From a virus, in IMG/VR virus record IMGVR_UViG_3300031565_000160, positions 1 through 36,920 of that record: a stretch of DNA of 36,920 bases; one strand, given 5' to 3'. Both the position numbers and the translations under genes were made by a program. The first letter of the stretch is position 1; the number at the start of each line of letters is the position of its first letter. Shown here in pieces: positions 1 through 36,920 of the stretch. The notes beneath the pieces were generated by a model, which was not told the origin of the DNA, searched no databases, and saw only the letters and a list, made by a program, of their open reading frames with translations.

Positions 1-345
1 TCTATTTTAAAAGTCATTGAAGACAACCCTACAAAGAAAGTATTTACTTTTTTAGGTGAGCAAAACGATAATGGCACTCCTACTTGTGATTTTAGATACT
101 CGATTGAATACGGTAGGAATCACAAAAGAAAAATAGATGGTAAAGAATGGAAAGTAATGCTACCAGATCATCTATGTATATGGAAAAAGGACATTATAAA
201 AGAGCGATTCCCTAATAAACAGCTAGGTGAAGATCATGATTTTGCTCAGTTAATGACAAAACACTACACCAAAGAGGATGAATTTGAAATAAATGAGTGT
301 CTTTATTTCTACGATTACAACAGAAGCACAACCGAATGCAGGTAA
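1..345 (+). CDS. Glycosyltransferase, C-terminal part (5' end cut by window)
   Basis: The reading frame is open from the first base to the stop at 343-345, so about 114 C-terminal residues are present and the start lies outside the window. It carries HLCIWKK followed by GEDHDFA, the pattern at the C-terminal end of the catalytic domain in many phage and bacterial family 2 (GT-A) glycosyltransferases, where the GEDH/GED acidic residue helps position the acceptor. It probably transfers a sugar from a nucleotide sugar to an unknown acceptor. It overlaps the next gene by 10 bases and opens a run of sugar-modifying genes. The family call is fairly secure; donor and acceptor cannot be read from the sequence. 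Confidence 0.7.
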   Translation, partial: SILKVIEDNPTKKVFTFLGEQNDNGTPTCDFRYSIEYGRNHKRKIDGKEWKVMLPDHLCIWKKDIIKERFPNKQLGEDHDFAQLMTKHYTKEDEFEINECLYFYDYNRSTTECR

Positions 346-956
346 ATCTATTCATAAACTATTTCCAATGTGGGGATAAGATAAGACAAAAAGAATATGA
401 TTTTTGCTTCCAAACCAATCAAGACAATCCACTTATTAATAGAATTATTAACTTTGATAACCGATTAAAGTATGATGATTTTTTTGAAGCCACACAGGAA
501 TACCCAGATGATGTTAACATATTAGCCAATTCAGATATTTACTTTAATGACACGATTGAAAATGTTCGTAATATTAGAGATCGTGAATGTTACGCTATCA
601 CTCGAAGCGAATTAAAAGGTGAAAAGGTAGTGCCATTTGAAGAGATGAACACTTATAACAGAGAAGCAAAAGCAAGATTTAGTCAAGATGTTTGGGTGTT
701 TAAAGGGGCTGTAAAAAGAGTTAGAGCAAACTTTCATTTAGGCGTGCCTGGTTGTGATAACAGAGTAGCTCATGAGATAAGTATGGCAGGATATAAAGTA
801 ATTAATCCATGCTATACTATTGAGTGTATTCATAAGCATAGAAGCCAAGAAAGGTATTATAACATACCACAACAATATAATCAAAAAGTTGAGAAACCTT
901 ATAAATTTATAGAGCCAGAAGGCCATAAAACTAAACACTTTAGAACTAACGTATGA
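336..956 (+). CDS. Glycosyltransferase-like protein
   Basis: This 206-residue protein starts at the ATG at 336 inside the end of the previous gene; a frame-compatible start at 297 would overlap far more. It contains ANSDIYFN (DxD-like), then SQDVWVFKG, then LGVPGCDNRVAHE and a final INPCYTIECIHKH. This series occurs in short GT-A-like proteins of phages and bacterial polysaccharide loci, where the acidic and histidine residues bind metal and nucleotide sugar. The stop overlaps the next start (ATGA at 953-956), suggesting translational coupling within the cluster. The substrate is unknown. Confidence 0.65.
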   Translation: MQVNLFINYFQCGDKIRQKEYDFCFQTNQDNPLINRIINFDNRLKYDDFFEATQEYPDDVNILANSDIYFNDTIENVRNIRDRECYAITRSELKGEKVVPFEEMNTYNREAKARFSQDVWVFKGAVKRVRANFHLGVPGCDNRVAHEISMAGYKVINPCYTIECIHKHRSQERYYNIPQQYNQKVEKPYKFIEPEGHKTKHFRTNV

Positions 957-1885
957 AAGAAATGAAACCGACTCTATTACATATTGGATTATGTGTAGGA
1001 AGCGAATCAATGCCTAAGTATTTTGATAAGCAAACTAATTACTCAGAATTTTATCTAAATGGAAGTCTAATAGACAACCTTAACAATTTAAAGGAAGCAC
1101 CAGACTACATATTTATTCAGATCCAAAATGATAAATATGACGGCAACAGATCAACTCTAGGTCTTATTCCTTCTTTACAAAGGCTTAAAGAAATGGGTTC
1201 TTTTATAATTAATTGGACAGGAGATAAAAGGCACTCTATACCATCATGGATGTATCCATTTGCAGGGGTTGTGAATGTTACTTGTTTCTCAAATGAAGAT
1301 GATGTTTTAGAGTTTCAAAGAAGAGGATATAACGCTGAATTTCTACAAATAGGAATTGATGAGGATATATTTAATCCACACAGTCAGTATTACCCTAATC
1401 ATCCTGAGATAGTATTTCAAGCTAATAGAACTACACACTTTCCATTGTCTCTAGAACGTGATGAGATGGTGAAAACTTTACAAAATAGATACGGAAACAG
1501 ATTTGCTATTTATGGTAATGGATGGAATAACGGAGGCAAAAGCACGAATGCAAGTCAACACGAAGAGGCGAAAGTTTATAGATCCGCTAAAATAGCTATC
1601 AATCACAGTCAATTTAATTCAATCAGATACACGTCTGATAGGATGTTTAGGATATTAGGTTCAGGTACTTTTTGTTTGTCTCATAATTATAAAGGAATAG
1701 AAAAGGACTTTGTGAATGATAAGCATTTAGTAGTTTACAACAATGTAAATGATCTAATGCAAAAGATTGACTATTGGTTAGAAAACGAAGAGAAAAGAAA
1801 TGAAATAGCAAATGAAGGGCAAAAACATTGCTATGAAAATTTCACTTATACTCAAATGGTGAACGAAATATTGAAACTAAAATGA
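953..1885 (+). CDS. GT-B glycosyltransferase, CgeB/Glyco_trans_1_2 type
   Basis: This 310-residue protein has a two-domain GT-B look. The N-terminal half ends in INWTGDKR and PFAGVVNVTCFSNEDDV. The C-terminal half has the nucleotide-sugar-binding series IYGNGWNN, KVYRSAKIAIN, RMFRILGSGTFCLSH and a final ENFTYTQMVNEI helix. This C-terminal layout is that of the glycosyl transferase group 1/CgeB-like family. It starts at 953 (ATGA overlap with the upstream stop) and overlaps the next start by 4 bases. It likely acts in the cytoplasm on a virion or host surface glycan. The family is clear; the sugar is not. Confidence 0.8.
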   Translation: MKEMKPTLLHIGLCVGSESMPKYFDKQTNYSEFYLNGSLIDNLNNLKEAPDYIFIQIQNDKYDGNRSTLGLIPSLQRLKEMGSFIINWTGDKRHSIPSWMYPFAGVVNVTCFSNEDDVLEFQRRGYNAEFLQIGIDEDIFNPHSQYYPNHPEIVFQANRTTHFPLSLERDEMVKTLQNRYGNRFAIYGNGWNNGGKSTNASQHEEAKVYRSAKIAINHSQFNSIRYTSDRMFRILGSGTFCLSHNYKGIEKDFVNDKHLVVYNNVNDLMQKIDYWLENEEKRNEIANEGQKHCYENFTYTQMVNEILKLK

Positions 1886-2616
1886 AAGTATCGGCGTATT
1901 ATCCAGCTCATTACGGAAAAGAGTACCTAGAAGCAAGTTTGAAAAGTGTAGTACCACATGTTGATGAGGTTCTAATCCTTTACACAGCACAACCTAGTTA
2001 CGGTAAATTCACACAGTTAAAGAATCCAGATAGCAAAGATGAATTACTAGCAATAGTAGAAAAAGAAACTAACTCTTTTAAGTGGGTTGATATTCCTGTA
2101 ACACATCAAGAAAACCATCATAGAAATATGAAGAGTATTTACCTACATGATAGTGATATAATTGTAGCGGTTGATGCTGATGAAATATGGGATGATTTAG
2201 ATTTAGCAATTAAAGCTGCATGGGATTCTAATTATGAGAATATCAATGTGGCAGGATCTCAATGGTATCACTTTTGGAGGTCATTTAACGAGTGCCATCG
2301 TGATGGATTTGCGCCTACTAGGTTTCATTGCAAGAAAGGAAAGCAAGGCACAGGAGTAATTGATAAGGGAACAGTATATCACATGGGATATGCTCAAAGT
2401 GAAGCGATCACCGAATATAAGATTAGTTGTCATGGTCATAAGTCTATTTCTGGAAGTTGGTATCGTGAAAAATGGTTAAATTACAATAGAGGAGAAACAA
2501 CGCATCTACATCCAGACAGTCAAACCGTATGGATAGAAACGCAAGACTTTGACAAGACTACAATGCCTATTTATTTAAAAGAGCATCCGTATTACGATTT
2601 AGATAAGATAGTATGA
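1882..2616 (+). CDS. Family 2-type (GT-A) glycosyltransferase
   Basis: This 244-residue protein begins MKVSAYYPAHYGKEYLEASL and has IVAVDADEIWDD at about residues 94-105, a good DxD metal/nucleotide-sugar motif (D98, D100). A C-terminal LKEHPYYD is typical of phage-borne members of the GT2-like clan. Start and stop overlap both neighbours by 4 bases, so it is part of one translationally coupled operon. The acceptor is unknown; proximity to capsid and connector genes makes a virion protein a plausible target. Confidence 0.75.
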   Translation: MKVSAYYPAHYGKEYLEASLKSVVPHVDEVLILYTAQPSYGKFTQLKNPDSKDELLAIVEKETNSFKWVDIPVTHQENHHRNMKSIYLHDSDIIVAVDADEIWDDLDLAIKAAWDSNYENINVAGSQWYHFWRSFNECHRDGFAPTRFHCKKGKQGTGVIDKGTVYHMGYAQSEAITEYKISCHGHKSISGSWYREKWLNYNRGETTHLHPDSQTVWIETQDFDKTTMPIYLKEHPYYDLDKIV

Positions 2617-3200
2617 TTATAGAAGAAATATTGACAGATATGGTAGATTGCCCTAATGTAAGATTTTTACAAGTTGAAGGTTTAAAAGCTACTCAATCAA
2701 GAGAAGTTTTAAAATTACTTGAAAAATTAAAAATAGAAGATTTTGATTTAATAATTGAAATAGGCACACAAGAGGGGGGTTTTTCTTTATTGTTAAAAGA
2801 ATATTTAAAAAACGAGGTTCATACATGGGATATAAGCCAATGGTATCCTATTGATTTGAAAAGAGATCTTTTTAATAAACATGGAATAAACTATCACATT
2901 AGAGATTGTTTTCAAGACTCTTTATTAGTTAAACTCATAAAGGATGATAGAAAAAAAATAGTATTTTGTGATGGAGGGAATAAAGGGATTGAGTTTGATT
3001 TTTTTTCTAAGTATTTAAATAAGGGGGATTTTATAGGGGCACATGATTATTTTGAAACTCATTCAAAAAGGGATAATAATATATGGACTACTTGTGAATT
3101 AGTTTATTCTGGAATTGAAGGCGCTATAAATAGAGAAGGGTTAACACAACAATACAGAGAGGACTCTTTAAATGCAGTTTGGGCACTTTATAAAAAATAA
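2613..3200 (+). CDS. SAM-dependent methyltransferase, class I fold
   Basis: This 195-residue protein has a motif I-like EIGTQEGGFSLLL at residues 49-61, which binds S-adenosylmethionine, and a later IVFCDGGNKG acidic loop typical of small Rossmann methyltransferases found in sugar loci (Methyltransf_24-like). Its place inside a glycosyltransferase operon suggests it methylates a sugar or a glycan-bearing protein. It overlaps the previous gene by 4 bases. Its codons look more A/T-rich than the flanking glycosyltransferase genes, which may mean separate acquisition, but this is an impression only. Confidence 0.65.
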   Translation: MIIEEILTDMVDCPNVRFLQVEGLKATQSREVLKLLEKLKIEDFDLIIEIGTQEGGFSLLLKEYLKNEVHTWDISQWYPIDLKRDLFNKHGINYHIRDCFQDSLLVKLIKDDRKKIVFCDGGNKGIEFDFFSKYLNKGDFIGAHDYFETHSKRDNNIWTTCELVYSGIEGAINREGLTQQYREDSLNAVWALYKK

Positions 3201-3205
3201 TAAAA

Positions 3206-3337
3206 ATGGTAGATAAAAAGTATTTAGATGAATTAGACCTTTCAGAATATGATAAGTATTTAGCTGATTCAGTATTTTGCAATAGGATTATAGGATATGG
3301 TCATAAGTGGACTTATACAGAAACTTGTAATTGCTAA
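3206..3337 (+). CDS. Small 43-residue protein, unknown
   Basis: The ORF starts at the ATG at 3206, five bases after the methyltransferase stop, and ends TAATG into the next gene's start at 3337. The product is acidic and tyrosine-rich at the N terminus (YLDELDLSEYDKYLADS) and ends GHKWTYTETCNC, with two cysteines in the last three residues. There is no recognisable family. The exact stop/start overlap and the lack of any other gene in this gap are the evidence that it is real. Confidence 0.5.
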   Translation: MVDKKYLDELDLSEYDKYLADSVFCNRIIGYGHKWTYTETCNC

Positions 3338-3903
3338 TGAGAAAGGCAGCCATCATAGTAGAAAACAGACCATTAGATAATCTTTTTGAGATCATTGAAG
3401 CGCATATGATTCACTTAAAAGGTTGGGATTGTATCTTATATGATGATGAAGAAATAAACAGCTCAGAGGATTACAATAGACTATTAACTAACCCTAAGTT
3501 TTGGGATATTGATTACGATAAAGTATTAATATTTCAACACGATTCTAGTATATTAAAGAAAGGTGTTGATGAGTTTTTAGATTGGGATTATGTCGGCAGT
3601 CCTTGGAAAACTACTGCAAGCTGGGCAAGGCATGACAGGGCAGGTGGTAACGGAGGATTGAGCATAAGAGATGTTAAAGCACATCAAAAACTATTAAGTG
3701 AAAAGCAATATAATCCTAAGTACGGTAATGAGGATGTATTTTTTACTCATTATTTACCTAATGTAGCTCCTTATCAAGTATGCCAGAGGTTTGCCTGTGA
3801 AACTGAATACCAGTTAGGAACAATCGGATACCATGCAATTGATAAGCATTTGTCAGTTAGTGAGTGTTTAAATATTAAGATGCAATATATACCAACTAAT
3901 TAA
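3337..3903 (+). CDS. DUF5672 glycosyltransferase-like protein
   Basis: This 188-residue protein shows the full set of DUF5672 landmarks: VLIFQHDSSIL (63-73), WDYVGSPW (83-90), GGNGGLSIRD (103-112), NEDVFF (131-136), FACET (152-156) and GTIGYHAIDKH (161-171). The family is placed with GT-A-like glycosyltransferases and occurs in polysaccharide loci and phages. The start at 3337 is preferred because it overlaps the upstream stop by one base; an in-frame ATG at 3334 is not excluded. It is the last gene of the sugar cluster and is followed directly by a head gene with no gap. Confidence 0.8.
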   Translation: MRKAAIIVENRPLDNLFEIIEAHMIHLKGWDCILYDDEEINSSEDYNRLLTNPKFWDIDYDKVLIFQHDSSILKKGVDEFLDWDYVGSPWKTTASWARHDRAGGNGGLSIRDVKAHQKLLSEKQYNPKYGNEDVFFTHYLPNVAPYQVCQRFACETEYQLGTIGYHAIDKHLSVSECLNIKMQYIPTN

Positions 3904-4797
3904 ATGGACTTAGAAAAAACATACGATAAGACCACAGAGTCAATTGATCTTTTTACTAATAGATTCAATGCAAACATATCTACTAGGTCAAATGATATGT
4001 GGAAAACGATATCAAAGACTTTAAAGAAATTGGAATTAGATAGTAGTGGAAATATAAAAGTAAACAACGCTAATTTAAAGGTACTTAGAACGCTTCGAGG
4101 GGACATACTCAAAACAATTATAACACCTCAATATAAGAATGATTTAAACGAGTTTTTAGGCGGTTTTGACCAACTTAAAGGTATTAATGATACTTATTAT
4201 AAAGCTGCAGCTTCTGGTCTTTTAAATGAGAATAAACTAGTCTTCAAAGAAGTTGTGAACGCTTCAATAGATGCTACTAAAAATAGCCTATTAGAGGCAG
4301 GGATTAGCAATGAAATAATAAAGCCAGTACAGAACCTATTGACTAGGAATGTAACAACAGGAGGTAATTTTGATGACCTTGCTACTGCTTTAAAAACTGA
4401 AATATTAGGCGATAAAGAAAGGCTAGGAGGATTAGAACGATACACTAAACAGATTACTAAAGATTCATTACAACAGTTTAACGCTAACTACAATGAGTCT
4501 GTGTCTGCTGATTTAGGGTTTGAGTTCTTTTATTATCATGGAGCAGTAAAAACTACATCTAGGGATTATTGTCTTGATTTAGTGACTGGTGGTAGATGGT
4601 ATCATAAAAAAGAAATAGAGGAAACATCTAGCCAACAATGGGCTGGTAAAATCCCAGGAACAAACGCAAGTACTATATTTATTTACAGAGGTGGATATAA
4701 TTGCGGACATAATTGGAACGGTGCAAGCACATCGGTAGTACCTAACTCAGTAGTGGAAAGAGCTATTAGCAAAGGGTATTATAAATTGAAAAAATGA
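3904..4797 (+). CDS. Phage minor head / head morphogenesis protein (MuF-like)
   Basis: This 297-residue protein is mostly helical in its first 200 residues. It ends in a conserved block: TSRDYCLDLVTGGRWYHKKE, then QQWAGKIPG, then IYRGGYNCGHNWNG. Arg-Asp-Cys, Trp, Gly and Cys-x-His residues in this order are the C-terminal signature of minor head proteins related to phage Mu gpF/SPP1 gp7. Such proteins sit inside the capsid near the portal. It begins at the base after the DUF5672 stop and is followed by connector genes. The fold call is an inference from motif spacing. Confidence 0.6.
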   Translation: MDLEKTYDKTTESIDLFTNRFNANISTRSNDMWKTISKTLKKLELDSSGNIKVNNANLKVLRTLRGDILKTIITPQYKNDLNEFLGGFDQLKGINDTYYKAAASGLLNENKLVFKEVVNASIDATKNSLLEAGISNEIIKPVQNLLTRNVTTGGNFDDLATALKTEILGDKERLGGLERYTKQITKDSLQQFNANYNESVSADLGFEFFYYHGAVKTTSRDYCLDLVTGGRWYHKKEIEETSSQQWAGKIPGTNASTIFIYRGGYNCGHNWNGASTSVVPNSVVERAISKGYYKLKK

Positions 4798-4798
4798 T

Positions 4799-4806
4799 TA
4801 TATTTG
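4799..4806 (+). promoter_or_regulatory. Candidate -7 promoter box (TATATTTG)
   Basis: An exact TAnnTTTG box, the Bacteroidota sigma-A -7 consensus, begins two bases after the minor head gene stop and lies 48 bases before the next start. No TTG is found at the preferred 19-21 base distance upstream, so promoter activity is uncertain. Confidence 0.35.
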
Positions 4807-4853
4807 TTAATTAAAGGGTTTAGCGACCAAAATAAACCTATTACGAATGAATT

Positions 4854-5816
4854 TTGATAAGTTGTTTAAACAATTACATAGGCGTTTTAAACGTCACAGG
4901 CTACACTAATCCCGATTCAGGGTACTTCATAAACGATTTAGCCGGTATTTCGACCAACCAATTAGAAGAGATTTCTGATACAGAAGATCAATACGAACCT
5001 AGACTAGCCTTTGATGATATATATGCAAGGGCTTCAAGACTTTTAGAATCTGATATTAAAACAGGTCTAAAGAAGTATTTCAAAAATTACTCTTATATCT
5101 CCAATACAATTACAGGGTATTACAAAAAGAATGAATCTATAAGCCAAGGAGCTAATTATAACGGATGGTACTTTGATTTAGGCGCACAATCTAAGAACTT
5201 AAATCTAAATCTTACTTCATTCGATCTTTACCTAGCTACTGATTCAGTATTCACAATAGTAGTGTATGACCTAGCCACAGGATCAAAGCTAGATGAGATA
5301 GACTTTAGCGGTACGGCTGGATTGCAAACGTACAGAGTTGATAAAAACTACCCACTACATAGATACACTAGAATATTCATAGGATACGATGAGAGCGAAG
5401 TAAACACGTTTAAAACGAGTGATTTTGTTTTGAATAATAGTTTAAGTTTAAGACGTGGTAATATTCCTAAAAGTGGCTCAATAATATATGACAATTTTAA
5501 TTCAACTTATAGCGGAATGATTCTAACTTATAATTTAGAATGTTCAGTCGATCAGTTTGTTTGTCAAAGGTTGCCGATATTTAAAGATGCTTTTCTTTAT
5601 AAATTAGGGGTTGAATTTTGCACAGAAAGGATTTATTCAGATCGAATTAATAGATATACTTTGATGGATAGAGATAGAGCTATTGAGCTTAGAACTGAAT
5701 ACGAAATACAGTATAAGGAACTAATTGACAATGCTATTACTGATTTAAAAGTAGATTCAGATGGTATTTGTTTTGATTGTAACAGATTGGTAAGTTACAA
5801 GATGATATTAGGTTGA
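4854..5816 (+). CDS. Head-tail connector / structural protein of Bacteroidota phages
   Basis: This 320-residue protein appears to use a TTG start at 4854. The same frame has a TGA at 4848-4850, so no ATG is available upstream, and residues immediately after the TTG (ISCLNNYIGV, then NPDSGYFINDLAGIS) look like the conserved N terminus of this family. The middle (residues about 105-190) reads as a beta-rich domain with FDLYLATDS and YTRIFIGYDE. The C terminus has Cys residues in DGICFDCNR. Position after the minor head gene and before a completion gene argues for a connector or adaptor role. The stop overlaps a possible small gene. Confidence 0.55.
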   Translation: MISCLNNYIGVLNVTGYTNPDSGYFINDLAGISTNQLEEISDTEDQYEPRLAFDDIYARASRLLESDIKTGLKKYFKNYSYISNTITGYYKKNESISQGANYNGWYFDLGAQSKNLNLNLTSFDLYLATDSVFTIVVYDLATGSKLDEIDFSGTAGLQTYRVDKNYPLHRYTRIFIGYDESEVNTFKTSDFVLNNSLSLRRGNIPKSGSIIYDNFNSTYSGMILTYNLECSVDQFVCQRLPIFKDAFLYKLGVEFCTERIYSDRINRYTLMDRDRAIELRTEYEIQYKELIDNAITDLKVDSDGICFDCNRLVSYKMILG

Positions 5817-5986
5817 TAGAATATAAAGGATTAGCGAGAGCGAGAAGAGAGCTGGAAAGTATCTTATTAATGATTGAAGAGTTAAAGGAAATAGGATTTT
5901 CAAAACAAGAAATAAGAGAGTTAATAAATGAGTCTAAAAAAACTACTAGCAAGGATGCAAATCTTACAAAAGACAAACAGAGCTGA
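5813..5986 (+). CDS. Possible small 57-residue helical protein (TTG start)
   Basis: An ORF from a TTG at 5813 (inside GGTTGATAG, overlapping the previous stop) runs to a stop at 5984-5986. The product is a charged helix rich in Glu, Leu and Arg (RARRELESILLMIEELKEIG, then SKQEIRELINES). An ATG at 5870 would give a shorter form. It fills the otherwise empty 111 bases between the connector and the next gene but runs 59 bases into that gene in another frame. No family is recognised. Confidence 0.4.
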   Translation: MIEYKGLARARRELESILLMIEELKEIGFSKQEIRELINESKKTTSKDANLTKDKQS

Positions 5987-6347
5987 AAAGGCTATGGCAT
6001 CTTCTATGTTAGCGGTTACAAATGAAAGGATTTTTAGAGAAGGCAAAGACTCAAAAGGGGCAAGTTTAGGAAACTATTCACTACCGTATTTAAAGCAAAG
6101 AATTAAACAAGGTTATCCAGCTAGTCGAAAAATTATACTGCAAGCCACAGGGCAAATGGCTCAGGACTTTTCAGTAATAACAGGACAAAAGAACGTAGGA
6201 TTAGGATTTAAAAATAGTGCTAATGCGGATAAATCTGAATGGGTAGAAGATACTTATAATACTACAATCTTTGCTCATACAGAACAAGAAAAAGAGTTAG
6301 CAAACAAATTATTTAGCGAGGAAGTAAACAAGATTTTAAATGGCTGA
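5928..6347 (+). CDS. Tail completion / virion morphogenesis protein (gpS/gp10-like)
   Basis: This 139-residue protein has the features of head-tail joining proteins of the Mu gpG/HK97 gp10 type: a basic N-terminal helix, IFREGKDSKGASLGNYS (35-51), then ILQATGQMAQDFSV with the conserved aromatic/polar beta segment, and VGLGFKN. These proteins close the head-tail interface during assembly. It overlaps the next start by 8 bases. The small size and location between connector and terminator candidates fit. Confidence 0.65.
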   Translation: MSLKKLLARMQILQKTNRAEKAMASSMLAVTNERIFREGKDSKGASLGNYSLPYLKQRIKQGYPASRKIILQATGQMAQDFSVITGQKNVGLGFKNSANADKSEWVEDTYNTTIFAHTEQEKELANKLFSEEVNKILNG

Positions 6348-6876
6348 ACGATCATTAAATACTATACTAACTGAGGTTAATACTTTTATAAAGACTGTTG
6401 TCTTTGGGTCTAAAATTACCACATGGGGTCAGGCTTATTTACAAGAGCAAGATGGTAAGACTTTCCCATTGTTAAATCAAGGTAGTGGACAAGGTAGGAA
6501 AATTCAATGGAATGATACCTATCCGTTGCAGACTTATCACAGAATACTAAGCAATACAAAAGAAACGAATACTGATCTTGGATTTGGTGCAAAGCCATAT
6601 CAAGAAAGGATATATGAAATGAGGTTAGTAGGCATAGGAAGTAAGGCAGCTTTGTCTAGCGCTAACTATGAGGACAATCAAGAAATTTGTAAGGCTGTTT
6701 CAGATGCTTTGCCATCGTTTTTAAGTGGTAAAGAATACATCGAAACAGGAGATCATGAGGTAATCAAGCAGAATGTCTATGATGAAGAGTTTGCCAATAC
6801 GGTAGAACTTAAAAAGCTAAGCTTGGAGGGTATAGCATTTTGGATTGATTACACGATAAAAATTAAAACTTGTTGA
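6340..6876 (+). CDS. Probable tail terminator / neck protein
   Basis: This 178-residue protein has no motif that proves a function. It has mixed alpha/beta character, an N-terminal helix (LNTILTEVNTFIKTVVFG) and ends in a beta strand (WIDYTIKIKTC). Position directly after the completion protein and before tail-type genes is where siphoviruses encode the tail terminator that caps the tail tube. Function is inferred from order and size only. Confidence 0.4.
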   Translation: MAERSLNTILTEVNTFIKTVVFGSKITTWGQAYLQEQDGKTFPLLNQGSGQGRKIQWNDTYPLQTYHRILSNTKETNTDLGFGAKPYQERIYEMRLVGIGSKAALSSANYEDNQEICKAVSDALPSFLSGKEYIETGDHEVIKQNVYDEEFANTVELKKLSLEGIAFWIDYTIKIKTC

Positions 6877-6880
6877 TGAT

Positions 6881-7645
6881 ATGAATAAAGTACCAGGTTT
6901 AAATAGTAATGTATTTTTTGATCCAGTTGGGCTTCCTTTTAGTCAAGTTAGTAGTGTTGATCCTTTATTCCCTTCTGGTGCTATTGCTTACTACCGTATG
7001 GATGAATCAAGCGGTGCTGTAATAGATGCTGTTAATGGTTATAACGGTGTAAACAACGGAGCAACACCCAATGTAACAGGGAAGATAAACACAGCTTATG
7101 ATTTTGATGGGTTAGTAGATTATATTAATCTTGATGCCTTAGTAACTCCTTTAGCAACTACAACACAGGGTACTTGGTCTATGTGGGTTAAGCCTGTTAA
7201 TGCTTTACCTAGTACGGCTCAGGTATTTTTATCTTTTAGTGATACGGATGTGCATAGTTTTATTACCATAGCTTATTTAAGTAATGGATCTTTTAGTATT
7301 CAAGCTATTCTTTCTCTTCTTGGTAAATGGATTATAAGCACAACTGCTAATGATGTAACTGCTGGTTCTTGGTATCATTTAGCCCTAGTACAAGATGGTG
7401 TTTCTCCAGTTTTTTATGTTAATGGTATTCCTTCTGGGACACTTACAAATACTAATAATATAACTTCTTGGTTTAATGACATAGCGGGGATTGATAATGG
7501 AAGAATTGGAGATATTAATTTTACAAATAACACAGAAAAACTATTCTTTGACGGCACAATAGACGAAGTAGGAATCTGGACTAGAGCCTTATCAGCAACA
7601 GAAGTTAGTAATTTGTACAATGGTGGTAATGGAAGACAAATTTAA
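6881..7645 (+). CDS. LamG/concanavalin-like domain protein, likely virion surface
   Basis: This 254-residue protein has an N-terminal segment of about 30 residues and then a complete Laminin_G_3-type domain: IAYYRMDESSGAVIDAVNGY, GKINTAYDFDGLVDYINL, GTWSMWVKP, GSWYHLALVQDG, FYVNGIPSG, FDGTIDEVGIWTRALSATEV, LYNGG. LamG domains bind carbohydrates or proteins and in phages occur on tail adhesins or capsid decorations. It lies where a major tail tube gene would be expected, so it might replace or decorate that component. No signal peptide is visible. Confidence 0.75.
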   Translation: MNKVPGLNSNVFFDPVGLPFSQVSSVDPLFPSGAIAYYRMDESSGAVIDAVNGYNGVNNGATPNVTGKINTAYDFDGLVDYINLDALVTPLATTTQGTWSMWVKPVNALPSTAQVFLSFSDTDVHSFITIAYLSNGSFSIQAILSLLGKWIISTTANDVTAGSWYHLALVQDGVSPVFYVNGIPSGTLTNTNNITSWFNDIAGIDNGRIGDINFTNNTEKLFFDGTIDEVGIWTRALSATEVSNLYNGGNGRQI

Positions 7646-7656
7646 AATATAAGATA

Positions 7657-7935
7657 ATGGATTTAACATACGTAATAGGAGATGCAACAGTATTCAATCA
7701 GAAGTTTGCTGAATTTGAGCAGGGAATAGGACACTACGCAGAGGTAGGATTTAAAGCCTTTGGGGCAATTCGATACTCTTTGGATGGTACTCAAGTTTTA
7801 TTTAAAGGTGAAACTTCTAAATTCTTACAATCAGATTTAGAAATAGAAGGTACTATGACATTTGACCAAGCTGGAGCAAAGGCATACATGGATGCACATA
7901 GATTAGAGTGGGAAAGTGAGGATATATTTTTATAA
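7657..7935 (+). CDS. Small tail-associated protein, unknown
   Basis: This 92-residue protein (MDLTYVIGDATVFNQKFAEF start) is a beta/alpha mix without membrane segments and ends in an acidic EWESEDIFL. It follows the LamG gene by 11 bases and precedes the lysis cassette. No family is recognised; a structural role is suggested by neighbours only. Confidence 0.4.
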   Translation: MDLTYVIGDATVFNQKFAEFEQGIGHYAEVGFKAFGAIRYSLDGTQVLFKGETSKFLQSDLEIEGTMTFDQAGAKAYMDAHRLEWESEDIFL

Positions 7936-7965
7936 AAAAATTATATTACATGGTAAAAAAAGTCT

Positions 7966-8172
7966 ATGCAGGAATTAGAATTAGGGGTAATTGGTTTCTT
8001 GTTATTTTTGATAATCCTATATATGTCTAGGTTAATATCTAAAATAGAAGAACTAATGATAGAAATAGCTCAATGCAAAAAAGAAATAATGAAATTACTT
8101 GAGCTATATGACGCAATTAAGAAAATAGAGGAAAAAATAAATAACTGGGAAAAAGAAAATGGAAAATATTGA
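7966..8172 (+). CDS. Small membrane protein with coiled coil (lysis cassette)
   Basis: This 68-residue protein has one strong membrane helix at residues 6-24 (LGVIGFLLFLIILYMSRLI) followed by a charged heptad-like helix to the C terminus. The layout, one N-terminal anchor plus coiled coil, fits a holin accessory or an inner-membrane spanin-like subunit. It overlaps the next gene by 14 bases and stands two genes before the endolysin. Exact role is not provable from sequence. Confidence 0.5.
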   Translation: MQELELGVIGFLLFLIILYMSRLISKIEELMIEIAQCKKEIMKLLELYDAIKKIEEKINNWEKENGKY

Positions 8173-8404
8173 CTCATGGGATTTTTTAAAGTTTGTTTTG
8201 TCAGGAGTTGTTACTGGTTTATCATTCGTTATGGTTTATTTTTTCAATCAAATCCAGACAATGAAAGAGAAGATTACCGACAATAAGCAAGCCATAGCAT
8301 TGAATGACCAGCACGATATAAACACAGATAGAACACTATTAGAATTGAAATCACTAATTGAGAGATTAGAAAGTAAAATAGACACTTTAATTTTGAAAAA
8401 ATGA
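8159..8404 (+). CDS. Putative holin or holin-like membrane protein
   Basis: This 81-residue protein has one membrane helix at about residues 9-30 (FLKFVLSGVVTGLSFVMVYF) and a charged, Lys/Glu/Leu-rich coiled-coil tail ending in LILKK. Size, topology and a 4-base overlap with the endolysin start make a holin or holin regulator the most likely role. It resembles its upstream neighbour in architecture, so the two may act together. Confidence 0.5.
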   Translation: MENIDSWDFLKFVLSGVVTGLSFVMVYFFNQIQTMKEKITDNKQAIALNDQHDINTDRTLLELKSLIERLESKIDTLILKK

Positions 8405-8808
8405 GCTATAAATTTGGAAGCAGAAGCAAAGAAAGGATGATGGGTGTGCAAGATATACTTATAGAGTGTGCAACAAGAGCCTTATCTATTTCTAAACACG
8501 ATATGACTATTCCTGAAACTGGTGGTTTGAGAACACCACAGGAACAAAACGAGTTATTCAAAAAAGGCTATTCACAAATGGATGGATTTGAAAAGAAATC
8601 TTATCATCAAAGTGGTTTTGCTTTAGATGTAATTCCTGTTACTGGTTACGATGATGCAGGATCATTCAGACACTTCGCTAAATGTATGTGGTATTCATGG
8701 CAGTTAATGCAGAAGGAAGGCAAGATACCAAACAACTATTATTTAGAATATGGTGGTCATTGGACTAATTTTGTGGACGTACCACATTGGCAAATAAATA
8801 AGAAATAA
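8401..8808 (+). CDS. Endolysin, M15-family D-Ala/L-Ala-D-Glu peptidase
   Basis: This 135-residue zinc peptidase would cut peptide cross-links of peptidoglycan at the end of infection. The M15 signature is complete: GGLRTPQEQN (41-50), SYHQSGFALD with zinc ligands H69 and D76, and DVPHW with catalytic D126 and zinc ligand H129. The length matches single-domain phage enzymes of the T5 endolysin/VanY-like group; no cell-wall-binding domain is present. It has no signal peptide, so it would depend on a holin from the neighbouring genes. Confidence 0.9.
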   Translation: MSYKFGSRSKERMMGVQDILIECATRALSISKHDMTIPETGGLRTPQEQNELFKKGYSQMDGFEKKSYHQSGFALDVIPVTGYDDAGSFRHFAKCMWYSWQLMQKEGKIPNNYYLEYGGHWTNFVDVPHWQINKK

Positions 8809-8810
8809 GC

Positions 8811-9095
8811 ATGGCAAAATACAAAGAAAAAAACGGACAAAGTAGATTAGCTGCTATATTTAAAAGTGATGCAGCCACAAAAATCGCATCTTTTATAATG
8901 GATGCTTTGCCAATTCCTAATATAATAAACTATTTGCCTGATCGGAATGGAGATGGAAAGAGAGATTTTAAAGACTTTAAATGGTATGAGATGGCAGGAA
9001 GTGTTGCAGTATTGGCAATCCTTGTTAAATATGGCGTTATAAATATTGACGAAGTTTTGAAGTTGTTAAAGGTTGTAATGCAATATGTTGAATAG
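8811..9095 (+). CDS. Membrane protein with EF-hand-type loop, lysis cassette
   Basis: This 94-residue protein has an amphipathic N-terminal part, a calcium-loop-like DRNGDGKRDFKD at residues 44-55 (Asp, Asn, Asp and Asp in EF-hand spacing), and then a membrane segment at about 61-77 (MAGSVAVLAILVKYGVI). It is the last gene before the terminator at 9154-9182. Similar small proteins sit beside endolysins in phages of Bacteroidota. It might be a second holin or a regulator of lysis; the calcium-binding idea rests only on the loop spacing. Confidence 0.55.
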   Translation: MAKYKEKNGQSRLAAIFKSDAATKIASFIMDALPIPNIINYLPDRNGDGKRDFKDFKWYEMAGSVAVLAILVKYGVINIDEVLKLLKVVMQYVE

Positions 9096-9101
9096 ATTGT
9101 A

Positions 9102-9109
9102 TATATTTG
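9102..9109 (+). promoter_or_regulatory. Candidate -7 promoter box (TATATTTG)
   Basis: An exact TAnnTTTG box seven bases after the lysis cassette stop. It would drive only about 70 bases before the terminator at 9154-9182, so either it makes a short RNA or it is not used. No TTG lies at the preferred distance upstream. Confidence 0.3.
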
Positions 9110-9153
9110 TTCTTAGATTTGTTCCATAGTTTGTTTTGTTTAAGTGAATATTT

Positions 9154-9182
9154 AAAAGCCCTGGTGATTCGGGGTTTTTTTT
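9154..9182 (+). terminator. Rho-independent terminator of the late/lysis operon
   Basis: AAAAGCCC at 9154-9161 pairs with GGGTTTTT at 9172-9179 (one G-T pair), closing a ten-base loop, and the 3' side runs into a T tract through 9182. It lies 59 bases after the last lysis gene and before the early region, where the late transcript should end. Confidence 0.75.
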
Positions 9183-9236
9183 ATGCCTAATAAAAAATAA
9201 TTGTATATTAATAGTATATATTAAATATACTTTGTA

Positions 9237-9244
9237 TATATTTA
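9237..9244 (+). promoter_or_regulatory. Candidate early promoter -7 box (TATATTTA)
   Basis: TATATTTAC lies 27 bases before the first early gene at 9271 in a very A/T-rich stretch (9183-9270). It matches TAnnTTTG except for the last base. A TTG at 9201-9203 is too far for the usual spacing and one at 9232-9234 is too near, so the -33 element is unclear. The position just after the terminator fits the main early promoter. Confidence 0.4.
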
Positions 9245-9270
9245 CAACATCAAACAAAAACAATAAGACA

Positions 9271-9495
9271 ATGACAACTTTAGCAATCAAAACATCAATT
9301 CAAGATTTAAGCAACGGACATCAACTTGCAATGTCAAATTTGCCAATATGGTCTCAAATAATGCAATTAGCTGATGAGAAAAAACATTTTGCATCAGAAA
9401 TAGTTGAAAGAGCAATCTTAGATCACAAACCAATAAGTGAGAAACAAGCATGGGTAGTAGCATTTTTTGCAAAAAACAACGGACTAACAAACTAA
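9271..9495 (+). CDS. Small early protein, unknown
   Basis: This 74-residue protein starts at the ATG at 9271, after a purine/A-rich leader; a frame-compatible ATG at 9232 lies within the promoter box region and is unlikely. It has two helical parts, the second being ADEKKHFASEIVERAILDHK, then KPISEKQAWVVAFFAKNNG. The S-E-K-Q-A segment resembles a motif of small phage and plasmid proteins of unknown function. It is the first gene of the early operon. Confidence 0.55.
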   Translation: MTTLAIKTSIQDLSNGHQLAMSNLPIWSQIMQLADEKKHFASEIVERAILDHKPISEKQAWVVAFFAKNNGLTN

Positions 9496-9500
9496 ATCAA

Positions 9501-9836
9501 ATGAGACTCACAGCAGAACAGTTAAAAGACATCAACAAAAACCTTAGAGACATCCATATAGAACTTGATTGGCGTCATGGAAAAGGCGAATACATTAACG
9601 AAGCACATGAGGTAGAATCTAAAGGCTATCTAATAGTCATTGACATATCATGTCATGGTTCGGCTATTAAAAGACCTAGTGGTTTTATGGAAGAGCCAAC
9701 CTACACAAATCAACAATACTCAAAAACGATTTATTCTATTACTGTTTACGATTTAGATGGATTTAAACTTATGATCAATGACAAACAGTTTAGATCAATC
9801 GAACACAATCTTATAAACAACATCTACATATCATGA
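9501..9836 (+). CDS. Early protein, unknown
   Basis: This 111-residue protein starts at the ATG at 9501, just after the previous stop; an in-frame ATG at 9450 would overlap the previous gene by 46 bases and is disfavoured. It reads as alpha then beta (LRDIHIELDWRHGKGEYINE, YLIVIDISCHGSAIK, TIYSITVYDLDGFKLMI) with no recognised motif. The stop overlaps the next start (ATGA at 9833-9836). Confidence 0.5.
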   Translation: MRLTAEQLKDINKNLRDIHIELDWRHGKGEYINEAHEVESKGYLIVIDISCHGSAIKRPSGFMEEPTYTNQQYSKTIYSITVYDLDGFKLMINDKQFRSIEHNLINNIYIS

Positions 9837-9964
9837 CTGATTTAGAAAGACTCTATGAGTGGTTAATAACAGATAACCGAGAACCAGCTAGGACAAAGTT
9901 CACATCTGGACTATTGAGAAACGTAGCAAAAGAAATTGAATATCAACTAAAACAAAACAAATGA
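9833..9964 (+). CDS. Small 43-residue early protein
   Basis: The ORF begins ATGA over the previous stop and ends in a similar overlap with the next start at 9961. The product is soluble, charged and helical (LERLYEWLITDNREPARTKF, then LLRNVAKEIEYQLKQ). No family is recognised. The exact couplings on both sides support it as a gene. Confidence 0.5.
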   Translation: MTDLERLYEWLITDNREPARTKFTSGLLRNVAKEIEYQLKQNK

Positions 9965-10050
9965 CACACGAAGAGCCAAACCCCGACACAGTAGGATTAG
10001 CTATTTTAATAATGCTAATAATTATCACAATTTTAACACTAATACTATGA
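9961..10050 (+). CDS. 29-residue single-pass membrane microprotein
   Basis: The ORF overlaps its neighbours by 4 bases on both sides. Residues 1-10 are polar (MTHEEPNPDT) and residues 11-29 form one continuous hydrophobic helix (VGLAILIMLIIITILTLIL). It has no charged tail. It may modify the host membrane early in infection. Function unknown. Confidence 0.5.
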   Translation: MTHEEPNPDTVGLAILIMLIIITILTLIL

Positions 10051-10268
10051 TGGTTGAAACTTTTTATAGCGAAATAAGCCTAGAAGATTTAGAAGATCAG
10101 ATTTCTAAATTCTTGCTAGACAACAATTTTAGACAAGTTGAAAAGAGATTGACCTCATGTATATCTAGTAGTCATGTTGACTATGTGGCTCAGGTCATGT
10201 ATGAGGAAGACTACTGCCTTTATGAAATAGTAGAGGAAATAGAACGTAACTTTAAATATCAAAACTAA
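10047..10268 (+). CDS. Small acidic early protein
   Basis: This 73-residue, Glu/Asp-rich helical protein (SLEDLEDQISKFLLDNNFRQ, then SSHVDYVAQVMYEEDYC) starts at tandem ATGs at 10047/10050 and overlaps both neighbours. It carries three cysteines without zinc spacing. No family is recognised; small acidic early proteins often bind host enzymes, but that is speculation here. Confidence 0.5.
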   Translation: MMVETFYSEISLEDLEDQISKFLLDNNFRQVEKRLTSCISSSHVDYVAQVMYEEDYCLYEIVEEIERNFKYQN

Positions 10269-10375
10269 TGGAACAAAACAGAGGTCCTAGATTCCTAAGT
10301 ATAGGAGTCTTTATTTCAACAATCATAATCGTATCAACGATAATGACACTTTACCTTTTAATACAATTATTATGA
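10268..10375 (+). CDS. 35-residue single-pass membrane microprotein
   Basis: The ATG at 10268 shares a base with the previous stop (TAATG) and the stop overlaps the next start at 10372. A short basic N terminus (MEQNRGPRF) precedes a hydrophobic helix to the end (SIGVFISTIIIVSTIMTLYL). The positive N terminus suggests it stays cytoplasmic. It is the second membrane microprotein of this overlapping set. Confidence 0.5.
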   Translation: MEQNRGPRFLSIGVFISTIIIVSTIMTLYLLIQLL

Positions 10376-10545
10376 CGCACAAAATAAGACCAATCCGAAT
10401 GAGCGATGAGTTACATGAGAAAGCTTTAAAAGATGCGTTAGAACATCTAGGGGAGCCTAACTTTTCCGCATGGGTAAAAGTACTATTGAAAATATTTCCA
10501 GAAACTATTAAAAAGAATGTAAATGAAAACACTATTAGCAATTAG
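10372..10545 (+). CDS. Small ribbon-helix-helix-like protein
   Basis: This 57-residue protein has a short strand (KIRPIRMS), helix (DELHEKALKDALEHLG) and a second helix (NFSAWVKVLLKIFP), the order and size of an Arc/CopG-type DNA-binding domain, where the N-terminal strand reads the DNA major groove as a dimer. It overlaps the upstream and downstream genes. A role as an early transcription regulator is plausible but not shown. Confidence 0.45.
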   Translation: MTHKIRPIRMSDELHEKALKDALEHLGEPNFSAWVKVLLKIFPETIKKNVNENTISN

Positions 10546-10666
10546 CCTAGTCATTGGTGCTGGGGTCCTGTCATGGGAGCTGGTTAAAATGAGTTCTAAG
10601 AAAAGTAAAACAAGACAAACAAACAAATACGGAGATGAACAGAGAAAAAATAGCAATACTTTATAA
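10523..10666 (+). CDS. 47-residue protein with N-terminal membrane anchor
   Basis: The ORF starts inside the previous gene (23-base overlap) and ends 32 bases inside the next. Residues 2-20 are hydrophobic (TLLAISLVIGAGVLSWEL), followed by a strongly basic tail (SSKKSKTRQTNKYG). It could be a signal-anchor protein facing the cytoplasm or periplasm. The long overlaps lower confidence. Confidence 0.35.
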   Translation: MKTLLAISLVIGAGVLSWELVKMSSKKSKTRQTNKYGDEQRKNSNTL

Positions 10667-11048
10667 GAAGTATGAACTAACTCAAGATGATGTTTTCAAA
10701 CACAAACATTATCTGATTATAACAAGACCAGGAATTGACAAGATACAAGCAAAAGAAAATATTTTTATTGCTTATGAAGCAGTAAAAGTTGATCCAGAGT
10801 TTTGTGTTGTAAAGGCAATTGCTTCAAAAGAAGATGCTAAAATTGAGACTTTTGGAAGTGCTAAGTACGGTGGTAAAATTCAGAACGATCAAGGCAAGTG
10901 GGTAGAAATAGGAAACACAACCACATGGTATGTAATGGAGATGGCAGAAAAAAGAGCTATGTCTAGGGCTGTATTAAAGCTAACAGGCTTCTATGAACTA
11001 GGAGTATTTGGAGAGGATGAATCAGAAGATTTTAAAAAAGTAAACTAA
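10635..11048 (+). CDS. Probable single-strand annealing / recombination protein
   Basis: This 137-residue protein lies directly before the SSB gene. It has YLIITRPGIDKIQAKENIFI, a beta core, FGSAKYGGK and TWYVMEMAEKRAMSRAVLKL. The A-E-K-R-A-x-x-R-A-V-x-x-L-T-G helix resembles the conserved C-terminal helix of ERF/Rad52-like phage annealing proteins and related factors. A function in strand annealing or DNA protection beside SSB is inferred from this motif and the context, not proven. Confidence 0.45.
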   Translation: MNREKIAILYKKYELTQDDVFKHKHYLIITRPGIDKIQAKENIFIAYEAVKVDPEFCVVKAIASKEDAKIETFGSAKYGGKIQNDQGKWVEIGNTTTWYVMEMAEKRAMSRAVLKLTGFYELGVFGEDESEDFKKVN

Positions 11049-11061
11049 AAACTAAATCAAA

Positions 11062-11436
11062 ATGAGCGAATTTAAATCAGTAGGAAGAATTACAGAAGTA
11101 TTAACCAAGATCACAGGACAAAAGAAAGATGGATCTGGTGAATGGGTTAAACAAGAGTTTATACTAGACACCGATGAGAAGTATAATAACATATTTTGCT
11201 TTGAGTTATTCGGTGAAGAGAAAGTATCGAACTTCGGTAAGTACAATAAGATAGGGGATATTGTTGAAGTGACTTTTAATGTCAACTGCAATAAGTGGAA
11301 GGATAGATTTTTTACAAGTCTTTCAGCTTGGAAGATAACTAAAGTGGAACAGTCTAGCTTTCAAGCCGACAATGAACCAAGAGGTATAATAGCCGAAATG
11401 GAAGGACAAGATGAACCAGATGATCTTCCATTCTAA
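11062..11436 (+). CDS. ssb: DUF3127-type single-stranded DNA-binding protein
   Basis: This 124-residue protein has an OB-fold-like N-terminal part (FKSVGRITEVLTKITGQKKD, then KQEFILDT, IFCFELFGEEK, GDIVEVTFNVN, LSAWKITKVE) as in DUF3127, a family largely confined to Bacteroidota and their phages. The last residues, DEPDDLPF, are the acidic tip by which SSBs recruit partner proteins. It would coat single-stranded DNA during replication and recombination. The next gene starts within its stop (TAATG at 11434-11438). Confidence 0.85.
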   Translation: MSEFKSVGRITEVLTKITGQKKDGSGEWVKQEFILDTDEKYNNIFCFELFGEEKVSNFGKYNKIGDIVEVTFNVNCNKWKDRFFTSLSAWKITKVEQSSFQADNEPRGIIAEMEGQDEPDDLPF

Positions 11437-11642
11437 TGAATCAAGTTAAATCTATAATGCCACAGGAAGTCTATGAGCAAATCCCTAATGAACTTAGGGA
11501 GCTTATAGACATCCAAAACATTGAGCCTAATGAGTTCGACTACTCAAGTGATGAGATATGGTTAGAACTTAAAAAGGAATCAACTAGGGCTTATAAGAAA
11601 CTCAAAGAACGTGAGTATTTAATTAGACACGATTTGCTATGA
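11436..11642 (+). CDS. Small acidic protein after SSB, unknown
   Basis: This 68-residue protein (QEVYEQIPNELRELIDIQNI, then DYSSDEIWLELKKES) is helical and acidic at first, basic at the end. It is translationally coupled to the SSB gene and overlaps the MerR-type gene by 4 bases. No family is recognised. Confidence 0.5.
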   Translation: MNQVKSIMPQEVYEQIPNELRELIDIQNIEPNEFDYSSDEIWLELKKESTRAYKKLKEREYLIRHDLL

Positions 11643-11875
11643 TTAAAAAAGTAAGATTCTCAATAACAGACTTGGCTAATGAGTTAGGAATATCGCAGAC
11701 TAAGATTAGGTTTTGGGAGTCTTACTTTAAAATCAAAGTTGACAGGAAGAAACACAGAGGCGGAAAGCAAGAAAGGTATTACACAATCAAACAAGCTGAT
11801 AAGATTCGTAAGATAGCCAAGATTAAAAAGACTGGCCTATACACTCTTAAAGGCATAGACCAATTATTTTTATGA
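11639..11875 (+). CDS. MerR-type helix-turn-helix DNA-binding protein
   Basis: This 78-residue protein is a single winged-helix domain of the MerR class: FSITDLANELGISQTKIRFW is the helix-turn-helix, followed by the wing RGGKQERYYTIKQADKI and a final LYTLKGIDQLF helix. No effector domain is present. Phage members of this size act as excisionase-like or transcription factors; with no integrase in view, early gene regulation is more likely. It overlaps both neighbours by 4 bases. Confidence 0.75.
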   Translation: MIKKVRFSITDLANELGISQTKIRFWESYFKIKVDRKKHRGGKQERYYTIKQADKIRKIAKIKKTGLYTLKGIDQLFL

Positions 11876-12258
11876 TTAATCAAATAGAGAAAATACTAGA
11901 CTGGTATAGTGTTGAATGTGATTCTTGTGAGATAGCTATTTTAATGAGAGCCGCAGATAAATTGTCTATCCTATCTTATAAATTAGCAGAAGAACTAGCT
12001 GATACCCATAAAGACTACAATCATGCTTATTTCATTCGTAGGATAAGCGTATCTAAAACCGTGAATAGATTAGTTCAAAAAGGGTTAGCAATAAATAAAT
12101 CAGATCACGAGGCATTAGAAGAAAACGAAGATTTTTTTTTTGAAGAGAAGGAAAAGGAATCAGAAAGTTTTAAATTAAATCTTTTATTAAAGCAAGTTAA
12201 TAAAGTGCTTGATAGAATGAATCAAAGAATATCATATATGAAAATCGAATTAAAATAA
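11872..12258 (+). CDS. Conserved phage-type helical protein, unknown
   Basis: This 128-residue protein is almost wholly helical. A central stretch, ADTHKDYNHAYFIRRISVSK, followed by TVNRLVQKGLAINKSDHEAL, looks like a conserved block of a small phage family, but I cannot name it. A run of ten T at 12132-12141 encodes three Phe residues before an EEKEKES stretch. The C-terminal helix is coiled-coil-like. Function unknown. Confidence 0.5.
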   Translation: MINQIEKILDWYSVECDSCEIAILMRAADKLSILSYKLAEELADTHKDYNHAYFIRRISVSKTVNRLVQKGLAINKSDHEALEENEDFFFEEKEKESESFKLNLLLKQVNKVLDRMNQRISYMKIELK

Positions 12259-12264
12259 ACAAAC

Positions 12265-12450
12265 ATGAAAGAACTAACAGACATTAAAAAGCTAACAGAT
12301 GATTTCTTAAATGATATGCATGATACTGTTAAGAAATACAAAACACTAAAGGAAGTGATTAAAGAAGAGGAAGAAGAGTATTTATCTTGTTGCGGTGATA
12401 TCCTCGATCCAGACTTTCCTATTTGTCCTATTTGTTTAGAACATTGTTAA
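12265..12450 (+). CDS. Small protein with C-terminal zinc-ribbon-like cysteines
   Basis: This 61-residue protein has a long charged helix (residues 1-39, with an EEEEE run) and a C-terminal cysteine cluster, SCCGDILDPDFPICPICLEHC, spaced like a treble-clef or zinc ribbon (C42/C43, C54, C57, C61). It may be a zinc-bound adaptor. It precedes another cysteine-rich gene by one base. Confidence 0.5.
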   Translation: MKELTDIKKLTDDFLNDMHDTVKKYKTLKEVIKEEEEEYLSCCGDILDPDFPICPICLEHC

Positions 12451-12451
12451 G

Positions 12452-12682
12452 ATGGGAAAGATAGAAGGAATTTGTATTAAGTCATATCAAGATGAGGATA
12501 GCTTAGATGCCTTTGAAGAGGGTAGAATTGAAGAGTGCGAAATTAAAATACACGAGGTAGGGGATATTGGAATGATTGGAGAAGAGTATTATGATCGTGA
12601 ATACTGGAAGCCTTTAAAATGTCCATACCCAAAAGACAAAGAGTGCAAGAGATATGAACACTCATGTAGGCATTGTAGTTAG
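12452..12682 (+). CDS. Small acidic protein with C-terminal cysteine cluster
   Basis: This 76-residue protein starts with a beta-like acidic part (GKIEGICIKSYQDEDSLDAF) and ends in KCPYPKDKECKRYEHSCRHC, whose Cys/His spacing could bind zinc. It follows the previous cysteine-rich gene after a single base and is followed by a hairpin at 12690-12717. No family is recognised. Confidence 0.5.
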   Translation: MGKIEGICIKSYQDEDSLDAFEEGRIEECEIKIHEVGDIGMIGEEYYDREYWKPLKCPYPKDKECKRYEHSCRHCS

Positions 12683-12689
12683 TTGGTTA

Positions 12690-12717
12690 GACCGATCAGG
12701 GTGGTGCCTGGTCGGTT
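12690..12717 (+). terminator. Strong hairpin, possible terminator or RNA control element
   Basis: An 11-base arm at 12690-12700 (GACCGATCAGG) pairs with 12707-12717 (CCTGGTCGGTT) using two G-T pairs around a six-base loop. It starts eight bases after a stop codon, is much richer in G+C than its surroundings, and is followed by GTTTAAAAAAAAG. The short T run makes it a weak terminator at best; it may instead protect or regulate the next gene's RNA. Confidence 0.5.
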
Positions 12718-12733
12718 GTTTAAAAAAAAGAAT

Positions 12734-13111
12734 ATGAAAGTAAGAAAAGGAATAGATGGCAAACTAGATACCGCGTGGGCTTTACTTGTTAAACTAAAAG
12801 CAGGAATGAAATGTGAATACTGCGGTAAGACTACTTACTTAAATTCGCATCATATTTTCTCCAGATCAAAGAGATCAACTAGATGGAATGTTAATAACGG
12901 TGTATGTCTTTGCGTCGGCCATCATACATTCAGTAGTACATTCTCAGCTCACAAAACACCTCTTGAGTTCGTTGATTGGTTGACTAACAAGAAAGGTGAA
13001 GAGTTTATTGATAGGCTTAGAATACAAGCACATTCACTTTCTAAACTTCACAATTTTGAGAAGCAGATATTGTTAGATGAATTAAACAAAGAAATCAAAA
13101 ACTATGAGTAA
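12734..13111 (+). CDS. HNH-type nuclease
   Basis: This 125-residue protein starts at the ATG at 12734, downstream of the hairpin; an in-frame TTG at 12683 would place the hairpin inside the gene. It has a zinc knuckle and HNH layout: CEYCG (C27, C30), LNSHHIFSRS (H39, H40), NVNNGVCLCVGHH (N53/N54, C60, H63, H64). These match ββα-metal endonucleases; similar small HNH proteins in phages process recombination or replication intermediates. It overlaps the next gene by 8 bases. Confidence 0.75.
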   Translation: MKVRKGIDGKLDTAWALLVKLKAGMKCEYCGKTTYLNSHHIFSRSKRSTRWNVNNGVCLCVGHHTFSSTFSAHKTPLEFVDWLTNKKGEEFIDRLRIQAHSLSKLHNFEKQILLDELNKEIKNYE

Positions 13112-13292
13112 GATATTAGCCAAAGAATTAAAAGCCTGTAAAGCTGATCTAGTACGCTTCTACGACCTTCAAAAGAAGTCAGGGTTATATCCACAGGCAT
13201 TGATAACAAGACGCTTACATTCAATAGATAGTGCTATTGAAATAATACAAGGTGAACAGGCGAAACCAGGAATACAAAACACACTATTTTAA
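13104..13292 (+). CDS. Small helical early protein
   Basis: This 62-residue protein is helical and basic in its first half (KELKACKADLVRFYDLQKKS) and ends KPGIQNTLF. The final hydrophobic tip resembles partner-binding tails such as PCNA/clamp-binding or SSB-type tips, but this is a weak resemblance. It overlaps the nuclease gene and may work with it. Confidence 0.45.
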   Translation: MSKILAKELKACKADLVRFYDLQKKSGLYPQALITRRLHSIDSAIEIIQGEQAKPGIQNTLF

Positions 13293-13309
13293 ACTTTAAA
13301 ACAAACAAA

Positions 13310-13606
13310 ATGTATTACAACACAACAAAAGAAACAGGCGAAACCTTGCAGGAATACAAGAAGAAAGCCTTAACACAGGAACAGAAAATCTTTGAGTTCT
13401 TTAGCCGATACGGATTACCATTCTCGGCATCAGAGATTGAAGAGTCACTTTTTAAAGACAGATTTACTCCTATCACTAGCATACGTAGAGCCTTATCAAA
13501 TCTTTATTCAGATGGCAAGATTAAACAAGTCGGTAAGATCAAAGGAAAGTACGGAAGATCCGAAAATACTTATCAGATAAAAAGCACTCAAACAGAATTA
13601 TTTTAA
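13310..13606 (+). CDS. Small winged-helix-like protein
   Basis: This 98-residue protein has a winged-helix pattern: QEQKIFEFFSRYGLPFSASE, then ITSIRRALSNLYSDGKIKQV, then the wing GKYGRSENTYQI. The helix pair before S-x-x-R-R-A-L-x-x-L is the recognition element in similar small phage proteins. It probably binds DNA. It is the last gene of the early operon before the structured leader at 13608-13719. Confidence 0.6.
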   Translation: MYYNTTKETGETLQEYKKKALTQEQKIFEFFSRYGLPFSASEIEESLFKDRFTPITSIRRALSNLYSDGKIKQVGKIKGKYGRSENTYQIKSTQTELF

Positions 13607-13607
13607 T

Positions 13608-13615
13608 TATATTTA
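13608..13615 (+). promoter_or_regulatory. Candidate -7 promoter box (TATATTTA) for the helicase operon
   Basis: TATATTTAC begins two bases after the previous stop. It matches the -7 consensus except for its last base and is the same form as the box at 9237. No clear -33 TTG is present. Transcription from here would begin about eight bases before the structured leader. Confidence 0.4.
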
Positions 13616-13628
13616 CAATGTTGTTCGA

Positions 13629-13706
13629 CTCTCACACTAGAACGATTCAAAACATTAGAAGCCTTTTTGTATTTCAGAGTGAGAGCTGATTTACATTGAG
13701 GCTTTT
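13629..13706 (+). ncRNA. Pseudoknot-forming 5' leader of the helicase operon
   Basis: Two interleaved stems are visible. CTCTCAC at 13629-13635 pairs with GTGAGAG at 13679-13685 (7 bp), and 13657-13665 pairs with 13698-13706 (9 bp including two G-T pairs). The second arm of stem 1 lies in the loop of stem 2, so both together make an H-type pseudoknot. Stem 2 is followed by TTAATTT and the start codon 13 bases later. It may act as a terminator/attenuator or control ribosome access. No known riboswitch is recognised. Confidence 0.45.
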
Positions 13707-13719
13707 TTAATTTACAATT

Positions 13720-15081
13720 ATGAACTACAAAGATTTCTTAGAAGCAAAAAGGCATTCATTACCTTCTTATGGTTTTGAGTGTAAATGGTTTCCAGACATA
13801 GCGTTTGACTTTCAAAAACACGTTATACAAAAATCAATTGAAAAAGGCCGTATAGCTAACTTTTTAGATACAGGATTAGGTAAGACATTAGTGCAATTAT
13901 CAGAGGCTTATAATGTCGTTTTACATACTAATAAGAATGTTCTAATACTTACTCCTTTAGCTGTTGCCTTTCAGTTTATTAAAGAAGCTCAAAAGATTGG
14001 TATTGATGATATTGAATATTCAAAGGATGGAAATTTTACAAAGAAAATAGTGATATGCAATTATGAAAGATTACACTATTTTAATTCAGATGATTTCATT
14101 TGTGTAATGTTGGATGAAAGCTCTATATTAAAAAATTTTGATGGTAAAATTAAAAGCCAGATAACAGCGTTTATTAAAAAAGTACCTTATAGATTTTTAA
14201 GTACAGCAACACCATCACCAAATGATTTTATTGAGTTAGGCACATCAAGCGAAGCACTAGGGTATATGGGTTATATGGATATGTTAGGAAAGTTTTTTAA
14301 GAATAATAATAATTCAATTGATCCTAAACACGCTGGAGAAAAATGGTATTTAAAACCTCATGCTGAAAATGATTTTTTTGCGTGGGTAAATCAATGGTCT
14401 ATACTTGCAAAAATGCCTAGTGATTTAGGTTATTCGGATGAAAGATATATTTTACCAGAATTAATTATTAATAAACATTGGATTAAAAATAACAGCTTAA
14501 TTTCTATTGATGGACAAACTCAATTATTTAATTTGAAAGCAAAAGGGTTTCATGAAATAAGACACGAACAGAGACAAACTATAAAAGAAAGATGTGAGAA
14601 AGCTGTTCAACTAGCTGATAACAAAACTTCTGTTTACTGGTGTAATTTGAATGATGAAAGTAAACTACTAAAAGAATTAGATAGCGAATCAGTTGAGATT
14701 ATTGGAAGTATGTCGATGGAAAAGAAAGAGGATATACTTGTAAATTTTGCAGATGGTAACATTAAAAGAATTATTACAAAAGCTAAGATGACTGGTATGG
14801 GTTTGAATTGGCAACATTGTAACCATTCTGTTTTCTTCCCTACTTATAGTTATGAACAATTATACCAAGCTATGAGGCGTTTCTGGAGGTTTGGACAAAA
14901 ACAAACAGTAACTATTGACCTAGTATTATCTGATGGTATGGAGGCTGTTTTAGAGGCGATAGAAACAAAAACAGAAAAGGCTAAACAGCTACATAAAAAT
15001 CTTACTGAAAATGTTAATAGGTCTTTTACATTTGAGCAAAAAGAATTTAATAAAAAAGTAATTAAACCTAGTTTTATATGA
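13720..15081 (+). CDS. SNF2-family DNA helicase/translocase
   Basis: This 453-residue superfamily 2 ATPase has motif I DTGLGKT (50-56), motif II DESS (132-135) in LDESSILKNFDGK, motif III STATPSP (161-167) and motif VI QAMRRFWRFGQ (383-393). The R-F-W-R-F/I-G-Q form of motif VI is diagnostic of the SNF2/Rad54-like group, which moves along double-stranded DNA rather than unwinding it. It is the first gene of a three-gene set with MazG-like and DNA methyltransferase genes, each overlapping the next by 4 bases. It may remodel recombination intermediates or displace host proteins. Confidence 0.85.
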   Translation: MNYKDFLEAKRHSLPSYGFECKWFPDIAFDFQKHVIQKSIEKGRIANFLDTGLGKTLVQLSEAYNVVLHTNKNVLILTPLAVAFQFIKEAQKIGIDDIEYSKDGNFTKKIVICNYERLHYFNSDDFICVMLDESSILKNFDGKIKSQITAFIKKVPYRFLSTATPSPNDFIELGTSSEALGYMGYMDMLGKFFKNNNNSIDPKHAGEKWYLKPHAENDFFAWVNQWSILAKMPSDLGYSDERYILPELIINKHWIKNNSLISIDGQTQLFNLKAKGFHEIRHEQRQTIKERCEKAVQLADNKTSVYWCNLNDESKLLKELDSESVEIIGSMSMEKKEDILVNFADGNIKRIITKAKMTGMGLNWQHCNHSVFFPTYSYEQLYQAMRRFWRFGQKQTVTIDLVLSDGMEAVLEAIETKTEKAKQLHKNLTENVNRSFTFEQKEFNKKVIKPSFI

Positions 15082-15338
15082 AAGACTTAATAGAACGTAA
15101 TTACAAAAGCATTGTAAAAAGAGGCTTAATAAATAATAACACAACAGAAACCGAATTTGTAATGAAATTACAAGAAGAGGTACAAGAGTTTATTGAGGCT
15201 TTGTATTATGGAACTACACAAGAATCTAGTGAAGAATTAGCTGATGTTATTTTAGTATGTCTAAATTTCGCAAAGCATTACGATATAAATATTGAATCAG
15301 AATTAATTAACAAAATAAAAACAAACGAAACAAGATGA
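15078..15338 (+). CDS. MazG-like nucleotide pyrophosphohydrolase
   Basis: This 86-residue all-alpha protein has EExxE at 33-37 (EEVQE) and ExxD at 53-56 (ELAD), the metal-binding pair of MazG/dUTPase-type NTP pyrophosphatases, which hydrolyse (d)NTPs to monophosphate and pyrophosphate. Phage versions may adjust nucleotide pools or blunt the host alarmone response. It overlaps the helicase and methyltransferase genes by 4 bases each. Confidence 0.8.
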   Translation: MKDLIERNYKSIVKRGLINNNTTETEFVMKLQEEVQEFIEALYYGTTQESSEELADVILVCLNFAKHYDINIESELINKIKTNETR

Positions 15339-16348
15339 AAGTTAAAGACCAATTACACACAGATCAGTATAGCATATACAATGGAGATTGTATGGATGTT
15401 GTATCAGAATTAAAAAGCGATAGTATAGACCTATCTGTTTATTCACCTCCTTTTGCTGGGCTTTATAATTACAGTTCAAGTGAAAGAGATTTTTCAAACT
15501 GTGAAAACAAAGAACAATTCTTAGATCAGTATGATTTTCTGATTAAAGAAATGGGTAGGATTACTAAACCAGGAAGAATAAACGCTGTTCATTGTACAGA
15601 CGTTTTTGATAACACTTGTAGGTTATGGGATTTTCCACACGAGGTAATTAAACTACACGAGAAATACGGCTTTGAATATCGTAATAGAATAACTATTTGG
15701 AAAGAGCCTTTAAAGGTCAGGATGCGTACAATGGTGCAAAGTCTAATGCACAAGTTTATTGTAGAAGATTCGACCAAGTGTTTTACTGCTATGCCTGACT
15801 ATGTTTTAATATTCACAAAGAAAGGTGAAAATAAAGTACCAGTAACACATGATAGTGGATTCAAACAATATCACGGAGAAATACCAATACTACCTAATAT
15901 TTTAAGAGCTTGGAATAATGCTAACAATTCAAACTTAAATGAGGATGAATTATGGGATCATTTAAACAAAGAATTTATAGATCATAAAGACCCAAAGAGC
16001 AATAAATTAAGTCATTACATCTGGCAAAGATACGCTTCTAGTGTATGGGATGATATTAGAATAGATGAGGTATTACAATACAAGGAAAGTAAAGAAGAGG
16101 ATGATGAGAAACACGTTCACCCATTGCAATTAGATGTAATTGATCGAATAGTAGAGTTATATTCTAATCCTAATGAAGTCGTTTTAACTCCTTTTATGGG
16201 GGTTGGTAGTGAAGTTTATTCGCCTGTTTCTTTAGGTCGTAAAGCTATTGGTATTGAATTAAAAGATAGCTATTACAAACAAGCTATTAGAAACTTAAAA
16301 GACATTAAATCAAGATTTGTAAACGATAAACAATTAACACTACTATGA
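15335..16348 (+). CDS. DNA methyltransferase (N4-cytosine / N6-adenine type)
   Basis: This 337-residue enzyme has the beta-class order: catalytic motif IV SPPF at 37-40 in the N-terminal part, and the SAM-binding motif I LTPFMGVGSE at 284-293 near the C terminus, followed by GRKAIGIELKDSYY. SPPF/SPPY favours N4-cytosine methylation but does not exclude N6-adenine. No nuclease gene is adjacent, so it is an orphan methylase that could protect phage DNA from host restriction. A target-recognition region lies at about 100-260. Confidence 0.85.
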   Translation: MKVKDQLHTDQYSIYNGDCMDVVSELKSDSIDLSVYSPPFAGLYNYSSSERDFSNCENKEQFLDQYDFLIKEMGRITKPGRINAVHCTDVFDNTCRLWDFPHEVIKLHEKYGFEYRNRITIWKEPLKVRMRTMVQSLMHKFIVEDSTKCFTAMPDYVLIFTKKGENKVPVTHDSGFKQYHGEIPILPNILRAWNNANNSNLNEDELWDHLNKEFIDHKDPKSNKLSHYIWQRYASSVWDDIRIDEVLQYKESKEEDDEKHVHPLQLDVIDRIVELYSNPNEVVLTPFMGVGSEVYSPVSLGRKAIGIELKDSYYKQAIRNLKDIKSRFVNDKQLTLL

Positions 16349-16590
16349 ACATAACAAAAAGAGAATACGATCAAATGAAAGCTAAGATTGAAAAGTACAA
16401 GAAAGAACTGGACCAACTTAGATACGAGGTTTCATTAGTTCGTAAAAAGGACAAAAGAGATGCTTCTGAACTTAAACACAAAAGGGTATTAGTTGAGGAC
16501 AACAGGGCTTTAGAATACAGCAACCAGCAACTTAGAGAACGCATGGCAAGGATGGAAAAAGTAGGTAGGAAAGTTAATAGTTATGTTTGA
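16345..16590 (+). CDS. Small coiled-coil protein
   Basis: This 81-residue protein is a continuous charged helix rich in Lys, Glu, Arg and Leu, with heptad character (MKAKIEKYKKELDQLRYEVS, then YSNQQLRERMARMEKV). It starts inside the methyltransferase stop (4-base overlap) and ends the operon. It may be a partner of the methyltransferase or helicase. No family is recognised. Confidence 0.5.
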   Translation: MNITKREYDQMKAKIEKYKKELDQLRYEVSLVRKKDKRDASELKHKRVLVEDNRALEYSNQQLRERMARMEKVGRKVNSYV

Positions 16591-16603
16591 TTTAATTTAT
16601 ATA

Positions 16604-16634
16604 TTGAGTATAAGGCATATATTGTATATCTTTA
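16604..16634 (+). promoter_or_regulatory. Promoter with -33 TTG and -7 TATCTTTA
   Basis: TTG at 16604-16606 and TATCTTTA at 16627-16634 are separated by 20 bases, matching the Bacteroidota sigma-A arrangement (TTG, 19-21 bases, TAnnTTTG) except the last base. The start codon of the next gene is 13 bases downstream, so the leader is very short. Confidence 0.55.
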
Positions 16635-16647
16635 CATAAAAAAAACT

Positions 16648-17025
16648 ATGAAAAAAATTATTGATATTCCAGATGATATTTTAAAGGAATTAAAACTGTT
16701 AGCGGTAAAAAATGACACTAATCTAAAGTCATACATTCAAAATTTAATATCAAATCATCATAAGTACAGCAACATAACCGAGATGGCTGGTTATGGTATT
16801 GAAGACGGTCAAAGTACTAGGTTTGTGTGGAACTATTTGATAGACACGTATGATGGCATTAAAGATGAGTCATTTGATTTAGGAGATTTTAAATATGATT
16901 CTTTAATTCATTTTCTTGAAGATGTAAGAGATACTTGTGGCTTTGCAGTAGATTCTTTAAGATTAGATCAAGAGTCAAAGCATTATGATAAGGATTACGA
17001 GGAAAAAATAAACAATCAAAATTAA
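16648..17025 (+). CDS. Ribbon-helix-helix-type regulator with acidic C-terminal domain
   Basis: This 125-residue protein begins KKIIDIPDDILKELKLLAVK, then NDTNLKSYIQNLI: a short strand and two helices as in Arc/MetJ-type repressors. Residues 50-125 are acidic and rich in Asp and Tyr, perhaps an oligomerisation or effector domain. It is the first gene behind its own promoter. It probably controls phage promoters, but no operator is proven. Confidence 0.6.
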   Translation: MKKIIDIPDDILKELKLLAVKNDTNLKSYIQNLISNHHKYSNITEMAGYGIEDGQSTRFVWNYLIDTYDGIKDESFDLGDFKYDSLIHFLEDVRDTCGFAVDSLRLDQESKHYDKDYEEKINNQN

Positions 17026-17030
17026 AGATT

Positions 17031-17345
17031 ATGAAACACTACGAAAATATTTTTAAAAGTAGAGAAGAAGTTGAAAAATACTTTGGAGAGGAAGTATTTT
17101 CCTTTTCATTTATTGGGGATAATATTATTACTTTTACTTCCTTAAATCCTAAGTTTATAGATGGAGAGTTATTTGATTTTGAATTATCATTCTACTATGA
17201 ATCTGGTAAAGATTTTTTTGCTTATTCAAGTTTGAATACTTGGTTAGACAACTTCCAATTATCTAGCGTTACCTGTAAATCACAAGAAACACAAGAAAGG
17301 ACTGAAATGTTTTTTAGAAAATATAAAGACCCATCACTTAAATAA
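17031..17345 (+). CDS. Unknown 104-residue protein
   Basis: A mixed alpha/beta, acidic and very Phe/Tyr-rich protein (SREEVEKYFGEEVFSFSFIG, then ELSFYYESGKDFFAYS). It follows the regulator gene by 5 bases and is co-oriented with it. No family is recognised; a two-gene unit with the regulator is possible. Confidence 0.45.
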   Translation: MKHYENIFKSREEVEKYFGEEVFSFSFIGDNIITFTSLNPKFIDGELFDFELSFYYESGKDFFAYSSLNTWLDNFQLSSVTCKSQETQERTEMFFRKYKDPSLK

Positions 17346-17353
17346 TAAATATT

Positions 17354-17779
17354 ATGAGCTACAAGAAAGTATTAGTGGGTGAAATTTCATCCGTAATTGA
17401 TCAGTTAATGGCTGACAAAATTGTGATTGATCCTCGATCAGTTGCATCAATGGTTTGTAGAAATCACGATGAAGAGTTAATGGAAGAAGCTCCATTTAGC
17501 ACTCACAATAATTACTCTAATGTCAGGCGAGAAGTAAGGTCTGTTATGAGTAAAAAGTTAGTTGTTAGTGAAGATAATTTTAATTCACAGTTGACTATCG
17601 AGGGTACAAAATACGTTCAAAAATACTACTCTATTAATAGAGATGGTGAGCAGTTAGGAGTACCAGTTGACGATTTAACAAAAGAAGAAGTAAAAGCGAA
17701 GGCAGACCATTTAAGAAAAATGGGTAGGGCTTGTTTACTTCATGCAACAGAATTAGAAGAATACACAGAGAACAGATGA
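17354..17779 (+). CDS. Conserved phage-type protein, unknown
   Basis: This 141-residue protein is mostly helical with a central part that could be a winged-helix-like fold (MADKIVIDPRSVASMVCRNH, then NVRREVRSVMSKKLVVSED). The C-terminal helix (KEEVKAKADHLRKMGRAC) may be an interaction helix. The stop overlaps the next start (ATGA at 17776-17779). Function unknown. Confidence 0.45.
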   Translation: MSYKKVLVGEISSVIDQLMADKIVIDPRSVASMVCRNHDEELMEEAPFSTHNNYSNVRREVRSVMSKKLVVSEDNFNSQLTIEGTKYVQKYYSINRDGEQLGVPVDDLTKEEVKAKADHLRKMGRACLLHATELEEYTENR

Positions 17780-18465
17780 GCGAAGTTTCAATAATACACA
17801 AGCTTAATATTAGTTCAGCACCTCTTCCAGTTGCATACGAAAATGCTAAGATGGCTATCTATCAATGTAATGAGTTAGACGAGTGTAAGGACTGGTCAGA
17901 TAAGGCACAGGCTTTAGCTTCTTATGCTAGGCAATCAGCAGATGAAGAACTAGAGAAGATGAGTAAAAGGATTAGAGCAAGAGCCATTAGAAGATGTGGT
18001 GAGTTGTTGAAGTTGCTTGATGGTAGAGGTAAAAACAATCAATACGCACAAGTGAAAAGGGACGGTGGCGACCCTTCTCACTCTAAATCAGAGGTAGGTG
18101 AATCAGTTGGTTTATCTGAGCGACAAATCAAACAAGCCAACCGACTTTCCAATATTCCAGAAGATGATTTTAATAGGCAGGTAGAGTCTAATAATGTCCC
18201 TACTCTAACAGCACTGGCAAAGCAAGGTACAAAACCATTGACTGAACAACAGATTAAGAATAGAGAGTGGTTAGAGAAACCAAAACCAGAAGGATTTGCA
18301 GACGCTATTCATACTATTGGGATGATGAAGGAATTGAAATATTACACAGACAAGTTTGAACCCGAATACATTCTAGGGGGTATGGATGATGAAGGTAAAA
18401 AGAAGGCACTTCAAATAATTAAATCACTTGAGTCATGGTTTGATAGGTTTGTAGTTAGATTGTAG
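17776..18465 (+). CDS. Helical, probably DNA-binding phage protein
   Basis: This 229-residue protein starts at the ATG at 17776, coupled to the previous stop. The first 80 residues are helical (AYENAKMAIYQCNELDECKD, then KRIRARAIRRCGELLKLLDG). A helix-turn-helix-like VGESVGLSERQIKQANRLSN lies at about residues 113-132, as in ParB-like proteins, followed by IPEDDFNRQVESNNVPTLTA. Proteins with this layout are common in phages and prophages without a firm function. It may bind the replication region that begins just downstream. Confidence 0.5.
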   Translation: MSEVSIIHKLNISSAPLPVAYENAKMAIYQCNELDECKDWSDKAQALASYARQSADEELEKMSKRIRARAIRRCGELLKLLDGRGKNNQYAQVKRDGGDPSHSKSEVGESVGLSERQIKQANRLSNIPEDDFNRQVESNNVPTLTALAKQGTKPLTEQQIKNREWLEKPKPEGFADAIHTIGMMKELKYYTDKFEPEYILGGMDDEGKKKALQIIKSLESWFDRFVVRL

Positions 18466-18473
18466 TATATTTG
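18466..18473 (+). promoter_or_regulatory. Candidate -7 promoter box (TATATTTG) for the replication module
   Basis: An exact TAnnTTTG box directly after the previous stop codon. Upstream TTGs lie at 14 and 23 bases rather than 19-21, so the -33 element is imperfect. It would give a transcript starting about ten bases before the structured leader at 18489. Confidence 0.45.
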
Positions 18474-18488
18474 TATAGTTAATAGATA

Positions 18489-18559
18489 CTCGCCTATCTA
18501 ATATTAACGAAGAAATTTAAGGGATTACCCGACGTTGGCGAGAACGGAGGGTGTCCCTT
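18489..18559 (+). ncRNA. Pseudoknot-forming 5' leader of the replication operon
   Basis: CTCGCC at 18489-18494 pairs with GGCGAG at 18537-18542 (6 bp). 18519-18530 pairs with 18549-18559 (AAGGGA with TCCCTT, one G-T pair and a one-base bulge, then ACCC with GGGT). The 3' arm of stem 1 sits in the loop of stem 2, so this is an H-type pseudoknot. TTCTTATTTT and the start codon follow 9 bases later. The layout closely parallels the leader at 13629-13706. Function could be transcription attenuation or control of initiation. Confidence 0.55.
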
Positions 18560-18568
18560 TCTTATTTT

Positions 18569-19210
18569 ATGGCAGAGAATAAAAAATCATTTGTAATGTA
18601 CTGCGATCAAAAGGAGATGTTTGAGCATTTACCTCCTGATATGTGCAAGAAAGTATTAATGCACTTGTTTGATTATGTCAATGATAAAAACCCAATATCA
18701 GATGATCCAATAGTAAATGCTTTGTTTGCTCCAATCAAACATCAACTAAAACGTGATTTAATAAAATGGGAATCAAGAGCATCAACAAGTAGAGAAAATG
18801 GTAAACTTGGAGGTAGACCAAAGAAAGAAAAACCTAAAAAACCCAGCGGGTTAATTAATAACCCAGACAAACCTACAAAACCTGTTAATGTTAATGTAAC
18901 TGTTAATGATAATGATACTGTTAATGTTAATGACACTGTAATAAAGAAAAAAGAGGGGTTGATTTTTCCATTTGATTCAGAAGAGTTTATAAATGCTTGG
19001 TCTATGTGGAAAGAATATAAGAAAAAAGAGCATAAGTTTAGTTACAAAAGCGTTGTATCAGAACAAGCAGCTTTAAAAAGTTTATCGGATAAATCAAATG
19101 GTAATGAATCAGATGCTTTAAAAATTATAATGAACAGTATTGAGAACGGATGGAAAGGATTTTTTAAAATAAATACTAACGGAAAAGAAAATTTAATATC
19201 ATGGAACTAG
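18569..19210 (+). CDS. Replisome organiser / initiator-like protein
   Basis: This 213-residue protein starts at the ATG at 18569, after the leader stem. The N-terminal domain (residues 5-95: SFVMYCDQKEMFEHLPPDMC, then FAPIKHQLKRDLIKWESR and NGKLGGRPKK) resembles DUF6291-type phage replication proteins. A low-complexity Val/Asn/Asp/Thr linker (about 105-130) follows. The C-terminal part, ALKIIMNSIENGWKGFFKIN, matches the DnaD/DnaT-like domain that loads helicase. The linker DNA carries repeats (18881-18946) that may be the replication origin. It is followed by dnaB-type genes. Confidence 0.65.
   Translation: MAENKKSFVMYCDQKEMFEHLPPDMCKKVLMHLFDYVNDKNPISDDPIVNALFAPIKHQLKRDLIKWESRASTSRENGKLGGRPKKEKPKKPSGLINNPDKPTKPVNVNVTVNDNDTVNVNDTVIKKKEGLIFPFDSEEFINAWSMWKEYKKKEHKFSYKSVVSEQAALKSLSDKSNGNESDALKIIMNSIENGWKGFFKINTNGKENLISWN
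18881..18946 (+). repeat. Iteron-like GTTAATG repeats, candidate replication origin
   Basis: Five copies of GTTAATG occur in 50 bases (starting at 18884, 18890, 18902, 18920 and 18926), three of them within TGTTAATG, with related AATGATA spacers. They encode the Val-Asn-Asp linker of the replisome organiser. The stretch after them (18940-18980) is A/T-rich, as in a duplex-unwinding element. Origin repeats inside the initiator gene are known from lambda O and similar phages. Confidence 0.45.
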
Positions 19211-19479
19211 AAAAAATAAACCAATTGCCTGTACTAGAAAAAACAGTAGTATTGGCGTATAGAGATACCTTAACTGATTGTACACCTGAGACACTTACTA
19301 GAACTCACAATAAGTTGAAAGAAGATTTTCCAAAGGCTAATGGTAATGATATTGTGTCAGGCATTAGAAATGGTTTGAAAGGTGATTATGGAATACCATT
19401 AAAAGTAAGTCCAGCAATAGTTAGTTTTTGGGTTAACGAATATTTGAAAACATTAAGAAATCGTAAGATGCAATTTTAA
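19201..19479 (+). CDS. Small replication-associated protein
   Basis: This 92-residue protein overlaps the organiser by 10 bases and touches the next gene by one base (TAATG). It is helical with a closing segment, YGIPLKVSPAIVSFWVNEYL, that resembles a short domain seen next to helicase genes in Bacteroidota phages. It may help helicase loading. The function is inferred from position. Confidence 0.45.
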   Translation: MELEKINQLPVLEKTVVLAYRDTLTDCTPETLTRTHNKLKEDFPKANGNDIVSGIRNGLKGDYGIPLKVSPAIVSFWVNEYLKTLRNRKMQF

Positions 19480-19982
19480 TGAAAGAACTAGAACGTCAAC
19501 TAATGGTAATTGCTATAAATGATGGACAGTTTGAAAGGATTTCATTCTTAGAGGCTAATGATTTCACAGATTCTTATTCTAAAGGTCTTTATATGACCAT
19601 AGAGCAACGATCAGGTGACGTGATGTCTACTTACCTATATTTGACATTGAATAGCTTAGAATCGTTTCTATGGCTTCAATCACAAATCATAAACCCAGTT
19701 ACTTATTATAACCTAGAAAGGGTAGCTATGATGATAATGGAAAATAGGTTTAAATTAGTCTTCGCTAAACTGTTGGATAAGTTAGTAATAGCAACGGATT
19801 CAGATATTGAAAGGTCATTGATAGAAGAATATCAATTAGAGTTAAGCCAAGATGTATTTGTTTTAGGTGATTCTTTCCTGGAATACTTAGGACATCATGC
19901 AAGTAGTTATACTAAATCAAGAGTACAGGATTATATAAATTGGAGAGATGGAAGGGTAGAACAAATAAAACAAACTAAATGA
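19479..19982 (+). CDS. DnaB N-terminal-domain-like helicase partner
   Basis: This 167-residue all-alpha protein begins KELERQLMVIAINDGQFERI and continues LEANDFTDSYSKGLYMTI, which follows the pattern of the DnaB N-terminal domain (E-x-x-L-L-x-x-x-x, then F-x-x-x-x-H-x-x-I-Y). It ends in a basic linker (YINWRDGRVEQIKQTK), and the ATPase domain is encoded by the next gene after a 4-base overlap. DnaB would thus be split in two. In DnaB this domain forms the collar that binds primase and loader. Confidence 0.5.
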   Translation: MKELERQLMVIAINDGQFERISFLEANDFTDSYSKGLYMTIEQRSGDVMSTYLYLTLNSLESFLWLQSQIINPVTYYNLERVAMMIMENRFKLVFAKLLDKLVIATDSDIERSLIEEYQLELSQDVFVLGDSFLEYLGHHASSYTKSRVQDYINWRDGRVEQIKQTK

Positions 19983-21010
19983 GCAACTTAAAAGAATTTC
20001 TAAAATCAAAACAAAATCTAAAAGGATTTAAAGAAGAGAAAAACTCTGATGTAATAGGGCTTGATATTGATATAATGAAACAAGACCATGCTAACGGTGT
20101 ACAGATCGGTGATGATTGTATGGTTAACGATATGAGAGAACACTTCGCTTGGATGAGAGGCCACCAGAATTGTTGGACAGGATTCCCTAACGATGGTAAA
20201 ACTGAGTTCACTTTATTCATGATGATAGTCAAAGCTTTAAAGTCTAAATGGAAATGGGTGATATGGTCTCCAGAAATGAAGGGAGCAAACTTTGTAGATG
20301 GTAAGATAAAAGTCCACTATAATATTTTGGCTTATTCAATGATGTCTACAATTACAGGCAAGACACCTTACAAACATATCCATGAGAAATATCAAATACC
20401 ATTTATGACCATTGATGAAATACGAGAGATGAATAAATGGATAGAAGAACACTTTATATTTTTAGATCCAAAAGAAACTAAGATAGATGACATCTATAAT
20501 CTATTAAAAAGAGTATTTGCTAAGCAAGGTTTTGATGGTGTGCTGATTGATCCGTTTAAGAATATAGAACCAGAACCAAATAAGAGAGATGACCAGCACT
20601 TGCACCAAGTATTTAAAAGATTTAAAGAGTTTGCTATTGAAACTAATAGTGTAATGAATTGGGTAGCTCATCCAAAGTCAGGAGTAACTAGAGTAGATAA
20701 CAATGGAGATTTAAACCCATGCAATCAGTACATGCTTAGTGGTGGTGCTGCTTGGGATAATTCAATGGATGGTATTTACTCAATACAAAGGCCATCACCT
20801 TTTGATGAATTTGATGGTAATTTAGTTACCTTTCATAACTTAAAACAAAGGATGCAAGAGCTAGTTTGCCAAAGGGGAAAAGTTGAAAATATAAAATTTG
20901 ACATTAAAACCAGGAGATATATTTTCAATGGTAATGATCCTTTATCTAGTTCAGTACCTATTGAGAAGTTTCCAGAATTAGAATCAAACTTTGAACACGC
21001 TCCTTATTGA
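19979..21010 (+). CDS. dnaB: DnaB-like replicative helicase, RecA-type ATPase domain
   Basis: This 343-residue protein has Walker A GFPNDGKT at 68-75 and Walker B GVLIDPFKN with D191, then NSVMNWVAHPKSG (the H-x-x-x sensor region) and GGAAWDNSMDGIYSIQRP, typical of DnaB/Twinkle C-terminal domains. It lacks the normal N-terminal collar domain, which seems to be the separate upstream protein. It would unwind the phage DNA at the fork. The gene closes the replication operon and is followed by the accessory island. Confidence 0.8.
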   Translation: MSNLKEFLKSKQNLKGFKEEKNSDVIGLDIDIMKQDHANGVQIGDDCMVNDMREHFAWMRGHQNCWTGFPNDGKTEFTLFMMIVKALKSKWKWVIWSPEMKGANFVDGKIKVHYNILAYSMMSTITGKTPYKHIHEKYQIPFMTIDEIREMNKWIEEHFIFLDPKETKIDDIYNLLKRVFAKQGFDGVLIDPFKNIEPEPNKRDDQHLHQVFKRFKEFAIETNSVMNWVAHPKSGVTRVDNNGDLNPCNQYMLSGGAAWDNSMDGIYSIQRPSPFDEFDGNLVTFHNLKQRMQELVCQRGKVENIKFDIKTRRYIFNGNDPLSSSVPIEKFPELESNFEHAPY

Positions 21011-21023
21011 TTATATAGTATTA

Positions 21024-21157
21024 CCTACAACGGCAAAGTATATGAAAAGTAGGCGTTTGTAACAACAAACACTCGGGACTAGAGTTGGCGATATGGGTCA
21101 TTGATAAATTTTTAGCAGGACAGAAACCAGCCTATTTTTTATATGCATTGTTGTATG
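21024..21157 (+). repeat. attC-like foldback element 1
   Basis: Imperfect terminal inverted repeats enclose about 75 bases. TACAAC (21026-21031) pairs with GTTGTA (21150-21155). An unpaired spacer of 6 versus 3 bases follows, and then 21038-21054 pairs with 21130-21146 over 17 positions including three G-T pairs. A short box pair, an asymmetric unpaired spacer and a long stem is the architecture of folded integron attC sites. The box does not match the GTTRRRY core exactly, so the call is by shape. A GTTTGT/ACAAAC hairpin lies inside (21055-21070). Confidence 0.5.
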
Positions 21158-21191
21158 GGCTTTTGCCCTTGACGTTTTAATGGCATACAAC
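21150..21191 (+). repeat. Inverted repeat GTTGTATG / CATACAAC with inner hairpin
   Basis: GTTGTATG (21150-21157) is the exact reverse complement of CATACAAC (21184-21191), and GGGC-TTTT-GCCC (21157-21168) forms a tight hairpin within. The left arm is also used by foldback element 1, so two mutually exclusive folds are possible. Confidence 0.55.
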
Positions 21192-21197
21192 GCTATG

Positions 21198-21229
21198 AGT
21201 AAGACCCGTTTTTTCTATGGGTTCTTACT
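21198..21229 (+). terminator. Strong hairpin, probable terminator of the replication operon
   Basis: AGTAAGACCC (21198-21207) pairs with 21219-21229 over ten pairs with a one-base bulge around an 11-base loop. It lies about 190 bases after the helicase stop and is followed by TTGTGTT, a modest T-rich run. It is the best candidate for ending transcription of the replication genes before the promoter at 21278. Confidence 0.5.
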
Positions 21230-21277
21230 TTGTGTTATCTATTGCGGAATTAATTTAAAACTTTTTTTGTATTATAG

Positions 21278-21307
21278 TTGTATTGTAATATAATTGTATT
21301 ATATTTG
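21278..21307 (+). promoter_or_regulatory. Promoter with exact -33 TTG and -7 TATATTTG
   Basis: TTG (21278-21280) and TATATTTG (21300-21307) are 19 bases apart, a full match to the Bacteroidota sigma-A consensus and the best promoter in the window. It lies 22 bases before the small ORF at 21330. Confidence 0.7.
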
Positions 21308-21329
21308 TGTATACAAAAACAACAAAGAT

Positions 21330-21419
21330 ATGATACGCACTAAATCACTAAAAGAATACAAAAGATTAAAAGCAAAAGGTTTAAACGTAGAATTAGTAAC
21401 TAAAGCAGATTTAAACTAA
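21330..21419 (+). CDS. 29-residue basic microprotein
   Basis: The first ORF after a strong promoter, ending TAATG into the next gene. The product is basic and helical (RTKSLKEYKRLKAKGLNVEL) and ends in TKADLN. It is too short for a known family. Position before a ribbon-helix-helix gene in a cassette-like unit suggests a small regulatory or toxin-antitoxin-like pair, but this is not shown. Confidence 0.45.
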   Translation: MIRTKSLKEYKRLKAKGLNVELVTKADLN

Positions 21420-21550
21420 TGAAAGTACCCTACCAAATAAGAATAGAACCCGAACTACTTGAACAACTAAAACAAGTAGCAAAAGAAAACGGCACAAGTG
21501 TAAACCATGAAATACGGCAGGCTATACGAAAATTACTTAGTGATAGATAA
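21419..21550 (+). CDS. Arc-type ribbon-helix-helix DNA-binding protein
   Basis: This 43-residue protein is a minimal Arc-like domain: strand VPYQIRIEPE, helix LLEQLKQVAKENG, turn TSVN, helix HEIRQAIRKLLSDR. The N-S/H-E-I-x-x-A-I-R pattern is classical. It would bind DNA as a dimer, probably at the promoter just upstream. It shares a base with the previous stop, so the two genes are co-translated. Confidence 0.75.
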   Translation: MKVPYQIRIEPELLEQLKQVAKENGTSVNHEIRQAIRKLLSDR

Positions 21551-21641
21551 TGCTTAATGTAAAACCCTTTGATTAGCTGACATAAATAAAAAACTAAAAT
21601 ACTTCGGGATTGAAACATCTGACTTTCAAACTTGGTAATGC

Positions 21642-21766
21642 CACCTAACGGAAAGTATATGGTGCGTTGCTTGCGCCAAGTTAAATTGAAATACAAAACT
21701 TGATAATATGAAAAATGTTGAATTGAAAAACGAACCCCCCACTTTTGGCAATGTGCTGTTATGTGC
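21642..21766 (+). repeat. attC-like element 2 (shares core word with element 1)
   Basis: The left end has AACGGAAAGTATATG (21647-21661), which equals AACGGCAAAGTATATG of element 1 (21029-21044) apart from one missing base. CACCTAAC (21642-21649) pairs with GTTATGTG (21758-21765) over seven of eight positions, and ACCTAAC fits the attC R'' consensus RYYYAAC. A local GGTGCG/TGCGCC hairpin (21661-21677) and an AACTTGG/CCAAGTT repeat (21629-21635 with 21676-21682) are also present. Its right end overlaps the 5' part of the next ORF. The 157 bases at 21551-21707 hold no credible gene otherwise. Confidence 0.4.
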
Positions 21767-21959
21767 TGTAATTAGTAAGCAGGAAATACCCAAAATACCC
21801 ACTCAGGTAAGATATAGAAACTTTGTTTATATGCTTGTACACAATCAGGAAATAATATATGTTGGCAGAAGCACAAATTTAAGACTTAGATTATCTGGAT
21901 GGAAAAATTGTAGGGATTTTGACAAAGTGTATTTATGTGAATATTCATTGCCTTTTTAG
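21708..21959 (+). pseudogene. Truncated GIY-YIG nuclease-like ORF
   Basis: This 83-residue ORF carries the first half of a GIY-YIG domain: FVYMLVHNQEIIYVGRSTNL, then RLRLSGW. The paired FVY and YVG motifs and the following conserved Arg are recognisable, but the ORF ends at LCEYSLPF, before the usual catalytic Glu and the final Asn helix, so it is probably inactive. Its first 20 residues overlap foldback element 2. It may be the remnant of a homing-type or cassette-borne endonuclease. A short functional domain cannot be excluded. Confidence 0.5.
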
Positions 21960-21967
21960 TATATTTG
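21960..21967 (+). promoter_or_regulatory. Candidate -7 promoter box (TATATTTG) for terminase genes
   Basis: An exact TAnnTTTG box starting right after the previous stop and 28 bases before the small terminase start. No TTG lies 19-21 bases upstream. It is the natural place for a late promoter. Confidence 0.45.
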
Positions 21968-21995
21968 TTTTAGAAAACAACAAAAATTTACTTAA

Positions 21996-22262
21996 ATGGG
22001 ATTGCCAAAAGGTAGGACTAACAATCCTAATGGAAGAAAAAAAGGAGTACCAAACAAGGTAACCCAAGAACATAGGAAACTAATCAATAAACTTATATCA
22101 TGTCCTAAAGACTTAGAGGAAGATTTAAAAGTTCTTGAACCTAAAGAAAGGATTGATGCTATCATTAAGCTACTTGAATTTACAACACCTAAACAATCAA
22201 GAATAATTAATAATCAAGAAAATGAAATGATTATAAAAGTAGTCCGTAAAAATGGAGGTTGA
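21996..22262 (+). CDS. terS: Terminase small subunit
   Basis: This 88-residue protein begins PKGRTNNPNGRKKGVPNKVT, the basic Gly/Pro/Asn-rich start typical of small terminases of this type, followed by a helical part (REHRK-like helix, then LEPKERIDAIIKLLEFTTPK). Small terminases bind the packaging site and deliver the DNA to the large subunit. It overlaps the large subunit gene by 11 bases. It is short for the family, but many Bacteroidota phage versions are of this size. Confidence 0.75.
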   Translation: MGLPKGRTNNPNGRKKGVPNKVTQEHRKLINKLISCPKDLEEDLKVLEPKERIDAIIKLLEFTTPKQSRIINNQENEMIIKVVRKNGG

Positions 22263-23490
22263 AGTTGTTTTAGAAGAGCCTCATAAAGGACAGAAAATAA
22301 TTTTAGATAATTGCAAACGATTTAATCATTTAAGATGTGGTAGAAGGTTTGGTAAGACTTCTTTAATAGAAGAACTTAGCTCTATTGCGTTGGATGGTTA
22401 TCCTGTTGGTATATGGTTTCCAACTTACAAAGATCTATCAGAAGTATGGAAGTCTATTAAGATAGTTTATAAAGATGTTATATCAAGGAAAGATGAACAG
22501 CTTAAACAAATAGACTTGGTTACTGGTGGTGTCATTGATTTTTGGTCTATGGATGATCCAGACTCAGGGCAAGGAAGAAAATATAAAAGAGTTATAATAG
22601 ATGAAGCAGCAAAAGCTAAGAAGCTGTACCAAGCATGGGAGGAAACAATTAGACCTACACTTACAGATTTAATTGGTGATGCTTGGATACTTAGTAGACC
22701 AAAAGGGCATAATAATGGATTTTATAAGCTAGAAGAAAAACATAAGAGCTTTGATAATTGGGCTTTTTTCCATTTTACTACTTATGACAATCCTTTTATA
22801 TCAGTAGATGAAATAGAAGAGGCAAAGAAACAACTAGATGTTATTACATTTGACCAGGAATATATGGCTGAATATGTAGATTCAACTGAGCTTCCTTTTC
22901 TTTATTCATTTGATGAATCAAAGCATATTAAGAAGGTTGATGTTGATTTAAAACAGACTATTAAGCTATCATTTGATTTTAATATTGATCCTTTTACAGT
23001 TACAGTTTATCAAACACCAGATAAGAAAACTATCAATGTAGTTGATTTTATTAGGTTGGGAGATAGTGATATTTACAATGTTTGTGATGCGATTAAAGCA
23101 AAGTATCCTAATAACTTCCTAGTTGTTACTGGTGATGCAAGTGGAAAAAATAGAACTGGGACAGCTAGAGGAAAAACATCATATTGGAAGATTATTAAAA
23201 ACGAGTTGAGTTTGAGTAACCCACAGATACGAATTAGAGCTATGAATCTTGGATTAATTGAATCTAGGGTTCTTTGTAACTCCGCTTTGCAACATAGAAA
23301 TATAAGTATTGATCCGAAGCATAAAGAATTAATTAGAGATTGTAAATTTGCTAAAGTAAATGATCATGGTATCCTAATAAAGGATAGGCAATTTAACAAG
23401 AACGATTGGATGGATGGATTTAGGTATCTGATAGATGCCGAATGGCCTGATCTAATATACAATCCAAAGAAAGCACTAAAAGATAATTAA
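22252..23490 (+). CDS. terL: Terminase large subunit
   Basis: This 412-residue packaging motor has Walker A GRRFGKT at 30-36, Walker B VIIDEAA at 114-120 (D117, catalytic E118) and an RNase H-like nuclease with acidic residues in SFDFNID (D242), TGDASG (D295) and KNDWMDGFRY (D385/D388). The ATPase pumps DNA into the procapsid through the portal and the nuclease cuts the concatemer. The length is at the compact end of the family. The start is supported by the overlap with terS. Confidence 0.93.
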   Translation: MEVEVVLEEPHKGQKIILDNCKRFNHLRCGRRFGKTSLIEELSSIALDGYPVGIWFPTYKDLSEVWKSIKIVYKDVISRKDEQLKQIDLVTGGVIDFWSMDDPDSGQGRKYKRVIIDEAAKAKKLYQAWEETIRPTLTDLIGDAWILSRPKGHNNGFYKLEEKHKSFDNWAFFHFTTYDNPFISVDEIEEAKKQLDVITFDQEYMAEYVDSTELPFLYSFDESKHIKKVDVDLKQTIKLSFDFNIDPFTVTVYQTPDKKTINVVDFIRLGDSDIYNVCDAIKAKYPNNFLVVTGDASGKNRTGTARGKTSYWKIIKNELSLSNPQIRIRAMNLGLIESRVLCNSALQHRNISIDPKHKELIRDCKFAKVNDHGILIKDRQFNKNDWMDGFRYLIDAEWPDLIYNPKKALKDN

Positions 23491-23492
23491 AA

Positions 23493-23789
23493 ATGATAGA
23501 AAACCTATTAATCAATTCATTCCTTATTTACGGTATTCATGCGAGTACAAGGACTGGTCAATTGTTAAACTTTTTAACTAAATTTGTTGTGATAGGAAAG
23601 GGATTTCCTACACCGAAACAAGCACACCGACAAAGAATGTTAGAGAAAGTTACTTATGATTGTCCTCCATGCATGGCATCACTATATGGGACTATTTACT
23701 TTTTATTATTAGTTGACCTTCCTTTTTACTACATTCCTGTCTGGGTGCTTTCATTGAGTGGATTGAACTACATTTTAAATAAGCTATGA
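23493..23789 (+). CDS. Small membrane protein with CPPC motif
   Basis: This 98-residue protein has hydrophobic segments at about 1-12, 25-36, and a pair at 63-95 (SLYGTIYFLLLVDLPFYYIP, then VWVLSLSGLNYIL), with YDCPPCMAS in front of the latter. The C-P-P-C-M-A-S-x-x-G-T form occurs in small phage membrane proteins of unknown role. It sits between terminase and tail genes and overlaps the next gene by 4 bases. Confidence 0.5.
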   Translation: MIENLLINSFLIYGIHASTRTGQLLNFLTKFVVIGKGFPTPKQAHRQRMLEKVTYDCPPCMASLYGTIYFLLLVDLPFYYIPVWVLSLSGLNYILNKL

Positions 23790-24136
23790 AACTAATTATG
23801 CTACACACAACACAAAATCAATTTGTTGGAGAAATGGTATTAATTCCAATGGAAGAGTATGAAAAGATGAAAGATCTTAACAATGAACTTATAAAGTATC
23901 GAGATGATTTAAATGGATGTATAAAATTAGATTTATTCTACGGAAGAAAACTATATCTAACAAAAGAAGGGCTGAAAAATGATATTCAAAAAGAGATTGA
24001 TAAATCTACAAGGCTATTTAGGGCATATAAAAAAGAGATTGATAAACTTAGTAAAATGAATATTTTTAAATTCTTTTTATGGAAAAAGGCATATAGTTAT
24101 ACTTCGATTATGCCGCTCAAAGAAAATGAAATATAA
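23786..24136 (+). CDS. Unknown coiled-coil-like protein
   Basis: This 116-residue protein (first Met at 23786; an alternative Met at 23798) is helical and charged (MEEYEKMKDLNNELIKYRDD, then KNDIQKEIDKSTRLFRAYKK). No motif is recognised. A 43-base gap without a credible gene separates it from the tail chaperone. Confidence 0.4.
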   Translation: MKLIMLHTTQNQFVGEMVLIPMEEYEKMKDLNNELIKYRDDLNGCIKLDLFYGRKLYLTKEGLKNDIQKEIDKSTRLFRAYKKEIDKLSKMNIFKFFLWKKAYSYTSIMPLKENEI

Positions 24137-24179
24137 TTACAACCGAATAAAACCATGATAGAAGCATTTATAATAAACT

Positions 24180-24773
24180 ATGAAACTATTTAATTACGAC
24201 ATATCAATAACTAAGATAACTCCTAAGTCTGCTATTCATCCAGACATCAAGAAGAAAATAGAATTTGCATTTACTATTGATGGCGTTGATTACTATGAGT
24301 TTAGTAATTTAATTGATATGCCTATTGAACGGTATAAGCAATTCCAAGACTTAGCAACTCAATGCGATTGGCGTATGTCAACAGATGAGATTAAAGACCT
24401 AATCAAAGCACAAAAGGAAGCTGTTAACAAAGGAAAGCTCACAGATATAATGGAGGTAATACAAGGCTTTGAACATTGTCTATCCATATACATGGAAACA
24501 GATTTATTTATGATGCTATTCTCATGTGTGTTCTTTACTAAAGATGAAAACGTGTATGAATGGGACTATGATTTGGGAATTGAAAAGATGGAGAAGTTCA
24601 AGAAGCATGGCATACCTGATTTTTTTTTGAATCAATCAGTTCAAAAATATCTACCTGTGACCGATATATCGAAGCAAGATTTAGAAGTCTTTTCCAGACA
24701 AACAAGCGTAAAAAAAGACTATCTTCAATCGATTTTACAAAGAGTATCGTCAAACACCGAGACAAAAGGATAA
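24180..24773 (+). CDS. Tail assembly chaperone, short form (gpG-like)
   Basis: This 197-residue, mostly helical protein lies directly before the tape measure gene, the standard place of the chaperone that coats the tape measure while the tube forms. It has EFAFTIDGVDYYEF-type beta start, then YKQFQDLATQCDWRMSTDEI and SIYMETDLFMMLFSCVFFTK. The second product appears to arise by a -1 frameshift at the A run at 24710-24716. The function is from position, length and the frameshift arrangement. Confidence 0.6.
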   Translation: MKLFNYDISITKITPKSAIHPDIKKKIEFAFTIDGVDYYEFSNLIDMPIERYKQFQDLATQCDWRMSTDEIKDLIKAQKEAVNKGKLTDIMEVIQGFEHCLSIYMETDLFMMLFSCVFFTKDENVYEWDYDLGIEKMEKFKKHGIPDFFLNQSVQKYLPVTDISKQDLEVFSRQTSVKKDYLQSILQRVSSNTETKG

Positions 24774-24907
24774 AAAACTCATGGCAGTTAGCAGAGTTTA
24801 ACCCTACACGCTTTAATTCAATTAAGGCTATGACCGTTTTGGAATATTATGAGTATATTTACAATTTAGAGGCCGAAAGGCAAAAACAAGCCCGTAAGAA
24901 TCAATGA
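24180..24907 (+). CDS. Tail assembly chaperone, -1 frameshift product (gpGT-like)
   Basis: If ribosomes slip one base back on A-AAA-AAA (24710-24716), translation continues in the -1 frame to the stop at 24905-24907. It adds about 63 residues (including RLSSIDFTKSIVKHRDKRIK and SWQLAEFNPTRFNSIKAMTV, ending RQKQARKNQ) to the first 179, about 242 in all. The -1 frame is open well upstream of the slip site and has no good start of its own. This is the arrangement of lambda G/GT and most siphovirus chaperones. Confidence 0.65.
24710..24716 (+). promoter_or_regulatory. Slippery heptamer for -1 frameshifting
   Basis: The zero-frame codons are gtA-AAA-AAA-Gac, giving seven consecutive A that form the canonical slippery heptamer A-AAA-AAA. 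It is placed 57 bases before the zero-frame stop, within the chaperone gene. Confidence 0.65.
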
Positions 24908-24908
24908 T

Positions 24909-26918
24909 TTGGCTACTTCTAATATCGTAATAGAATATGTTGTAAAAGGCAAAGATCAACTAGCAGCATCCAACAAAGAACTAGAGAAAGCAGAAAAAGC
25001 TAACAATGTAGTTCAAAAAGAAACAGATCAAACTACTGAGAAGTTTGCTAAACAAGAAAAACAACTCAAAAAAAGCAATAGCATATTCGCAAGTACAGGC
25101 GATCAACTTAAACAGTTAGGTAATAGGTTTACTATTGCTGGTAAAGGAGCTGGTGATCTTGCATCTGGCATGTTTGTAGCAAGTAAAGCTACATCAGGAA
25201 CAACTAGAGCTATGAAAGTTCTAAAGGTAGCAATTGCATCTACTGGTATTGGTTTGCTTATTGTGGCTATTGGTTCTTTAAAGGCAGCAGTTACTTCATC
25301 AGAAGAAGGTCAAAATAAATTTGCTAAAATAATGGCTTCAATAGGAGTTATAGTAGGCAATGTATCAGACATTTTTGCAAATATAGGTGAGCGGATAATT
25401 AGTGCTTTTGAGAATCCTAAAGAAAGTATTGCATCATTTAGTAACTCAATCAAAACTAACATTGTAAATAGGTTAGTAGGACTTACTGAACTTTTGCCAC
25501 AATTAGGAAAAGCAATCGAGCAGGTATTAAAGGGTGATTTTTCAGAAGCTGCAAAAACGGCAGGAGACGCTGTTGCTAAGGTTACTCTAGGCGTAGAAGA
25601 CTTTTCAGATAAAGCGGTTTCAGGATATCAGGCAGTAATAGAGGCATCTAAAGACTTTGTAGCTCAAACTAAACAAGAAGTAGCCGAAGCACAAAGATTA
25701 GCAGACTTAACAGCATCAACGGATAAATTACAAAGAGAGTTCCTTGTTAAAACCGCAGCTTTAGAGGGTAAGGTTGCTGACCTTAGATTAAAAGGTAGAC
25801 AGCAAGACGAATTTACAGCTCAGCAAAGATTAGCATTTTTAAAAGAGGCTAGTGATTTACAAAATAAGCTTATAGAAACAGAGGCACAGATTGCTAAAAA
25901 TAGGGCAGAGGAAATAAGAATTTCAAATACATTTAGCAAATCAACAAAAGAAAATTTAGATGCAGAGGCAGAAGCGGAAGCAAATGTTTTTAGAATTGAA
26001 ACTAAAAGGTTAAATCAAGAGCTAACACTACAAAGAGAAATAAATACTACTAGGAAACAAGCACAAGCAGAATTAGATAAAGAGGCTAAAGAAAAACAAG
26101 ATGCGATTGATAAAGAAAATGAAATAGAAAAAGATTTAAACGATAGAAGAAAATCAGCAATTGAAGAGTTAACCCTGTTTAGATTAGAGCAATCTAATAT
26201 GTTAGTTGAAGCTGAATTAGAAAATAGAAGAGTTCTTTTAGATAATGAATCTTTATTAGAGGAGGAAAGGGCTTCTATTATTGAACAGTCAGAAAAAAGG
26301 ATAACAGACTTGAAAATAGAATCAGAAGAGCTAATAAACGATGGTAAGAAAAAAGGTTGGGAGACTATCAAGGGGTTAATATCACAAGGGTTTGCAGGGA
26401 CTAAAGCAGGAGCAATATTCGAGGCTACATTAAGCACAAGAAAAGCCGCAATAGCAGCCTATAACTCAGTTTCTGGTATTCCTGTAGTCGGTCCAGTATT
26501 AGCGCCTATAGCAGCAGCAGCAGCAACAGCATTCGGACTCAAAAGTATTGCATCAATAGCAAGTTCACAGCCTCCAAAGTTTGAACATGGAGGGCGTGTA
26601 GGTGGTAATCTTCATTCAAGAGGAGGAACAATGATTGAAGCTGAGTTAGGGGAGCATGTAATGAGTCGAAAGGCAGCAGCTAAATACGGTCATGGGTTCT
26701 TTAAGTCTTTAAACAACCTAGAGATACATCCAGATATTATTAATGGTTTGTCTGGTGGTTCAACTCCTATTATAGTTAAGTCGGATAATTCAGAACTGAT
26801 TAACGAATACAGAAACAGACCTATCAACAATATCAGCATAAGTGAAGAGGGCATAACCATACGAACTAAAAGGAATAATTCAATAGTTCAAAAGAAAGTT
26901 AAAAGATATACTACATGA
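24909..26918 (+). CDS. Tape measure protein
   Basis: This 669-residue protein uses a TTG start at 24909 (ATSNIVIEYVVKGKDQLAAS follows), just after the frameshift stop. It has long coiled-coil segments (25-60 and about 270-450, rich in Glu, Lys, Gln), a hydrophobic stretch at about 107-127 (ASTGIGLLIVAIGSLKAAV) and a Gly/Ala-rich C-terminal part ending EHGGRVGGNLHSRGGTMIEA. This is the classic composition of proteins that set tail length; about 670 residues predicts a tail near 100 nm by the usual 1.5 angstrom per residue rule. No peptidase domain is seen. Confidence 0.85.
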   Translation: MATSNIVIEYVVKGKDQLAASNKELEKAEKANNVVQKETDQTTEKFAKQEKQLKKSNSIFASTGDQLKQLGNRFTIAGKGAGDLASGMFVASKATSGTTRAMKVLKVAIASTGIGLLIVAIGSLKAAVTSSEEGQNKFAKIMASIGVIVGNVSDIFANIGERIISAFENPKESIASFSNSIKTNIVNRLVGLTELLPQLGKAIEQVLKGDFSEAAKTAGDAVAKVTLGVEDFSDKAVSGYQAVIEASKDFVAQTKQEVAEAQRLADLTASTDKLQREFLVKTAALEGKVADLRLKGRQQDEFTAQQRLAFLKEASDLQNKLIETEAQIAKNRAEEIRISNTFSKSTKENLDAEAEAEANVFRIETKRLNQELTLQREINTTRKQAQAELDKEAKEKQDAIDKENEIEKDLNDRRKSAIEELTLFRLEQSNMLVEAELENRRVLLDNESLLEEERASIIEQSEKRITDLKIESEELINDGKKKGWETIKGLISQGFAGTKAGAIFEATLSTRKAAIAAYNSVSGIPVVGPVLAPIAAAAATAFGLKSIASIASSQPPKFEHGGRVGGNLHSRGGTMIEAELGEHVMSRKAAAKYGHGFFKSLNNLEIHPDIINGLSGGSTPIIVKSDNSELINEYRNRPINNISISEEGITIRTKRNNSIVQKKVKRYTT

Positions 26919-26930
26919 ACGTAGTTTAGA

Positions 26931-29900
26931 ATGACTGAGTATAGATTCATATTGACATATAGCGGAACAGATACAACCGTAGATGAGCCCAAAGACTGGG
27001 TTAACTTTGAATCTGAGTTAAACAGAGATTTCAATAGTCATGGTGCTGTATTTCAATACACATCAGGAACTATTAAATTAGGCTTTGTAGGTAGTGGAAG
27101 AGATCTACTAGAGGCAGCCTTTCAGAATGATGGTTTTGATGCTGTTGTTACTTTAACCGTTGATAAAAGAACCGATCAATATTTTGCATGGGAAAACATC
27201 TTTATAGGTGATGCAATCTTTGAAAATAGAGAATATACTCAGGACTATTTCATGATTGATTTTGAGGATAGCGGATTCAAACAGAAACTAAAGAACAGAC
27301 TAAACACAAAAGTAAAACTAGATACAACCGTAGATTTAGATGGCAATACTCTTACTGGTTCATTGACATATTACACCACACAATGGGATACTATCTCATT
27401 CTTTGAGCGTTGGAAAGCATACTGGAATAAAAGCCGTAGTTCTACTTTGTTTGACACGTTTAATTATTCAACTACTGGCACTAGTTCAACGATTGAAACA
27501 GCTTATGCAAAGTTAAGATTTAGCTTTCCAACTGTTGAGGACCTGAAAGAACCTCAATCAATGAGCTTTCCTAGTTTTGATGGCACTAATCTAATTGAAG
27601 TAATGCTAATACCTGATTCAGATGGCACTTACACATTTGAAACTAAGATGCATTTTGAGTTAGATGTTACCGTAACATCTTATACTGGTGCTGATACCGT
27701 CACGGGCGATTGGTTTCTTTATTTAACTCATACAGATAGTGGAGGTACTTCTAAAGGTTCAAGTCCTTACGAGATAGATACAGATACTAGATACGGAGCA
27801 ACACCACAGACGTTTATGTTTGTTGTCAATGATACTTATACTCAAACAGGTTTAAGCGTTGTAGATGGTGATAAGTTTAGTTTTTATTTAGTTACTAACG
27901 CTAAAAGAGTAAGCGCAACCGATACAATGGATTCAGCTTTTGAGTTTAGAATCTATCATGACAGTTATGTGGATTTTGCCTACTTAACAGCTAGTGAACA
28001 AGTAGAAGTTAAATACTGGCTAATTCACGATGTAATGGAAAGGATTATCCAGATCCTAACAGGCCAAGCAAATAGTTTAGAATCTTCTTTTTTAGCATTA
28101 ACAGAGCATGGTGCTGGTACTGATGGGTGTGGCGGTTTAAATATGCTTACTAATGGTTATCAGTTAAGAGGTAAATCAAACCAATTAGAGGTATCATTAA
28201 AGGAGTGTTTAGATCACGTGATAGCTGAGTATGGTTGTGGATGGGGCTTTAAGAATGTTTATGGTAGTTATTCTATGGTAGCGGAGTTGATGGAATACTT
28301 TTACCGGGACACTCAAATAATAGACTTAGGCAGTCCGGATGAAATAAAAGAAGGTGATTCCTATAAAGAAAACAGTTTTGATCCTTTATTGGTCAATAAT
28401 ATAAAGATAGGATATAGTAAGTATGCTAATGATGAAGATGTTGATGACAATATACAAGACTTCCTTACTAAGGCTGAATATCAAACACCAGTTAGTAGCA
28501 TTGAAGGAAGTTATAGTAAGATAAGCCCATTTATCGCAAGTGGTCGATTGATTCAAGCTACATTTAACGCTAGATTAACTCCTGATAAGACCTGGAAGTA
28601 TGATGAAAATGTATTTATAGTAGCAGGGATTAGAAGTGCAGGAAGTATAGTACCAGAGAATGATGAAGCGTTTGAATTAATAACAGGAATAGACGACCCT
28701 TCAACGGCTTACAATCTCAGGAAAGCACCTGTACAAATGTTTTTAAATCATGGGCTTTTAATAAATAGTGCTTGTTTTGGAAAGACAAATGATAAATTAA
28801 TTCAAAATGTAAGTAGTGAAATAAACAAAGCCTTTACTCAAAAGTATGTAAGCTATGCAAAGTGTGTTTTAGGTGATCGTCAATTGCTAACTAGATCTAG
28901 CACTGGAAACATAGCAATATCAGACAACTTTGAAGGGTTTAGATTGTTTAAACCAGTACAACATGAGTTCACTATTGCAATGAGTGATGAAACCTATAAT
29001 TCAATTGTCCGATCGATGGAGGGTAATAATTTAGACTCTACTAAGGATTATGGTTATTTGACATATCGTGACAATGAAGGAAATGTACAGACTGGTTTTC
29101 CTATTAATATAAAGCGTTCACCTATTCAACAGATAGCAAAAGTAGTAACATTAGAAAGGTCTGATTCTTATTCTTATACACCTCCTATTGTTGGTGATGA
29201 AGGGTGGAATTTATCAACCGCTTTATTTTTACAAGATTTTAGCGTAGTAACTCAAGATGGAGCAATTCAAGGTCTTACATTTAATCCTACTGGTTCTAAA
29301 ATGTACATAATAGGTACAGATAATGATAATGTTGTAGAATATGATTTATCAACTAATTTTAATATAACTACTGCTGTATTTCTTCAAAATTTTAGTGTTA
29401 ATACACAAGATGCAACACCTAATGGAGTAACATTTAATAATACAGGTTCTAAGATGTATGTATTAGGTAGGCAAAATAATAAAGTCTATGAGTACGATCT
29501 AAGCATTAATTATGATGTGAGTACATCTGTATTCTTACAAGACTTTAGCGTTAATACTCAAGATACAGCACCATTTGATTTATTTTTCAAACCAGATGGA
29601 ACTAAGATGTATATTGCAGGGGTTACAAATAGCAAGATTTATGAGTACGATCTAACAGCGTTTAATATTAGTACTTGTGTATTTAATCAAGACTTTAGCG
29701 TAGCAACTCAAGATACAAGTCCAGCAGGAGTTTACTTTAGTACAGATGGCACTAAGATGTATTTTGTAGGGCAACAGAATGATAAGGTATATCAATATAC
29801 TCTATCAAGTGCCTTTGATATTAGTACAGCTTCTTACTTACAAGAGTTTAGTGTATCGGCTCAAGATATAATACCTACTGGGTTATTCTTTAAATCAAAT

Positions 29901-29966
29901 GGGTTTAAAATGTATGTGAGTGGTAATAATAATGACAAGGTATTTGAATATGATTTAACTGATTAA
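26931..29966 (+). CDS. Large tail protein fused to C-terminal beta-propeller repeats
   Basis: This 1011-residue protein has two parts. Residues 1 to about 755 look like a baseplate/tail-tip protein of Bacteroidota phages (TEYRFILTYSGTDTTVDEPK start; QVEVKYWLIHDVMERIIQIL; SLKECLDHVIAEYGCGWGFK). Residues from about 758 to the end hold five repeats of about 50 residues, each with STxxFLQDFSV, TQD, then FxxxGxKMY and VYEYDLS, typical of YVTN/WD-like propeller blades. The repeats continue in the next gene. The first part likely builds the tail tip and the propeller likely binds the host surface. Confidence 0.7.
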   Translation: MTEYRFILTYSGTDTTVDEPKDWVNFESELNRDFNSHGAVFQYTSGTIKLGFVGSGRDLLEAAFQNDGFDAVVTLTVDKRTDQYFAWENIFIGDAIFENREYTQDYFMIDFEDSGFKQKLKNRLNTKVKLDTTVDLDGNTLTGSLTYYTTQWDTISFFERWKAYWNKSRSSTLFDTFNYSTTGTSSTIETAYAKLRFSFPTVEDLKEPQSMSFPSFDGTNLIEVMLIPDSDGTYTFETKMHFELDVTVTSYTGADTVTGDWFLYLTHTDSGGTSKGSSPYEIDTDTRYGATPQTFMFVVNDTYTQTGLSVVDGDKFSFYLVTNAKRVSATDTMDSAFEFRIYHDSYVDFAYLTASEQVEVKYWLIHDVMERIIQILTGQANSLESSFLALTEHGAGTDGCGGLNMLTNGYQLRGKSNQLEVSLKECLDHVIAEYGCGWGFKNVYGSYSMVAELMEYFYRDTQIIDLGSPDEIKEGDSYKENSFDPLLVNNIKIGYSKYANDEDVDDNIQDFLTKAEYQTPVSSIEGSYSKISPFIASGRLIQATFNARLTPDKTWKYDENVFIVAGIRSAGSIVPENDEAFELITGIDDPSTAYNLRKAPVQMFLNHGLLINSACFGKTNDKLIQNVSSEINKAFTQKYVSYAKCVLGDRQLLTRSSTGNIAISDNFEGFRLFKPVQHEFTIAMSDETYNSIVRSMEGNNLDSTKDYGYLTYRDNEGNVQTGFPINIKRSPIQQIAKVVTLERSDSYSYTPPIVGDEGWNLSTALFLQDFSVVTQDGAIQGLTFNPTGSKMYIIGTDNDNVVEYDLSTNFNITTAVFLQNFSVNTQDATPNGVTFNNTGSKMYVLGRQNNKVYEYDLSINYDVSTSVFLQDFSVNTQDTAPFDLFFKPDGTKMYIAGVTNSKIYEYDLTAFNISTCVFNQDFSVATQDTSPAGVYFSTDGTKMYFVGQQNDKVYQYTLSSAFDISTASYLQEFSVSAQDIIPTGLFFKSNGFKMYVSGNNNDKVFEYDLTD

Positions 29967-29982
29967 CATGGCTTGTATAGAA
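29946..29982 (+). repeat. Module-boundary direct repeat, copy 1
   Basis: A 37-base segment that spans the end of the large tail gene and the start of the next gene is matched at 35 of 37 positions by 30847-30883. It covers the final EYDLTD codons, the stop and the MAC start. Confidence 0.8.
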
Positions 29983-30867
29983 CAGAAAACGGATTTTAAT
30001 TTTTTAAACTGGCATAAGGTTGTAGGCTCTTATACTTTGGCTCAGTTACAAGCTAGTGGTGTTCCTAGTGTCTGCGATAATATAGTATCAGATCAGGGGT
30101 GGAATTTATCAACAGCTACATTTTTAAGGTCTTTGGATATTTCATCTCAAGAGGCATTTATAACAGGAGTTTTTATTAGCGATGATGGAACTCGTTTGTT
30201 TATTATAGGAACTAATGCAGATGAAGTAAACAGTTATACTTTATCAACACCTTACAATGTAAGTACAGCTTCTTTTGAGGATGTTTTTAGCACTGCTGCA
30301 CAGGATTCTTTATGCTCTGGACTTTTTTTTAAAGCTGATGGATTGAAAATGTATCATACAGGAACAACAAACGATAATGTATATCAGTATTCACTATCCT
30401 CAGCTTGGGATATTTCAACACTATCTTATGAAAAAGCATTTAGCGTGTCTAGCGAAGATGAAAATTGTAGGGATGTGTTTTTTAAACCAGATGGATCAAT
30501 AATGTACACGATAGGATATGATAATGATAAGGTATATCAATACAACTTATCTACATCGTGGGATATTGCAACGGCATCTTTAGATAAATCATTAGACATA
30601 AGCACAGAAAACACAACTCCTACAGGACTGTTTTTTAAATCAGATGGGACAAAACTATATACATTAGACGCAGCATTTGATGATAAAGTACATGAATATA
30701 TTTTATCAACGGCATGGGATATTTCATCTGCATTATTTAATTATTCAATCACCGTTGTATCTCAAGATGGATCTATGAATGGCATGTGTTTTGGGAAAGA
30801 CGGATTTAAAATGTATTTAGCTGGAAATTCAAATGATAGTATTTACGAATATGATTTAACTGATTAG
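29968..30867 (+). CDS. Receptor-binding-type protein: short anchor plus beta-propeller repeats
   Basis: This 299-residue protein has an N-terminal anchor of about 40 residues (MACIEQ, FLNWHKVVG, TLAQLQASG, PSVCDN) that also begins the next gene. It then has about five propeller-like repeats of the same kind as those at the end of the upstream gene (SSAWDIST, FSVSSED, VFFKPDGSIMY, DNDKVYQYNLS). It is probably a tail-tip attachment protein whose head domain can be exchanged. It starts two bases after the previous stop. Confidence 0.65.
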   Translation: MACIEQKTDFNFLNWHKVVGSYTLAQLQASGVPSVCDNIVSDQGWNLSTATFLRSLDISSQEAFITGVFISDDGTRLFIIGTNADEVNSYTLSTPYNVSTASFEDVFSTAAQDSLCSGLFFKADGLKMYHTGTTNDNVYQYSLSSAWDISTLSYEKAFSVSSEDENCRDVFFKPDGSIMYTIGYDNDKVYQYNLSTSWDIATASLDKSLDISTENTTPTGLFFKSDGTKLYTLDAAFDDKVHEYILSTAWDISSALFNYSITVVSQDGSMNGMCFGKDGFKMYLAGNSNDSIYEYDLTD

Positions 30868-30883
30868 CATGGCTTGTTTAGAA
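30847..30883 (+). repeat. Module-boundary direct repeat, copy 2
   Basis: This is the second copy of the 37-base boundary segment, differing from 29946-29982 at two positions. It again spans a propeller end (EYDLTD), the stop and the MAC start of the following gene. Confidence 0.8.
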
Positions 30884-32845
30884 TCTAACATAAAGACTAA
30901 TTTTTTAAATTGGAATAAGGTGTCTGGTGCTTTGACATTATCAGAACTTCAATCTAGTGGGTTACCTAGTGTGTGTGATAACTTAGCACCATCTGAGCCA
31001 TTAAGTCCACCTACTAATTTAGTAGCCACAGCAGTATCATCAACAGAAATAGACCTAACATGGGATGCGGTAACAGGGGCAGATACTTACAATGTGTATA
31101 GAAGCACTACTGAATTAGGAACTTATACTTTGATTAGTTCACCAGCTACGAATAGTTATAACAACACAGGATTAACAGGTGGAACTACTTATTATTACAA
31201 AGCATCGACTGTCAACGGAGCAGGGGAAGGCGCACTTAGCGCAGTAGCAAACGCGACAACCGACACTCCGTTGGTTCAAGTTCAGATTACTACGACTTGG
31301 GATATAGCAGGAGGAAATTTAGTGTTGGACTTACCTCTTGCTGACGCAGGGACAGAATGGGTATTTTCAGATGGTAGTATTTTAACAGGGGCTTCAATCA
31401 ATACCAACAAAGCCTTGTTGGACGGAACAGATCAGTTGATTACTATAAGAGCCACTTCATTTAGTACCGTAACAGGAATCAATTGGGTTAATAAAAAATT
31501 AAAAGGAGTTGTTGACTTACAGAATTTCGACTTTGGGGTGTCGTTTGACACCTTTATTATAGAAGAAAACGTAAATGTTATTACAGACTTTATATTTCCA
31601 ACTACGACAAACACCTCTCCGATTACTCAATTTTCAATTGATGGCAACACAGGGGGAGGGAGTGCCGTAGCTGATTCGATAGGAGTATTAGATTTAACTT
31701 GTTTTACCGATCTAAAAGGTTCTTTTGAGGTGGCGAGATTTGGAGGAATTACCTCAATTGCTTTTAACGCAGGGATTTACTCGAATAGTTTCACAGTTTT
31801 TAATTTATTCATTTTAACGGGATGGCTGGGGACTTTAGATTTAAGTCTTTTCACTAATATGACTAAATTTAGTGGAGTCGCTTCTTTATTTACAGGGTTT
31901 GTCCCTCCTAATAATAGCGCAACAGTTATGACTAGCTTGAATTTCACAGACTGCACGGCTCTAACGGGCGTTATGGACTTGTCGGGACTTACAAATAAAT
32001 TATCGGGGACTTTAGTTTTTACGAATACTGACGGGGGTGGCCAAAGCTATTCCGTAATATTCCCAACATCGAATCAAGTTGTTACTCAATTGAATTTCAC
32101 AAATGCGAGGGTTTCAAGTGTTGATTATTCGGGGCTTACCTTTGGAGCAACTTCGGATATATTATTCGATAACGTTCTTATATTATCAACGATAACACAC
32201 CCTGCTAGTATTGCTTTAATTGATGATTTTAGACTGAACGGTTCTATTGTTACAAGCCAAGATCATTCGTTTATAACGAGTAACATAAGGGTTTATCAAA
32301 TTATCGGAAATAACTCGATGCAAAGTTTAGTGATTCCAACTACGGGAACAATTCAAATTTGCCAAATTAGGAATAATACAAATGCCTTGTTTACCGCTTT
32401 GGATATTTCGGGATTGACTTTGAAGTCAAACGCAAGTTCTTTTTACATTGATGGGAATACGAGCCTAACTTCAATGCCTATGATTACAGGTTCTTATGAT
32501 GTTGGAACAATTATAGATATGGGAGGAAATTCATCGTTAGACGTTCCTTTTCCTGTTGGGTCGGTATTAAGAGCAATAACAATGTATTTTGATAACGATA
32601 TGAGCGTTGGAAGTGTGAACACAACAGTTGATACATGGTACACTAATAGAGCTTTGTTTTCGGGTACTGCAAAAGCCATGTTTTTGAATGGAGGAAACGC
32701 AGAGCCAACAGGAACATATCAAGCACCGTCGGGATTCGTTTTAGGAAGTTCAGACGGCACTCCTGCTAGTCAATTAGAGAAAATATACGTACTTGTAAAT
32801 AATTATAATTGGAGTGTGACAACTCAGTCAGGACTTAAAACATAA
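30869..32845 (+). CDS. Receptor-binding-type protein: shared anchor, FN3 domain, LRR-like repeats
   Basis: This 658-residue protein starts with the shared anchor (MACLES, FLNWNKVSG, TLSELQSSG, PSVCDN). Residues about 45-133 are a fibronectin type III domain (SPPTNLVATAVSSTEIDLTW, then TYYYKASTVNGAGEGALSAV). The rest is a long series of beta-strand units with LDLS/LDISGLT and IDGNTSLTSM phrases, like BspA-type leucine-rich repeats. It is probably a host-adhesion fibre. The same anchor with a different distal part suggests module swapping. Confidence 0.65.
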   Translation: MACLESNIKTNFLNWNKVSGALTLSELQSSGLPSVCDNLAPSEPLSPPTNLVATAVSSTEIDLTWDAVTGADTYNVYRSTTELGTYTLISSPATNSYNNTGLTGGTTYYYKASTVNGAGEGALSAVANATTDTPLVQVQITTTWDIAGGNLVLDLPLADAGTEWVFSDGSILTGASINTNKALLDGTDQLITIRATSFSTVTGINWVNKKLKGVVDLQNFDFGVSFDTFIIEENVNVITDFIFPTTTNTSPITQFSIDGNTGGGSAVADSIGVLDLTCFTDLKGSFEVARFGGITSIAFNAGIYSNSFTVFNLFILTGWLGTLDLSLFTNMTKFSGVASLFTGFVPPNNSATVMTSLNFTDCTALTGVMDLSGLTNKLSGTLVFTNTDGGGQSYSVIFPTSNQVVTQLNFTNARVSSVDYSGLTFGATSDILFDNVLILSTITHPASIALIDDFRLNGSIVTSQDHSFITSNIRVYQIIGNNSMQSLVIPTTGTIQICQIRNNTNALFTALDISGLTLKSNASSFYIDGNTSLTSMPMITGSYDVGTIIDMGGNSSLDVPFPVGSVLRAITMYFDNDMSVGSVNTTVDTWYTNRALFSGTAKAMFLNGGNAEPTGTYQAPSGFVLGSSDGTPASQLEKIYVLVNNYNWSVTTQSGLKT

Positions 32846-32850
32846 AAATC

Positions 32851-33072
32851 ATGGTATTAGTAGTTTACGACAAATATTTAGGGGAAATTATATCGGTTCA
32901 AGCCGTTCCTCAAACGATTGTAATTTCAGATCAGATTGCAGTTAATGGAATAATCGAGAATAGCCCAAAAAGGATCGTAGTTGATGATACAATCATCTTA
33001 AAAGAGTTATTCACGATTAAAGGATATGACATTACCAAAATAGAAGAGTACGAAGCCTCATTAATATTGTAA
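32851..33072 (+). CDS. Small protein after fibre gene, unknown
   Basis: This 73-residue protein is beta-rich and hydrophobic at both ends (VLVVYDKYLGEIISVQAVPQ, then RIVVDDTIILKELFTIKGYD). It follows the fibre gene by five bases and precedes the next by one. It could be a fibre chaperone or tail component. No family is recognised. Confidence 0.4.
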   Translation: MVLVVYDKYLGEIISVQAVPQTIVISDQIAVNGIIENSPKRIVVDDTIILKELFTIKGYDITKIEEYEASLIL

Positions 33073-33073
33073 C

Positions 33074-33799
33074 ATGGCAACATACCAACATAAATACTTA
33101 ACAGGTCAATCTTATAGCAGTTATGCTAATATAGATACCCTAGAAACTAACGCTAATTTTAACTATTGGAGAGTTGACTTAGTTCACGCTGATTCATTTG
33201 TGCAAGTGGTTACAGATGTAATGACTCTTACAAAGGATATAGTAAGTGGAACTGATTACAGGTGGTACACTACATTTACTTTTCCAGTAGTACCCAATAA
33301 CTGTTATAGATTCGTTATAATAGACACAGCTAATTCAGATGCAGTTTTATACATTAGTGATGAGCTAGAATCTGTATCTAGTGATACTGGTCTAATACTT
33401 TTTAAGTATCGAAATGCTAAAAATATATTAAATTACAACTATGAAGGGTTGCCGAGTTTTTATAATATATTTCATGTTGAGGTTAAAAAGAGAAAGCCTA
33501 ATGTAAACCTAGCTAGAGATGGTTATGATTTAACTAGCGGAACTTTCAAACCTGTTAGAACAGTAAGAACTAAAAATTATGAGTTTGTAACAGGGTGGTT
33601 TGATAATAATGAACACGATGCAATGAGTGCTACTTTGATTCATTCAGATTTACAGTTAGGTATTGATGGAAATTACTTAGCTTATACACTTCCAGAAGAT
33701 GGGAGCTATGATACAGACTGGCAGGAGGATTACGAGGTAATTACGACTGGCTTTAGATTAGAACAGAACAATGAATCAAGCAGTAATAAGGCTATTTAA
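33074..33799 (+). CDS. Tail structural protein, unknown role
   Basis: This 241-residue protein is beta-rich with TFPVVPNNCYRFVIIDTANS and LILFKYRNAKNILNYNYEGL, then FYNIFHVEVKKRKPN. The order of motifs looks like a conserved virion protein of Bacteroidota phages located at the tail/portal junction. It precedes the portal gene by 29 bases with no gene in the gap. Structural by context only. Confidence 0.45.
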   Translation: MATYQHKYLTGQSYSSYANIDTLETNANFNYWRVDLVHADSFVQVVTDVMTLTKDIVSGTDYRWYTTFTFPVVPNNCYRFVIIDTANSDAVLYISDELESVSSDTGLILFKYRNAKNILNYNYEGLPSFYNIFHVEVKKRKPNVNLARDGYDLTSGTFKPVRTVRTKNYEFVTGWFDNNEHDAMSATLIHSDLQLGIDGNYLAYTLPEDGSYDTDWQEDYEVITTGFRLEQNNESSSNKAI

Positions 33800-33828
33800 T
33801 AGCAAAATTAATTTGAGAATGAAAAAGG

Positions 33829-35583
33829 ATGTTACCAGAAATAATTAGTGATGATTTTTTAAATAGCATTAAAAAAAGTCCACATAAATACTACGATAAA
33901 ACCGTATCACATGCAGAAGAGATGGGTGTTCATGTCAACGGTGATCTACCCAAGAAACTATTAAACATTCAAAGACCAAATGAATCACCAGAAGTAAAAA
34001 GGTACCGATTAGAAGTTTGGCAACCTGTAACAAAGTCTAGCTCTGAGAAAGTAGTAAACACTCTTAATAAGATATTTAACAAGAGGCTTTATAAGTTAGA
34101 CTTTCCAGAAATGAAGTCTGATTCATTAGCGGATTATTTGCTTGAAAAATACCCTTTTTATCGTTCGATAATGAACTATCTGAGGGAGACTTATACACCT
34201 TCAACATTAGCCGATCCAAATGCAGCTATGGTAATTATCCCTAAGAACTGGAATATATCAGAGTTGGAAAGATTCGAGCCTATACCTGTAATTAATAGAG
34301 CAGAAACATTAGTTGACTATGTTGATTCAGATTACTATGTATTTGATTTAGATGAAAAGATACACATCTACACTAAAAATTCTATTCTTTATTATAAGAA
34401 AAAGAAAAAGCCACAAAGTAAACAACAATGGGAACTGTACTTTGAATATAACCACAACTTTGGAATCCCTCCTGTTTTTAGATTAGGCGGTTTAATTAAA
34501 GGTAAACTAGAACCGTATTACTATGAATCTTTTATGGCTGGTGTTCTACCTCATTGGAATCAAGTAGTAAGCCTTACTAGTGATCTACAACCACAGTACA
34601 CTAACCATATGTTCCTTGAAAAGTGGGAAGTTGCTACTAATGAATGTGATCCCTGTAAAGGTACTGGTCAAATAACAATTAGAATAAAAGATGAAGATGA
34701 ACATATAAGATGTGAAGATTGTGGAGGTAGTGGTCAGGTAAGCAGAAGCCCATACGGAGTATTTACCGTTAACAAAGATGCTCTTAATCCTGGTGAAGCA
34801 TTACCGACACCTCCATTTGGTTATCCATCTAAGCCTATTGAGATAGTTGATAAGGTAGAAGCTAGAATAAAGAGTGAAGAGGAAAAAGGATTCGCATCTA
34901 TTAATTTGGAAGTGATTAACCAGACAGGAGCGAACCAAAGCGGAATAGCTAAAGTGATTGACAGACAAGATTTAGACTCTTATTTGTTAAGGTTCTCTAA
35001 TCATGTATTTGAGTATGTGTTAAATAATATGGTATTGTTTACGGCTGCATGGAGATACCCAGACAAAGAGTATGACAGTATTAAGCCAGAGATACGTGCG
35101 CCAAGAGACTTAAATGTCCTTACTTTAGATCAACTGTCTAATGAGTATAAAGATGCTTCAAACTCAAATGTGAGTACCAATTATAAAGCACACTTAGAGA
35201 AGGAGATCATTAGATCAAAATTTGTAAACAATGAAAGGTTAATGAAGTTCAATGAATTGGTAATTGATCTTAATCCGTTCTTTGGTCGTACGATTGATGA
35301 ACTATTAACGCTTCAAAATCTAGGTGAGCCAAGCTGGAAGATATACAAGTCTAATAATGTAAAGGATATTATTAACACAGCCATATTTAAAAATGAGGAT
35401 TTCTTAGACTTAGGGTTAGAGGAACAAATTAAGATAACTAACGATATAGCAAAAGAAGAATCTGGATTTGTAGAGGATGTACAGTTAGTTCAACCAATGA
35501 GAGAAGAACCTGTGCAAGAAGTTGAAATGGATGATGTAGAGAATGATATTGAAGAACCAGAAGATGTTGAAATTCAATCTTAA
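33829..35583 (+). CDS. Portal protein with internal DnaJ-like zinc motif
   Basis: This 584-residue protein is called portal by size, by position before scaffold and capsid genes, and by its layout: helical/beta N-terminal part (NTLNKIFNKRLYKLDFPEMK), a long central stem region (INLEVINQTGANQSGIAKVI is the typical Q-T-G-x-x-x-S-G-I element) and an acidic C-terminal tail. Unusually, residues 273-302 hold CDPCKGTGQ and CEDCGGSGQ, two CxxCxGxG repeats as in DnaJ, which should bind one zinc. The portal forms the 12-mer DNA entry ring in the capsid. Confidence 0.7.
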   Translation: MLPEIISDDFLNSIKKSPHKYYDKTVSHAEEMGVHVNGDLPKKLLNIQRPNESPEVKRYRLEVWQPVTKSSSEKVVNTLNKIFNKRLYKLDFPEMKSDSLADYLLEKYPFYRSIMNYLRETYTPSTLADPNAAMVIIPKNWNISELERFEPIPVINRAETLVDYVDSDYYVFDLDEKIHIYTKNSILYYKKKKKPQSKQQWELYFEYNHNFGIPPVFRLGGLIKGKLEPYYYESFMAGVLPHWNQVVSLTSDLQPQYTNHMFLEKWEVATNECDPCKGTGQITIRIKDEDEHIRCEDCGGSGQVSRSPYGVFTVNKDALNPGEALPTPPFGYPSKPIEIVDKVEARIKSEEEKGFASINLEVINQTGANQSGIAKVIDRQDLDSYLLRFSNHVFEYVLNNMVLFTAAWRYPDKEYDSIKPEIRAPRDLNVLTLDQLSNEYKDASNSNVSTNYKAHLEKEIIRSKFVNNERLMKFNELVIDLNPFFGRTIDELLTLQNLGEPSWKIYKSNNVKDIINTAIFKNEDFLDLGLEEQIKITNDIAKEESGFVEDVQLVQPMREEPVQEVEMDDVENDIEEPEDVEIQS

Positions 35584-35604
35584 TTGTTAAATATTTAACA
35601 ATTA
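35581..35604. promoter_or_regulatory. 24-base perfect palindrome, possible operator or weak terminator
   Basis: Bases 35581-35604 equal their own reverse complement; the central 12 bases are TTAAATATTTAA. It begins at the portal stop codon and covers the position where a -33 element would lie for the box at 35617. It could be an operator for a dimeric repressor, or a hairpin with the T-rich stretch after it acting as a weak terminator. Confidence 0.5.
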
Positions 35605-35616
35605 GTTTATTTTTAT

Positions 35617-35624
35617 TATATTTG
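35617..35624 (+). promoter_or_regulatory. Candidate -7 box (TATATTTG) at a near-leaderless gene
   Basis: An exact -7 box ends four bases before the ATG at 35629, so a transcript from it would start at or next to the start codon. The -33 position reads TTT instead of TTG and lies inside the palindrome. Confidence 0.45.
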
Positions 35625-35628
35625 TTGC

Positions 35629-35949
35629 ATGGCAAGACCGAAAAAAGTAAAGGTGGATGAAGTTGAAGCAACTGAAACCACAAAAGAAGTAGTTGAAACT
35701 ACTGAAAAGCCTACTAAGGTTATAACAAGAAAACTAGAGGTTAAGGATGAACCTCCTGTTGATGAATTTGTAAGAGAGCCTAAAGATAGGCTACAACAAG
35801 CAACTACCTATAAGATTTATTTAGGCGGTGAAGAACAATGGCTAACAAGGCCACAAATTAATATCTCAATCCAAAGAGGTTTTAATATTGTAATCCCAGA
35901 AGGCAGTCCGTTTAGTTCTGATGTCGAACGATGTACTACTTGCGGATAA
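35629..35949 (+). CDS. Small protein between portal and scaffold, unknown
   Basis: This 106-residue protein has a disordered, charged N-terminal half (ARPKKVKVDEVEATETTKEV) rich in Lys, Glu and Thr, then a compact C-terminal part (YKIYLGGEEQWLTRPQINIS, IQRGFNIVIPEGSPF) ending ERCTTCG. It may be a minor capsid or assembly protein. The final stop shares a base with the scaffold start (TAATG). Confidence 0.5.
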   Translation: MARPKKVKVDEVEATETTKEVVETTEKPTKVITRKLEVKDEPPVDEFVREPKDRLQQATTYKIYLGGEEQWLTRPQINISIQRGFNIVIPEGSPFSSDVERCTTCG

Positions 35950-36815
35950 TGGAAGAGGTATTTAAAATACTAGGTACGATTAACTCTTTGATAGATTCAA
36001 ATGAGTTAGATCAGGCGGTAAAAGCTCAGAAGTTAGACGGTGAATACGCACTAACAGAGGAAGGAATTGAGTCCATTAAAACTCAATTGAGTGGGTTAAT
36101 GACTAAAGATGCAGCTATAAGAGATAAGAAAGTAAGAGATGAAATAGCATCTGAACTTTATCCAGTACAAAGGAAAACAGCTCTAAAGAAAGTAGAATCC
36201 CAATTGAAGGAGGCTTACGAGGTGTTAGGAATTGACTACACAGACGTAGAGTTTATAAGTGATAAAGCAGACCTAATACCAGAAGCAATCAAAGCATTAA
36301 AGATAGCTGACAAAGGTAAAGGAGAAAACAAAGAATTGATTGAGTCTTTGAAAGCTGAGAGATTAAAATTAGCACAAGAGAAAGATGAGATCGAAGCTAG
36401 TTGGGCTGAAAAGTTTAACGAGCAGGAAAAGGCATTTAAAGACAAATTCTTAAAAGATAAGTTTTTATTGAAGGCAACATCCAAGCCACTTGCAAGTCCT
36501 TATCAGGATGAGCGAGTAAAGAAAGGAATTTTGAACGACATATATGACGAACTTAATTCACAAGCACATTTAACACTGTCTGAGTCTGGTGACATCCAAC
36601 TTTTTGAAAAGGACTTCCCAGATAAAGAGCTATTAATCGGGAATAAAAAAGCAGAGTTCCAAAGTTTACTCGATGAAAAACTCGAGCCGTATCTGCAAAA
36701 ATCAAACCCTGTATCAACTGAAACAAGGACTGGTCAACCCGTTGTAACAAACGCACCAGAACTTACCCCGATGCAGAGAAGCATTAGACAAAATGCACAG
36801 ACGTATCAGAGATGA
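35949..36815 (+). CDS. Capsid scaffolding protein
   Basis: This 288-residue protein starts at the ATG at 35949 (overlapping the previous stop); an in-frame ATG at 35931 is less likely. It is highly charged and helical with a long central coiled coil (ENKELIESLKAERLKLAQEK, then EKFNEQEKAFKDKFLKDKFL). Its C-terminal part is Pro/Thr/Gln-rich and ends in MQRSIRQNAQTYQR, a basic helix of the type that binds capsid shells. Position immediately before the presumed major capsid gene supports the call. No protease motif is seen. Confidence 0.7.
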   Translation: MEEVFKILGTINSLIDSNELDQAVKAQKLDGEYALTEEGIESIKTQLSGLMTKDAAIRDKKVRDEIASELYPVQRKTALKKVESQLKEAYEVLGIDYTDVEFISDKADLIPEAIKALKIADKGKGENKELIESLKAERLKLAQEKDEIEASWAEKFNEQEKAFKDKFLKDKFLLKATSKPLASPYQDERVKKGILNDIYDELNSQAHLTLSESGDIQLFEKDFPDKELLIGNKKAEFQSLLDEKLEPYLQKSNPVSTETRTGQPVVTNAPELTPMQRSIRQNAQTYQR

Positions 36816-36846
36816 TATGTAAAATAAATTTTTCATATTTAAAAAA

Positions 36847-36920
36847 ATGAGTTTACCTATTAACAATCTAGTTGAGGCGTTACAAGCGTCTAGGATACAA
36901 CTAGAATCTACTATCAACGA
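36847..36920 (+). CDS. Major capsid protein, N-terminal fragment (cut by window end)
   Basis: Only the first 24 residues are visible (MSLPINNLVEALQASRIQLE, then STIN). The frame is open to the window end. The gene follows the scaffold gene by 31 bases, where the major capsid protein is nearly always encoded. The identification is by order only. Confidence 0.5.
   Translation, partial: MSLPINNLVEALQASRIQLESTIN

Follow-up and report, generated by a model that had tools for sequence, protein, structure and literature searches.

Comparative analysis has revealed a new class of structured RNA, comprising 5' leaders of genes in flavobacterial phages, in which each leader folds into a pair of kissing hairpins; this fold is shown by comparative evidence and supported by covariation. 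About 100 non-redundant phage leaders share the layout, in front of homologous as well as unrelated genes. Two of them lie in the window, i.e. the whole stretch of DNA analyzed, an IMG/VR virus record of 36,920 bases whose nearest cultured relatives are Flavobacterium phages. A reading of the window made from sequence alone (the sequence-only reading) had proposed two pseudoknotted leaders with a shared layout and different bases, the pattern expected of a class of structured RNA. Both leaders were located exactly where it had placed them (leader 1 at 13608-13719, leader 2 at 18466-18568), and this claim held on the evidence of shuffled sequences and of homologues elsewhere.

The two leaders of the window

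Unconstrained MFE folding yielded two hairpins per leader, with their complementary loops left unpaired (Table 1). In leader 2 the loops CUCGCC and GGCGAG are six bases each and fully complementary, and the hairpin loops of leader 1 contain CUCUCAC and GUGAGAG. What had been read as stem 1 is the loop-loop (kissing) helix K:K', with P1 enclosing its 5' arm and the short P3 its 3' arm, while the former stem 2 is P2, the base of hairpin 2, which is continued via an internal loop by P3 around K'. The nested pseudoknot of the sequence-only reading thus held in part: its stems are real, but they belong to a pair of kissing hairpins, and both P1 (hairpin 1) and P3 had been missed. An H-type pseudoknot only was ruled out, since P1 and P3 enclose the loops throughout. 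The distances given earlier for leader 2 were right (15 nt between TATATTTG and CTCGCC, 24 nt between CTCGCC and AAGGGA, and 9 nt from stem 2 to the ATG), but for leader 1 the distance from stem 2 to the start codon is 15 nt and not 13 nt.

Table 1. Positions in the window of the two leaders, their parts and the genes behind them.
Feature	Position	Strand	Basis
Leader 1, -7 box TATATTTA	13608-13615	+	sequence
Leader 1, hairpin 1 (GTTGTTC/GAACGAT), K in loop	13620-13646	+	MFE fold
Leader 1, kissing arm K, CTCTCAC	13629-13635	+	sequence, four-helix descriptor
Leader 1, hairpin 2 (P2 AAGCCTT 13659-13665 with GAGGCTT 13698-13704; GTA/TAC; P3 TCAG/CTGA)	13659-13704	+	four-helix descriptor, MFE fold
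Leader 1, kissing arm K', GTGAGAG	13679-13685	+	sequence, four-helix descriptor
Leader 1, T-tract and spacer before ATG	13705-13719	+	sequence
Superfamily 2 helicase gene (PF00271) behind leader 1, ATG at 13720	13720-15081	+	
Leader 2, -7 promoter box TATATTTG, Bacteroidota-type, directly 3' of upstream stop codon	18466-18473	+	sequence; promoter profile
Leader 2, hairpin 1 (P1 18478-18488 with 18495-18508; 6-nt loop is kissing arm K)	18478-18508	+	unconstrained MFE fold
Leader 2, kissing arm K, CTCGCC	18489-18494	+	sequence, four-helix descriptor, fold
Leader 2, A-rich linker	18509-18518	+	sequence, four-helix descriptor
Leader 2, hairpin 2 (P2 AAGGGA 18519-18524 with TCCCTT 18554-18559; CCC/GGG; internal loop GAC/GGA; P3 GTT/AAC)	18519-18559	+	four-helix descriptor, MFE fold
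Leader 2, kissing arm K', GGCGAG, the entire hairpin 2 loop	18537-18542	+	four-helix descriptor, MFE fold
Leader 2, T-rich tract TCTTATTTT, hairpin 2 to ATG	18560-18568	+	sequence; class profile
Gene for replisome organiser-like protein, DUF6291 (PF19808), behind leader 2, ATG at 18569	18569-19210	+	

A referee may object that nested stems of this kind arise by chance. A two-stem scan without geometry limits did give many loose matches, and geometry as well as P1 and P3 were therefore added. With a two-stem descriptor that scores stacking energy over two crossing stems with tight loop lengths, the leaders were the only matches at or below the cut-off of -22 kcal/mol on both strands of the window (-25.5 and -25.1), the chance rate being 0.225 matches per shuffled strand. 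They were also the sole matches, on either strand, to a four-helix descriptor (leader 1, -40.2; leader 2, -37.9), and among 10,000 local dinucleotide shuffles of each, none reached the score of leader 1 and one that of leader 2; 0 of 60 shuffled windows reached -34. This shuffle test had been set beforehand and was passed. An ordinary terminator combined with chance pairing is ruled out by the shuffles and by the covariation described below.

Relatives, covariation and distribution

We examined 32 IMG/VR loci with a replisome organiser homologue and 80 (kept of 550) with a helicase homologue; the same layout, built from unrelated bases, recurs upstream of these genes, albeit by no means in every case. 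Over all loci and the window, the four-helix descriptor at or below -36.5 yielded 46 matches on the plus strand vs. none on the minus strand, with both window leaders belonging to this group. Cultured Flavobacterium, Cellulophaga and Olleya phages are among the carriers: hattifnatt9-1 has three copies, tooticki6-1 two and lillamy9-7 one, and single copies occur in Cellulophaga phages phi10:1, phi19:1, phi13:2 and phi19:3 and in Olleya phage Harreka_1. The descriptor found no element in phages elemoC and OP947161 or in Bacteroides phage B124-14.

A covariance model, as the sequence-only reading had suggested, was built on N-padded structural seeds, which replaced a MAFFT alignment of the divergent elements that was out of register. 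This model (R1) comprises P1, P2 and P3 only and is blind to K. In the window it ranked the two leaders first (35.5 bits, E 2.6e-4) and second (leader 2; 20.1 bits, E 0.16), and it picked up further elements in the loci. Leader 2 is weak by R1 alone and is assigned to the class on the strength of its full fold and of the four-helix descriptor. A weak R1 match elsewhere in the window (9150-9185) is a plain terminator-like hairpin, AGCCCTGGTGATTCGGGG then TTTTTTTT, directly before an ATG and without a kissing partner.

Support for the kissing helix came from two pattern scans of IMG/VR in which the sole constraints were the promoter box and the P3/internal-loop motif, with K, P1 and P2 left unspecified. 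These K-blind scans found 66 and 89 stretches, and an exact upstream complement of the loop, 7-8 nt long, was present in its own leader in 42 of 42 distinct elements for pattern 1 and in 53 of 56 for pattern 2; when loops were compared with the leaders of other elements as a mismatched control, a complement was found in about 6% and 1%, respectively. In MAFFT alignments of two sub-families, 98.3% (A7) and 99.8% (A8) of cells were paired, with covariation of 0.374 vs. 0.095 in shuffled alignments for A7 and 0.581 vs. 0.162 for A8; sliding the partner by 1-3 columns left at most 0.046 and 0.082. P1, K:K' and P2 all covary in both sub-families, and the kissing helix itself is 100% paired in each, with 5 of its 7 pairs changed on both sides. 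The lack of variation in P3 and the internal loop of A7 and A8 reflects the search pattern, in which both were fixed; in the wider set, P3 differs between elements yet stays paired. G-U pairs are tolerated in P2, and the kissing helix measures 6-9 bp across the class. The class therefore meets the criterion of compensatory changes in the loop-loop helix, and the window leaders meet the remaining ones, i.e. P1, linker, P2 with P3 and K:K' in this order, a promoter box upstream, and a U-tract and ATG downstream.

Some sequence preferences were also seen. K loosely follows the consensus GTNNNNG in A7 and A8, where the internal loop between P2 and P3 is either AGUA/GAA-like (a loop E signature) or UGAU/UGAY and may be a protein-binding motif. 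The internal loop was also looked at as a possible ligand pocket: GA on both strands was found in 18 of 32 and is not universal across the class.

The two sub-family patterns were found in none of 395 sampled Bacteroidia genomes, a search that did not cover all other sub-families, and R1 recovered one true element from 199 Flavobacteriaceae genomes (L132, positions 304-410), located on a small contig, probably a phage fragment, within a Flavobacteriaceae assembly. Another R1 match in these genomes (L133) was false, and weak matches (L129-L131) were rejected. As far as sampled, these results indicate a phage element rather than a chromosomal leader. No known riboswitch had been recognized in the sequence-only reading, and this held: no family in Rfam 15 reached its curated gathering threshold, and relaxed searches gave only chance-level matches far below threshold.

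Promoter, U-tract and downstream genes

The anatomy of the element runs from a TAnnTTTG promoter through hairpin 1, an A-rich linker, hairpin 2 and a flush U-tract to the start codon. We profiled the surroundings of 101 non-redundant elements: T occupies -4/-3 ahead of the -7 box in 78-79%, and TTG is enriched at -22/-23 (22 of 101). Bacteroidota promoters are of a -33/-7 type, for which both enrichments are as expected. Hairpin 1 starts most often 5-6 nt past TTTG, at or near the inferred transcription start. Past hairpin 2, T is found at the first five positions in 95, 95, 96, 90 and 87% and then in 61%; because the first T-run served to locate the tract, the first three values are inflated. 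From the start of the U-tract to the start codon the median distance is 12 nt (IQR 10-17). This class profile, a stable hairpin with a flush U-tract, meets the sequence criterion for an intrinsic terminator. In hattifnatt9-1 (L134, MN812207.1) the annotated helicase start at 9441 falls inside the element at 9378-9480; an ATG past the U-tract near 9480 fits homologues better, and the deposited start is likely wrong.

The position of hairpin 1, only a few nt away from where transcription is inferred to start, is compatible with a role in protecting or processing the 5' end of the mRNA, the kissing complex at +1 either blocking 5' decay or serving as an RNase processing site. We consider this unlikely, as it leaves unexplained the conserved flush U-tract and the position directly before the start codon.

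As had been proposed, both window leaders head operons of DNA metabolism, the helicase being the first of a gene run with MazG (15078) and an N6/N4 DNA methylase (15335). The class is wider and includes free-standing homing endonucleases. Among 117 distinct downstream proteins, 45 belong to a homing-endonuclease cluster (NUMOD4/HNH), 14 are replisome organisers or initiators and 7 are superfamily 2 helicases, in addition to unknown-function families of 79 aa (10/117) and 75-80 aa (7/117); GIY-YIG/NUMOD3 proteins, ResIII-like helicases and one primase-like protein were also found. This mix is biased by the way the loci were collected. Two sub-families mostly head free-standing homing endonucleases. 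Two families of 75-80 aa and unknown function lie directly behind the element, one at L221, L226-L228 and L267 and the other at L047, L146, L151 and L173. Between tooticki6-1 and lillamy9-7, homology ends just past the upstream gene and before the promoter, so that leader and HNH gene sit together in a single replaceable cassette. Elsewhere in the window (21011-21707), a long intergenic stretch carries small ORFs as well as a large inverted repeat (AGTAAGACCC..GGGTTCTTACT); one of the ORFs reads MKVPYQIRIEPELLEQLKQ and resembles a ribbon-helix-helix protein.

The location before replication genes and homing endonucleases could also suit a feature of DNA or single-stranded DNA (an origin, recombination or homing site) rather than an RNA, and such a role has been considered for the STAXI pseudoknot (PMC2864571). 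This appears very unlikely, given 1) the fixed orientation with the gene; 2) the flanking of the element by a promoter box on one side and a U-tract on the other; 3) several copies per genome before different genes; and 4) the tolerance of G-U pairs in P2. An attC-like or DNA site was likewise considered and rejected.

The joint control of the two window operons that had been suggested is not shown. The K sequences differ between copies within a phage, the longest cross-match being 3 nt; since the two window kissing helices are sequence-orthogonal, any common signal would need to act via the shared shape, transcription or translation and not via the kissing sequence.

A putative attenuator and known leader systems

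We postulate that the leader acts as a transcription attenuator in which a 5' hairpin holds the loop of the terminator. Transcription from the local TAnnTTTG promoter would yield hairpin 1 first, while hairpin 2 and the U-tract would make up an intrinsic terminator just 5' of the start codon. Being made first, hairpin 1 would capture the loop of hairpin 2 on its emergence, when neither the U-tract nor the 3' arm of P2 has yet been transcribed, and the kissing contact would then set how frequently RNA polymerase stops, and with it the amount and timing of the replication gene or homing endonuclease product. We regard this as the best mechanism and would give it about an even chance of being right; terminator activity is inferred from the sequence only, and there are no transcript, termination or expression data. 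Kissing can favor or oppose termination, and the evidence does not decide whether the contact promotes termination or read-through. A different K for each copy in a phage fits the need for each contact to stay within its own transcript. Given its presence in unrelated phages and in front of unrelated genes, the leader likely relies on host machinery or on RNA folding alone and not on one cognate phage protein.

Several points weigh against the attenuator. A C and an A break up the U-tract of leader 2; translational control would also account for a hairpin and a U-rich stretch beside the start codon; and no ligand, protein or competing alternative fold has been identified that would make the leader a switch rather than a constant brake. 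A bolder version, toward which we lean slightly less than against, is a self-kissing terminator, in which the 5' hairpin reads the loop of the terminator hairpin in the same emerging transcript, providing each gene with a private, sequence-orthogonal attenuator that flavobacterial phages have spread over replication genes and mobile homing endonucleases. If the attenuator reading is true, nature has families of orthogonal kissing terminators, a type that had to be engineered in synthetic biology, and through them phages control when replication genes and homing endonucleases are expressed. For the phages of an abundant group of marine bacteria in which little is known of the signals for transcription and translation, the class itself adds a structured RNA with a tertiary loop-loop contact backed by covariation, and its copies in cultured Flavobacterium, Cellulophaga and Olleya phages make direct testing feasible.

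The known kind to which the element belongs is the cis-acting phage leader RNA, and we found no precedent for its architecture. The literature searched held no prior description in flavobacterial phages, which is weak evidence as most subscription papers were outside the search. By analogy, the nearest functional precedent is found in T4-like phages, whose homing-endonuclease genes I-TevI, I-TevII, I-TevIII, segB, mobE and seg43(25) have leader hairpins, the one of seg43(25) being very stable and just upstream of the RBS (PMC2988022). In both cases a phage mRNA structure lies directly before free-standing or intron homing endonucleases, restraining expression in T4 (PMC2988022). The T4 hairpins sequester the Shine-Dalgarno and are escaped via an internal promoter (PMC2988022), whereas our class has two kissing hairpins, an upstream promoter and a U-tract, and precedes replication genes too. 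Two defining features are hence unmet: in those leaders that were folded and annotated, neither hairpin includes the ATG or the nucleotides preceding it, and TAnnTTTG is upstream of hairpin 1 rather than inside the structure.

This precedent bears on translational control, in which the kissing complex by the start codon would limit or organize 30S access and the U-rich strand would be a landing site for the ribosome or S1 instead of a terminator tract. The start codon is typically just 10-17 nt from the stem, and many downstream genes are homing endonucleases, the kind of gene held back in T4 by RBS hairpins (PMC2988022). Against it, both helices leave the start codon free in the folds obtained; late transcripts escape in T4 by a late promoter inside the structure, while here the promoter is upstream of the whole element; and the T-run directly abuts the base of the stem, as required of a terminator, and is not centered at a fixed distance from the ATG. 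Translational control is possible and remains open.

Another open alternative to the attenuator, which we deem unlikely, is a put-like antiterminator. The leader would bind RNA polymerase at the start of the operon so that downstream pauses and terminators are ignored, with the U-tract as a pause that aids loading. It would account for two hairpins at the 5' end of early replication transcripts without a cognate protein, and HK022 putL has the same placement and two stem-loops (PMC9378689). On the other hand, many copies precede single homing-endonuclease genes, which would gain little from processive read-through; a flush U-tract is not described for put, and a kissing contact is not mentioned in the relevant sections of PMC9378689. 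HK022 put, a cis-acting pair of stem-loops with which early phage transcripts begin (PMC9378689), resembles our class in placement only: put RNAs are defined by a shared sequence, with two hairpins bound to the beta' zinc-binding domain of RNA polymerase, their V-shaped fold includes a triplex, and the terminators they act on are distant (PMC9378689), whereas in our class only the shape is conserved, the paired bases varying freely, with a loop-loop helix and a U-tract of its own.

With regard to structure rather than placement, the STAXI motif is also a pseudoknotted element near DNA-handling genes (PMC2864571), but it is a tandem repeat with frequent UUCG loops (PMC2864571), and no Rfam family matches our elements. 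Kissing-loop controls include ColE1 RNA I/RNA II, the IncI-type repZ pseudoknot and the HIV-1 DIS, which share complementary loops of 6-8 nt, often with one unpaired 5' purine followed by 7 paired bases. In contrast to these systems, which are intermolecular or control replication priming or translation, the contact in the phage leaders is intramolecular and joins a 5' hairpin with a terminator-like hairpin.
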